Assembly (NCBI GenBank): GCA_030041495.1
Contig: JASHNT010000128.1
Span: forward strand, 1-45,188
Direction: 5' to 3'
Length of the DNA stretch: 45,188 nt
Origin: Bryobacteraceae bacterium
Lineage (GTDB): Bacteria > Acidobacteriota > Terriglobia > Bryobacterales > Bryobacteraceae
Shown: in pieces, positions 1 to 45,188 of the stretch
Position numbering within the stretch: position 1 is the stretch's first letter
Layout of the letters: each line of letters opens with the position of its first letter
The notes under the pieces: generated by a model
Database searches by the model: none
Seen by the model: the letters and a program-made list of their open reading frames with translations, nothing else
Told to the model about the DNA's origin: nothing
Position numbers and translations under genes: made by a program

Positions 1-1
1 T

Positions 2-142
2 CCTGCACGATTGTCCGACCCTCGCGAAATCGGGCGCAAGAAGCTGCCGACTACGGTCATCGGCCTGCTGACGCACGTCGCCGAGCACACGCAGAGGCAC
101 GTGGGGCAGGCGATCAGCGCGGCGAAGTTGGCTCGGGTTTAG
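2..142 (+). CDS. DinB-like protein, C-terminal fragment
   Basis: The open frame enters from the left window edge and ends at TAG 140-142, giving 47 visible residues. The tail has the pattern GLLTHVAEHTQRHVGQ, which resembles the last helix of the DinB/YfiT four-helix bundle, where a histidine in an H-x3-H-type motif helps bind a divalent metal. DinB-like proteins are small putative metal-dependent hydrolases or thiol transferases, but nothing here fixes a substrate. The stop overlaps the stop of the convergent GH28 gene by four bases. The assignment rests on a short tail only. Confidence 0.5.
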   Translation, partial: PARLSDPREIGRKKLPTTVIGLLTHVAEHTQRHVGQAISAAKLARV

Positions 143-1509
143 TGAACTATGGTTTCGTTGACTTGAGGCCGCCTGATCGGCTCGGGAACCTTCGGCGCAC
201 CAATCTGCGCCGCATCATCGAGGCCCGATCCGGTGACGTTGTTGACGCCGATCAGGGGCCCGGTCAGTCCCGTTACCTTGATATCGCGAATTTCGGCGTT
301 GCGGATGTTTGCGAGCGAGATCCCCTTGGCGCAATTGCCGGTTACGTTCGTCAGGGAGAATCCGTCGAGAGGCTTAAGCGGGTCAATTCCGGTGGCATCT
401 GCAAGCTGCGGGCAATCCTTCACTCGAACGTTGGAGAATTTGAAATTCTTGAGCGTGGGGATACCTTCCTCGCCGGGAACCGGAATTTCATCTTGAATGC
501 CGCTCGATAGAGCATTGATGCGCAAAAAGCCCTGGGTCGTGCTGCTCACATCCAGATCGTCCGCGCTGATGTCTTCGATGAAGGCTCCGCGGCCCACGCG
601 AGTCTTGATGTAGATGGCGTAGGTCCGGGCAGCGGTGAATTTGCAGTGCTCGATGCGCACGCCGCGAATCCCGCCGGAGGTCTCGCTGCCGATGCCGATG
701 CAGGCGAAGATCGAATCCGCCATGGTGCAGTTGGTGATGGTCACGTCTTCGGTGGTTTGCAACAGCGCGTAGGCCTCCGCGCCGCGGCCCGACTTGATGG
801 CGATGCAATCGTCACCTGTCGAGATATCGCAGCCGTCGATGCGCACCTGCTTGCAGGAATCGATGTCGATACCGTCGCCGTTGCCTCCGGTCGAGCGGAT
901 CGTGAGATTACGGATGTCGACATTTTCGCAATTGGTCGGATGAATCGACCACATCAGGCGATATTCGGTGGAGAAATCCTCCAGGCGAACGCCGTTGCAT
1001 CCGATCATCTCGATCAGCGCCGGATGCCGCAGAGGATTCTGCGCATTCGGCCGCCCGCCCAGCGCCGGATTGCCCACGATTTTGCCCGGACCGCCGATTC
1101 CAATATGATCCGCGCCTAGCGCGTAAATCAACCCGACGCGCCCTTGAATCCACTTGCCCTCCCAACGCACCTGCGCGACCGGATAATCGGCAAAATCGGG
1201 CGAGCCCAGGATGGACGCGCCTTGCTCCAGGCGCAGAAACGTATTGGGCCGCAAGGCGATGGCTCCGGTGAGGTAGTTCCCGGCGGGAACCAGCACTTCG
1301 CCGCCGCCGAAAACCCAGCAGCGGTCGAGCGCTTCCTGTATCGCAGCGGTGTCCTTGGCCGTTCCATCCGCCTTTGCTCCAAAGGCGCGGACGTTGAGCA
1401 TGACCCGGTCTCCCGCACGCGGCGCGGACTGCTGGGCGAATCCGCGTGAAACCCAGGGAAGGAGCGCCGCCGTCTTCAAAATGCCTCGACGGGTGAATCG
1501 GTTGGGCAT
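139..1509 (-). CDS. Glycoside hydrolase family 28 (exo-polygalacturonase-like), Tat-exported
   Basis: Likely hydrolyses polygalacturonan (pectin backbone) outside the cytoplasm. ATG at 1509 gives 456 residues and places a twin-arginine signal (TRRGILKTAALLP, residues 6-18) at the extreme N-terminus; a longer TTG start at 1536 is less likely. The right-handed beta-helix carries the GH28 acid cluster: GDGIDID at 201-207 and TGDDCIAIKSG at 221-231. The usual GHG motif is replaced by GIGSETSGG, and RIK by YIKTR, as in exo-acting family members (family knowledge). Pectinases fit the plant-polymer theme of the neighbouring genes. Exo action and exact substrate are inferred. Confidence 0.9.
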   Translation of the reverse strand: MPNRFTRRGILKTAALLPWVSRGFAQQSAPRAGDRVMLNVRAFGAKADGTAKDTAAIQEALDRCWVFGGGEVLVPAGNYLTGAIALRPNTFLRLEQGASILGSPDFADYPVAQVRWEGKWIQGRVGLIYALGADHIGIGGPGKIVGNPALGGRPNAQNPLRHPALIEMIGCNGVRLEDFSTEYRLMWSIHPTNCENVDIRNLTIRSTGGNGDGIDIDSCKQVRIDGCDISTGDDCIAIKSGRGAEAYALLQTTEDVTITNCTMADSIFACIGIGSETSGGIRGVRIEHCKFTAARTYAIYIKTRVGRGAFIEDISADDLDVSSTTQGFLRINALSSGIQDEIPVPGEEGIPTLKNFKFSNVRVKDCPQLADATGIDPLKPLDGFSLTNVTGNCAKGISLANIRNAEIRDIKVTGLTGPLIGVNNVTGSGLDDAAQIGAPKVPEPIRRPQVNETIVH

Positions 1510-1577
1510 CGCAATGGCGATTCTCTCATACCGCAATCCCGCTGATGTATACTTGCCCCCTAGGGAGCTTTCCTCTG

Positions 1578-3533
1578 ATGCACATGCGCCCCCTCGGACT
1601 TCCTGTTCTCCTCGGCTTCTGCGCAGCGGCGCTCCTAGCGGGGGATGAAAAGTCCGGCGTCAATTGGACCGAATACCTGGGCGGTGCGGAATCCACCCAA
1701 TATTCCCCTCTCAAGCAGATCAATAAATCCAACGTGCATCAGCTCGAGGTGGTCTGGACGTACAAGACAGGCGACCGCGGCAACTACATCTTCAACCCCA
1801 TCGTGATCGACGGAGTGATGTACGTGCTGGCGCAGAACAATTCCTTTGTCGCGCTGGACGCAACCACGGGCAAAGAGCTATGGACTCACGCCAACATGGG
1901 CGCGGTGGGCACGCGCGGCGTCAGTTATTGGGAAAACCGGGATCGCTCCGACCGGCGCTTGCTCTATATCAATGCCGGTTTTTTGACCGCTATCGACGCG
2001 AAGACCGGCAAGACCATCGAAACCTTCGGCGATAACGGCCGCACCGACCTGCGCACCGGCATGGACCGCGACCCGGGGCGTCCCTTGCAGACCAACAACC
2101 CGGGGAGGGTGTTCATGAACCTGATCATCATCCCCTTGCCGGCCGGAGGCGCAGGCTACGACGCTACCGCGGCCGACATCCACGCCTACGACGTACGCAC
2201 CGGCAAGCTGGCCTGGGTGTTCCACACCGTTCCGCATCCGGGCGAATACGGCTACGAAACCTGGCCTCCGGACGCTTGGAAAACCGTGGGCGGAGTTCAT
2301 AACTGGAATGAGATGACGGTGGATGAGAAGCGCGGCATCGCTTACATTCCGCTGGGCACGGCGCGCTACGATTTTTACGGCGCGAACCGCAAGGGTTACG
2401 ACCTGTTTGCCAACTCACTCATCGCGCTCGACGCGCGCACGGGAAAGCGGCTGTGGCATTTCCAGATGGTCCACCACGACTTGTGGGATTACGACTTGCC
2501 GGTAGCTCCGAAACTGATCACCGTCCGGCACAATGGCAAGTTGGTGGACGCGGTCGCGCAAGCCACCAAGTTCGGATTCCTGTACGTTTTCGATCGCGTT
2601 ACGGGAGAGCCTCTGTGGCCCGTTGAAGAGCATCGCGTTCCCCAAACGGACGTTCCCGGCGAATGGACCTCGCCAACGCAGCCTTTTCCAACCCAGCCTC
2701 CGCCGTTCGCACGGCAATCCTTCACGGAGCGGGACATCAACCCGTTCCTTTCCGAAGAAGACCAAATCAAGATTCGCGAATTGCTCAAGAGCTCGCGTAA
2801 CGAAGGGCTGTTCACGCCGCCCAGTTTGCGCGGCACGATTTCGGCTCCGGGCCACAACGGCGGTGCGAATTGGGGCAGCGTTGCAGTGGATCCCAACAAA
2901 GGTTATTTGTACGTGATCTCACGCGAGCATCCGACTTTCGACAGGCTGGAGCTTCCCGGCACGAATCGCGGCCGAGGTCTGGGTCGAGGAAGAGCAGGAC
3001 CCCCTGGAGCGCCTTTCGCTCCTGCGCCGGTTCCTCCGCCCGCGCCCGCCGACGAAAGCTTCACCCACTACGTTTCGCCGATCAACTTCATTAGCCAGAT
3101 TTACGGAACCTCCGCGATGGGGCCGCCATGGTCGAACCTCACGGCTTACGATCTGAATGCGGGCACGATCCTGTGGCAGGTTCCTAATGGCGGCGTGCTG
3201 GAGCTGGAGCAGCAGGGGCACCACGACACCGGTGCACGCAATCCTCGCGGCGGGCCGGTGGTTACCGCCGGCGGCCTGATCTTCGCCGCGACGGCTTCGG
3301 ATCACAAAGTTCGCGCCTACGATCAGGACACCGGCCGAGTGTTGTGGGTGCGTGAACTGCCCACCGGCTCCGATGGAGTCCCCGCGGTTTATGAAGTTGC
3401 GGGCCGCGAATACATCGCCTTCTGCGTGGCCGGCGGCAACGGCTATCTCGCGCCGCGCGGCGGAACTGGCCCAAGCGCGCCGCCCACGGCTGCGGTAAAT
3501 TCGTACATGGTTTTTGCCTTGCCCCAAAAATAA
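1578..3533 (+). CDS. PQQ-dependent dehydrogenase (quinoprotein glucose dehydrogenase type)
   Basis: Predicted periplasmic quinoprotein that oxidises an alcohol or sugar using pyrroloquinoline quinone. The ATG at 1578 (MHMRPLG) is preferred: it gives a signal peptide ending near residue 21 and lies downstream of an AGGGAG at 1561-1566. Repeated beta-propeller blades of the form ALDATTGKELW, AYDVRTGKLAWVFH and ALDARTGKRLWHF are visible. The block around HNWNEMTVDEKRGIAYIPLG and QMVHHDLWDYDLP is typical of membrane-glucose-dehydrogenase-like proteins. There is no CxxCH haem c motif, so electrons must leave through a separate carrier. A proline/arginine-rich low-complexity linker lies near residues 470-495. 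Substrate is not readable from sequence. Confidence 0.88.
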   Translation: MHMRPLGLPVLLGFCAAALLAGDEKSGVNWTEYLGGAESTQYSPLKQINKSNVHQLEVVWTYKTGDRGNYIFNPIVIDGVMYVLAQNNSFVALDATTGKELWTHANMGAVGTRGVSYWENRDRSDRRLLYINAGFLTAIDAKTGKTIETFGDNGRTDLRTGMDRDPGRPLQTNNPGRVFMNLIIIPLPAGGAGYDATAADIHAYDVRTGKLAWVFHTVPHPGEYGYETWPPDAWKTVGGVHNWNEMTVDEKRGIAYIPLGTARYDFYGANRKGYDLFANSLIALDARTGKRLWHFQMVHHDLWDYDLPVAPKLITVRHNGKLVDAVAQATKFGFLYVFDRVTGEPLWPVEEHRVPQTDVPGEWTSPTQPFPTQPPPFARQSFTERDINPFLSEEDQIKIRELLKSSRNEGLFTPPSLRGTISAPGHNGGANWGSVAVDPNKGYLYVISREHPTFDRLELPGTNRGRGLGRGRAGPPGAPFAPAPVPPPAPADESFTHYVSPINFISQIYGTSAMGPPWSNLTAYDLNAGTILWQVPNGGVLELEQQGHHDTGARNPRGGPVVTAGGLIFAATASDHKVRAYDQDTGRVLWVRELPTGSDGVPAVYEVAGREYIAFCVAGGNGYLAPRGGTGPSAPPTAAVNSYMVFALPQK

Positions 3534-3560
3534 AGCCCGAACACAAAAGGAGCCTCCTCA

Positions 3561-5138
3561 ATGAACCAACTCTTCTCTCTCCTGGCCGCCGCAAGCTTTG
3601 CGGCCGTTGTTTCGCTCGCTGCGCTTCCCGATGCCGTGAAGACGGATTCCGGCCAGGTATCCGGCATTCCGGCCAAAGATCCTAGCGTGCGCGTCTTTAA
3701 AGGCATTCCTTTTGCCGCTCCTCCGGTGGGCGAGCTGCGATGGAAGGCTCCGCAGCCGCCGACCAAGTGGGAGGGCGTACGCATGGCCGCCGAGTTCGGG
3801 CCGGTTTGCACGGCTGGAGGCGGAGGCCGCGGAGGACGTGGCGGACGAGGAGGCGCTCGCGGTAACGGGAAAGGGGCGCCGCCGGCCGCCCCGGTTCAGG
3901 CCGGACCCGCTCCCAGCGAGGATTGCCTCTACATCAATGTCTGGACTCCCGCGAAATCGGCGGGCGATCGTCTGCCGGTGATGATCTGGACCTACGGCGG
4001 CGGCTTCACGGGCGGATCCGGCTCGGATCCTTGGTATGACGGGGAAACGTTGGCGCGGAAGGGCGTGGTGGTGGTGACTTACAACTACCGGCTGGGCGTC
4101 TTCGGCTTCTTCGCCCATCCCGACCTTTCCGCCGAATCGCCGCATCACACTTCCGGTAACTACGGCATGCTGGACTTCCTCGCAGCGCTGAAATGGGTGC
4201 AGAAAAATATCGCGGCTTTTGGAGGCGACCCGCGCAAAGTGACCATCGCCGGCGAATCCGCGGGAGCGATCGCGGTTTCCGCGATGGCCGGCTCGCCCGA
4301 AGGCAAAGGACTCTTTGAACGGGCCATCGCGCAGAGCGGCGCGTGGATGGGTTTGAGCATCGCCAAGCAGCGGACCTTGGCGCAAGCGGAGGAAGCGGGG
4401 AAGAAAGCCGCCGGAGAGCACTCCCTTGCCGAGCTGCGCGCAATGTCCACGCAGGAAATCGGACAGAATCTGCGCGGAGTGCAGGCCGGGGTCATTGTGG
4501 ATGGCTGGCTGATTCCACAGGATGAATCCATCACCTACGCCAAGGGTGAGCAGAATCCGGTGGACATTCTGGTCGGATCGAATCACGATGAGGGTACTTT
4601 CTTCGGCGGCGGCAACGTGACGGCGGAGCAGGCCAAGACGCGAGCAGAGCAAAGCTTCGGCAGTCTGGCGCCGGAGTTTCTGAAGCTGTGGCCTGCCTCC
4701 ACTGACGCTGAAGCTTCGGCCTCCGGACTGGCGCGTTCGCGAGACGAGGTCGGCTGGCACATGCGCACTTGGGCCGAGTTGCAAGCCAAGAAGGGCCGTA
4801 AGGCGTACCTGTACTACTTCACGCACGTGCCTCCGGGCAACGGGGCTCGCGGCGCGACGCACACGGCCGAGATCAGCTACATGAATGGAAATCCCCGGAA
4901 CGTGACCTGGACCGACGAAGACAAGAAGCTCTCTGAGATCATGACATCCTACTGGGCCAATTTCATCGCCACTGGCGATCCGAACGGCAAGGGCCTGCCG
5001 AAGTGGGAGGCGTACAACATGAAGACCAACGACGGGAAGGCGATGGTGCTCGGGGACACGGTCGAATTCGGGCCACAGATCGACGTGCCGAGGCTCCAGT
5101 TCTTCGACAAGGCCTACGCGGCCGAGCAGGCGAAGTAG
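3561..5138 (+). CDS. Type B carboxylesterase, secreted
   Basis: Alpha/beta hydrolase of the carboxylesterase/lipase type B family, expected to cleave carboxylic esters outside the cytoplasm. It has a signal peptide (residues 1-21), the family opening FKGIPFAAPPVGELRW, SEDCLYINVWTP, the oxyanion-hole segment TYGGGFTGGS, and the nucleophile elbow GESAGA with Ser233. Glu344 (NHDEGTFF) and His434 (GATHTAEI) complete the triad. A Gly/Arg-rich insertion at residues 86-105 is a surface loop peculiar to this copy. An AAAAGGAG Shine-Dalgarno sits just before the start. It follows the PQQ dehydrogenase by 27 bases, so the two may be co-transcribed. Feruloyl or other plant esters are plausible substrates but unproven. 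Confidence 0.92.
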   Translation: MNQLFSLLAAASFAAVVSLAALPDAVKTDSGQVSGIPAKDPSVRVFKGIPFAAPPVGELRWKAPQPPTKWEGVRMAAEFGPVCTAGGGGRGGRGGRGGARGNGKGAPPAAPVQAGPAPSEDCLYINVWTPAKSAGDRLPVMIWTYGGGFTGGSGSDPWYDGETLARKGVVVVTYNYRLGVFGFFAHPDLSAESPHHTSGNYGMLDFLAALKWVQKNIAAFGGDPRKVTIAGESAGAIAVSAMAGSPEGKGLFERAIAQSGAWMGLSIAKQRTLAQAEEAGKKAAGEHSLAELRAMSTQEIGQNLRGVQAGVIVDGWLIPQDESITYAKGEQNPVDILVGSNHDEGTFFGGGNVTAEQAKTRAEQSFGSLAPEFLKLWPASTDAEASASGLARSRDEVGWHMRTWAELQAKKGRKAYLYYFTHVPPGNGARGATHTAEISYMNGNPRNVTWTDEDKKLSEIMTSYWANFIATGDPNGKGLPKWEAYNMKTNDGKAMVLGDTVEFGPQIDVPRLQFFDKAYAAEQAK

Positions 5139-5144
5139 GCTCCG

Positions 5145-5531
5145 GTGGGGTTGTCTCCATCGGAGCAGCGATTTCAGTCCGCTGCTTGGATTGCCCAGGA
5201 ACTCAGTGGTTATCGAGAACGCAATCGTGAGTTGCGGACAAAGTTCGAAGAGCTAAGAGTTGAGTTGTCCGAACCCCAACCCGTTGAGTTCCACTTCTGC
5301 GCGTGGACACAGCGAGACGCGGCTGTCTTGGGACGAGCGCTGTACCAGATAGGCTTCCTTGTCCGACTGTTAACGCCTACTCCTAGACCGGATGATCCTG
5401 ACAGATGGTCTCTAGAAGCTGGGGCAAACATTCCGCTTACGGAGGCGCTTGGCGACGAGCTCGCGGAGAAACTCGTCAGGCTGGCGCCCTCTGCGAATGC
5501 GGTATTCGATGGCTGGGGTGCGAGCATTTAG
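5145..5531 (+). CDS. RraB-like protein (ribonuclease E inhibitor family)
   Basis: A 128-residue protein. The C-terminal two thirds follow the RraB pattern: an opening strand VEFHFCAWTQRDAAVLGRAL, a central WSLEAGANIPL strand, and a closing region that ends in FDGWGA, matching the family's YDGW-type signature. In Enterobacteria RraB binds RNase E and lowers its activity; in other phyla the domain is of unknown role. The first 45 residues (RERNRELRTKFEELR) are charged and helical. It starts six bases after the carboxylesterase stop, and the next genes on the other strand are an RNA-cleavage-type toxin pair. The family call is by motif recognition and moderately sure; the function is inferred. 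Confidence 0.6.
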   Translation: MGLSPSEQRFQSAAWIAQELSGYRERNRELRTKFEELRVELSEPQPVEFHFCAWTQRDAAVLGRALYQIGFLVRLLTPTPRPDDPDRWSLEAGANIPLTEALGDELAEKLVRLAPSANAVFDGWGASI

Positions 5532-5535
5532 CGCA

Positions 5536-5549
5536 GACCCCGGTCTTTC
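5536..5549 (+). terminator. Possible weak terminator after the RraB-like gene
   Basis: A short stem AGAC/GTCT (5536-5539 with 5544-5547) around a four-base loop is followed by a T-rich stretch TTTCTATTCCCTTT. It lies between two convergent genes. The stem is only four pairs, so this is tentative. Confidence 0.25.
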
Positions 5550-5557
5550 TATTCCCT

Positions 5558-5812
5558 TTAGCGGTACGCCTTAGAGCGGTGGCGGACGCGGAGAACCTCG
5601 ATGGAGTTCCCCTCGACGTGGAGAAAGAGGACGCGGTGGTCGCCGCAGCGCAGGCGGAACTCGGAGCGGGGCGGCTGGAGCTTGATGACATCGCCGGCGC
5701 CGGTTTCTAGATATCGGTCGATCGCCTGCAGAATCTGCCGGGCGGTTTCCCGGTCGATGGCACGCAACTCGGCGCGGGCGGCTGGCGACCAGAGGACGAT
5801 CCGTTTGGCCAT
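5558..5812 (-). CDS. RelE/ParE-type toxin
   Basis: An 84-residue basic protein with the fold signature of the RelE/ParE superfamily: IVLWSPAARAELRAIDRETARQILQAI at the start, then RLRCGDHRVLF and a final VLRVRHRSKAYR, the usual strand-plus-basic-tail ending. RelE members cleave mRNA in the ribosome and ParE members poison gyrase; the arginine-rich strand and R/H-rich end favour RelE-like action but do not prove it. The ATG directly follows the TAG of the upstream antitoxin gene (no spacer), so translation is probably coupled. The antitoxin-first order is the common arrangement for this type. Confidence 0.85.
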   Translation of the reverse strand: MAKRIVLWSPAARAELRAIDRETARQILQAIDRYLETGAGDVIKLQPPRSEFRLRCGDHRVLFLHVEGNSIEVLRVRHRSKAYR

Positions 5813-6058
5813 CTATCCGAGGCCAAACTCGCGCAGGATCTCCTCGTGCGGTATCCCTTCGCCACGCTGGATGGCCCCATGAGCCTCTTCCAGGGCGGCA
5901 GCTTCTTCGGCAGAGGCCGGCTCGCTTTCCACGGGCGCGCTGTTCAGCGACCGCGCGACAGGATCGGTCATTACTTCCAGCAGACCCTCCACAGCGGTCA
6001 ATTGGCCCGCGTCAAGCAGGTCGACCAGTTCGTGAACGTTTTGCCGCGTGTTCCCCAC
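5813..6058 (-). CDS. Antitoxin partner of the RelE/ParE-type toxin
   Basis: An 81-residue acidic protein starting with GTG at 6058, with a GAGG Shine-Dalgarno five to nine bases upstream. The first half (NVHELVDLLDAGQLTAVEGLLEVM) resembles the short helical module of type II antitoxins that accompany RelE toxins. The second half is Glu/Ala-rich and ends IPHEEILREFGLG, the acidic tail expected to wrap the toxin. It is directly followed by the toxin gene. The call depends mainly on gene order and size; the protein shows no obvious ribbon-helix-helix or Phd motif. Confidence 0.75.
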   Translation of the reverse strand: MGNTRQNVHELVDLLDAGQLTAVEGLLEVMTDPVARSLNSAPVESEPASAEEAAALEEAHGAIQRGEGIPHEEILREFGLG

Positions 6059-6198
6059 GGTTCCTCACTCGCATTAAAGCGCAAACCTGGCCACCTCAGC
6101 AACCCGCCTCTTGACGGCTACGCTATCCTGCGAATGGGAGCGCACAGGCTGCTGGTGCCGTTGTGCGCGATGTCAAGACTAGAGGCAAAGACGCAAAC

Positions 6199-7104
6199 AT
6201 GTCCCTTCGACCCGTCAAGCGGCTGATCAAATCCAAACCGACCCTGGAAGGCGCTGGAGTCCATCTCCGCCGGGCCTTCGGCTTCGGCAATACCTCCGAT
6301 TTCGACCCCTTTCTGCTCCTCGACGATTTTCGCAACGACGTTCCGGCGGACTATCTGGCCGGCTTCCCCTGGCATCCGCACCGCGGCATCGAGACCATCA
6401 CTTACGTTCTGGCGGGAACTGTAGAGCATGGCGATTCCATGGGCAACCACGGAGCCATCGCCGCCGGCGACGTGCAATGGATGACCGCCGGCCGCGGCAT
6501 CATCCATCAGGAAATGCCCAAGGGCGACCCCGAGGGCCGCATGCACGGCTTCCAGCTCTGGGCCAACCTTCCGGCCTCGCAAAAGATGACCGACCCGCGG
6601 TATCAGGAGATCCAGGCTCCGGACGTCCCCGTCATCACCGACGACGACGGGACGCAAGTCCGCCTGGTGTGCGGGAATTTTTGGGGCAAGAAAGGCCCGG
6701 TGGACGGCATCGCCACCGATCCGATTTACATCGACGTGACCGTGCCACCGGGGCGCCGCAAGACCCTGCCGGTCGAGACCTACCGCCACGCCTTCGCGTA
6801 CGTGTTCGCCGGAGCGGGCAAGTTCTGTAACGCCTCCGGGCCTTTGGCAGTTCCTACGGAAAGCGTGGGCTGGGCTGATAAGACTCCTCCCACGCAGGCT
6901 GAAAACCGATCGCTGATTTTGTTCGACACCGGCGACGAAGTCACGGTGCAGGCCGGAGCGGAAGGCATCCGTTTCCTGCTAGTCTCGGGCAAGCCGCTTC
7001 AGGAACCAGTCGCGTGGTACGGGCCGATCGTGATGAACACCCAGGATCAGCTCAGAGAAGCCTTCGAGGAACTGGACCGCGGGACGTTCCTCAATACGCG
7101 ATAG
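6199..7104 (+). CDS. Pirin family protein
   Basis: A bicupin pirin of about 301 residues from ATG 6199. An upstream GTG at 6163 would add 12 residues with no family support. The N-terminal cupin has the metal ligands in register: FPWHPHRGIETITYVLAG (His59, His61) and GIIHQEMP (His103, Glu105). Pirins bind iron and have been reported as quercetin 2,3-dioxygenases or redox-responsive cofactors; which role applies here cannot be told. The C-terminal half has the typical pirin segment with TYRHAFAYVFAG. It is convergent with the ThuA-domain gene, with only three bases between the stop codons. Confidence 0.92.
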   Translation: MSLRPVKRLIKSKPTLEGAGVHLRRAFGFGNTSDFDPFLLLDDFRNDVPADYLAGFPWHPHRGIETITYVLAGTVEHGDSMGNHGAIAAGDVQWMTAGRGIIHQEMPKGDPEGRMHGFQLWANLPASQKMTDPRYQEIQAPDVPVITDDDGTQVRLVCGNFWGKKGPVDGIATDPIYIDVTVPPGRRKTLPVETYRHAFAYVFAGAGKFCNASGPLAVPTESVGWADKTPPTQAENRSLILFDTGDEVTVQAGAEGIRFLLVSGKPLQEPVAWYGPIVMNTQDQLREAFEELDRGTFLNTR

Positions 7105-7107
7105 GCG

Positions 7108-8070
7108 CTACTTCACTTGGCGAGTACGCACCATATCGGCGGTGGGGAAATCGGCTGGGACTTTCTGCGTCACTTTGCCGGTTGCCGCCCATTCCGTGCC
7201 GCGCTGCAAGGTCACGATGAAGCCGACGCAGCTCATCGCCGGAATGTCGTGCCCCATGGTGGTGTGAAAAATACGGCCTTTACCGTAACTCAACGCCATC
7301 AGGATCGGCTCATTCCTGCCGGTGCCTTGATTGGCGGGATCGGAATAGGCCGTCGCCAGGACGGTCATGTTTTGCCCCGGCCCGCGCAGGTTGGCATAGA
7401 GCTCGTCACCGGCGTGCAGCCAGACCGGCGGAAGACCTTTCATCACCGGATGATCGGGGTCGCGAGTGGTGACCTGGAACGGCAGCCGCTGCCCATGGGA
7501 TCCCGCAAAGCCAGGCGATGAGTCGGATTCCATCTGGCCGTCTTTATAGAACCAGTGATGACCGGCTTGTTCCCGGCGGCCGCGCCATCCGCCCACGCCG
7601 ATCATTTCGTTATAGGCGGCCCAGCCTGGAAACGCATTGTCAGCCGCATGTACGGAGACGAAGCCGCCGCCGTTTTCGATGTATTGCTCGAAGGCCGCTT
7701 CCAGATCCGCGGGCCAAGTGGCGGAATCGAGGTTGGAGACAATCGCGCCGTACTTCGAAAAATCCGGCTTGAAGTTGGAGAAATCGCCGCGGGAGGGCGG
7801 CGCCGTGACTACTTCCACCTGGAAGATGCCCGCCTGCTCCAGCTCGGCCTTCAGCACAGGCGTGGTTTCGCGCCAGACGTGATACGTGCCCGCGCTTTCG
7901 CCATCCAGCAGCATGACCCGGATGGGCGGCGCAGCCAGGAGAGGAACGGCGCAGGCCAGCAACAGCCGGCACAGGGCCAGCGCGGCCCTCCATATGACGA
8001 CAGACCTGGGGCGGCGCACTCGCGCGAGGCTCCGTTGTGCCGGCGAACCACCGAGTACATGCGTCTGCAT
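7108..8070 (-). CDS. ThuA-domain protein, secreted
   Basis: A 320-residue protein with an arginine-rich N-terminus and a hydrophobic segment (WRAALALCRLLLACAVPLLAA) that looks like an export signal. The rest matches the ThuA-like (trehalose-utilisation, glutamine-amidotransferase-like fold) domain: IRVMLLDGESAGTYHVW, YGAIVSNLDSATWP, GGGFVSVHAADNAFPGW, DHPVMKGLPPVWLHAGDELYANL and GKGRIFHTTMGH. ThuA-domain proteins act on sugars in several clades, but the reaction is not established. A GATAAT element six bases upstream of the ATG supports this start and an independent promoter, even though the TIGR03435 gene lies just upstream on the same strand. Confidence 0.85.
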   Translation of the reverse strand: MQTHVLGGSPAQRSLARVRRPRSVVIWRAALALCRLLLACAVPLLAAPPIRVMLLDGESAGTYHVWRETTPVLKAELEQAGIFQVEVVTAPPSRGDFSNFKPDFSKYGAIVSNLDSATWPADLEAAFEQYIENGGGFVSVHAADNAFPGWAAYNEMIGVGGWRGRREQAGHHWFYKDGQMESDSSPGFAGSHGQRLPFQVTTRDPDHPVMKGLPPVWLHAGDELYANLRGPGQNMTVLATAYSDPANQGTGRNEPILMALSYGKGRIFHTTMGHDIPAMSCVGFIVTLQRGTEWAATGKVTQKVPADFPTADMVRTRQVK

Positions 8071-8076
8071 GTGTCA

Positions 8077-8082
8077 ATTATC
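8077..8082 (-). promoter_or_regulatory. -10 element GATAAT for the ThuA-domain gene
   Basis: On the minus strand GATAAT ends six bases before the ATG at 8070, so the transcript would start at or next to the start codon. It sits just past the stop codon of the upstream TIGR03435 gene. No clear -35 was seen. Confidence 0.45.
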
Positions 8083-8084
8083 GT

Positions 8085-8864
8085 CTAATTGGCCGAAGGT
8101 CGCTCCACGGTATCGATCACGAGCACTTCCACGGGTCCCCGCTGCGGCTCCAGCTTTAATCCGAGTTGTTCTTCTACCGCGGTAAAGATCGAAGGCCCGT
8201 CACTATCCGCCAGGCCCGGCGCGAACGTTAGCTTGAAATCGAAAGTTCCCTTCAACTCGGTCCTGTCGATCACCGGCCGACCCAGTTGTTGCGACAACTG
8301 GTGCGCCAGGTACATAATTGGCGCATCAGTTCCGGTCACCTCCGTCTGGCCCTCAGTATTTCTTCGCACAGATAGGCCGCTTTCAGCCTTGAGATCGTCG
8401 CCCTTCTTTGCGATCTTCGGTCCATTCTTCACCACCACCAGGGCGTACACCGGCATCTCCTTGGTCTCTTTGTGGACTTTCAATTGGAACCGGTCCGCCA
8501 TCAGCGCCCGCAGTTTCCCTAGCATTTGTTGCCGGAACCGGTTCCGCTGCTCATCAGTCATCTTGACCAGGTCCTCTTCCGAAACCTCCGGACCGTTTCC
8601 CCTGCCCTCTATGTCGTACCGTTCCGTATTGATCCAGCCCGGACCTCCGGAAATCTGAAAGTCGAGCACCTCGTACGCCTGCTGGATCAAGTCCTTCAGC
8701 GTTACGCCGCGCGCCTGAAAAATGCCTCCCGGAGCGATGCCAATCCGTGTTCCGGCGACCGCCGGATCGCTCGGTTTAACCGATACAACTTCGAAAGACT
8801 GCGCCATCGTGACCGCAGCCATCGCCGCTGCCACGAGGCCCATCACCGCCAGTCTTCTGCCCAT
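8085..8864 (-). CDS. TIGR03435 family protein (Solibacter-type, secreted)
   Basis: A 259-residue exported protein with a signal peptide ending near AQSF (residue 22). It matches the acidobacterial TIGR03435 family: [11 protein letters not shown] after the signal, [63 protein letters not shown] and the C-terminal block [31 protein letters not shown]. The family is abundant in Bryobacterales and has no assigned function. A strong GGAAGGAGG Shine-Dalgarno lies seven bases before the ATG, unlike many leaderless-looking genes here. A damaged paralogue lies at the right window edge (44914-45188) and aligns well with the last 85 residues. Confidence 0.93.
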
Positions 8865-8962
8865 TAACCGCCTCCTTCCGGCCGATTAATACGCGTGAGC
8901 GCGCCTTTGGTTCAAATATCTTTCGTCTTTGCATGGCCGCAGTACACTGGGAATATCCCGTT

Positions 8963-10075
8963 ATGGTGACCGCGCAAATGGTTACAGAGTCCGCCACGGT
9001 GACCTTCGACAAGCTGGAGCTCGATTGTGGATCGACGCTCGCGCCGGTGGAGGTGGCGTATGAAACCTATGGCGCCCTGAACGCCGAACGCAACAACGCG
9101 ATCCTGGTGCTGCACGCTTTTTCCGGCGACGCCCACGCCGCCGGCGAAGGCGGCTGGTGGGGCAACATGATCGGCCCCGGCAAGGCGTTCGATACCGATA
9201 GATATTTCGTCATCTGCTCGAACGTTCTGGGCGGATGCCGCGGCACCACGGGCCCAGGCTCCATGAATCCCGAAACCGGATGTCCCTGGGCGATGAGCTT
9301 TCCCACCATCACCATCTCCGACATGGTGCGGCTGCAAAAGCAATTGATCGATCACCTGGAAATTCCGCGGCTGCTTTCTGTTTCTGGAGGCTCCATGGGA
9401 GGGATGCAGGCTCTGGAGTGGGCCGTGAGTTATCCGGAGCAGGTCGCCTCCGCAATCCCCATCGCCACCACGGCGCGCCATAGCGCGCAGCAGATCGCGT
9501 TCAATGAAGTCGGCCGGCAGGCGATCATGGCGGACCCGGACTGGTGCGATGGGAATTACTACGGAGGTAAGCCTCCTGCGAACGGCTTGGCTCTGGCCCG
9601 CATGATCGGACACATCACGTACATGAGCGACCAGAGCATGCGCGAGAAGTTCGGGCGCCGTCTACGCACGCCGGATCAGTTCGAAGTCGAAAGCTATTTG
9701 AAATACCGCGGCTACAAATTCGTCGACCGCTTCGACGCCAATTCGTACCTCTACATCACCAACGCCATGGACGATTTCGATCTCACCACGCGCGGCGCTT
9801 TGCCCACGCTATTTGAAAGTTCGCGCACGCGTTTTCTGCTGATCAGCTTCTCCTCGGACTGGCTGTACCCCAGCTACCAGGTGCTCGAAATCGTCAGCGC
9901 GCTGCGCAGCCGCAACGCCGACGTGGCCTATTGCAATCTGGAAGCCCGCTACGGCCACGATTCTTTCCTGGTGGAAGTGGGCGAACAAACCGAGCTGGTG
10001 CGCGGCTTTCTCAACAATACATTTAAAGAAGAGCTCCGGCGAGGCAACGAAGGGACGCGGAGCGTCCGTGCGTGA
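8963..10075 (+). CDS. metX: Homoserine O-acyltransferase MetX
   Basis: Transfers an acyl group (acetyl or succinyl) from CoA to homoserine, the committed step of methionine synthesis. The alpha/beta-hydrolase core is complete: [26 protein letters not shown], the nucleophile elbow [20 protein letters not shown] with the catalytic Asp, and RYGHDSFL with the catalytic His. ATG 8963 is preferred over 8933 because TACACT at 8943-8948 is a plausible -10 just upstream; ATG 8978 is also possible. The stop overlaps the GTG of metW by eight bases, giving the common metXW pair. Acetyl versus succinyl specificity cannot be settled by eye. Confidence 0.95.
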
Positions 10076-10667
10076 AGTTTACGGGCGCCGTGACTTCGCG
10101 ATCATCGGCGAATTGGTGGAAGCGGGAACCCGCGTGCTCGATCTGGGCTGCGGCGAAGGCGAGCTGCTGGCTTGGCTCAAGGAGCATAAGAACGTAGATG
10201 GCCGGGGCGTGGAACTGACTGGAGCCCGCGTGCAGAAGGCGATTGCGCGCGGCGTTTCCTGTTACCAAGGCGATTTGGAAAGCGCCGTCGAGGATTACCC
10301 TTCTCGAGCCTTCGACTACGTCATCCTTTCGCAAACCTTGCAGGAGGTCCGCGACCCTTTGCGAGTCCTGCGCGGCATGCTGCGCGTGGGACGCCGTGCG
10401 ATTGTCGCCTTCCCCAACTTCGGCCACTATAGCGTGCGCTTCTCCATGCTGCGCAGCGGCTGCGCGCCCAAGACCGATTTATTCCCCTACGACTGGTGGG
10501 ATTCGCCCAATATCCACTTTTTCACAGTGCTCGATTTTGAAGCACTCGCTCAGAAGGAGCACTGGCGCGTGGAGAGGCGCATCTTTGTGAACGGGCATCG
10601 CAAGATCACGTTGCTGCCGAACCTGCTCGCGGAAATCGCGGTCTTTCTGGTCGCCGCGGCAGGCTGA
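10068..10667 (+). CDS. metW: Methionine biosynthesis protein MetW
   Basis: A 199-residue SAM-dependent-methyltransferase-fold protein starting with GTG 10068 inside the end of metX. It shows the cofactor-loop motif [15 protein letters not shown] and MetW-specific stretches: [50 protein letters not shown] and [16 protein letters not shown]. MetW is found beside MetX and is needed for, or stimulates, homoserine acylation in several bacteria. The overlap with metX implies translational coupling. The stop TGA shares one base with the start ATG of the next gene. Confidence 0.94.
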
Positions 10668-11578
10668 TGCTTTTCGAGGTTCGCGCGGGCGATGCCGGGA
10701 AACGGCTCGACCACTATTTACAGGAGCGGTTGCCGGCGTACAGCCGCGCGCGGATCCAGGCCTGGATCAAGGAGGGCCGCGTTCGCGTCGCCGGAGCCGC
10801 CGCGAAGCCGTCGCACCTGGTGCGAGCCGGCGAATCGATCGACGTCGAGCCCGCGCTAGCTCCGCCGCTCGGCGCCGCGCCTGAGGGTCTGCCCGTGGAG
10901 ATCCTGTATGAAGATGCGGCGGTGATCGCGATCGATAAACCCGCGGGTTTGACCGTCCATGCCGGAGCGGGCGCGCATTCCGGCACGCTCGTCAACCGGC
11001 TGGTGCACCATTTTCAGTCGCTGTCTCAAGTGGGAGGCGCCCTGCGGCCGGGGATCGTGCACCGGCTCGACAAAGACACTAGCGGAGTGCTGCTGGTGGC
11101 GCGCAGCGACGCGGCTCATCGGGCCTTGGCTACGCAGTTCGCGGCGCGGACGGTCGAAAAAATCTATCTGGCGCTGGTCAAAGGCGTGGTTCGCGCCGAT
11201 TCAGGGAAAATCACCAAGCCCATCGCGCGGGATCCGGTCCGGCGCACGCGCATGACCGCGCGCCTTACCTCCGGACGCAAAGCGCTGACGGAGTATCGAG
11301 TGCTGGAGCGATTTGCCGGTTTCACTCTGCTCGAAGTCCGGATCGGCACCGGCCGCACGCACCAGATCCGCGTGCATATGGCGGATGCGGGGCACCCAGT
11401 GGCGGGCGACAAACTCTACGGCGGCAATAAGCCTCCGGCCCCGCGCATGTTCCTGCACGCGGCGCGCATTGCCTTCACCAGCCCGGCGACCGGTGAGCGG
11501 GTGCGAGTCGAGGCCCCTCTGCCGGCGGAGCTAACGGAGTGGCTGGAGGCTCAGCGAACTGAGCACCAGCGTATATAA
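10667..11578 (+). CDS. rluD: RluD-type 23S rRNA pseudouridine synthase
   Basis: A 303-residue RluA/RluC/RluD family enzyme that converts uridines in 23S rRNA to pseudouridine. The N-terminal S4 RNA-binding domain spans about residues 10-65 (KRLDHYLQERLPAYSRARIQAWI). The catalytic domain carries RPGIVHRLDKDTSGVLLVA, with the essential Asp in HRLDKDTSG, then KIYLALVKG and IGTGRTHQIRVHMADAGHPVAGDKLYGG. The S4 domain and size fit RluD better than RluA or TruC. Its ATG overlaps the metW stop (TGATG), so it is the third gene of the metXW operon, a housekeeping gene carried with methionine synthesis. Confidence 0.9.
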   Translation: MLFEVRAGDAGKRLDHYLQERLPAYSRARIQAWIKEGRVRVAGAAAKPSHLVRAGESIDVEPALAPPLGAAPEGLPVEILYEDAAVIAIDKPAGLTVHAGAGAHSGTLVNRLVHHFQSLSQVGGALRPGIVHRLDKDTSGVLLVARSDAAHRALATQFAARTVEKIYLALVKGVVRADSGKITKPIARDPVRRTRMTARLTSGRKALTEYRVLERFAGFTLLEVRIGTGRTHQIRVHMADAGHPVAGDKLYGGNKPPAPRMFLHAARIAFTSPATGERVRVEAPLPAELTEWLEAQRTEHQRI

Positions 11579-11579
11579 T
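11574..11579 (+). promoter_or_regulatory. Consensus -10 TATAAT before the VWFA gene
   Basis: A perfect TATAAT overlaps the rluD stop codon and lies four bases before ATG 11584 and 13 bases before ATG 11593. A transcript from it would begin near 11586, so the second ATG could be the real start. No convincing -35 was seen. Confidence 0.45.
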
Positions 11580-11583
11580 CGAG

Positions 11584-12555
11584 ATGAATCGCATGTGCAC
11601 TAAAGCTGTATCCATTGGAGTCGTCGTTTTCGTCGCGATCCCGCTCGTGTTCGCTCAGGCGCCCCCACAAGCAGATTCATCGAAGCCCGCTGGGGAAGCG
11701 GTGGATCTTGGCCAGGTTATCCGTTTGGACGTGACGCGCGTACCGGTTCTGTTCACCGTAGCCGACAAGAAGGGCCATTTTGTCACCGACCTGACCAAAG
11801 ATGAATTCGAGGTCATCGAGAACAAGAAAGTTCAGAACATCCTCGACTTCAATGGCGAAAGCAATCTGCCCCTGCGTCTGGCGGTGTTGATCGACACCAG
11901 CAACAGCATCCGGGAGCGGTTCAAGTTCCAGCAGGAGGCCGCAATTAATTTCGTCAACACAGTGATGCGACCCACCCTGGACAAGGGCATCATCGTCAGC
12001 TTCGACACATCCGCCGAATTGGTGGCTGACATGACCGACGACATCGCGAAGCTGACCGAGTCGATCCAGGCTCTGCGCCCCGGCGGCGGCACTGCGCTTT
12101 ACGACGCGATTTACTTCGCCTGCAAAGAAAAGCTGCAAGATCAGCCGCCCGAGAAATTCCGCCGCGCGATGGTGATCCTGAGCGATGGCGAGGACAACGA
12201 AAGCCGCTACACACGGGAGCAAGCGCTGGAAATGGCGCAGAAGGCCGACGTGGTGATTTACTCCATCTCCACCAACAATCTGAGCCTGGAAGGAGGCGGC
12301 GACAAGGTGCTGCGCTACTTCGCCGAACAGACCGGCGGCCAGGTGTTCTTCCCCTTCAAAGCGTCGGACCTGGCGCAGTCTTTCGAAAACATCGCCAATG
12401 AGCTGCGCCACCAGTACATCATCGTCTACCGGCCGGAACCGCTGAAAGCCGACGGGCAATACCACACCGTCGATATTCGCGTGAAAGGCCGCAAGGATTT
12501 GACCGTGCGCGCCCGCCGCGGCTACTACGCGCCGCAAGCCGACGCAGTCCGCTGA
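11584..12555 (+). CDS. VWFA-related acidobacterial protein (TIGR03436 type), secreted
   Basis: A 323-residue exported protein (signal peptide to about AQAPP, residue 25). After a short beta domain (VLFTVADKKGHFVTDLTKDEFEVIEN) comes a von Willebrand factor A domain. It has an intact metal-ion-dependent adhesion site: D104-T-S106-N-S108, a Thr in GGTALYDAI and an Asp in VILSDGEDNESRY. The end HTVDIRVKGRKDLTVRARRGYYAP is the signature C-terminus of the acidobacterial family. Such proteins presumably bind a protein or surface ligand through Mg2+, but no partner is known. The start could be ATG 11584 or ATG 11593 (see the TATAAT entry). Confidence 0.92.
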   Translation: MNRMCTKAVSIGVVVFVAIPLVFAQAPPQADSSKPAGEAVDLGQVIRLDVTRVPVLFTVADKKGHFVTDLTKDEFEVIENKKVQNILDFNGESNLPLRLAVLIDTSNSIRERFKFQQEAAINFVNTVMRPTLDKGIIVSFDTSAELVADMTDDIAKLTESIQALRPGGGTALYDAIYFACKEKLQDQPPEKFRRAMVILSDGEDNESRYTREQALEMAQKADVVIYSISTNNLSLEGGGDKVLRYFAEQTGGQVFFPFKASDLAQSFENIANELRHQYIIVYRPEPLKADGQYHTVDIRVKGRKDLTVRARRGYYAPQADAVR

Positions 12556-12582
12556 ATTCAAGCTGTAATCGAAGGAGGGTCC

Positions 12583-14127
12583 ATGCTTCACCCTGCGATT
12601 CTCGTGCGCGGTTCGCTTTTGGCGGTAGTCGCGTGCGCCGTTCCTGCCGCTGCGCAAACGCCCTGCGATCAACTCACGCGCCTCGCGCTTCCCGACGTGA
12701 CCATTACTTCGGCAGTCCTCGTTTCGGCCGGACCGTTCGCGCTTCCCGGCGGGCGCGGCGCCGCGGCTTCGCCGATCATGCCCTCCTTCTGCCGCGTGGC
12801 CGGCTTGGTCAAGCCAGAGGTGAAGTTCGAAGTCTGGCTGCCGGCCAACTGGAACCGCAAATTCCTGATGGTGGGCAACGGAGGCTTGGCGGGCACAATC
12901 AGTTACGCGGCAATGGCGGCTCCTCTGCAACGCGGCTACGCGACCGCCAGTACCGACACCGGCCACACCGCCGATAACGACGGTCATTGGGCGGAGGGCC
13001 ACATGGAGCGCGTGATCGACTACGCGCATCGTGGAGTGCATGTTACTACACAAGCCGATAAGGCCATCGTGCAGGCGTTCTACGGCGTCGAGGCGCAGCA
13101 TTCGTATTTCAGCGGCTGTTCCAACGGCGGCCAGGAAGCGATGAGCGAGGTGCAGCGCTACCCCAACGATTACGACGGCGTCATCGCGGGCGATCCCGCG
13201 AACTATCCCACGCACCTGTTCATGGGCGCGCATCTGTGGATCACGCAGGCTTTGCAGAACGATCCGGGGGGCTACCTTCCGGCCAGCAAGCTGCCCGTGC
13301 TTGGGGCCGCGGTCTATACGGCTTGCGACGCACTGGACGGGATGAAGGACGGCATCATCGGCGATCCGCGCAAGTGCCATTTCGATCCATCGGCGTTGGT
13401 TTGCAAAAGCGGCGACGCGCCGGATTGCCTGACGGCTCCGCAAGTGACGACCGTCAAGAAAATCTATCAGGGCGGGCGAACCTCCGGCGGGCAACAGATC
13501 TTTCCCGGCATCCTGCCGGGCGGCGAAGCCGGGCAAGGCGGCTGGAGCACGTGGATCACCGGGACCGGTCCCGGCCGGGGTTCGCACAGTACGCTGGGAA
13601 TGCCTTTCTTCCGCTATATCGTCTTTGAAGATCCCAACTGGGACTTCCGTAGCTTCCGCTTCGACAAGACTCCCGGCTTCGATAGCGACGTCGATTTTAC
13701 CGACGACAAGCTGGGCGCGATCTTCAACAACATGAATCCGGATTTGAGCGCGTTCCGCGCGCACGGCGGGAAGCTGATTCAATATCACGGCTGGGCCGAT
13801 CCCGACATTTCACCGCTGAACAGCATCAACTATTTCGAGAGTGTCCAGACGAAAATCGGCGACACCAAGAGCTTTTACCGCTTGTACATGGTCCCGGGCA
13901 TGTTCCACTGCGGCGGCGGACCTGGGCCGAACACCTTCGATATGATCACCGCCCTGGAGCAATGGGCGGAGCACGGCAAGGCTCCGGATCGCATCGTCGC
14001 CACGGGAGGGGCGGTGAAGGACCGCACTCGTCCGCTGTGCCCCTTCCCGCAGGAGGCAAAGTGGAAAGGTTCCGGTAGTACGGATCAAGAGGTTAACTTC
14101 ATCTGCGCGTTGCCGTCAAACAAGTAG
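12583..14127 (+). CDS. Tannase/feruloyl esterase family protein, secreted
   Basis: A 514-residue tannase-family esterase with a signal peptide ending near AAAQT (residue 25) and a strong GAAGGAGGG Shine-Dalgarno. Motifs: FEVWLPANWNRKFLMVGNGGLAG (oxyanion region), FSGCSNGGQEAMSEVQRYP with nucleophile Ser180 in C-S-x-G-G, the calcium-loop-like segment ACDALDGMKDGIIGDPRKC, Asp406/Asp408 in HGWADPDISP and His442 in VPGMFHCGGG. Family members release gallate from tannins, ferulate from plant cell walls, or hydroxyethyl-terephthalate. Gallate or ferulate/vanillate released here could feed the aromatic pathway encoded at 19109-20515 and 37738-42586; that link is inferred. Confidence 0.92.
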   Translation: MLHPAILVRGSLLAVVACAVPAAAQTPCDQLTRLALPDVTITSAVLVSAGPFALPGGRGAAASPIMPSFCRVAGLVKPEVKFEVWLPANWNRKFLMVGNGGLAGTISYAAMAAPLQRGYATASTDTGHTADNDGHWAEGHMERVIDYAHRGVHVTTQADKAIVQAFYGVEAQHSYFSGCSNGGQEAMSEVQRYPNDYDGVIAGDPANYPTHLFMGAHLWITQALQNDPGGYLPASKLPVLGAAVYTACDALDGMKDGIIGDPRKCHFDPSALVCKSGDAPDCLTAPQVTTVKKIYQGGRTSGGQQIFPGILPGGEAGQGGWSTWITGTGPGRGSHSTLGMPFFRYIVFEDPNWDFRSFRFDKTPGFDSDVDFTDDKLGAIFNNMNPDLSAFRAHGGKLIQYHGWADPDISPLNSINYFESVQTKIGDTKSFYRLYMVPGMFHCGGGPGPNTFDMITALEQWAEHGKAPDRIVATGGAVKDRTRPLCPFPQEAKWKGSGSTDQEVNFICALPSNK

Positions 14128-14133
14128 TACACG

Positions 14134-16527
14134 ATGAGGCAAGACCTGACGCTCGCCTTCCGTACGCTTAAAAAGAATCGTCTCTTTGCCGCGGCTGCGG
14201 TGCTCACGCTAACCCTCGGCATCGGTGCGAACACCGCGATGTTCGCCGTGATTCGAGCGGTGCTGTCGAAGTCTCTGGCTTATCGTGAGCCCGACCGGGC
14301 GGTGAAGATCTCCGGCGGCGCGACCATTGCGCATTTCGAGTTGATCAAGGCCGCCCAACAATCCTATAGCGACATTGGAGCGTACTATTGTTGCGCGTCC
14401 ACGGTTTCTCTTTCCGGTCCGGAGGGGCCGGAGGCGCGAAAAGCGGAGGCGGTGTCAGCGAATTTTCTCGCGATCCTCGGAATCCAGCCGTTAGTGGGGC
14501 GGGCATTTCTTCCCGAAGAGGACGCCTCCGGCGGACCCAAAGTCGCGATGATCAGCGCGGCCCTGTGGCAGAGCCGGTTTCAGGGAGATCCGCACAGCGC
14601 CGGGAAAACCGCGATCATCGGCGCGGCGCCCTACTCGATTGTCGGAGTCTTGCCTTCGGGCTTCGCATTTCCGTTCGCGGACATCGACATCCGGCTCACT
14701 CACCCGGAGGCGTACGTCAACGCGACCAGCCCGTTGTTGCTGCCGTTCGCGCGGCTGAAGCCAGGCATCACGCTTTCGCAAGCGAGCGCGGAGCTCGCCA
14801 TGCTCAACCAACAATACCGATCCGCGCATCCCGGCATGTTGGACGCCAAGCGGCCCACCGCGCCGGAGCGCGTCACGCCCTTCAAGGATGCGCTGGTGGA
14901 CAACATCCGCTCGACGCTATGGATGCTCAGCGGAGCGGTAGGGCTGGTGCTGCTGATCGCCTGCGCGAACGTCGCTGGATTGCTGCTGGCGCGAGCCAAC
15001 TCGCGGTCGCGCAAATTCGCCGTCCGCTCGGCGCTGGGAGCGCCACGGGTGCGATTGATCCGGCAGTTGCTGGTCGAAACCGTCCTGCTCGGGTCGATCG
15101 GCGGAGCGCTGGGGCTATTTGCTCGCCTTCTGGAGTGTGCACGCCGTGGCCGGCATGACGGCTCTGAATCTACCGCGCGTGGGCGAAATTCATGTGGATG
15201 GACTGGTGCTCGCATTCACGGCGGCCTTGTCAATCGCCACCGGTTGTTGTTCGGCTTGATTCCTTCGCTCGATGCCTCGCGGCCGGATCTGATTTCCGTT
15301 TTGCGCGCCAGCGGCGAAGCGGCCGCATATTCCGGCTCTCGTCGCCCCGCGCTGCGAGTGAACTCGCGTGGTTTTCTGGTGATCGTTCAGGTGGCGCTCT
15401 GCATGATCCTGCTCACTGGCGCGGCGTTGCTCATCGAAAGTATCGTCCGCCTCGGGCACGTCCGACCGGGCTTCAATCCTCGGAACGTCCTCACCATGCG
15501 CATCACTCTGCCGTTCACGCGGTATGACACGGATGCGAAGCAGATGGTTTTTTTCAACGAGCTGATCCAGCGCGTGGAGGCCCTGCACGGAGTCCGCAGT
15601 GCCGCGCTTGCGTTTACAACCCCGCTGACGACTTTTGCCTTGACGCCGATTCGTCCCGTGGAGCAAGGAGCCGTTCCGCTGAACCAGCGCTTGATCGCGA
15701 TGTTTCAGAACGTCACGCCGGATTACTTCCGGACTCTCGAAATTCCGCTGCGGCGGGGACGCGAGTTCACCCAGCGCGATGACGCGCATGCGCCGCTGAC
15801 TGTAATTCTGAATGAGGCTCTTGCGCGCAAGCTGCGGCCGAACTATCCCAACGGGCTCGATCCAGTCGGCCAGCGTGTGTGGATCGGAGCCAAGATGGAC
15901 CCGGTGGAGGCGGTGGGGATCGTCGCCGACACACATCAATATCTCGACACAGATTTAACGCCGGCGATGTACCGTCCGCTGGCGCAGATGACCAACGCCC
16001 AAGCGCTCCTGATCCGTACCGAAGAAGATCCGCTGCGATCCGTCAACGCGGTTCGGATGGAGACTCGCGCGATGGATCCGGATCAAGCCGTGTCAGGAGT
16101 GAAGAGCCTGGAGGATCTGATAGCCGCTGACGTTGGCTACAACGGTCCGATCCTGTCGCTGCTTAGCGGGTTTGCCGGAGTCGCTTTGCTGCTTGCGCTC
16201 ACCGGCTTGTACGGCGTGATCGCGTACACGGTCGCGCAGAGGACGCAAGAGGTCGGCATCCGGCGCGCGCTCGGAGCGCAGCATGCTGACATTTTGCGGC
16301 TGGTTCTGGGACAGGGTTTGAGCTTGACCATTGCCGGAATCGCACTCGGGGTGGGCGGCGGCCTGGCGCTGACGCGCTACCTCAAGAGCCTGCTATTCCA
16401 GGTCAGCCCTGCCGATCCGGCCACTTTCGCGGGCCTGGCGATCCTGTTTCTCGCGGCAGCTCTGGCAGCGGCTTACTTCCCGGCGCGGCGGGCGATGAAG
16501 ATCGACCCGATGCAAGCTCTGCGTTGA
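14134..16527 (+). CDS. ADOP family permease (acidobacterial duplicated orphan permease), with internal compensated frameshifts
   Basis: A MacB/FtsX-like permease of 797 residues with two halves, each a periplasmic domain plus FtsX segments. It opens with MRQDLTLAFRTLKKNRLFAAAAVLTLTLGIGANTAMF-like sequence and ends YFPARRAMKIDPMQALR, both family signatures; no ATPase is adjacent. Residues about 330-370 (15121-15243) do not look like a permease. Read in the +1 frame, the same DNA gives LAFWSVHAVAGMTALNLPRV and VDGLVLAFTAALSIATG, the expected membrane segment. One extra T near 15118-15120 and one missing T near 15243-15246 would explain this. Either the gene carries two compensating mutations or the assembly has two errors. 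Confidence 0.9.
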   Translation: MRQDLTLAFRTLKKNRLFAAAAVLTLTLGIGANTAMFAVIRAVLSKSLAYREPDRAVKISGGATIAHFELIKAAQQSYSDIGAYYCCASTVSLSGPEGPEARKAEAVSANFLAILGIQPLVGRAFLPEEDASGGPKVAMISAALWQSRFQGDPHSAGKTAIIGAAPYSIVGVLPSGFAFPFADIDIRLTHPEAYVNATSPLLLPFARLKPGITLSQASAELAMLNQQYRSAHPGMLDAKRPTAPERVTPFKDALVDNIRSTLWMLSGAVGLVLLIACANVAGLLLARANSRSRKFAVRSALGAPRVRLIRQLLVETVLLGSIGGALGLFARLLECARRGRHDGSESTARGRNSCGWTGARIHGGLVNRHRLLFGLIPSLDASRPDLISVLRASGEAAAYSGSRRPALRVNSRGFLVIVQVALCMILLTGAALLIESIVRLGHVRPGFNPRNVLTMRITLPFTRYDTDAKQMVFFNELIQRVEALHGVRSAALAFTTPLTTFALTPIRPVEQGAVPLNQRLIAMFQNVTPDYFRTLEIPLRRGREFTQRDDAHAPLTVILNEALARKLRPNYPNGLDPVGQRVWIGAKMDPVEAVGIVADTHQYLDTDLTPAMYRPLAQMTNAQALLIRTEEDPLRSVNAVRMETRAMDPDQAVSGVKSLEDLIAADVGYNGPILSLLSGFAGVALLLALTGLYGVIAYTVAQRTQEVGIRRALGAQHADILRLVLGQGLSLTIAGIALGVGGGLALTRYLKSLLFQVSPADPATFAGLAILFLAAALAAAYFPARRAMKIDPMQALR

Positions 16528-16545
16528 GAAGCGACCTTCGTCAAC
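16523..16545. terminator. Hairpin joining two convergent stop codons
   Basis: GTTGAGAAG (16523-16531) pairs with CTTC-G-TCAAC (16536-16545) around the loop CGAC, with one bulged G. Both stop codons (TGA of the ADOP gene and TGA of mbfA) lie inside the stem. Three of the nine pairs follow automatically from having identical convergent stops; the other six do not. A bidirectional terminator is plausible, although no T-tract follows. Confidence 0.4.
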
Positions 16546-17497
16546 TGCTCCCGATCAAAACGCCTGTCAGGAACACCAAGGCCCCACCCAAGCCCACTTG
16601 CATCGCGGCGGAGAAGATCGGCGTCTCCATGTAGCGATGGCGGATCCAGGAGATCGCGGCGAGCTCCATGGCAACGATGATTATCGCCGCGATCATCGCG
16701 ACGCGGAAATCGTGCACCAGGAACGGCAGCGTGTGCCCGATTCCTCCCAGCGCGGTCATCATGCCGGTGACTAGACCCCGCACCCAGGGATGGCCCCGGC
16801 CAGTAAGACTGCCGTCGTCCGAGAGAGCTTCGGCGAAGCCCATGCTGATTCCCGCGCCCAGCGAGGCGGCCAGCCCCACCAGAAACGACGCCCACGAATT
16901 CTGTGTGGCCAGCGCAGCCGCGAACACCGGCGCTAATGTCGAAACCGATCCGTCCATCAACCCGGCGAGCCCCGGCTGAACGATTTGCAACACAAACAAT
17001 CGGCGGCGGGCATCGTCTTCGGCTTGCTTGGCATCGGGAGGCAGCAGCTTCCGTTCCAGCTCATCGGCGCGATTTTCGTGCGAATACTCTTCCTGCGCCA
17101 GATCGTCCAGCAATTGCCGGATTCCGGCATCGCTCGCTCGCGCGGCAGCTTTCAAATAAAACTGGCGGCTCTCTACTTCCATCGTGCTGGCCTGTTTGCG
17201 GACTTCTTCGATGCGCAGAGGCCGGATCAGCCACACCGGCTTGCGTTGCACGAACCCTTTCACGTCCTGGCGGCGGACCAGCGGAATGTGCTCGCCGAAT
17301 TTATCGCGATACAGCTCGATCAACCTTCGCCTGTGGCCGGATTCTTCCTGGCGCATCCCGTCGAAGACAGCCGCGGACGCCGGAAAATTTTCGCGCAAGC
17401 CTTCGGCGTAGTCGGCGTAAACGCGCTCATCTTCTTCCTCCAGCTCAATCGCCAGCGCGAGCATTTCGCGTTCGGAAAGATCGTCGAAGTTTCGCAT
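16541..17497 (-). CDS. mbfA: MbfA-type iron exporter (ferritin-like domain plus VIT1/CCC1 membrane domain)
   Basis: A 318-residue inner-membrane protein. The N-terminal ferritin-like four-helix region (residues 1-150) carries di-iron ligands: Glu20-22, EESGH (51-55), TMEVE (105-109) and QEEYSH (135-140). The C-terminal part has about five membrane segments of the vacuolar-iron-transporter/CCC1 family, opening with PGLAGLMDGSVSTLAPVFAAAL. MbfA proteins export ferrous iron and protect against iron overload and peroxide. ATG 17497 is chosen because the ferritin domain starts there and TACTAT lies six bases upstream; the long frame extending upstream overlaps the divergent gene. It shares a 23-base promoter gap with the PQQ-protein gene. 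Confidence 0.93.
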   Translation of the reverse strand: MRNFDDLSEREMLALAIELEEEDERVYADYAEGLRENFPASAAVFDGMRQEESGHRRRLIELYRDKFGEHIPLVRRQDVKGFVQRKPVWLIRPLRIEEVRKQASTMEVESRQFYLKAAARASDAGIRQLLDDLAQEEYSHENRADELERKLLPPDAKQAEDDARRRLFVLQIVQPGLAGLMDGSVSTLAPVFAAALATQNSWASFLVGLAASLGAGISMGFAEALSDDGSLTGRGHPWVRGLVTGMMTALGGIGHTLPFLVHDFRVAMIAAIIIVAMELAAISWIRHRYMETPIFSAAMQVGLGGALVFLTGVLIGSS

Positions 17498-17503
17498 GCA
17501 CTC

Positions 17504-17513
17504 ATAGTAGACT
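17504..17513. promoter_or_regulatory. Overlapping divergent -10 elements (mbfA and PQQ protein)
   Basis: The 23-base gap 17498-17520 holds TACTAT on the minus strand (17509-17504), six bases before the mbfA ATG, and TAGACT on the plus strand (17508-17513), seven bases before ATG 17521. The two hexamers overlap, so polymerase bound in one direction would block the other. Both transcripts would be leaderless. Confidence 0.5.
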
Positions 17514-17520
17514 GGTGCCC

Positions 17521-19011
17521 ATGCGCCGATTATTTCTGATTGGTGTGGCTTCGGCCGGGTGGTTGTTCGCGCAACCTTCGTGGCCGGGCTGGGGCAATGG
17601 CGATTCGAATTCCCGCTTTCAGTCCTCGGATCAAGCTGGGATTGCAGCCGATCAAGTGCCAAACCTCGGGCTGCAGTGGGCGTTTGGATTTCCGGGCGTG
17701 CGCTCCATGATCGGCGCGCCCAGCTTCGCCGACGGTCGAGTCTACATCGGCACCGACAACGGAACGGTATACGCGCTGGATGCCAAGACTGGGCGCCAGT
17801 ATTGGTCATTCAAAGCCGACGCTGGAGTACGCAATGTAACGATTGCGGGGATGGCCGCAATCTTCGGCGATCAGAAGGCCAACGTGTATGCGGTGAACGG
17901 ATCGTCCGGTGAACTGATATGGAAAGTGAAGGTCGATGACCATTCCAGAGCGTTAATCACGGGCGCACCCAAGGTCTTCAACAACCGCCTCTATATTCCC
18001 GTGGCCTCCGGCGAAGAGGGAGCGGGTCCAAATCCGAATTATCCCTGCTGCACGTTCCGAGGCAGCGTCGTCGCGCTCGATGCGGCCACAGGCAAGCAGA
18101 TCTGGAAAACCTACACCATTGCGGAAGAGCCCAAGCAGATCGGCAAGAATTCGAATGGAGCGCTACGCTGGGCTCCGGCGGGAGGCGGCGTGTGGAACTC
18201 GCCCACCATCGACGAAAAGCGCCACGCGCTGTACATCGGCACCGGCGACGCCTACACCTCGCCCGCGGCCCCCACTACGGATTCGATCATGGCAATGGAT
18301 CTCGACTCCGGCAAAATCCTCTGGTCGGTGCAGGACACCGCGAACGATACCTGGCTCGCGGGATGCACCCCGCAAAGGCACGGCGAGAACTGCCCGAAGG
18401 ATATCGGGCCAGATCACGATTTCGGCTCACCGCCGATCTTGCAGACGGTCGGCGGGCGCGACCTGCTGATCGCGGGGCAGAAGAGCGGCAACGTGTGGGC
18501 GCACGATCCGGATAAGAAGGGCGCGGTGGTATGGAAAACTCCTCTGGTTGCCGACACCACGCAGTTCGGCGGAAAAATCATCTGGGGCGGCGCAGCGGAC
18601 AGGCAGAACGCTTACTTCGGGCTGGGCACTGGAGGCATCGCCGCAGTGCAGCTTCTCGATGGAGAGAAGCAATGGTTCGCGGACCTCACTCCTGCTACCG
18701 CAGCCGCCTCGCACACGGGAGAAGATGGTCCGCTGACTGCCATTCCAGGCGTCGTCTTCTCCGGCGGATGGGACGGGGTGCTGCGCGCGCTTTCCACAGC
18801 CAACGGTAAGGTGTTGTGGGAATATAACACCGTTATGGATTACCAGACAGTCAACGGCGTCGCCGCCAAGGGCGGCTCGATGGGCGCGGCTGGCCCGGTG
18901 GTGGCGGGTGGGACGCTTTACGTGTCCTCCGGCTACGTGGGAGTCAAGAACGGGATGCCGGGCAACGTATTGCTCGCGTTTACGGTTAAGCCGGGCCGCA
19001 GCCAGCCGTGA
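17521..19011 (+). CDS. PQQ beta-propeller protein, polyvinyl-alcohol-dehydrogenase-like, without cytochrome c domain
   Basis: A 496-residue exported quinoprotein (signal peptide MRRLFLIGVASAGWLFAQ). Propeller blades repeat as VYALDAKTGRQYWSF, VYAVNGSSGELIWKV, VVALDAATGKQIWKT, IMAMDLDSGKILWSV and VWAHDPDKKGAVVWKT. The segment NPNYPCCTFRGSVVALDAATG is characteristic of polyvinyl alcohol dehydrogenases, which oxidise secondary alcohols. Those enzymes usually carry a cytochrome c domain with CxxCH; none is present here, so the electron acceptor must be separate. ATG 17521 is chosen because it begins the signal peptide and has TAGACT seven bases upstream; the frame is open further upstream but antisense to mbfA. 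Substrate unknown. Confidence 0.85.
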   Translation: MRRLFLIGVASAGWLFAQPSWPGWGNGDSNSRFQSSDQAGIAADQVPNLGLQWAFGFPGVRSMIGAPSFADGRVYIGTDNGTVYALDAKTGRQYWSFKADAGVRNVTIAGMAAIFGDQKANVYAVNGSSGELIWKVKVDDHSRALITGAPKVFNNRLYIPVASGEEGAGPNPNYPCCTFRGSVVALDAATGKQIWKTYTIAEEPKQIGKNSNGALRWAPAGGGVWNSPTIDEKRHALYIGTGDAYTSPAAPTTDSIMAMDLDSGKILWSVQDTANDTWLAGCTPQRHGENCPKDIGPDHDFGSPPILQTVGGRDLLIAGQKSGNVWAHDPDKKGAVVWKTPLVADTTQFGGKIIWGGAADRQNAYFGLGTGGIAAVQLLDGEKQWFADLTPATAAASHTGEDGPLTAIPGVVFSGGWDGVLRALSTANGKVLWEYNTVMDYQTVNGVAAKGGSMGAAGPVVAGGTLYVSSGYVGVKNGMPGNVLLAFTVKPGRSQP

Positions 19012-19031
19012 TATCCTTTGATGAGGCATCC

Positions 19032-20515
<1,484 letters not shown>

Positions 20516-20521
20516 CTCTGC

Positions 20522-20543
20522 CGGGGGGCTTTCGGGCCCCCCG
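20522..20543 (+). terminator. GC-rich hairpin after ligM
   Basis: CGGGGGGC (20522-20529) and GCCCCCCG (20536-20543) form a perfect eight-pair stem around TTTCGG, starting six bases after the ligM stop. A T5 run follows only at 20566-20570, so it is a strong hairpin but not a textbook intrinsic terminator. Confidence 0.55.
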
Positions 20544-20568
20544 AACCACTCCTCCCTGGCAGTCCTTT

Positions 20569-20853
20569 TTAAACCACCCTCAGTAATTCGCGCGTACCCG
20601 TCGACCAGAGATCCGTATAACCGGCCAGCTTTTCCCGGAACACGGGTTTGGTGGTGTACTGGTGATATTGCGTCTCAGACTCGGCCATGCTGGCGACTTC
20701 AAACTCCAGGATCACGCGGCTGAATTCGCCGGTCACGTCCGTCAGCACGCGAGCCCTGGGAATATCGGCCCCGGCCGCGACCTCCTTGAACAGGCTTGCC
20801 AGCTTCCCGGCTTGACCAGGTTTCGCGGTGAAGCAGTTTCTCACTACGATCAT
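20569..20853 (-). CDS. Small dimeric alpha/beta-barrel protein (antibiotic-biosynthesis-monooxygenase/NIPSNAP-like)
   Basis: A 94-residue protein from ATG 20853, which has GGAGGGG upstream; the frame is open further 5' but without family support. The pattern MIVVRNCFTAKPGQAGKLASLFKE, then SRVILEFEVASMAESETQY and a final aromatic-rich helix fits a ferredoxin-like dimeric alpha/beta barrel. Some members are cofactor-less quinol monooxygenases, many have no known role. It is the last gene of the ferredoxin-reductase-folB operon, 34 bases after folB, and converges on ligM. A role in aromatic metabolism is suggested only by position. Confidence 0.6.
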   Translation of the reverse strand: MIVVRNCFTAKPGQAGKLASLFKEVAAGADIPRARVLTDVTGEFSRVILEFEVASMAESETQYHQYTTKPVFREKLAGYTDLWSTGTRELLRVV

Positions 20854-20887
20854 GGGGGGCCCCTCCGTTTTCGAGTTCCGGAGCGCC

Positions 20888-21241
20888 CTACGCCGGACGC
20901 TCCCACTCAATGATCGCCGATACGGATTCCGCCAGTCTCAAGGCGTGCGGCTTGTCGACTTCCAGGTGCACGCTCGTGATCCGGGAATCCCGGATCAATT
21001 CCTGGAGAATGCCGTCCGCCAGTTTCTCGAGCAGTTTGAACTGGGTGCCGGTCACGAAATTTACGATGCAATCCCGCACCAGCTTGTAGTCCAGCGCGTC
21101 TTCCAGAGCGTCGGTTTGGAGGGCCGTTGCTGGGTTATATTCGACGCGAACGTTGATCACGATATCCCGCTCCGCGCGCCGCTCCTCCTCATAGACCCCG
21201 AGGATGCTCGAGACGCGAAGATTCTTGACGCAGATAATCAT
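20888..21241 (-). CDS. folB: Dihydroneopterin aldolase FolB
   Basis: A 117-residue T-fold enzyme that cleaves 7,8-dihydroneopterin to 6-hydroxymethyl-dihydropterin in folate synthesis. Landmarks: IICVKNLRVSSILGVYEEERRAERDIVINVRVEY (the G-V-Y-x-x-E-R motif and paired strand), LDYKLVRDCIVNFV, FKLLEKLADGILQELI with the pterin-anchoring Glu, and VHLEVDKPHAL carrying the conserved K-P. The ATG overlaps the reductase stop as ATGA, so the two are translationally coupled. Folate supply beside a tetrahydrofolate-consuming LigM is suggestive, although folB is also an ordinary housekeeping gene. Confidence 0.9.
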   Translation of the reverse strand: MIICVKNLRVSSILGVYEEERRAERDIVINVRVEYNPATALQTDALEDALDYKLVRDCIVNFVTGTQFKLLEKLADGILQELIRDSRITSVHLEVDKPHALRLAESVSAIIEWERPA

Positions 21242-22452
21242 AATATCCTTAGATCCAGGCTTGCATCGGCGGCCTGCTCCGGGCTGAGAACGGTTTTTGC
21301 GGCAAGCAGCTTGCGTGCTGCCAAATGGTCGGCGGGCCGGTTGACGGAATCTACGGAGCACAGCATTGCGCCGCGAAAATGGAAGACCGAAAATTTTCCC
21401 GATTGTGGTTCGCCGCGCACCACGTGGCGATCGTGTCCATGGGGCAAACCGGCCATCTGCAGGCGAATCTCGAACTGGTCCGACCAGAACCACGGCACCG
21501 CGGCGTAAGGCGCCGGCTTGCCCGCGATGGTCCGGGCCACACTGACGCCTTGATCGACGGCATTCTGCACCGATTCCAGGCGCACACGGGAGCCGGAAAA
21601 GGCGCTGGGATATTGCGCGCAATCGCCGATCGCGAAAATGTTCTCGTCGGAGGTCCGCAGAAACTCATCCACGGCGATCCCGTTCTCGACTGGCAGGCCA
21701 GCCTCATGTGCCAGGTCCGTGTGCGGGACGATCCCGATTCCAATCACGATTAAATCGGCGTCGATTGGGCGGCCGTTGCCCAGCACCAGTTGCTTGGCCT
21801 TGCTGCCGCAGCCCCGAATCTCGGCGACGTGCGCGTCTGGAATGATCTCCGTTCCGCGCTCCGCGTGAGCCGAGCGTATGAATTCCGAAATCGACGTGCC
21901 CACCGCGCGCGCCATCAATCGCGGAAGGGCCTCGATCACCGTCACGTTCTTTCCCAGCGATCGCGCCGAGGCCGCGACCTCCAGGCCCACGAACCCTCCC
22001 CCAATCACAACGACGTCATGCGCCTGCTCCAACCGCTGCTTCAGCTCGACCGCTTCACCCAGAGTTCGCAGATAACACACGCCGTCGAGGTCCGCTCCGG
22101 GAATTTGCAGCCGGCGGTTTCGCGCGCCCAAAGCCAGTACCAGTTTGCTATAGCTCAGCTCGCGGCCCGATTTCAGCCGGACTTTGCGCGTGCTCCGCTC
22201 GATTCCGATTACCTTTTCGCCAGAAAGTAACTCGATTTGATGCCCGGCATAGTACGACTCCGGTCGCAACAGCAGGCGCGTCTGATCCTGCTTGCCGACT
22301 ACGAAAGCCTTCGAAAGAGGCGGCCGCTGGTAGGGCAGGTGCGGTTCGTCGCCAATGAGGAAAACCGGCTCGGCGTATCCCTCCGTCCGCAGCGATGCGG
22401 CAATCTGATAGCCCGCCTGTCCGCCGCCGACGATCACAACTTCATCGGGCAT
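21238..22452 (-). CDS. Ferredoxin reductase, FAD-dependent (putidaredoxin/rhodocoxin reductase type)
   Basis: A 404-residue FAD/NAD(P)H oxidoreductase that passes electrons to a [2Fe-2S] ferredoxin. It has two Rossmann motifs: FAD-binding VIVGGGQAGYQIA at residues 6-18 and NAD(P)-binding VVVIGGGFVGLEVAAS near 147-162. Also present are the PYQRPPLSK signature of this group and the second FAD contact NIFAIGDCAQYP. It starts one base after the ferredoxin stop and overlaps folB. Its partner is evidently the ferredoxin next door. The terminal oxygenase (a P450 or Rieske enzyme) is not in the window. Confidence 0.92.
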   Translation of the reverse strand: MPDEVVIVGGGQAGYQIAASLRTEGYAEPVFLIGDEPHLPYQRPPLSKAFVVGKQDQTRLLLRPESYYAGHQIELLSGEKVIGIERSTRKVRLKSGRELSYSKLVLALGARNRRLQIPGADLDGVCYLRTLGEAVELKQRLEQAHDVVVIGGGFVGLEVAASARSLGKNVTVIEALPRLMARAVGTSISEFIRSAHAERGTEIIPDAHVAEIRGCGSKAKQLVLGNGRPIDADLIVIGIGIVPHTDLAHEAGLPVENGIAVDEFLRTSDENIFAIGDCAQYPSAFSGSRVRLESVQNAVDQGVSVARTIAGKPAPYAAVPWFWSDQFEIRLQMAGLPHGHDRHVVRGEPQSGKFSVFHFRGAMLCSVDSVNRPADHLAARKLLAAKTVLSPEQAADASLDLRIL

Positions 22453-22776
22453 CTACTTCTGATACTCAGGCATACGCACAATCAAGCCGTCCAACTCCGG
22501 GCGGACGGCGATCTGGCAGCTCAGCCGGCTGTTAGGCATCCGTTCGCACGCCGTCGAATCGAGCATAGCGTCCTGCTCCTCATCGATCGCCGGCAGCAGC
22601 GGCAAAAACGCTTCGTCGACGTAGACGTGGCAGGTGGCGCACAGGCACGAACCTCCGCATTCGGCCACGATTCCGTCGATTCCGTTGCGCACCGCGCCCT
22701 CCATAACGGACTCGCCGTTGGGCACGTCGATCTGAAACTTCTCTCCCGCATGGGAGATGTAAGTGATCTTGGGCAT
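22453..22776 (-). CDS. [2Fe-2S] ferredoxin, adrenodoxin/putidaredoxin type
   Basis: A 107-residue electron carrier. Cluster ligands fit C-x5-C-x2-C-xn-C: Cys40, Cys46, Cys49 (in AECGGSCLCATCHVYV) and Cys87 (SRLSCQIAV). The acidic helix AIDEEQDAMLD is the usual docking surface for reductase and P450. It is the first gene of a four-gene operon with its reductase. A GATAAT on the minus strand at 22799-22794 lies 17 bases upstream and may be the -10. This type of ferredoxin normally serves a cytochrome P450, such as aromatic O-demethylases, or a Rieske oxygenase. Isc-type ferredoxin is the alternative, but there are no isc genes nearby. Confidence 0.93.
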   Translation of the reverse strand: MPKITYISHAGEKFQIDVPNGESVMEGAVRNGIDGIVAECGGSCLCATCHVYVDEAFLPLLPAIDEEQDAMLDSTACERMPNSRLSCQIAVRPELDGLIVRMPEYQK

Positions 22777-22842
22777 ATAAGGGATGAAACACCATTATCG
22801 CTGATGAAACACGCCTCTACTAAATCCGCCCCACTAATCCGA

Positions 22843-22848
22843 TAGAAT
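22843..22848 (+). promoter_or_regulatory. -10 element TAGAAT for the secreted unknown gene
   Basis: TAGAAT ends eight bases before ATG 22857, close enough for a transcript with almost no leader. The gap to the divergent ferredoxin gene is 80 bases. Confidence 0.4.
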
Positions 22849-22856
22849 CAAGTGAG

Positions 22857-23966
22857 ATGAGGGGAGTTTTCGCCACTACCGCCATGGTGTGTCTAGCCGG
22901 GGTCCTGGCGCACGCCGATGATTCGCCATCGCAGGTTCCGTGCGCGGTCGAGGCGCCGGGCGGGCAATGGAGCGACGCGGCACGATGGATCGCCGGACAG
23001 AGCGCCGCACCTTTTTCCACCGCACTCACCCCGGATCAACGCGCGGCCTGGAACGATTTTTCACACCTTTCCGCGGCGGAATGGTCCAATTTGAAGCGGC
23101 AATATCTCAATCGCATTGATGCCTGGCGTGCCCAAAATCTCCCCACGGTTCCCGCCGGTCTCGCCTTCTATCCCTTTGGCGGACCCGATGCCGCGAATTT
23201 GCTCGCCTTCTATCCCGACGCGAGAGAGTACATGATGATCGGCCTGGAGCCGGTGGGTTGCGTCCCCACCTCCATTGCGGATTACACGCCGGCCTACTTC
23301 GCCGAGCTGCGCCAGAGCTTGAGCACCGTGGTCGCCATGGGCTTCTTTAAGACTGACGACATGCGCCGCGACATAACCCAGAGCGATCTGAACGGCGTGC
23401 TGCCCTTGCTGGTCTTTCTGATCTCCCGGTCCGGCTACACCATCGACGGCGTCACTTCCATCGGCATTTCCCCTGCCGGCGCCGGGCCGCTGGCGAATAT
23501 TGCCAAACCCGAGGTCACCGGCGTCGCTATCCATTTCAGCGACGCCAAGCACGGCGCGCGAACGCTGCGCTATTTTTCAATGAATCTGGAAAATTCCCGG
23601 CTGAGGCGCAGGCCCGGGGTCACCCAGTTCCTCAGGAATCTGCCGGACACGGTAACTCTGGTCAAGGCAGCCTCGTACCTGATGCACAAGCCCTACTTTT
23701 CGTCGATTCGTTCCACCATCCTCGCCAAGAGCCGCGTGGTGATTGAGGACGATTCAGGCATCCCGTACCACTACTTCGACCCCGCCGCATGGAACGTGCG
23801 GTTGTTTGGAACGTATTCGGAGCCGATCCAGATGTTCAAGGACTGGAGCCAGGACGATCTAAAGGCAGCCTACGATCAGCCGGGGGTTCCGCCGCTCGAT
23901 TTTGGACTTGGCTACCGCCATCTCGACCACTCGAACTTGCTGCTGGCGGTGCGCAAAACCAAATGA
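22857..23966 (+). CDS. Secreted protein of unknown function
   Basis: A 369-residue protein with a clear signal peptide (MRGVFATTAMVCLAGVLAHA). I do not recognise a named family. The mature part is mixed alpha/beta, with no repeats, no membrane segments and no metal-binding cysteine cluster. Noticeable stretches are FYPFGGPDAANLLAFYPDAREYMMIGLEPVG, NGVLPLLVFLISRSGYTI, RTLRYFSMNLENS, VIEDDSGIPYHYFD and LGYRHLDHSNLLLAVRK. It is monocistronic, with its own -10, and converges on an alpha/beta hydrolase gene. Length and export signal argue for a real gene; the function is not inferable. Confidence 0.8.
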   Translation: MRGVFATTAMVCLAGVLAHADDSPSQVPCAVEAPGGQWSDAARWIAGQSAAPFSTALTPDQRAAWNDFSHLSAAEWSNLKRQYLNRIDAWRAQNLPTVPAGLAFYPFGGPDAANLLAFYPDAREYMMIGLEPVGCVPTSIADYTPAYFAELRQSLSTVVAMGFFKTDDMRRDITQSDLNGVLPLLVFLISRSGYTIDGVTSIGISPAGAGPLANIAKPEVTGVAIHFSDAKHGARTLRYFSMNLENSRLRRRPGVTQFLRNLPDTVTLVKAASYLMHKPYFSSIRSTILAKSRVVIEDDSGIPYHYFDPAAWNVRLFGTYSEPIQMFKDWSQDDLKAAYDQPGVPPLDFGLGYRHLDHSNLLLAVRKTK

Positions 23967-23985
23967 TCATCTAATAAGAAGATCA
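23964..23985. terminator. Hairpin joining two convergent stop codons
   Basis: TGATC-a-TCT (23964-23972) pairs with AGA-a-GATCA (23977-23985) around the loop AATA, with one A/A mismatch. Both TGA stops lie at the ends of the stem. AT-rich, with no T-tract; a bidirectional terminator is possible. Confidence 0.35.
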
Positions 23986-24852
23986 GGGAAGCGTCGCGAG
24001 AAATCTTTCCAGCGACCGGTTGAAGCGCGCTGGGTCTTCCATCATCAGAAAGTGGCCGCTATGCTCCCATTTTTCCAGACGCAGTTTGGGGAAGATGGTG
24101 CGCATCGCGGCTGCGCGCTCCTCGGTCCCTTTTTGCGCAGCCTGGATCGCCAGCGTGGGGATGGGGAAGGTCTCCGCGGGCGGTGGAGGATCGAGCTTCG
24201 AAGGACTGGTCACCGCCGCCACGCGCACCCATTCCGGAGTCGCCAGCATCTTGGAGCGAATTTCGGCCCGAAGAGCGGGCGTGGTCTTGGCGGAGAACAT
24301 CGCCTCCACTTGCGCCAGAAAATTCCTTTCACCGGCCGGACCGCTCAGAGTCTCGGCTCTCTTTTGGTAGCGGACTAACTGGGCGGCGTGATAGCCGGCC
24401 GTATTCGGCTCCGCTCCTACGGTCGCATCCACCAGGACCAGCGCCTTTACCTGTTCCGGAAACATGCGAATGAACGCGTAGGCGATCGGCCCACCCAGGC
24501 TGTGGCCCACCAGCACCACGCGGTCGACTCCGGCGTCACGCAATACGGCTTCGATTCCGCGGGCGAAAAACTCTACCGGATAGGAGACCATCGGCTTGTC
24601 GCTCTGGCCGTGGCCCGGCAGGTCGATCAGCAGCGAGCGATGATTCCGGTACACCGGCTCCTGGCCGCGCCAGAACGTAAGGTCGCAGGTCCAGCCATGG
24701 ATGAACACCACGGCCTCTCTGCCTTCGCCGTAGCTTTCATAGTGAACCCGGCCGCCTTCAAACGGAGCGAACCGTGAAACATCGCTTCCACTGGACGCAC
24801 CCCAAGCCGCCAACGCGATGAGCACGCCCACCGGCCAAAATTTCCGTCGCAC
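23983..24852 (-). CDS. Alpha/beta hydrolase, exported
   Basis: A 289-residue alpha/beta hydrolase starting with GTG 24852. The N-terminus (MRRKFWPVGVLIALAAWGASS) is a signal peptide or anchor. Core motifs: VVFIHGWTCDLTFWRGQ (oxyanion loop HGW), LLIDLPGHGQSDKP, nucleophile elbow VVLVGHSLGGPIAY with the Ser in GHSLGG, and WEHSGHFLMMEDP with the catalytic His. Could be an esterase, lactonase or haloalkane-dehalogenase-like enzyme; the substrate is unknown. It begins seven bases downstream of the DUF2461 stop, so the two are probably one transcript. Confidence 0.88.
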   Translation of the reverse strand: MRRKFWPVGVLIALAAWGASSGSDVSRFAPFEGGRVHYESYGEGREAVVFIHGWTCDLTFWRGQEPVYRNHRSLLIDLPGHGQSDKPMVSYPVEFFARGIEAVLRDAGVDRVVLVGHSLGGPIAYAFIRMFPEQVKALVLVDATVGAEPNTAGYHAAQLVRYQKRAETLSGPAGERNFLAQVEAMFSAKTTPALRAEIRSKMLATPEWVRVAAVTSPSKLDPPPPAETFPIPTLAIQAAQKGTEERAAAMRTIFPKLRLEKWEHSGHFLMMEDPARFNRSLERFLATLP

Positions 24853-24859
24853 GAGAATA

Positions 24860-25549
24860 CTATGGTAGCGCGCTCGCAGAGCGCTTCTTCATCAAACCGG
24901 CGTTCAGCATGTCCACGACCGGGGCGGCGGCACGAAGGCGCTTTAGGATCTCCCCCAGCAGCTTGGGCGATTCCGCCAGTTTCGCATCCAACTCTACCCA
25001 ATACAGCCAGGACTTCATGCGAATCAAATCGCTGGCCGGATGTTTCGGGTCGAATCCTTTGGGCACGCGGCTCAACTCATCGCCGTGCAGTTTACCCATC
25101 AACTTTTCCGGCCCGAGCGCAGCCTTGCGCAGGGACTCGTGATGTTGCGCGATCCAGCTTCGCAGGGCGAACAGCTCCTCCGGACCCGGCATGTACACTC
25201 CGGCGGCGATGCCGAACGATTGCGCCGAAAGATGAATGTAGAATCCGGCCGAACTGTGCTTGCCCTGTCCCCTGCGTGGAAAAATCGCCGCGAGGTGAGT
25301 CTTATACGGCGTCTTATCCGGGCTGAAGCGCGTATCGCGATAGATGCGGTAGATGGCTTGCTTCGGATCGTTGATATGCTCGGGCGCGAAGGCGGGCAGC
25401 TCGGCGTTGATCGCTTCGACCAAATCCATCATCGGGGCTTTGAGCTTGGCCTCGAAGACCTCCTTGCGCGGCTGAAACCATTCGCGGCGATTGTTGCGCT
25501 CCAGACTTCGCAGGAATTTGAGCGCCTCGGGTGGGAAACCAGGGAACAT
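24860..25549 (-). CDS. DUF2461 (TIGR02453) family protein
   Basis: A 229-residue protein of the conserved DUF2461 family, function unknown. Family hallmarks are complete: FPPEALKFLRSLERNNRREWFQ at the start, IYRIYRDTRFSPDKTPYKTHLAAIF in the middle, SAGFYIHLS, GVYMPGPEEL and SWLYWVELD. ATG 25549 (MFPGFPPEAL) matches the usual family start; the frame is open upstream but that part is unrelated. It is divergent from murB with only 15 bases between the two start codons. Confidence 0.92.
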   Translation of the reverse strand: MFPGFPPEALKFLRSLERNNRREWFQPRKEVFEAKLKAPMMDLVEAINAELPAFAPEHINDPKQAIYRIYRDTRFSPDKTPYKTHLAAIFPRRGQGKHSSAGFYIHLSAQSFGIAAGVYMPGPEELFALRSWIAQHHESLRKAALGPEKLMGKLHGDELSRVPKGFDPKHPASDLIRMKSWLYWVELDAKLAESPKLLGEILKRLRAAAPVVDMLNAGLMKKRSASALP

Positions 25550-25551
25550 AT

Positions 25552-25564
25552 TACTCTGAGGATA
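25552..25564. promoter_or_regulatory. Divergent -10 elements in the 15-base murB/DUF2461 gap
   Basis: TACTCT (25552-25557, plus) ends seven bases before the murB ATG at 25565. TATCCT (25564-25559, minus) ends nine bases before the DUF2461 ATG at 25549. The two promoters must overlap and extend into the opposite coding region. No -35 is evident for either. A GAGG at 25558-25561 lies only three bases before the murB ATG, too close for a normal Shine-Dalgarno. Confidence 0.4.
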
Positions 25565-26509
25565 ATGCTTTCGCGTCTGCGCGCGATTCCCCACGTAACC
25601 GTTTCTGAGAACGCTCTATTACGCGAGCATACCCGTTTCGCGATCGGCGGGCCCGCTCGATTTTTGATCGACGTGTCCGCGGAAGATTCGTTGCCAGCCG
25701 TCTTAGCCGAGCTCCGCACTTCCGGTTGCGCGGTCGCGCTGATCGGCGGAGGCACGAACCTGATCGTTGCCGATGCGGGCTTCCCGGGCGCGGTCGTGCG
25801 CTACACCGCGCATCGAATCGAGGCTTCCGGCGATTCCATTCGCGTCGACGCCGGTGCGGTGCTGCAAGACCTGATCGATTTCACTGTCGAGCACGGCTTG
25901 AAGGGCCTGGAGACCATGACCGGCATCCCCGGCTGGGTCGGCGGAGCGATCTACGGCAACGCGGGTGCCTACGGCCACTCGATTCAGGAGCGATCCGAAT
26001 GCGTGCGCTTCTTCGACGGCTCCTGCTTCCGGGAGATCGGCAACGCTGAGTGCAAGTTTGCCTACCGAGAGAGCGTATTCAAACACAGCAAAGACTGGAT
26101 CGTGACCTCCGCCGCACTGCGGTTCGAGCCCGCCGATCCCGCAGCGCTGCGAGCTTCCGCCGATGCAATCCTCAAAATCCGCAATGAAAAATATCCGCCG
26201 TCGATGCGCTGCGCCGGCAGCATCTTCAAGAACCTGATTCTGGCGAATCTTCCCGAATCCGTGCGGGCGCGTGTTCCCGCGCAAGTGATCCGCGAAGGCA
26301 AGGTTCCGTCGGCGTATTTCTTGGAAACCATCGGCGCGAAGGGCATGAAGCGCGGAGGCATTCAGGTCGCCGATTACCACGCGAATCTGATCTACAACAC
26401 CGGCGGCGGAACGTCTGCGGATCTGCGCGAATTGATCGAGCTGCTGAAATCGCGAGTCATGGCCGAGTACGGGCTCGCGCTCGAAGAGGAAGTGCAGTAC
26501 ATTTTTTGA
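25565..26509 (+). CDS. murB: UDP-N-acetylenolpyruvoylglucosamine reductase MurB
   Basis: A 314-residue FAD enzyme that reduces UDP-GlcNAc-enolpyruvate to UDP-MurNAc in peptidoglycan synthesis (cytoplasm). Motifs: LREHTRFAIGGPARFLI, VALIGGGTNLIVAD (FAD pyrophosphate), GLETMTGIPGWVGGAIYGNAGAYG, CKFAYRESVFK (active-site Arg), CAGSIFKN with the proton-donor Ser, and a C-terminal EEEVQYIF carrying the catalytic Glu. ATG 25565 puts the family core 18 residues in, as usual; the open frame continues upstream antisense to DUF2461 and is not coding. It stands apart from any division/cell-wall cluster. Confidence 0.95.
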   Translation: MLSRLRAIPHVTVSENALLREHTRFAIGGPARFLIDVSAEDSLPAVLAELRTSGCAVALIGGGTNLIVADAGFPGAVVRYTAHRIEASGDSIRVDAGAVLQDLIDFTVEHGLKGLETMTGIPGWVGGAIYGNAGAYGHSIQERSECVRFFDGSCFREIGNAECKFAYRESVFKHSKDWIVTSAALRFEPADPAALRASADAILKIRNEKYPPSMRCAGSIFKNLILANLPESVRARVPAQVIREGKVPSAYFLETIGAKGMKRGGIQVADYHANLIYNTGGGTSADLRELIELLKSRVMAEYGLALEEEVQYIF

Positions 26510-26519
26510 TGATTTGACC

Positions 26520-27137
26520 TTAACGGATCTTGATCCACTCGCGAACACGGCTCGCGATGTCGCCGTCTTCAGGGAACAAGTCGCTGATCACGGCCACTGA
26601 ATCGGCGCCCGCGTCCAACACGGTTTTCGCGTTTGCCCGAGTGATTCCTCCGATGGCTACCAGCGGCTTCTTGGTGAGCGGGCGCAAACGCCGCAAACCT
26701 TCCACGCCGACTTGCTGGTCGGGGTTCTGTTTCGACGCGGTGCCGAAGATCGGCCCCAGCGCCAGGTAATCCGCCGGCTCGGCCTCCGCGGCACGCAACT
26801 GCGCTTCATTGTGGGTCGAGAAGCCGAGCATCGCATTGCCCAAGATGGCGCGCACCGCCGAAGGCGGCAAATCGTCCTGGCCCAGGTGCAGCCCGGCATC
26901 GACCAAGCGAGCCAGATCCGTGCGGTCATTCACGATCAGGGGAACTCCGCATGCCTGGCACATCTCGGCCACGTGGTGCAGCGTCTCGAAAACCTCGCGC
27001 GACCAAAATGTCTTGTGACGGAATTGCAGGATCGCCGCGCCGCCTTCCAGGATCTGCGTAGCCGCGTCGATCACGCCGACGGAACGCTTGGCCGCGGCCT
27101 CCGTGTCAAGAATCGGATAAAAACGCGGCAGGGTCAT
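26520..27137 (-). CDS. thiE: Thiamine-phosphate synthase ThiE
   Basis: A 205-residue TIM-barrel enzyme joining HMP-pyrophosphate and hydroxyethylthiazole phosphate to make thiamine phosphate. Motifs: FYPILDTE, ILQFRHKTFWSREVFETL, PLIVNDRTDLARLVDAGLHLGQDDLPP, GFSTHNEAQLRAA, DYLALGPIFGTASKQN, KPLVAIGGITRANAKTVLDAGADSVAVIS. The usual Gln-Leu-Arg-x-K in strand 2 appears as Gln-Phe-Arg-x-K. The ATG overlaps the PrxQ stop (ATGA). It is the last gene of an operon led by an ATPase/TOPRIM-like pair and is convergent with murB. No other thi genes are nearby. Confidence 0.92.
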   Translation of the reverse strand: MTLPRFYPILDTEAAAKRSVGVIDAATQILEGGAAILQFRHKTFWSREVFETLHHVAEMCQACGVPLIVNDRTDLARLVDAGLHLGQDDLPPSAVRAILGNAMLGFSTHNEAQLRAAEAEPADYLALGPIFGTASKQNPDQQVGVEGLRRLRPLTKKPLVAIGGITRANAKTVLDAGADSVAVISDLFPEDGDIASRVREWIKIR

Positions 27138-27565
27138 ACCGCGGCGGCCAGCACTTCTTCCGGCTCCGGTTTGCCCCTTTTGGCGAAGCGAATCACTCCG
27201 CCGGGCCCGATCAAATAGACCGTCCGCTTGGGTACGATCAAGCCCTTGGCCCGATACGCCGCGCCCACTCTCTGCCCGCGATCAAAGAGCAGCGGAAACG
27301 GGAACTGGTACTTATCGCGAAATTTGGCGTGGAACTTGCCCGGGTTCACCCCGAACACCACGGTGTTCCTTTGCTGCGCCAGCGGCCATCGATCGCGAAA
27401 CTCGCACAGTTGCTTCGTGCAAACGGTCGTGTCGTCGGCGGGGTAGAAGACAAGCACGACGTTGCGGTTCCTCAGGCTCTTGAGCGAAACGAGGTTCCCG
27501 TCCTGATCCGGCAGCTCGAAATCCGGCGCAGAGGAGCCAACAGGGAGGGGTTGCGAAAAGATCAT
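27134..27565 (-). CDS. Peroxiredoxin, PrxQ/BCP type
   Basis: A 143-residue thiol peroxidase that reduces hydrogen peroxide and organic hydroperoxides in the cytoplasm. It shows APDFELPDQDGNLVSL and VLVFYPADDTTVCTKQLCEFRD, with peroxidatic Cys49 and resolving Cys54 (C-x4-C), the alpha-type PrxQ arrangement. It ends ...YLIGPGGVIRFAKRGKP. The sequence VFYPADDTTVCT agrees with the PxxxTxxC active-site pattern (Pro42, Thr46, Cys49). The ATG overlaps the TOPRIM-like gene's stop and the stop overlaps thiE, so it is locked into that operon. Confidence 0.92.
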   Translation of the reverse strand: MIFSQPLPVGSSAPDFELPDQDGNLVSLKSLRNRNVVLVFYPADDTTVCTKQLCEFRDRWPLAQQRNTVVFGVNPGKFHAKFRDKYQFPFPLLFDRGQRVGAAYRAKGLIVPKRTVYLIGPGGVIRFAKRGKPEPEEVLAAAV

Positions 27566-28086
27566 CCGAGCCTCGCGGCCTCCTGGAGGGCAGCGGTGAT
27601 CGAGTGGAGGCAGTCAGCGGGGGGCGTCGTGCTCCATTGGTGAAAGTTGGCGGCCGCATCGGGAATCAGGCTATCAACATCCCGATGATGGTAGTCGGAT
27701 GTCTCATCCACCTGCTCGCCCGTGAGATGCAGAATCCACGTCTCGACATGCCGTCGCGGTATGAAGTGCACAATCGCTTCGTCGCCCCGTCTCGGATCGC
27801 CTGGCAGCGCTTCGCGCAGTTGACGTGTGCGGCGCTCGACGTCACCCATATCCGCGTCGATCACGACAATCAGCGCGGTACTGGCTTTCTTGGCTCGCGC
27901 TCGATATGCGCCGACTGCACGCGCATAATTCTCTCGCACCCACTGCTCTCCACACCCTCTTCCGCTAGGTAGAGTTTCGCGGCGGATCTCCCCCTGGTAC
28001 TTCCGTCGCTTCAAATACCTGGCAGCGAAATTCTGGTGGCGTCTGTCCTCCGCAAGAAGGATGACTTGAGAAATGCGCCTAATCAA
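27562..28086 (-). CDS. TOPRIM-like protein paired with the ABC-type ATPase
   Basis: A 174-residue protein with start taken as TTG 28086, eight bases inside the end of the ATPase gene; the frame is open upstream but that part is antisense-like shadow. It has a TOPRIM-like layout: a first strand ending in an acid (SQVILLAEDRRHQNF, Glu13) and a later strand with D-x-D (ALIVVIDADMGD, Asp77/Asp79). Also present are GRGCGEQWVRENYARAV and PRRHVETWILHL (Glu115). TOPRIM domains cut or nick nucleic acid using Mg2+ held by such acids. Gene pairs of ABC/RecF-like ATPase plus TOPRIM protein include OLD and PARIS-type anti-phage systems. The domain call is by motif only and the function is inferred. Confidence 0.6.
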   Translation of the reverse strand: MIRRISQVILLAEDRRHQNFAARYLKRRKYQGEIRRETLPSGRGCGEQWVRENYARAVGAYRARAKKASTALIVVIDADMGDVERRTRQLREALPGDPRRGDEAIVHFIPRRHVETWILHLTGEQVDETSDYHHRDVDSLIPDAAANFHQWSTTPPADCLHSITAALQEAARLG

Positions 28087-29167
28087 GATCCCATCCGCGG
28101 GCCACCAGTTCCGCCGCCGATAGGGGGCTCTCCGGATCACCCTTGAATTTTTCGACCCTAACTGGACCTGCGCCTTCCCGAATGAATTGGACGCCGTACG
28201 AAGGAGCCCATTGATTAAGAATCTCGGGGTGATGCGAAATGAGAATGACTTGGCCTTTGTGATCGTCAGCCATCTCCTCAATGCGATTCAGCCACGGCTG
28301 AATCTCGGAGAGCGAGATGAAATTGTCCGGCTCATCGACGATGACGGTTCCGCCCTCTGCAATGACAAAATGCGCGATCGCGTAGAAGCAAATCAGGTAC
28401 TTCTGGCCATCCGAGAGCTCTGAAAAGGGGATCGTGTGCGATTGTGCGTTTCGGCGGAATGCTGCGTACAGGATCTTGGCGCCCCCACCCGCTTCCTTGA
28501 GCACAAGCTGATCGAATCCGCTCAAACTCTCACGCAAGTCGTTTAGGAAGGCGGCGTTCTCGTCGGCCGCATATTTCTTGACGAGGGACCAATACCACCC
28601 AACAAAGTTCGAAAGATCGACCCGGATAGCGTCCTCCGGCGCGTCCGCCCGGGAACCCATTAACTCGGGAATTGGGTGCCAACACGAAATCCCTCCGAGC
28701 CATCCCCGGAATGCAGCAAACGCTTCGTCTCCCGCCGTAGCGAGAGTCGTGCGACTGGGATCCATCTTAAGCGTGACCGGACGACCACCAGCAGATCGCG
28801 CAGTGAGACTTCCCTCCTCGAAAAGGAGCTGGGCCCCCGCGCCAGTCAACTCCTCACGGCTGACGGCCATGTGGGGCGGAGTTCCCTCCAGAGCTAGCGT
28901 CAGACAGTATGAATAACTTCTGTCGCGCACGAGGGCATCTAGCTCAAAGGTCATCTGACTCTGGTCGAGCCATCGGGTTCTCTGGTCAAACCTGAACCAC
29001 TTATCCACGCGCTCCCCGTGCGCAGCCACTTCGACGAGGGCCTGGATGACCCACATCAACGATGTCTTCCCCGTCCCATTCCTCCCCAGAATGAGCTGCT
29101 TTCGCCCCGGCTTCCATTCGAACTTCTCGAAGCAGCGGAAATTATCGATGTATAGGCGCGTCAGCAT
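28079..29167 (-). CDS. ABC/RecF-like AAA ATPase (AAA15/AAA21 type), putative defence or DNA-maintenance protein
   Basis: A 362-residue single-domain ATPase from ATG 29167. It opens LTRLYIDNFRCFEKFEW, the usual N-terminus of RecF/SMC-like ATPases. Walker A is GRNGTGKT (28-35), the ABC signature LSDGQ is at 251-255 (SELSDGQKYLICFY), Walker B TVIVDEP at 274-280 and the H-loop SHHPE at 311-315. The lid between Walker A and signature is short and lacks a long coiled coil, so it is not SMC, RecN or RecF itself. Its stop lies inside the TOPRIM-like gene. Such pairs are often anti-phage systems; no phage or other defence genes are nearby. Confidence 0.85.
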   Translation of the reverse strand: MLTRLYIDNFRCFEKFEWKPGRKQLILGRNGTGKTSLMWVIQALVEVAAHGERVDKWFRFDQRTRWLDQSQMTFELDALVRDRSYSYCLTLALEGTPPHMAVSREELTGAGAQLLFEEGSLTARSAGGRPVTLKMDPSRTTLATAGDEAFAAFRGWLGGISCWHPIPELMGSRADAPEDAIRVDLSNFVGWYWSLVKKYAADENAAFLNDLRESLSGFDQLVLKEAGGGAKILYAAFRRNAQSHTIPFSELSDGQKYLICFYAIAHFVIAEGGTVIVDEPDNFISLSEIQPWLNRIEEMADDHKGQVILISHHPEILNQWAPSYGVQFIREGAGPVRVEKFKGDPESPLSAAELVARGWDLD

Positions 29168-29177
29168 CCTTGCCTCG

Positions 29178-29204
29178 ATTCTACACTGTACCAACCCGTA
29201 CAAT
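29178..29204. promoter_or_regulatory. Divergent -10 candidates (ATPase operon and YheT-like hydrolase)
   Basis: On the minus strand TAGAAT (29183-29178) ends ten bases before the ATPase ATG 29167. On the plus strand TACAAT (29199-29204) ends six bases before the TTG at 29211. The whole gap is 43 bases, so the two promoters lie close together. Confidence 0.35.
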
Positions 29205-29210
29205 CGTAAT

Positions 29211-30203
29211 TTGCGGCCTTTTCATCCATTCTTCCGCAACCGCGATCTCTCCACCATCGCGGGCAACTTCTGGCCGAGGCCCGAGTTGGGCCGCTGGCCC
29301 GTCGAAGCCATCCTTTACCGGACCGAGCCCGAGGTCCAGGTCCTGGCTCACGCGCAGCAGCCGGAAGGTTCCGCGAAGACCGACATCCTTATGATTCACG
29401 GTCTGGAAGGATCGAGCACTTCCGGCTATTTGGTCAGCCTGGCGCATGCGGCTCTCAGCCGAGGCTTCTCCGCCGCGCGGCTCAACCTGCGTGGCTGCGG
29501 CGGGACGGAGCACCTCGCTCTCACCAGCTACCACGCCGGCCAAACCTCGGACCTGCTTGTGGTGCTGCGCAAAAGAGCGGCTCAGCGCCCCATTTTCCTG
29601 GTGGGATTCTCGCTTGGCGGCAACATTGCCCTAAAGCTGGCAGGCGAGTTGGGCGACTCCGCGCGCGAACTCTTAGCCGGCGTCTGCGCCGTCTCCACGC
29701 CGATCGACCTCGCGGTTTGCGCCGAAACCCTTGGCAAGCCCCGCAATTTTCTCTATGAGCAGCGCTTCGTCTCGCGCCTGAAAGAACGCATCCGGCGCAG
29801 GCATGTGCAAGCCCCGCACATTTATTCCACGCAACACCTGCCCAAGATCCGCTCCATCATCGATTTCGACAATCACTACACCGCCAGGCTTTTCAACTTC
29901 GGCGACGCCGCCAACTACTTCCGCACGCAAGCCTCCAATCAGTTCCTTGAGCGCATCCGGGTTCCCACCCTTCTGGTCCAGGCCAAGGATGACCCGCTGA
30001 TTCCTTTCTCCGTCTACGGTCACCCCGCCTTCGCCCGCAACCCGCATTTGCGACTAGTTGCGCCGGATCACGGCGGGCACGTCGGCTTCATCTCCCGGCA
30101 CCTGCCTCGCTTCTGGGTCGACGCCTTACTGCTGGATTGGATGGAAGAAATTTCGAACAAAAGTGCGCCGGTTCGCGTAGCTCACAAAGGCCAAGTATCC
30201 TAA
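29211..30203 (+). CDS. YheT-like alpha/beta hydrolase
   Basis: A 330-residue alpha/beta hydrolase of the YheT/Eht1 (UPF0017) group, whose members hydrolyse or transfer acyl esters. TTG 29211 gives MRPFHPFFRNRDLSTIAGNFWPR, the normal start of the family; in-frame ATGs further upstream (29148, 29046) overlap the divergent ATPase gene. Motifs: ILMIHGLEGSSTSGY, LNLRGCGGTEH, nucleophile elbow FLVGFSLGGNIALK, QAKDDPLIPF (Asp) and APDHGGHVGFI (His). The start codon choice is uncertain. Monocistronic or co-transcribed with the two permeases that follow 17 bases later. Confidence 0.85.
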   Translation: MRPFHPFFRNRDLSTIAGNFWPRPELGRWPVEAILYRTEPEVQVLAHAQQPEGSAKTDILMIHGLEGSSTSGYLVSLAHAALSRGFSAARLNLRGCGGTEHLALTSYHAGQTSDLLVVLRKRAAQRPIFLVGFSLGGNIALKLAGELGDSARELLAGVCAVSTPIDLAVCAETLGKPRNFLYEQRFVSRLKERIRRRHVQAPHIYSTQHLPKIRSIIDFDNHYTARLFNFGDAANYFRTQASNQFLERIRVPTLLVQAKDDPLIPFSVYGHPAFARNPHLRLVAPDHGGHVGFISRHLPRFWVDALLLDWMEEISNKSAPVRVAHKGQVS

Positions 30204-30220
30204 GAGTAGAGACGTACCCC

Positions 30221-31462
30221 GTGCAATCTTCCCAGGCATCCTTCTTCGAGGCGGCATCCGTCGCCTTCGATTCTCTGCGCGCCAGCAAGCTCCGCAGCTT
30301 CCTGACACTGCTCGGCATCATTCTCTCGACTACCACGCTGATCGCCGTCATGGCCGTGATCCACGGGATGGATGTGTACATTGCCGAGACGGCGTCCTCC
30401 ATGGGTAATGACGGATTCGCGGTGCGCCGCTTCGTGTTCCAGCGCTTCGATCCCAAGAAATTCCTCGAGATGCAGCGCACTAACCCGCAGCTCACTCAGG
30501 ACGAGTACGCCTTCGTCAAGAGCCACGCGACGCAGGTGCGTGAGGTCGGCCTGGTGGCGAATCGCGGCGTGCAGGTGAGTTACGGCGGCGATCAAGTGGA
30601 TGGAGTCGGCCTGCAAGGCTGCACCAGCAACACCTTTCAGCTTTCGAATACGCAGGTCGCCCTCGGCCGCATTTTCACGGACTCCGAGGACAAGAGGCGG
30701 CTGGAGGTGGTGTTCATCGGCTCCGATATCAAGGACCGGTTCTTCCCCAACACCGACCCTATCGGCAAGTACGTGCAGCTCGACGGCCGGCCGTTCCAGG
30801 TGATCGGGGTGGGCGTGCCCAAGGGCAGCGTCTTCGGCCAATCGCAGGATAATTACGTCGGCATCCCGGATCAGACCTACTTCAAGATTTACGGAGACCG
30901 GGCCGGGATGCAGTACAATTTCGCGGCATTTGATCGCGATCATTTGCAAGAGGCCGAGGATGAGATCCGCACGTTGGTCCGCTCCTATCGCCACCTGCGC
31001 CCCCAGCAGGACGACACCTTCGGCATCCAATCCTCCGATACGCTGGTCTCCACCTGGGATTCGCTGACCTCCACCATCGCCGGAGCCGCGGTGGGCATCG
31101 TGAGCGTATTCATGGTGGTAGGCGGAGTGGTCATCATGAACATCATGCTGGCTGCGGTCACTGAGCGGACGCGCGAAATCGGCGTGCGCAAGAGCGTGGG
31201 CGCGCGCAGTCAGGACATCCTCAATCAGTTTTTGGTGGAATCCTCCATGCTCTCCGGCATCGGAGGCTTGATCGGCGTACTGATTTCTTACGTCCTGGCG
31301 ATTCTGGTAAACAACTTCACGCCGGTTCCGATGAACGTTCCACTGAACGCGATCGTGCTCGGCGTGGGCCTTTCAGCCATCGTCGGCCTCTTCTTCGGCA
31401 TCTACCCGGCGCGCCGCGCGGCGCGTCTCGACCCCATCGTCGCTTTGCGAGCGGAGGCCTGA
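30221..31462 (+). CDS. MacB-like ABC transporter permease, first of a tandem pair
   Basis: A 413-residue inner-membrane protein from GTG 30221. It has an N-terminal membrane helix (LRSFLTLLGIILSTTTLIAVMAV), a large periplasmic MacB core domain (about residues 50-275) and three C-terminal FtsX helices beginning VVIMNIMLAAVTERTREIGVRKSVGA. The final segment FFGIYPARRAARLDPIVALR is the family ending. MacB permeases couple ATP hydrolysis in the cytoplasm to mechanotransmission across the periplasm, usually for export or lipoprotein handling. No ATPase subunit lies nearby, so it must be encoded elsewhere. Paired with the next gene, probably as a heterodimer. Confidence 0.9.
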   Translation: MQSSQASFFEAASVAFDSLRASKLRSFLTLLGIILSTTTLIAVMAVIHGMDVYIAETASSMGNDGFAVRRFVFQRFDPKKFLEMQRTNPQLTQDEYAFVKSHATQVREVGLVANRGVQVSYGGDQVDGVGLQGCTSNTFQLSNTQVALGRIFTDSEDKRRLEVVFIGSDIKDRFFPNTDPIGKYVQLDGRPFQVIGVGVPKGSVFGQSQDNYVGIPDQTYFKIYGDRAGMQYNFAAFDRDHLQEAEDEIRTLVRSYRHLRPQQDDTFGIQSSDTLVSTWDSLTSTIAGAAVGIVSVFMVVGGVVIMNIMLAAVTERTREIGVRKSVGARSQDILNQFLVESSMLSGIGGLIGVLISYVLAILVNNFTPVPMNVPLNAIVLGVGLSAIVGLFFGIYPARRAARLDPIVALRAEA

Positions 31463-31465
31463 GCT

Positions 31466-32701
31466 ATGCGGTTGTTCTTAGAAGTCCTTCGCCTGGCGCT
31501 ATCGACAATCCGCGAAAACAAAGCCCGCGCGTTTCTAACGATTCTCGGCGTCATCATCGGCACGGGGACGATCATCGGAGTCGGCTCCATCCTTGCCGGT
31601 CTGGACGGAGCTGTCACCGGAACCATCCGCGCGCTGGGTTCCAATACGGCCATCGTCTTCAAGATGCAATTGGGCGCGGGCTTCAACGGGCGCACGCCGG
31701 AAGAGCGGCAGCGCAAGCCCATCACTTATGAGAACGCTTTGGATATTCAGGCGCGCTGCCCGGATGTCGCGCACGTGAGTCCGTATTTGCTCCCGCCGCA
31801 AAACGGCATCACCGAGGCCCGGTACAAGGGCAACACCTACGCAAACCCGCAAATGTTCGGCACCGACGCGGATTACTCGGATAGCGGGCAAGTGGACCTG
31901 CGTGACGGCCGGTTCTTCACGGATAACGAAAACGAGCATCACCTTCCGGTGGCGGTTCTCGGCTACGACGTGTATGGCGCTTTATTCGGGCAGGAGAACG
32001 CGATCGACAAAACCGTCAATGTCGCCGGGCAGGAGCTGCGCGTGATCGGCGTAATGAACCGTCCCGCGGCGTCCATCCCGGGCCAGGACGATAATCGCAT
32101 CGCCGTGCCCTACTTCACCATGCACAAGCTGTTTCCCAATTTGCAGGAGAATCTGCTGATCGTACAGCCCAAGACGGGCAGGCTCGCAGCGGCCATCGAT
32201 GAGCTGCGTGTGGTGCTGCGTCAGGACCGGCACGTCCCGTTCAACAAGCCCGATAATTTCTACATCTCGACTCCGGAGGAAATGGTGGATCAATTCCGCC
32301 AGCTCACCTCAGTCGTCGCTCTGGTAATGGTGGTGCTCAGCTCCATTGGGCTGCTGGTCGGCGGAATCGGCGTGATGAACATCATGCTGGTCTCGGTCAC
32401 GGAGCGCACGCGCGAAATCGGAGTGCGCAAGGCCATCGGTGCGCGGCGCTCCGATATCGTGCTCCAGTTCCTGATGGAAGCCGTCGCGCTGACCGGCATG
32501 GGAGGCATCATTGGCATGGCCTGCGGCTGGGTGGTCTCGCAAGCCAGCCGCATCGCGTTTCCGACTCTTCCTACGTCCGTGCCACTGTGGGCGGTAGCCC
32601 TGGGCATCGTCGTCAGCGTCGGGATCGGCCTGTTCTTCGGCATTTGGCCTGCGAGCAAGGCCGCCCGGCTGGACCCCGTCGAAGCCCTCCGCTACGAGTA
32701 G
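31466..32701 (+). CDS. MacB-like ABC transporter permease, second of a tandem pair
   Basis: A 411-residue paralogue of the preceding gene, starting three bases after its stop. Architecture is the same: one N-terminal helix (RAFLTILGVIIGTGTIIGVGSIL), a periplasmic core, then FtsX helices opening GVMNIMLVSVTERTREIGVRKAIGA and ending FFGIWPASKAARLDPVEALRYE. The two copies have diverged strongly in the periplasmic domain but keep near-identical FtsX signatures, consistent with an old tandem duplication and a heterodimeric transporter. Confidence 0.9.
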   Translation: MRLFLEVLRLALSTIRENKARAFLTILGVIIGTGTIIGVGSILAGLDGAVTGTIRALGSNTAIVFKMQLGAGFNGRTPEERQRKPITYENALDIQARCPDVAHVSPYLLPPQNGITEARYKGNTYANPQMFGTDADYSDSGQVDLRDGRFFTDNENEHHLPVAVLGYDVYGALFGQENAIDKTVNVAGQELRVIGVMNRPAASIPGQDDNRIAVPYFTMHKLFPNLQENLLIVQPKTGRLAAAIDELRVVLRQDRHVPFNKPDNFYISTPEEMVDQFRQLTSVVALVMVVLSSIGLLVGGIGVMNIMLVSVTERTREIGVRKAIGARRSDIVLQFLMEAVALTGMGGIIGMACGWVVSQASRIAFPTLPTSVPLWAVALGIVVSVGIGLFFGIWPASKAARLDPVEALRYE

Positions 32702-32777
32702 CCTACGGCTACTTTTGCGTGCACCGGCGAGTGGGGCAGGCCACTGGCGCAGGTCTCCGCGGTTTGATTATCACTTG

Positions 32778-34016
32778 TTAGAGCTGCCGCAATTGTTTGC
32801 TCGCCGCCGACTCCCACCTGCTGGCGTGCCGCCGCAGATGCGATGGAGCCGTCCGCACGGATTCGATTGCCTGTTTGAGCGCCTCCTTCGCTCCGGCTAC
32901 ATCGCCGGTGCGGCTCAGCGCGACACCATACCAGTAATTGCCCTCCGCATCGAAACTGTGGCGATTGGTGTACTCACGCAAAACATCGCGAGCCTCGGAA
33001 GCGCGTCCCAGCTCCAGCAGCGTCGCGCCGGTTTCGCGCAGCACCTCGCTCTGCGCCACCTTATTGTCGATCGCCGCCGCGGCCTGCAAGTGCCCTAGTG
33101 CCGGTTCTAATTGCCCCTGCGCGCGCAACACGCGGCCTAACTGATAGTGCGGCTCCGCGTCGTTCTTGTCGATGGCGATGGCTTCCTCGAAGCACTGCTT
33201 CGCCTGCTCGAAATCACGGCGCTGCTGGTAGATGAGCCCGAGTTGATAGCGCGCATCGGCATCGCGCGGGTTGACGGTGGATATCTCCAACAATTGCCGC
33301 ATCCTCTGCCGCGAGCTTAGTCCTCCGCCAAAGCCTCGCAGCCCCGATCCGATCCCCTGCCCAAACAGGATGTACAGGTAGAACAGGACGAAGGGCGACG
33401 CCAGGAAGTACAGCGCGCCGCGTACAAAGGAATACGCATAGATCCCGGCGAAAGAAGCGATCACGGCGGCGATTACCGTTGCGATGGCGCGGCCGGTTCC
33501 CGTGCCGGAGATCGTGCGCAGGATGCGAACGCTGAGGAACGCGAAGTACAGCAGCACCGCGGCCATTACGGCGACGGGGTAAAGCTCGGGAACGATCCAT
33601 TCGATAGCCGCCGCCGGAAGAAGGGTCGCGGCGTAGGCCAACAGATGGCACACCAGCATGGGCATGTAGTCGCGCGGCAGCACTACGCCGGCGGAGCCGG
33701 TTCCCTCCAACTTATTCACCACGATGACGGCGACCGGCACGAAGATCGCCGCCAGCAGGACCAGCGAAAGAGCGATGGGCGAGAACAGCGCGCCGATCGA
33801 AATCACCCTGCCGGTTTGGGCAACCTCATCGGGAGAAAAACCCTCGAGGCCCGGGGCTGTCTCCACGCTCTGAAGAATGACCGGGTAGGCGAGCAGCAGT
33901 CCCGCTGTGATCGCCAGGGTCAGCGTCCATCCCAGCCGTCCTCGATCCAGAATCACGCTGACGGCTTTCGACGGCCGGACGTACAGCAGCGCGAGAGCCT
34001 TAAGATGGTCGCCCAA
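32778..34016 (-). CDS. Yip1-type membrane domain fused to TPR repeats
   Basis: A 412-residue protein starting with TTG 34016, three bases after the dehydrogenase stop. Residues 1-225 contain about five membrane helices and resemble the Yip1 domain (LYVRPSKAVSVILDRGRLGWTLTL at the start). Residues 240-395 are soluble tetratricopeptide repeats: NPRDADARYQLGLIYQQRRDFEQAKQCFEEAI, KNDAEPHYQLGRVLRAQGQLEPALGHLQAAA, and two more. The TPRs face the cytoplasm or periplasm and presumably dock a partner. It is the last gene of the DASS-transporter operon. No specific function is known. Confidence 0.8.
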   Translation of the reverse strand: MGDHLKALALLYVRPSKAVSVILDRGRLGWTLTLAITAGLLLAYPVILQSVETAPGLEGFSPDEVAQTGRVISIGALFSPIALSLVLLAAIFVPVAVIVVNKLEGTGSAGVVLPRDYMPMLVCHLLAYAATLLPAAAIEWIVPELYPVAVMAAVLLYFAFLSVRILRTISGTGTGRAIATVIAAVIASFAGIYAYSFVRGALYFLASPFVLFYLYILFGQGIGSGLRGFGGGLSSRQRMRQLLEISTVNPRDADARYQLGLIYQQRRDFEQAKQCFEEAIAIDKNDAEPHYQLGRVLRAQGQLEPALGHLQAAAAIDNKVAQSEVLRETGATLLELGRASEARDVLREYTNRHSFDAEGNYWYGVALSRTGDVAGAKEALKQAIESVRTAPSHLRRHASRWESAASKQLRQL

Positions 34017-34019
34017 GCG

Positions 34020-34922
34020 CTACTTGACCGCGGGCTCGTCTGCCGCGATCACGTCCAAAACTTCTTTGTAGGTTTTTGGAAACTCGCCGCCGAAATGAGC
34101 TTTCAGATCCAGGTCCGCCGCCCAGTCCATGCGCCGCACCGTGGCTTCCGCCATCATCGGCTCAATGCCGAGCTCGCGCAGCGTCGCCGCGACCTCTTCC
34201 ATCTCCCGCGCGCGGCGCTCGCCATGCACGGCCACGCGTCCGATCATGTAGTCGGCCAGCTTCTGGAAATCGATGCCGGGAAAACTTTCGTTAAGAGAAG
34301 CGAACACGCGCGGCTCCGCTCCGTAGTGGCTGGCGCCCAGCACGCATTCGAACAGCAGCGCCTCCAGACCCTTGTAGACGATGCTGCGGAACATCTTCAC
34401 CGCCGCGGCGCGCCCAATCTGGTCCGTCGCCACAACCTCCATGCGCATGCCGAACGGCCGCATTATTTCGACGAATTCGGGTGCGGCTTCGCCCCCCAAT
34501 AGCATCGGGACCTTGTGGGCGTGCGGAGGAACGGGAGCCATCATCGCCGATTCGACGAATCGCGCTCCATTGCGCGAGACGGCTCGCGCGACTTCCTGTT
34601 TGACGCGCGGCGAGACGGAGTTCACGTCGCAGTAAATGTGCCGTGGAGTCAGATACGGCGCGGTTTGTTCGGCCGCGTTCAAAGCCTGATCCGCGGTAAC
34701 CGCGCTGAAGACGACGACGCAGGCTTGGGCAAGCGCGGCGTTCGACTCCACCAGCTCTGTCCCGCTTTCGCGCGCCCGCCCTCGCAGGCGCTCGCTGGAG
34801 TCGATATCGTAGCCGTAGGTCTGCTGGAGACCCGCGCCGCGCAGACCCTTGGCGATGTGATAGCCCGCTTCGCCAAACCCAACGAACCCAACTCTGTCTA
34901 TTGCTTTGTTGGCGGCGCTCAC
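34020..34922 (-). CDS. NAD(P)-dependent dehydrogenase, 6PGDH-type NAD domain plus DUF1932
   Basis: A 300-residue beta-hydroxyacid-dehydrogenase-like protein. GTG 34922 overlaps the transporter stop as GTGA. The Rossmann motif RVGFVGFGEAGYHIAKGL is at residues 9-26. The middle has the family sequence YCDVNSVSPRVKQEVARAV and a substrate-binding-like region GARFVESAMMAPVPPHAHKVPMLLGG, and the C-terminal DUF1932 domain covers about residues 185-275. Relatives oxidise hydroxy acids such as threonate, but the substrate here is unknown. Coupling to a carboxylate transporter suggests it handles the imported acid. A longer 5' extension is out of frame with any start supported by family alignment. Confidence 0.85.
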   Translation of the reverse strand: MSAANKAIDRVGFVGFGEAGYHIAKGLRGAGLQQTYGYDIDSSERLRGRARESGTELVESNAALAQACVVVFSAVTADQALNAAEQTAPYLTPRHIYCDVNSVSPRVKQEVARAVSRNGARFVESAMMAPVPPHAHKVPMLLGGEAAPEFVEIMRPFGMRMEVVATDQIGRAAAVKMFRSIVYKGLEALLFECVLGASHYGAEPRVFASLNESFPGIDFQKLADYMIGRVAVHGERRAREMEEVAATLRELGIEPMMAEATVRRMDWAADLDLKAHFGGEFPKTYKEVLDVIAADEPAVK

Positions 34923-36382
34923 AGAATTCCGATAATCTTCCAGTAAGCCACGCCGACAGCCGTGGCAGCCAAGCCGGCGAAGACATTCACCACAGCCAGC
35001 TTGAACATCTGTCCGGTGCTGTACCCCTGTCCGCCGGTCATGCCTTCGCCCATCGCCATCCAAAAGTTGGTGTACATAAGCAGGAACGGAGCGGACATCA
35101 GCAGCAGCGGAGCAGCCAGCACCAACGGCGGAATGCCTCCGGCGTTCAGCGGCTCAACCAACGGCGACCACAGCAGCGGAATGGCGAAGAAGGCCGAGGG
35201 GTCGATGAAGCGCATACCGAGCATCAGGAACGCCATCACCAGCAACAGGATCAGCGGAACGTGAATCAACGGCAAAATTCGCGGCGCCATGATTCCGGCC
35301 AGCCAGTCCGTGATCTTGTATTGCGGAATGATGTGGGTCAGGCTGAAGATGCCGCCCAGGAACAACAGCAGCGTCCAGGAAACGCCGGTGCCGATATCCT
35401 GGTTTTCGAAGACTCGCGTGAAAGAGAGCACGGCCATGCCGAACATGCCCACCACGAAGGTCGGCAGGTGGTGCAGCTTGCCGGCGGTTACCCAAAAAGC
35501 GATGGAGGTGAACACCACCACGGCGGTGATAAACTCATTGCGGCCTACGCGGCCCAAAGCCTTCAGCCGGCTACTGGCAAAGTCGCGCGAGACGTGAATC
35601 GGCTCTTCCGGTTTCAGGAAGATTTGGTTCAGAATCAGGATCAGCGCGCACATGATCAAGGTGGGCAGCAACATCACTTGGATGTAGCCGCCATCGGTCA
35701 AGGGGAGGTGCTTGTCATCGAACATCTTGATGACCACCGGTCCGTTTAACGACCCCAGCTTGAACGCCAAGCCCGGCACCACCGCCATCTCAATCACGGT
35801 GACCATGATGAGCGCCGAGCCCTTGCTGCGGCCCTTCAATCCCAGCGTCTGCACCAGCGACCAGGCGATGGGAGCCATAATCGCCGTGCGCACCGTCATC
35901 GACGGGATCAGTGGAGAAAGAATCAACCCGATCAAGAAGAATGCCGAGAGAACACCGGTGTAGGTTCCCGGAAACAAGGACAGGATGTAGTAAGCGATGC
36001 GTTCGGCGAGTCCGGTTTTCTTCATCGCGAAGCCGTAGTAGACCACTACCAGCAGGGTCCACCACGCGCCATCCGCGAATCCACTGAGCGCGCCGCTGAT
36101 ATCGCCAGTCCCCTGCACGGTCAGCAGCGGGCGGACACCAATCACCATCAGCGTGCCCATCATCAGCAGCGACGCCACGCCGTTGTTCATCGCCTCCGAT
36201 GCCCACAACACTACGGTCGCCGCGATGATCGCGAGGACAAGCTGCGCGGTATGGCTTAGCCCCGCCTGCGCGGGCATAAAGGCAACCGCCAGTCCCACGG
36301 CGATGGCGACAGCGAGCCAGCCCCACTTGAGCGTGTGCGTGGCGACGGCGGCGGGAGAGGGTGCGGCGACAGAGGTACTCAT
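34919..36382 (-). CDS. DASS/SLC13-type sodium:carboxylate symporter
   Basis: A 487-residue inner-membrane transporter with about 12 helices. It shows the divalent-anion:sodium-symporter features: ILSPLIPSMTVRTAIMAPI (Ser-rich helix hairpin), the repeat VSWTLLLFLGGIFSLTHII, and a second hairpin GMRFIDPSAFFAIPLLWSPL. Substrates of the family are C4 dicarboxylates, citrate or sulfate. ATG 36382 is chosen over 36391 because an extended -10 (TGATACCAT) places transcription start between them. It heads an operon with a hydroxyacid-type dehydrogenase and a Yip1-TPR protein, about 1.3 kb downstream of the lig operon on the same strand. Confidence 0.88.
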   Translation of the reverse strand: MSTSVAAPSPAAVATHTLKWGWLAVAIAVGLAVAFMPAQAGLSHTAQLVLAIIAATVVLWASEAMNNGVASLLMMGTLMVIGVRPLLTVQGTGDISGALSGFADGAWWTLLVVVYYGFAMKKTGLAERIAYYILSLFPGTYTGVLSAFFLIGLILSPLIPSMTVRTAIMAPIAWSLVQTLGLKGRSKGSALIMVTVIEMAVVPGLAFKLGSLNGPVVIKMFDDKHLPLTDGGYIQVMLLPTLIMCALILILNQIFLKPEEPIHVSRDFASSRLKALGRVGRNEFITAVVVFTSIAFWVTAGKLHHLPTFVVGMFGMAVLSFTRVFENQDIGTGVSWTLLLFLGGIFSLTHIIPQYKITDWLAGIMAPRILPLIHVPLILLLVMAFLMLGMRFIDPSAFFAIPLLWSPLVEPLNAGGIPPLVLAAPLLLMSAPFLLMYTNFWMAMGEGMTGGQGYSTGQMFKLAVVNVFAGLAATAVGVAYWKIIGIL

Positions 36383-36393
36383 GGCGACCATCT

Positions 36394-36402
36394 ATGGTAT
36401 CA
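36394..36402 (-). promoter_or_regulatory. Extended -10 TGATACCAT for the DASS transporter operon
   Basis: Read on the minus strand, TG-A-TACCAT ends 11 bases before ATG 36382 and only two bases before ATG 36391. A transcript starting about seven bases further down would exclude the first ATG and leave a leader of a few bases before 36382. Confidence 0.4.
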
Positions 36403-36636
36403 AGCGCAGAAGCCTTTGCAAAACGCCTCCCGGCATGAGCCATTCGGCGAACAAGCTTCCGTAATTTTACGGGCGCGCGATTCCGAAAACTTCCCCGGTG
36501 AAGGGCGAAGCTTCCGGCGTTACTCTTACTAATGCGGGTTGTTCCTCCGACGGCCCGCATCAAGCGGTGGAAGGGCCTCACCGCCCCGCCCACCGCTTCC
36601 CCCTTTAGACTCCGCGTGTGATAGCATGCGAGCCAT
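36403..36636. other. Intergenic region with a long inverted repeat
   Basis: This 234-base gap between divergent genes holds an inverted repeat AAGCGGTGG (36562-36570) / CCACCGCTT (36590-36598) with a 19-base spacer, about 40 bases before the cupin ATG. A TAGCAT (36622-36627) nine bases before that ATG may be the cupin -10. Nothing else stands out and no small gene is convincing. Confidence 0.35.
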
Positions 36637-37131
36637 ATGCGATCCATTAGCATCTGTTTCGCCGTCACTGCAGCAACGGCCTTCCTGTTCGCCCAGCGAG
36701 GCGGGGGCCCCGACGTTACCTACAAATCCGCCGCCGAAGTGGCTTCCATGATCGCCAAAGCTAAAGCCCAGGATGCCGCTAAAGCTCAGCCGACCATCGT
36801 CCAGAACCTTCTTTCTCTGGCGCCCTACAAAGCGAACCTGGAATACCGCGCCTCCGTGGGCCCCGCGGCCGTACATGAGAAAGAAGCCGAGCTGTTCTAC
36901 GTGATCGACGGCTCTGGTACGCTCACCACCGGAGGAAAGCTGGTGGGAGAGAGGCGCCAGAACGCCGAGAACCTGCAGGGCACCGGGATCGAGGGCGGGC
37001 ACAACCAGCCGGTTTCCAAAGGCGATGTCGCCATCGTGCCGGAGAACACGCCGCACCAGTTCACCGAGATCAAGCAAACCTTGGTGCTGATGTCGCTGCA
37101 CGTGCCGCGGCCGGTGCCGGGCGAAAAATAG
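36637..37131 (+). CDS. Secreted cupin-domain protein
   Basis: A 164-residue exported protein (signal peptide MRSISICFAVTAATAFLFAQ). The mature part is a single cupin barrel: motif 1 AAVHEKEAELFYVIDGSGTLTTGG carries His and Glu metal ligands, and motif 2 VPENTPHQFTEIKQT carries the last His. Between them is a Gly/Asn-rich loop LQGTGIEGGHNQP. Periplasmic cupins of this kind bind a metal and a small acid or sugar, but the reaction is unknown. It is followed 42 bases later by a thioredoxin-like gene with its own -10 element. Confidence 0.85.
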   Translation: MRSISICFAVTAATAFLFAQRGGGPDVTYKSAAEVASMIAKAKAQDAAKAQPTIVQNLLSLAPYKANLEYRASVGPAAVHEKEAELFYVIDGSGTLTTGGKLVGERRQNAENLQGTGIEGGHNQPVSKGDVAIVPENTPHQFTEIKQTLVLMSLHVPRPVPGEK

Positions 37132-37154
37132 CCTTCAGCTTTCCGTCGCGGATT

Positions 37155-37163
37155 TGTGATAAT
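37155..37163 (+). promoter_or_regulatory. Extended -10 TGTGATAAT for the TlpA-like gene
   Basis: TG-T-GATAAT ends ten bases before ATG 37174 and lies in the 42-base gap after the cupin stop. It overlaps an upstream in-frame ATG at 37156, supporting the start at 37174. Confidence 0.4.
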
Positions 37164-37173
37164 CTTCCGCGAT

Positions 37174-37731
37174 ATGGGCTCTAATTTGTTGGTTTCGCGC
37201 CGGAAAGCGCTTGCCGCCGCCGGATATTGCCTGGCAATCCCGTCTTCTGTTTTCGCCATCGACTTTCACGAAGACGTCGTGAAATTCAAGGCTAAGACGT
37301 TGGACGGCGAAGTTGTCACCACGGATTCTGTCCAGGGCAAAGTCGTGCTGGTGCAGTTCTGGGCGACTTGGTGCCCATACTGCCGGGCTGACGCTCCGTT
37401 TGTCGACAAGCTGGTGCATGAGTTCCAGGATCAAGGCCTCGAAGTCCTGGCGGTCGACATCGGTGAATCCAAGAAAATGGTGACGAAATTCCTCGCTCAG
37501 AACCCGCGTGATTGCAAGATCGTGCTGATGGAAGACACGAACCTGGCGGCTTGGTTCAGCCCGCATTCCTTCCCGCATTACGTCGCCATCGACCGCGCCG
37601 GAGGCGTCGCGGGAGAGCAGAAAGGCGCGGGCGGCGAACGTCCGCTCCGTCATTTACTGCGTCAAGCAGGAATCAAGACCACGGATTCCGGCGGTGGTGG
37701 CGAACTGCAATCCTCGCCGCGAAGGGGCTAG
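37174..37731 (+). CDS. TlpA-like thiol-disulfide oxidoreductase, exported
   Basis: A 185-residue thioredoxin-fold protein with an N-terminal signal of Tat-like appearance (SRRKALAAAGYCLAIPSSVFA). The active site is FWATWCPYCRADAPF, with Cys67-x-x-Cys70. The later cis-Pro loop reads SFPHYVAIDRAGG. TlpA/ResA-like proteins reduce periplasmic disulfides, for example in cytochrome c maturation. The C-terminal tail after residue 160 is Gly/Ser-rich and unstructured. ATG 37174 is preferred to 37156 because of the -10 position. It converges on ligC with six bases between the stops. Confidence 0.88.
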   Translation: MGSNLLVSRRKALAAAGYCLAIPSSVFAIDFHEDVVKFKAKTLDGEVVTTDSVQGKVVLVQFWATWCPYCRADAPFVDKLVHEFQDQGLEVLAVDIGESKKMVTKFLAQNPRDCKIVLMEDTNLAAWFSPHSFPHYVAIDRAGGVAGEQKGAGGERPLRHLLRQAGIKTTDSGGGGELQSSPRRG

Positions 37732-37742
37732 AATCCGCTAGC
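37727..37742. terminator. Small hairpin between convergent tlpA-like and ligC genes
   Basis: GCTAG (37727-37731) pairs with CTAGC (37738-37742) across AATCCG. Three of the five pairs follow from the two TAG stops. Weak and tentative. Confidence 0.25.
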
Positions 37743-38718
37743 TGGAGATCCGCTTTTTCAGCGGAGCCTTCCCTTCCCGCCCCACGGCCGCTTCGAGCTT
37801 GTCGAGCACACGCATCGTAGGCAGCACCTGCTGGACGCTCGAATTGGGCTCGCGCTTTTCTTTGATCGCGGCGAAAAATTCCCGATCCTGCAACTCGATG
37901 CCGTTCATCGATACGGCGACATTCGATAGATCGATCTTGTTTTGATCGCCGTCGACCAGATCATCGTAATAGGCGACGTAGGTTCCGTTGTCGCAGATGT
38001 AGCGGAAGAAGGTCCCCTGCGGGCCCTTGTTATTGAACGACAGCGACAGAGTGCAGATGGCCCCGTGCGCAGTCTTGAGTTGGATGCTCATGTCCATGGC
38101 AATGCCAAGCTCAGGATTTACCGGCCCCTGTAACGCGTTGGCGTGCGTGACCTGATCGCCGGTCTGGTAGGCGAACAGGTCCACGGTGTGGCAGGAGTGA
38201 TGCCACAGCAGGTGATCCGTCCAGCTCCGCGGCTTACCAGCCGCGTTCATGTTGGTGCGGCGGAAGAAATAGGTCTGCACGTTCATGTGCAGCACCTTGA
38301 GCTCGCCTTTCTGGATGCGATTGTGCACCCACTGATGGCTGGGATTAAAACGGCGCGTGTGACCGGCCATCGCCACCAACCCCGTCTTCTTTTGCACCGC
38401 GCAGATTCGCTCGGAATCCTCCAGCGTATCCGCCATGGGGATCTCCACCATTACGTGTTTGCCCGCTTCCATGCACTGGATCGCTTGCTGGGCATGCAGT
38501 TGCGTCGGAGTCGTGAGGATCGCCGCTTCGACGCCGGGTTGCTTCAGGCTCTCGGCCAGGTCGGTGGTCCAGTGCGGAATCTTGAATCGCTTGGCGACCT
38601 CCTCGGTTCCCGCCGGATTCCCTCCAGCCAGCGTCACCACCTCGATTCCCGGAATATTCTGCATCGCGTCGAGATGCTTGATCCCGAAAGCGCCTTGTCC
38701 CGCAACCGCTACTTTCAT
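37738..38718 (-). CDS. ligC: LigC: 4-carboxy-2-hydroxymuconate-6-semialdehyde dehydrogenase
   Basis: A 326-residue Gfo/Idh/MocA-family NADP(+) dehydrogenase. In the protocatechuate 4,5-cleavage pathway LigC oxidises the hemiacetal form of the ring-cleavage product (CHMS) to 2-pyrone-4,6-dicarboxylate (PDC). The Rossmann motif is VAVAGQGAFGIKHLD. Segments shared with Sphingobium LigC include GHTRRFNPSHQWVH, VQTYFFRRTNMNA, RSWTDHLLWHH, TVDLFAYQ, GIAMDMSIQLK, TLSLSFNN and SMNGIELQDREFFAAI, making it a specific match and not just a family match. Last gene of the minus-strand lig operon, 15 bases after ligJ, with GGAAGG before the ATG. Confidence 0.93.
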   Translation of the reverse strand: MKVAVAGQGAFGIKHLDAMQNIPGIEVVTLAGGNPAGTEEVAKRFKIPHWTTDLAESLKQPGVEAAILTTPTQLHAQQAIQCMEAGKHVMVEIPMADTLEDSERICAVQKKTGLVAMAGHTRRFNPSHQWVHNRIQKGELKVLHMNVQTYFFRRTNMNAAGKPRSWTDHLLWHHSCHTVDLFAYQTGDQVTHANALQGPVNPELGIAMDMSIQLKTAHGAICTLSLSFNNKGPQGTFFRYICDNGTYVAYYDDLVDGDQNKIDLSNVAVSMNGIELQDREFFAAIKEKREPNSSVQQVLPTMRVLDKLEAAVGREGKAPLKKRISS

Positions 38719-38733
38719 GCCTTCCTTTCTCCT

Positions 38734-39759
38734 TTAGCCTTTGGCTGCCCTCAGCTTTTTTGAAATTCTTGGATAAACTTTGCGCGCGTTGCCTTCATAC
38801 AGCTTGTAGCGATCCGCTTCGCTCAAGGGTTGCGCGTCAAGATACTTTTTCGTGTCGTCGTAAAAGTGACCAGTTCGCGGATCGATGCCGCGCACCGCGC
38901 CCACCATCTCCGACCCGAACAGAATATTGTCGATCGGCACCACCTTCAGCAGTAGCTCGATGCCCGGCTGATGATACACGCAGGTGTCGAAGAACACGTT
39001 CTTGAGCAGCGATTCTTCGAGCGGCGGCCGCTTCATATCCTGCGCGAGGCCCCGATACCGGCCCCAGTGATACGGCGCCGCGCCACCCCCGTGGGGGATG
39101 ATGAACCGCAGCGTGGGGAAATCCTTGAACAGGTCCGAGGTCAGGAACTGCATGAACGCGGTGGTGTCGGCGTTGATGTAGTAAGTTCCGGTGGTGTGGA
39201 AACTCGGCAGGCAGGAGCCGCTGACGTGCACCATCGCGGGTACATCCAGCTCGACCATCGCCTCATAGAACGGATACCAATACTTGTCGCTCAGCGCGGG
39301 CGAGTTCCAGTGCCCGCCGGAAGGATCGGGATTCAAATTGCACCCGATAAAGCCGTATTCAGTGACGCAGCGCTTGAGCTCCTGAATGCAGTTCTCCAGA
39401 CCCACTCCGGGCGATTGCGGCAACTGGCACACACCCACAAAGTTTTCCGGGTAGAGCTTGCACACGCGATGAATCATGTCATTGCAGCGTTCGCTCCAAT
39501 GCAGGCTGGTGGTGGGCGTGCCGATATCCGGCCGCATCACTGAGGCGCGCGGAGAGAAAATCGTCACGTCGGTGCCGCGCTCGCGCTGGAACTTGAGCTG
39601 CGCCCCTTCCAGGCTTTCGCGAATCTGGTCATCGGTGATGTCCAGCGGACCGTTGAACGGAGGGTTCGCCGGGTCCTTCAGCGCCTCGGTCTGATTCTTT
39701 CTCCACGTCTCTATTTGTTTAGGAACGGTCGTGTAGTGACCGTGGCAGTCAATGATCAT
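38734..39759 (-). CDS. ligJ: LigJ: 4-oxalomesaconate hydratase
   Basis: A 341-residue amidohydrolase-superfamily enzyme, the same length as Sphingobium LigJ. It adds water to 4-oxalomesaconate, giving 4-carboxy-4-hydroxy-2-oxoadipate. The zinc-binding MIIDCHGHYT (His6, His8) starts the chain. Shared segments include MTIFSPRAS-like VTIFSPRASVM, GFIGCNLNPDPSGGHW, FWYPFYEAMVELDVPAMVHVSGSC-like sequence, IPHGGGAAPYHWGR, VFFDTCVYHQPG and LFGSEMVGAVRGIDP. It differs clearly from LigI, the PDC lactonase of the same superfamily, so LigI is not represented by this gene. Between the fused dioxygenase gene and ligC in the operon. Confidence 0.93.
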   Translation of the reverse strand: MIIDCHGHYTTVPKQIETWRKNQTEALKDPANPPFNGPLDITDDQIRESLEGAQLKFQRERGTDVTIFSPRASVMRPDIGTPTTSLHWSERCNDMIHRVCKLYPENFVGVCQLPQSPGVGLENCIQELKRCVTEYGFIGCNLNPDPSGGHWNSPALSDKYWYPFYEAMVELDVPAMVHVSGSCLPSFHTTGTYYINADTTAFMQFLTSDLFKDFPTLRFIIPHGGGAAPYHWGRYRGLAQDMKRPPLEESLLKNVFFDTCVYHQPGIELLLKVVPIDNILFGSEMVGAVRGIDPRTGHFYDDTKKYLDAQPLSEADRYKLYEGNARKVYPRISKKLRAAKG

Positions 39760-39793
39760 CGGAGTTCGTTTCTTCGGGCCTAGGTCCCGAGGA

Positions 39794-40951
39794 TTAATTT
39801 CTAGACGCGGCCCGCAACCGGCGAGCCTCCGCCTGAACCGTCACCAGGCACATCAGCATACCCAGGGGATGCGCACCGGCGTCGACCAGCGGATGAGGCT
39901 TCAGCGACCGCAGCACGTCGATGTTTTCGTCCGTGATCATCGCCAGAGCCTTGGATTCCTGCGGATTTAGTTTGTACTTGGCCGCGATCGCCATCGGATC
40001 CTTCAAGAACTCGATACGCATCTGCTGATCCTGCCGCAGGTCGTACAGCACCTTGTTCAGCGGATAGGAAGACGACGGCGGAGCCTTGTAGAACTCGAAG
40101 CCGCCCTGCGAGAACTTGTAGGCTTCCGGCACGTCGCCCGGAGGCGGACCCTGGCGCTTATTCGGGATGAAGCGCATCACCGCGTGGCCGTGATGCCAAG
40201 TGGGTTGATACGTGATCAACTCGCCTGGCACGTTGCCCAGTGCGCCGAACAGGAAGTACCACGGCAGCATCTCCGTGTTGCCGACCTCATCGAGCTGCTC
40301 GCTGGTCAGCTTCAGCAGCGGATCGATGTTGCCGCGCTCCATCAACGCGATGGCCCAGTAATCGAAATCGTAAGCGGGCTGCGGATATTTCCACGTGCCG
40401 GGATAATGCGACAGGCCGCCGCTGGCGATGATCGCCACGCGCTCCGGACGTTCCGCGATCACCTCGGCGATCGCTTTGCCCAGCGCCACGCAACGCTGCG
40501 GAGCCGGCAGCGGAGGCAGATACGTGTTGACGAACACCGGCACCACCGGAATCTTGCCGTTCGGGATCACCCACTCGTACACAGCCGCGAAGGAATGGCC
40601 CAGAATCGCATCCTGCGAATAGGCCATGTCGAAGCCGCGCGCCACCAGCTTTTCCAACATATAGTCCGCGAAGGGCAGGTGCACCGGTACGTCCCAATGC
40701 CGGGCCGCGAAGTGCGCGTGCGATTTCTCACCCGCCACCACGGCGAACGTAGGAACGGAAGACAGGAAGAACGTCTCCAGGTGATCGCTACCGATCACGA
40801 TCGCCAGATCCGGCTTGGCGTCGGCAACATCCTGGCCTATCTCGCGCATAGCGGCGATATCGGCGTCGAGCTGTTCTGGAATCTCCGTGGGGGGTCTAAC
40901 GAACAACTGCGGCGCGTGAACGGTGGAAACGGCGGCGACTATCTTTCCCAT
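39794..40951 (-). CDS. Fused LigB-LigA extradiol dioxygenase (protocatechuate/gallate 4,5-dioxygenase)
   Basis: A 385-residue Fe(II) dioxygenase. Residues 1-285 are a LigB-like catalytic domain with metal ligands His12 (STVHAP), His57 (GSDHLETF) and probably Glu227 (GNTEMLPW), plus catalytic His182 (GGLSHYPG). Residues 295-375 are a LigA-like domain (YPLNKVLYDLRQDQQMRIEF, LNPQESKALAMITDENIDVLRSL, HPLVDAGAHPLGML). In Sphingobium protocatechuate 4,5-dioxygenase these are separate proteins; the gallate dioxygenases DesB/GalA carry the same beta-alpha fusion. LigC in the operon argues for protocatechuate, the fusion for gallate; both may be used. GAGGAG of the Shine-Dalgarno is formed by the last codons of ligK. 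Confidence 0.88.
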   Translation of the reverse strand: MGKIVAAVSTVHAPQLFVRPPTEIPEQLDADIAAMREIGQDVADAKPDLAIVIGSDHLETFFLSSVPTFAVVAGEKSHAHFAARHWDVPVHLPFADYMLEKLVARGFDMAYSQDAILGHSFAAVYEWVIPNGKIPVVPVFVNTYLPPLPAPQRCVALGKAIAEVIAERPERVAIIASGGLSHYPGTWKYPQPAYDFDYWAIALMERGNIDPLLKLTSEQLDEVGNTEMLPWYFLFGALGNVPGELITYQPTWHHGHAVMRFIPNKRQGPPPGDVPEAYKFSQGGFEFYKAPPSSSYPLNKVLYDLRQDQQMRIEFLKDPMAIAAKYKLNPQESKALAMITDENIDVLRSLKPHPLVDAGAHPLGMLMCLVTVQAEARRLRAASRN

Positions 40952-40955
40952 AGAA

Positions 40956-41633
40956 TCACTCCTCAGTCCATTCTACGCCCAGCTCTTTGAGCTTGGCCCT
41001 CAGCCCATACATATCGAGGCCCAATTTTCCCTCGCGCAGGCTGTGCCTGTTCTTCTCTTCCTTGGCAAAGCGAGCCTGGCTGGCCTTGACCACCTCCGGC
41101 GCACGCTCACGCGGCACCACGCACACACCGTCGGCATCGCCAATAACGACGTCGCCGGGTTGGATCGACGCGCCCGCGCACACGATCGGAATGTTTACGG
41201 ACCCGGCGGTTGCCTTTACCGTGCCCTGCGCGTGCACGGCTTTGGACCACACCGGGAAATCCATCGCGGTGAGTTCGCTCACGTCGCGGACGCCTGCCTC
41301 GATCACCAGCCCGACCACCCCGTGCGCCACCAGCGATGTCGCCAGCAGGTCGCCGAACATACCATCGGTTGAATCGGAGGTAGTGGTGACTACCAGGATG
41401 TCTCCGGGCTTGCAGACTTCGATTGCCGCGTGGATCATGAGGTTGTCGCCGGACTGGCACAGCACCGTCACGGCCGAGCCGGCCGCCTTCGCTGACGGAT
41501 AAATCGGGCGCATGTATGGCTTCATCAGGCCGGTCCGCCCCTGCGCCTCGTGCACTGTCGCGACGCCCAGTTCCCCCAGAATTTTGACGGCCTCCGGGTC
41601 CGGCCGCGGAATGTTGCGAACGATTTTGTGCAT
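40956..41633 (-). CDS. ligK: LigK: 4-carboxy-4-hydroxy-2-oxoadipate aldolase
   Basis: A 225-residue class II pyruvate aldolase of the LigK/ProA/GalC group (RraA-like fold) that splits 4-carboxy-4-hydroxy-2-oxoadipate into pyruvate and oxaloacetate. Shared segments: VATVHEAQGRTGL, YMRPIYPSA, QSGDNLMIHAAIE (substrate loop), GMFGDLLATSL, IEAGVRDVSELTAM with the active-site Arg116-Asp117, FPVWSKAVHAQGTVK, GSVNIPIVCAGA and GDVVIGDADGVCVVP. RraA proper lacks the C-terminal part (KLGLDMYGLRAKLKELG) seen here. Second gene of the operon; its last codons carry the Shine-Dalgarno of the dioxygenase four bases downstream. Confidence 0.92.
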   Translation of the reverse strand: MHKIVRNIPRPDPEAVKILGELGVATVHEAQGRTGLMKPYMRPIYPSAKAAGSAVTVLCQSGDNLMIHAAIEVCKPGDILVVTTTSDSTDGMFGDLLATSLVAHGVVGLVIEAGVRDVSELTAMDFPVWSKAVHAQGTVKATAGSVNIPIVCAGASIQPGDVVIGDADGVCVVPRERAPEVVKASQARFAKEEKNRHSLREGKLGLDMYGLRAKLKELGVEWTEE

Positions 41634-41653
41634 GGATTTTGACTCGCGAAAAC

Positions 41654-42586
41654 TTAAGAAACCAGATTGGACGGATTCGTTACCGCCATCCGCCGCACTT
41701 CTGCCTTGCTGAACCCGTTATCGAGCATCTTCTGCGCGAACATGGCGAACCCGTCGGACACTGGGGGATTGATGGTCTGCCCCAAGTCGGTAGACATCAC
41801 AATCCGCTCCGGCCCAACCCGCCGCACAGCCTCGTAAAAAATCTCCCAGGTAGCCTTCTTCGTGAACATGGTGGTGAAGCAGTGCTCGATATTCGCGCCG
41901 AGGTCGGCCAATTGCACCTGTTCGTCCGGCGTCAGGTTCTGCGAGGGGAATTCCGCGTGGGTCACCAGGATGCGCTTCAATCCCATCTCTTTACCGGTCT
42001 TGACCAGTTGGAAAATCTCCTTGCGGCCCAGGTGCCCGGTGGCCAGGATCATGTCATGCTTGCCGATTCGCTCCAGGCACGCCCGAGCGGCCTGGTTCAA
42101 CTTTCCGTCCTCGGCCAGCACCGTCAGTGGGGGCGGCGAAATACCTTCGTCGGAAAGCGACAACTGAATCTGCGCCCAGAACGGCAGCTTGGTAGTGGCC
42201 CCGCCGCGGCGTCCGGCCGTTTCGTTTGCCGCATCCACGGTCGGCATCCAGCAGATTTTATTGCCCGACCGCCCGGCGATCTCCAGCGCCACAGGGTTCA
42301 ATCCGCCGACGCTATGGTTCAGGGTGATGGCCCCAAAGGCCGTGATCCCCAGATGCGCCGAAGCCTTCGTCACCACCTTGGCGCGCTCATAAGTCGGGGC
42401 GTAGTGCGACTTCAAACAAAACCCCTTCAACTTGTGGGCGGCGAACTCCTTAGCGAGATCTAAGTCGTCAATGCGCCTGCTGATAACATCCGGAGCGACA
42501 TGAACTTGCAGATCATAGCCCCCTTCGATCGCCTCCCACGCGGCATTTGTTACGGCTATCGGGGCTTCCACTGTCTCTGCGGCCAT
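41654..42586 (-). CDS. DUF6282 amidohydrolase-like protein heading the lig operon; candidate PDC lactonase
   Basis: A 310-residue protein that I assign to the amidohydrolase-like DUF6282 family. Metal-site-like residues occur at the ends of successive strands: His29 in DLQVHVAPD, Lys59 and His61 in CLKSHY, His91, His185 in ATGHLG, His210 in VTHAEFP and Asp267 in MSTDLGQ. This is the normal amidohydrolase order, with H-x-x-P-D in place of H-x-H. The operon encodes every step from protocatechuate to pyruvate plus oxaloacetate except PDC hydrolysis (LigI), so this product is the natural candidate. It could instead be an oxalomesaconate tautomerase or act on another intermediate. GGAAGGAG precedes the ATG. 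Confidence 0.82.
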   Translation of the reverse strand: MAAETVEAPIAVTNAAWEAIEGGYDLQVHVAPDVISRRIDDLDLAKEFAAHKLKGFCLKSHYAPTYERAKVVTKASAHLGITAFGAITLNHSVGGLNPVALEIAGRSGNKICWMPTVDAANETAGRRGGATTKLPFWAQIQLSLSDEGISPPPLTVLAEDGKLNQAARACLERIGKHDMILATGHLGRKEIFQLVKTGKEMGLKRILVTHAEFPSQNLTPDEQVQLADLGANIEHCFTTMFTKKATWEIFYEAVRRVGPERIVMSTDLGQTINPPVSDGFAMFAQKMLDNGFSKAEVRRMAVTNPSNLVS

Positions 42587-42591
42587 CTCTC

Positions 42592-42599
42592 TCCTTCCG
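42592..42599 (-). promoter_or_regulatory. Shine-Dalgarno of the lig operon
   Basis: GGAAGGAG on the minus strand lies five bases before ATG 42586 and fixes that start. It marks the operon as having a conventional leader, unlike the neighbouring divergent gene. Confidence 0.6.
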
Positions 42600-42618
42600 T
42601 TTCCTTATCGAAAGGGCC

Positions 42619-42627
42619 AGTGTAACA
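42619..42627 (-). promoter_or_regulatory. Extended -10 TGTTACACT, probable lig operon promoter
   Basis: On the minus strand TG-T-TACACT (42627-42619) ends 32 bases before the first lig gene, leaving a leader of about 25 bases with a good Shine-Dalgarno. No clear -35 and no operator palindrome were recognised. Confidence 0.4.
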
Positions 42628-42667
42628 TGGCGCAGCCCTCGCTTCGTCGCCGGCGGTAGACCCAGCG

Positions 42668-42673
42668 TATGCT
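42668..42673 (+). promoter_or_regulatory. -10 element TATGCT for the GT-C-like membrane gene
   Basis: TATGCT ends six bases before ATG 42680. An AGGAG sits directly against the ATG with no spacer, so it cannot act as a normal Shine-Dalgarno; a leaderless start is more likely. Confidence 0.4.
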
Positions 42674-42679
42674 TAGGAG

Positions 42680-44062
42680 ATGCCGGAAGCCCCGCCCCGG
42701 GAGAGCATTGCCGTTCGCGTGTGGATTGCTCTTGTGACGGCCCTACTCGGCTATCGATTCTTCCACTTCATCTGGCTTAACGCGGTGAACATTCCCTTCT
42801 GGGACCAGTGGGACTTCCTCACCAGTTTCTTCGCTGGAGGACATCCCTCGCCTTCGACGCTGTTCCTGTGGCAGCATGGCCCCGTTCGCGAGGGTCTGGG
42901 ATTGATCGCCGACAAATATCTGTACGCCGCGACAGCCTGGAATATCCGCGCCGAGTCGTTCTTCATCGGCGGTTGTATTTTCGCCGCTATGCTGCTTGCT
43001 CTGGCGCTCGCGCGGAGGTCATTCGGGCGCCTTTCCTGGATGGACGCGGCCATCCCTCTGATCTTTTTGACGCTGATCCAGTGGGAGACGATGATCGGAA
43101 CGCCCAATCCGGCCTACAGCGCGATCCCCCTCCTGCTTATTCTGCTGTACTCGTTCGCGTTGCTTCAGCCCGGATATCTGCTCCGCTACGGGCTGCTTCT
43201 GGTGCTCGATTTCCTGTTGATCTACACCGGATTCGGGCTGTTCATGGGTATCGTGACCATCTGCGTGTTCGCGCTGGAATGCTACTGGCGGCTCCGAGGC
43301 CCAGCCTCAGTGCCAGCAGCCGTGCCGTGGCTGGGTCTGGCCCTTGTCGCCGCCACCCTGGGATCTTTCTTCATCCACTACACGTTCTCACCCGCGGCGG
43401 ACTGCTTCACGTTCCCCCATCCCCCATTCCAACCCTATCTGGTGTTCTTCACCGTCATGTTTGCGAATTTTTCCGGTATCTGGATTCCGCCGGACCACGG
43501 CTGGATCCCGCCAGTTGATGCAATGCGAATCGCCGGAACGATTCCGATGCTGGTGTTGGGGGCGGTGTTCTTGATTCAAGTGTGGCGGCTGCTTAAATCC
43601 GGCTCAAGCCGCAGAATCGCGCTTGTGGCCGGCTCCCTGATCGCCTTCAGCGGGCTGTTCGCATTGAACACAGCCATCGGCCGGACCTGCCTGGGGCCGG
43701 GCGGAGCCTTCGGCTCACGTTATGCGAGCCTTCTGATCCCGGCGTTTCTGGGCTTGTACCTGTCGGTCCGGGAGCTCTTAGTCTCTTTCCCGCAAGTCCG
43801 CTACCGGGCCGCGCTGCGCGGTCTGGCTGTGGCGCTCCTCGCGATTTTGGTGGTTCCGGGAAGCGTCGTCACTCCGACCTTGTACGGCTATTGGGCCTCC
43901 GGAAAGCGAGCCTGGGCCAACTGCTACCTCCAAACCGGCGACATCGCAGCCTGCGACTCCCGCACTCACTTCCAGATCTACCCGAACCCAGCCACGACGG
44001 AATTGAAGCGAAAGCTCGACTACCTGAAGGACCGCCGCCTTAGCCTCTTCGCGGGCCGTTAA
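42680..44062 (+). CDS. Polytopic membrane protein, GT-C glycosyltransferase-like
   Basis: A 460-residue protein with about ten to eleven membrane helices. The first outer loop reads NIPFWDQWDFLTSFFAGG followed by LWQHGPVREGLGLIADKY. An acidic WDQWD soon after helix 1 and a charged H-x3-R-E loop are the pattern seen in GT-C-fold glycosyltransferases and related polyprenyl-phosphate-dependent transferases. A C-terminal soluble tail (about residues 425-460) is charged. No named family is recognised, so the role is tentative. It is divergent from the lig operon and ends back-to-back with a PEP-CTERM gene; exopolysaccharide/exosortase systems often include such membrane enzymes. Confidence 0.7.
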   Translation: MPEAPPRESIAVRVWIALVTALLGYRFFHFIWLNAVNIPFWDQWDFLTSFFAGGHPSPSTLFLWQHGPVREGLGLIADKYLYAATAWNIRAESFFIGGCIFAAMLLALALARRSFGRLSWMDAAIPLIFLTLIQWETMIGTPNPAYSAIPLLLILLYSFALLQPGYLLRYGLLLVLDFLLIYTGFGLFMGIVTICVFALECYWRLRGPASVPAAVPWLGLALVAATLGSFFIHYTFSPAADCFTFPHPPFQPYLVFFTVMFANFSGIWIPPDHGWIPPVDAMRIAGTIPMLVLGAVFLIQVWRLLKSGSSRRIALVAGSLIAFSGLFALNTAIGRTCLGPGGAFGSRYASLLIPAFLGLYLSVRELLVSFPQVRYRAALRGLAVALLAILVVPGSVVTPTLYGYWASGKRAWANCYLQTGDIAACDSRTHFQIYPNPATTELKRKLDYLKDRRLSLFAGR

Positions 44063-44794
44063 CTACCGGCGACGCCGGGACACGACGCCAAGTCCAAGCA
44101 GCACCGTACCAATGCTGGCGAGCGCCCCTGAAGACGGTTCTGGCACGGAGGGAGGCTGGGCTTCCTCGAAGAACGCGAAATGCTGTTGCGTGCCACTCTC
44201 GCCGATGTTGTCCGCGGCGATGGAGTTGTATACCTGCCCCAGCCCATTGGTGCCATATATTGCGAATGCGCCGTCGGGGTCGAACGTGACTGTGGTGCCG
44301 TCAGGCTCTGTCCGAACGGCCAATTGGTGTAAGGTTCCCGGGCTTGACAGACTGTACCATCCAACCGTGTCTGTGTCTGCGGCAATCCCTTCCAGAAAAG
44401 TGAAAGTGACGGGCCCCGTCGCGTCGAAGGTCACGCTATTAACGCTTCCGCCGTTGGGTAGCGCCAGATACTCTAGATTCGGGAATGCGCTGTTGTCGTC
44501 GAGAAGGAAACCAACGTTCATGTCCGGGCCGTCCAGCGAGTCGTTGTCCCAGAACACTGTGCCGTTCTGATTGACCACGGACGGCGTCAAGTTGTTGAAC
44601 ACGCCGCCGGGAGCGCTAACCGTGATGTTCCCACTCAACTCAAACATCATGTCGTTAAAGTCGCCGTTTTTCTCGTAGCCGCTGCTTCCGGGCGTGTCTT
44701 CCATGGCCCCGACGATTACCGTGGCCCGGCTCAGGCTCGCCCCCGCCAAAAGAGCTGCCGCCAACGTGTAAATGCGAAGTCGATTGCATACCAT
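44063..44794 (-). CDS. PEP-CTERM sorting-signal protein with DUF4114-like domain
   Basis: A 243-residue exported protein with a signal peptide (residues 1-24). The C-terminus is a textbook PEP-CTERM signal: VPEPSS, a short hydrophobic helix (GALASIGTVLLGLGVV) and SRRRR. Such signals are cut and transferred by an exosortase (EpsH family), usually linked to exopolysaccharide. The mature part has GDFNDMMFELSG, resembling the D-x-D-F-N-D of DUF4114 calcium-binding-like domains, then beta-rich segments. No exosortase gene is in the window. The stop abuts the stop of the convergent membrane-protein gene with no bases between. Confidence 0.9.
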   Translation of the reverse strand: MVCNRLRIYTLAAALLAGASLSRATVIVGAMEDTPGSSGYEKNGDFNDMMFELSGNITVSAPGGVFNNLTPSVVNQNGTVFWDNDSLDGPDMNVGFLLDDNSAFPNLEYLALPNGGSVNSVTFDATGPVTFTFLEGIAADTDTVGWYSLSSPGTLHQLAVRTEPDGTTVTFDPDGAFAIYGTNGLGQVYNSIAADNIGESGTQQHFAFFEEAQPPSVPEPSSGALASIGTVLLGLGVVSRRRR

Positions 44795-44913
44795 AAGTTC
44801 AGGCTTTCTGGAGCTTTGTCCAGACTCAGAATGTGACGGCGCGAGCGGGAAGTCAGTGGACGGATGGTACTCGGACGCGCCAGGTTTGTACCGGTACGAT
44901 TACGATTTTGAGG
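44795..44913. other. Intergenic region with two palindromes upstream of the PEP-CTERM gene
   Basis: This 119-base gap holds TCTGGA-n6-TCCAGA (44807-44812 with 44819-44824), 12 bases before the PEP-CTERM ATG, and the perfect ten-base palindrome GTACCGGTAC at 44888-44897. Either could be a repressor or activator site. No good -10 or sigma-54 promoter was found. Confidence 0.35.
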
Positions 44914-45188
44914 TCAGTTACCTGAGGGCCCTTCAACGTGGTCGATGACCACGACTTCGATCGGAGCCTTAGTTGATTCGAGCTTCAAGCCAAGTTGCTC
45001 TTGGACGGCAGCGAAAACCGACGGAGCGTTCGCATCCGGCGGTGCATTATCTCCCGCCCACTCGAGCGTGTAATCGTAGATTCCGGCGAGGCCGGTCTTA
45101 TCGAGAACGGGATGTCCGATATTGGCGGAGAGTTAATCCACTAGCTGTTCCATGCTCCCCTTGGTGGTCGTGATCTGGATCACGCCTT
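44914..45188 (-). pseudogene. TIGR03435 family gene, C-terminal part with internal stop, cut by window edge
   Basis: The minus-strand frame ending at TGA 44916-44914 encodes the C-terminal TIGR03435 block: [36 protein letters not shown] and APIEVVVIDHVEGPS. It aligns with the intact gene at 8085-8864. At 45135-45133 the frame has TAA where the family has Gln before Leu-Ser (HQLS in the intact copy, VD-stop-LS here), so one C-to-T change from CAA would explain it. Reading stays in frame on both sides. The rest of the gene lies beyond the window. It is either a pseudogene or a sequencing error. Confidence 0.8.

Follow-up and report, generated by a model that had tools for sequence, protein, structure and literature searches.

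The window, the whole stretch of 45,188 nucleotides of Bryobacteraceae DNA analysed here, contains a set of genes for aromatic ring cleavage that encourages us to ask which protein opens 2-pyrone-4,6-dicarboxylate (PDC) when LigI is missing. A DUF6282 protein is encoded by the first gene of the set, and the first-pass annotation proposed that it hydrolyses PDC as a non-orthologous replacement of LigI or, alternatively, acts as an oxalomesaconate tautomerase.

The five-gene run and its neighbours

Five packed genes occupy positions 37738-42586 of the minus strand in the order DUF6282, LigK, fused LigB-LigA, LigJ and LigC (table 1). A check of the open reading frames found all of them where the first-pass annotation had placed them, with its family assignments upheld and its range of gaps (4-34 bases) confirmed; the spacers from DUF6282 to LigC are 20, 4, 34 and 15 bases long, and each gene starts with ATG. 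The run brings together a ring-cleavage dioxygenase, LigC, a hydratase and LigK, which is the combination taken here to define a protocatechuate 4,5-cleavage operon. LigC is of the PmdC type, and therefore formation of PDC is implied. Ring cleavage would be the role of the single-chain LigB-LigA protein, with protocatechuate, an acid derived from lignin, as the presumed substrate; its LigA part scores 22.3 bits against PF07746, under the Pfam cut-off of 25.3, and its likeness to solved enzymes is distant only (best 8k04, E 3.2e-22; gallate dioxygenase 3wku, E 1.9e-12). As for the two genes outside the run, a homologue of the transporter is found at 5 of 80 clade DUF6282 loci, no more than 7.5 kb away, and DUF1932 proteins are found nearby in 19 of 80.

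Table 1. Genes of the five-gene run and two neighbouring genes in the window.
Feature	Positions	Strand	Length (aa)	Evidence and remarks
DUF6282 clade protein, first gene of the operon	41654..42586	-	310	PF19799 E 1.3e-58; candidate PDC hydrolase
LigK, 4-carboxy-4-hydroxy-2-oxoadipate aldolase	40956..41633	-	225	TIGR02798 329.6 bits, cut-off 304.5
Fused LigB-LigA, single-chain type II extradiol dioxygenase	39794..40951	-	385	PF02900 E 1.4e-29
LigJ, 4-oxalomesaconate (KCH) hydratase	38734..39759	-	341	solved 4-oxalomesaconate hydratases: 2gwg E 3.3e-151; 6dxq E 3.1e-150
LigC, CHMS dehydrogenase	37738..38718	-	326	PmdC 9azo E 9.1e-143; PF19858 E 2.2e-92; product PDC
DASS-type anion transporter, outside the run	34919..36391	-		PF00939 E 2.1e-36; possible uptake partner
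NAD-binding protein with DUF1932 domain, outside the run	34020..35063	-		PF09130 E 2.9e-18; possible accessory oxidoreductase; start codon uncertain

The DUF6282 protein and its relatives

The window protein is a member of its family by its score of 198.4 bits against PF19799 (cut-off 26.8), and a Pfam search at E 0.001 returned PF19799 alone, with no match to the LigI family PF04909 or the PrpF family PF04303. Sequence search of the PDB found no relative and the literature search no paper naming DUF6282; among the matches listed, the abstracts described no PDC hydrolase other than LigI. Comparison of the DUF6282 alignment A5 with A3, the LigI comparison, gave an hhalign probability of 1.3%. 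Broader alignments yielded nothing reliable: 8.0% or 40.6%, depending on settings, for DUF6282 against LigI, and 71% over only 67 columns against the Amidohydro_2 set of its own genome. With LigI/PmdD, the PDC hydrolase of COG3618 (4d8l), the window protein would share the proposed reaction and the place in the pathway, but it has no reliable sequence relation to it, leaves PF04909 unmatched and carries a conserved residue set of its own.

That set, as conserved in the DUF6282 clade, comprises Gln/His27, His29, Lys59, His61, His185, His210 and Asp267, which may serve as an amidohydrolase-like site. The metal site suggested by the first-pass annotation needs a correction. On the one hand, the residues that it named (His29, Lys59, His61, His185, His210 and Asp267) are all present in the window protein, and His29, His185, His210 and Asp267 are invariant across 42 aligned clade sequences. 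On the other hand, position 27, the first His of the HxH motif in paralogues, is Gln in 28 of these 42 sequences, the window protein included, and His in the other 14. The leader-bearing paralogues (L050-L063) have the motifs D-x-H-x-H, K-x-H, TGH and S-[ST]-D-[LM]-GQ in common with the clade but differ from it in their leader-like N-termini, in their surroundings (matches to LigK, LigB, LigJ, PIG-L and LigC in 0 of 14 loci) and in lacking an insertion of about 20 residues that is found in aligned clade members; the G018 protein is likewise without this insertion.

LigI, LigI-like proteins and DUF6282 in the genus

The first-pass annotation had noted that LigI is missing from the operon and called for a search of the genome. 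A five-sequence LigI profile found no match at E 1e-10 in the window's own genome (G000, 98.2% complete), where none of the 12 Amidohydro_2 proteins scores above 1.8 bits with the same profile; a true LigI elsewhere in this genome was rejected on these results.

Among the 23 genomes of the genus, the fused dioxygenase is present in 13, clade DUF6282 in seven (five of them among the 13) and a LigI-like clade in nine, all within the 13 and none among the other 10, the absences resting partly on draft genomes (completeness 82% for G008, 87% for G016 and 89% for G019). Every dioxygenase genome carries either clade DUF6282 or a LigI-like protein, and G018 alone has both. This complementarity within the 13 gives a Fisher p of 0.007 with kinship ignored; the tree offers three independent contrasts only, two opposite and one with no difference (sign test p 0.5). 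A matching operon without DUF6282 is found in G013, G019, G020 and G008, each with a LigI-like gene elsewhere in the genome, and G008 is the window's sister on the dioxygenase tree (100/97). LigC adjoins the dioxygenase in only four of the eight DUF6282-free genus loci examined.

The LigI-like proteins are candidate PDC hydrolases that keep the majority of LigI's active-site residues. The eight complete members retain H27, H29, Y45, H75, R120, Y153, H177, R214 and D245, which have catalytic roles in LigI and were compared here for conservation. Identity to Sphingobium LigI is 38-42%. In G013 the protein is a fusion (L204:3101-4438), and its LigI-like part has LigI 4d8l as its best match (E 2.4e-62). 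In six of the nine, R180 is Val or the sequence ends before it; because Val occurs in part of the LigI-like clade too, this position does not discriminate between these proteins and a weaker COG3618 class. Members of the weaker class score 188-214 bits, with H75 changed in every aligned one, and a twin-arginine-like leader was seen in all ten that were screened (six from G002, G003, G010, G011, G021 and G022, four from other genomes) versus none of eight LigI-like proteins. The matches of 187-209 bits in those six congeners were considered as a hidden LigI and rejected, because H75 and R126 differ in the aligned members and the leader is present in those screened.

LigI-like proteins are always accompanied by a domain starting with Met-Pro, fused or adjacent, which may be a tautomerase. 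Therefore, DUF6282 complements the pair of LigI-like protein and Met-Pro domain, not LigI alone. A search for this domain found no match in G000, G003, G011, G016 and G021, which make up five of the seven congeneric genomes with DUF6282, a pattern which would suit a DUF6282 protein that not only opens PDC but also supplies the isomer used by the hydratase. Such a double role is nevertheless quite improbable, given that G022 has a stand-alone Met-Pro protein alongside DUF6282 and that LigU is retained in three DUF6282 genomes.

Neighbourhoods of the clade and the proposed pathway

Beyond the genus, lig genes lie within 7.5 kb in 64 of 80 clade DUF6282 loci; none was found at the other 16, some of them on stretches 20 kb long. 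Enzymes of late steps, the aldolase and the hydratase, are the commonest neighbours: LigK is present at 54 loci, PIG-L hydratase at 40, LigC at 14 and LigJ at 10, and a hydratase occurs together with LigK at 44. The first-pass annotation had made a conserved link between DUF6282 and ligC a test of its proposal; a tight tie to LigC alone was not borne out, the ties to LigK and PIG-L hydratase being stronger; a phylum-wide sample, with LigC in 3 of 396 genomes, was too sparse for use. DUF6282 as the hydratase itself is less likely, because many clade loci already have PIG-L or LigJ.

The types of dioxygenase, dehydrogenase and hydratase differ between the clusters. Seven of the 34 with ring-cleavage, hydratase and aldolase genes lack all four kinds of dehydrogenase that were looked for, and therefore PDC need not form in them. 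This could mean that the compound hydrolysed by DUF6282 is a different product of ring cleavage, for example CHMOD, a methyl ester from 3-O-methylgallate, or that DUF6282 works as a decarboxylase making the ring-cleavage substrate, and passages of PMC12314914 provide a precedent in the CHMOD esterase route of Pseudomonas NGC7, which has no PDC hydrolase. We regard either role as improbable: protocatechuate is indicated as the substrate by the LigC-bearing clusters, the window's included, and by the 4-hydroxybenzoate 3-monooxygenase genes adjoining the Thermus and Meiothermus clusters, and the commonest neighbours belong to late steps. The Thermus oshimai homologue of the window protein is WP_015065217.1.

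The same seven clusters would also agree with DUF6282 being the 4-oxalomesaconate tautomerase (the LigU/GalD role, a step common to the gallate and protocatechuate routes), with PDC opened by an unrecognised enzyme or scarcely formed. A two-sequence LigU profile matches few genomes (8 of 57 in one set, 2 of 23 in the genus), clusters of DUF6282, PIG-L, LigK and LigBA look like a gallate operon in which DUF6282 has taken the place of GalD, and in an Actinoplanes cluster (DUF1932-GalB-LigK-LigU-C23O) LigU occupies the position usual for DUF6282. Moreover, the LigI-like alternative bears the possible tautomerase domain for which five of the seven congeneric genomes with DUF6282 gave no match. However, LigU coexists with DUF6282 in G434, G472 and G480, none of which has a LigI match, and this makes the tautomerase role less likely. 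The window's LigC demands a PDC hydrolase, and G000 already has a PrpF-family protein that is 36-37% identical to LigU. Within the genus, a LigI-like protein is part of what alternates with DUF6282, and the DUF6282-free congeners are without LigU too. The tautomerase role is thus unlikely, and the weaker of the two proposed in the first-pass annotation.

Hydrolysis of PDC by the window's DUF6282 clade, in place of LigI, is the probable role as judged from sequence comparisons. It is favoured by the lack of a LigI match in the genome, by the proximity of clade genes to those of the pathway in many bacteria, and by the complementarity of DUF6282 and LigI-like proteins among the dioxygenase-bearing genomes of the genus. 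In the proposed pathway, the single-chain dioxygenase would open the ring of protocatechuate, LigC would oxidise the semialdehyde to the lactone PDC, and the DUF6282 protein would hydrolyse PDC to 4-oxalomesaconate. The isomerisation of this acid may be spontaneous or brought about by DUF6282 or by an unlinked protein; the isomerised acid would then be hydrated by LigJ and split by LigK into pyruvate and oxaloacetate.

Comamonas-type operons (Arthrobacter pJ353-116, Acidovorax pACP3.2) have LigJ, LigK, LigAB and LigC in one run, as in the window, but they possess LigI, which the window lacks while carrying DUF6282. In their fused dioxygenase, PIG-L hydratase and aldolase, many relatives of the window run resemble the gallate operon of Pseudomonas putida, which is of the galABCD type and has a PrpF-like GalD; the window differs in having LigC and LigJ. 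The roles of GalA-D are given in passages of PMC12314914. Somewhat more tentatively than the role in the window, the DUF6282 clade may be seen as a second PDC-opening enzyme of independent origin, around which a modular 4,5-cleavage pathway is built in Acidobacteriota, Deinococcota, Bacillota, Chloroflexota and Actinomycetota. Its dioxygenase (type II or type I), dehydrogenase (LigC, SDR or DUF1932 protein) and hydratase (LigJ or PIG-L) would be exchangeable, with LigK and DUF6282 recurring; this wider proposition is possible, if short of an even chance.

PDC is a building block of polymers, and therefore a PDC hydrolase of a second type would be of consequence for versions of the route that are engineered to accumulate PDC. 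The role proposed here would provide an uncharacterised domain family, which occurs in bacteria and haloarchaea, with a testable function, and it would fill a hole in the pathway of uncultured soil Acidobacteriota. It also suggests that genome surveys in which protocatechuate 4,5-cleavage is scored by LigI overlook lineages.

The five-gene operon and the search for LigI

The first-pass annotation had described a run of five genes, and the reading frames lie where it placed them, all five with an ATG start and separated by gaps of 20, 4, 34 and 15 bases. The first gene encodes DUF6282 (E 1.3e-58), for which a sequence search of the PDB found no relative. LigK matches its profile above the NCBIfam cut-off, LigJ aligns with hydratases of known structure at E about 1e-150, and LigC matches PmdC at E 9.1e-143. 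The dioxygenase is a single chain only remotely similar to solved enzymes; its LigB part is clear, and its LigA part falls slightly under Pfam's cut-off. In the normal operons of Arthrobacter and Acidovorax, by comparison, LigJ, LigK, LigI, LigAB and LigC stand side by side. Elsewhere the window's genome encodes another fused LigB-LigA protein, a more distant paralogue (L186), with no lig genes in the stretch examined; similar paralogues occur in G001, G004, G008, G013 and G020.

LigI had been noted as missing from the operon, and in the window's genome as a whole (6.1 Mb, 98.2% complete) no match at E 1e-10 was found with a LigI profile built from five proteins (Sphingobium, Rhizobium, Arthrobacter, Acidovorax and Azospirillum records). 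Two profile members, compared with the PDB, retrieved LigI (4d8l) at E 3.9e-166 and 8.9e-104. The 12 Amidohydro_2 proteins of the genome reach at most 1.8 bits with this profile. Two control records score 545 and 582 bits; since these records gave profile members, the scores show that the search works and are not a calibration.

DUF6282 and LigI-like proteins within the genus

Among 23 genus genomes, the fused dioxygenase is present in 13, DUF6282 of the window protein's clade in seven, and a LigI-like protein, belonging to one starred clade (96/97) close to LigI, in nine. Of the 13 dioxygenase genomes, four have DUF6282 alone (the window's genome, G003, G016 and G022), eight have the LigI-like protein alone (G001, G004, G007, G008, G013, G014, G019 and G020; in G008 the match is partial, at a contig end, with 135 bits), G018 has both, and none has neither. 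The ten genomes without the dioxygenase contain no LigI-like protein and two cases of DUF6282 (G011 and G021, where the contig stops within the PIG-L gene). This complementarity gives a Fisher p of 0.007 over the 13 dioxygenase genomes with kinship ignored; on the dioxygenase tree, DUF6282 changes three times and the LigI-like protein twice, and of the pairs that are independent, three in all, two are opposite and one shows no difference, giving p 0.5.

Near pairs of genomes tell most. The window's genome and G008 are sisters on the dioxygenase tree (100/97), with LigK, LigBA, LigJ and LigC 86-90% identical, and the 385 bases that precede the G008 LigK gene contain no DUF6282 match. The gene order in G018 is OCD-DUF6282-LigK-LigBA-LigC-DUF1932; G013, G019 and G020 have the same set minus DUF6282, with an extra ORF before LigC in the latter two. 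At the remaining four DUF6282-free loci (G001, G004, G007 and G014) the dioxygenase is not adjoined by LigC, which in G014 lies on a different contig. The LigU profile matched in two of the 23 genomes, both weakly, and LigU is therefore no filler of the gap. Other COG3618 matches in the genus (187-209 bits) appear to be exported paralogues: a twin-arginine-like leader was present in all ten COG3618 proteins screened, four of them from genomes beyond the genus, and in none of eight LigI-like proteins.

The LigI-like protein is accompanied by a domain with a Met-Pro start, either fused at its N-terminus (about 150 residues; cut by the contig end in G008) or encoded by a small ORF that follows the LigI-like gene. 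The stand-alone ORFs match CHMI isomerase below threshold (E 0.011-0.074). All nine LigI-like genomes have the domain. So does G022, a genome with DUF6282 but lacking a LigI-like protein, where the Met-Pro gene sits at a contig end. This domain could be the tautomerase, making the combination a possible tautomerase-lactonase fusion. As the LigI-like protein comes with the Met-Pro domain, what DUF6282 complements is the two together, and DUF6282 might then be a tautomerase or a bifunctional enzyme.

Positions and loci of the features described
Feature	Genome or stretch	Locus or positions
Five-gene operon	window	37738..42586 (minus strand)
Second fused LigB-LigA	G000, C122	23977-25122
DUF1932 protein	window	34020-35063
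DUF1932 protein	L144	17259-18026
DUF1932 protein	L151	5042-5974
Met-Pro domain, fused	G013	L204
Met-Pro domain, fused	G018	L174
Met-Pro domain, fused	G019	L206
Met-Pro domain, fused	G020	L205
Met-Pro domain, fused	G004	L207
Met-Pro domain, fused	G008	
Met-Pro domain, stand-alone	G001	L208
Met-Pro domain, stand-alone	G007	L209
Met-Pro domain, stand-alone	G014	L173

DUF6282 carriers and their gene neighbourhoods

LigI was sought in 57 genomes and two control records; leaving out G014 (no clade DUF6282) and G156 (by its identical contig coordinates a duplicate of G461, locus L102) gives 55 carriers. A COG3618 match at E 1e-10 is lacking in 26 of these and present in 29, exceeding 250 bits in G018 only. 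A two-sequence LigU profile matched in eight of the 57 genomes, strongly in G434 (506 bits), G480 (454) and G472 (340), all three without a LigI match. The LigK-LigU pair of G472 (L171) is separate from its DUF6282-LigJ-LigC-LigBA cluster (L120), and this genome therefore has a known enzyme family for every step except PDC hydrolysis; it is a draft, with LigJ split over two ORFs, a short DUF6282 ORF (276 aa) and LigU partly N. Against a tautomerase or bifunctional role, hydrolysis alone is favoured by G022 and by the LigU-bearing genomes. Actinoplanes regularis carries a DUF1932-GalB-LigK-LigU-type I dioxygenase cluster (L172), and its clade DUF6282 lies at a separate locus without lig neighbours (L140).

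Named genomes were scanned with seven sequences from the window's genus, the best 80 of 218 relatives were kept, and neighbours were counted within 7.5 kb of DUF6282, contig ends shortening many of the loci. Among these 80 loci, LigK is found at 54, a PIG-L hydratase at 40, a LigB-type dioxygenase at 36 (six weak, 64-80 bits), DUF1932 at 19, LigJ and SDR at 10 each, a type I extradiol dioxygenase at nine and aldehyde dehydrogenase at six; LigI or LigU above 50 bits is found at none. A close link of DUF6282 to LigC in particular was not upheld, LigC being present at 14 loci against the 54 of LigK. One or more of LigK, dioxygenase, hydratase and LigC can be seen at 64 loci, and all are missing at 16, including the 20 kb stretches L094, L113, L140 and L141. 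Ring-cleavage, hydratase and aldolase genes occur together at 34 loci, accompanied by LigC at seven, SDR at seven and DUF1932 at 14 (two carry both SDR and DUF1932); another seven, some close to a contig end, lack these three and aldehyde dehydrogenase. The 14 loci of the 30-40% paralogues outside the clade gave no LigK, LigB, LigJ, PIG-L or LigC match, and generic SDR matches at five.

Three types of cluster recur: DUF6282-(PIG-L)-LigK-LigBA plus LigC, SDR or DUF1932; DUF6282-LigC-LigJ (seven loci), followed by LigK-LigBA in all except the truncated L089; and the order type I dioxygenase-GntR-DUF6282-PIG-L-LigK-DUF1932, seen in Alicyclobacillus, Thermogemmatispora, Meiothermus and on a Thermus oshimai plasmid (assigned from annotation and Pfam), with 4-hydroxybenzoate 3-monooxygenase adjoining the Meiothermus and Thermus oshimai clusters. 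A type I (glyoxalase-fold) dioxygenase accompanies PIG-L, LigK and DUF6282 at L144 (the Thermus oshimai plasmid), L126, L129-L133, L138, L143 and L112, as if it stood in for LigAB. DUF1932 NAD-binding proteins lie beside 4,5-cleavage clusters with or without LigI, and are possibly an alternative CHMS dehydrogenase or an accessory enzyme.

Putative active site and function of DUF6282

The residues that the first-pass annotation proposed as a metal site, His29, Lys59, His61, His185, His210 and Asp267, are invariant, as is Asp25, in 42 clade sequences; position 27 holds Gln in 28 of them, among these the window protein and three Actinomycetes drafts, and His in the other 14. Judged by sequence, these conserved residues resemble an amidohydrolase metal site, but profile comparisons of DUF6282 with LigI gave no reliable connection. 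The most likely function of DUF6282, which we consider fairly probable from its sequence and gene context, is that of a putative PDC hydrolase, which would be a non-orthologous replacement of LigI. No description of DUF6282 in this role was found among the matches listed in the literature searched. On the haloarchaeal plasmids L221 and L222 a distant DUF6282 gene adjoins an amidohydrolase gene, together with a Rieske protein on L221, which suggests other catabolic uses of the DUF6282 family.
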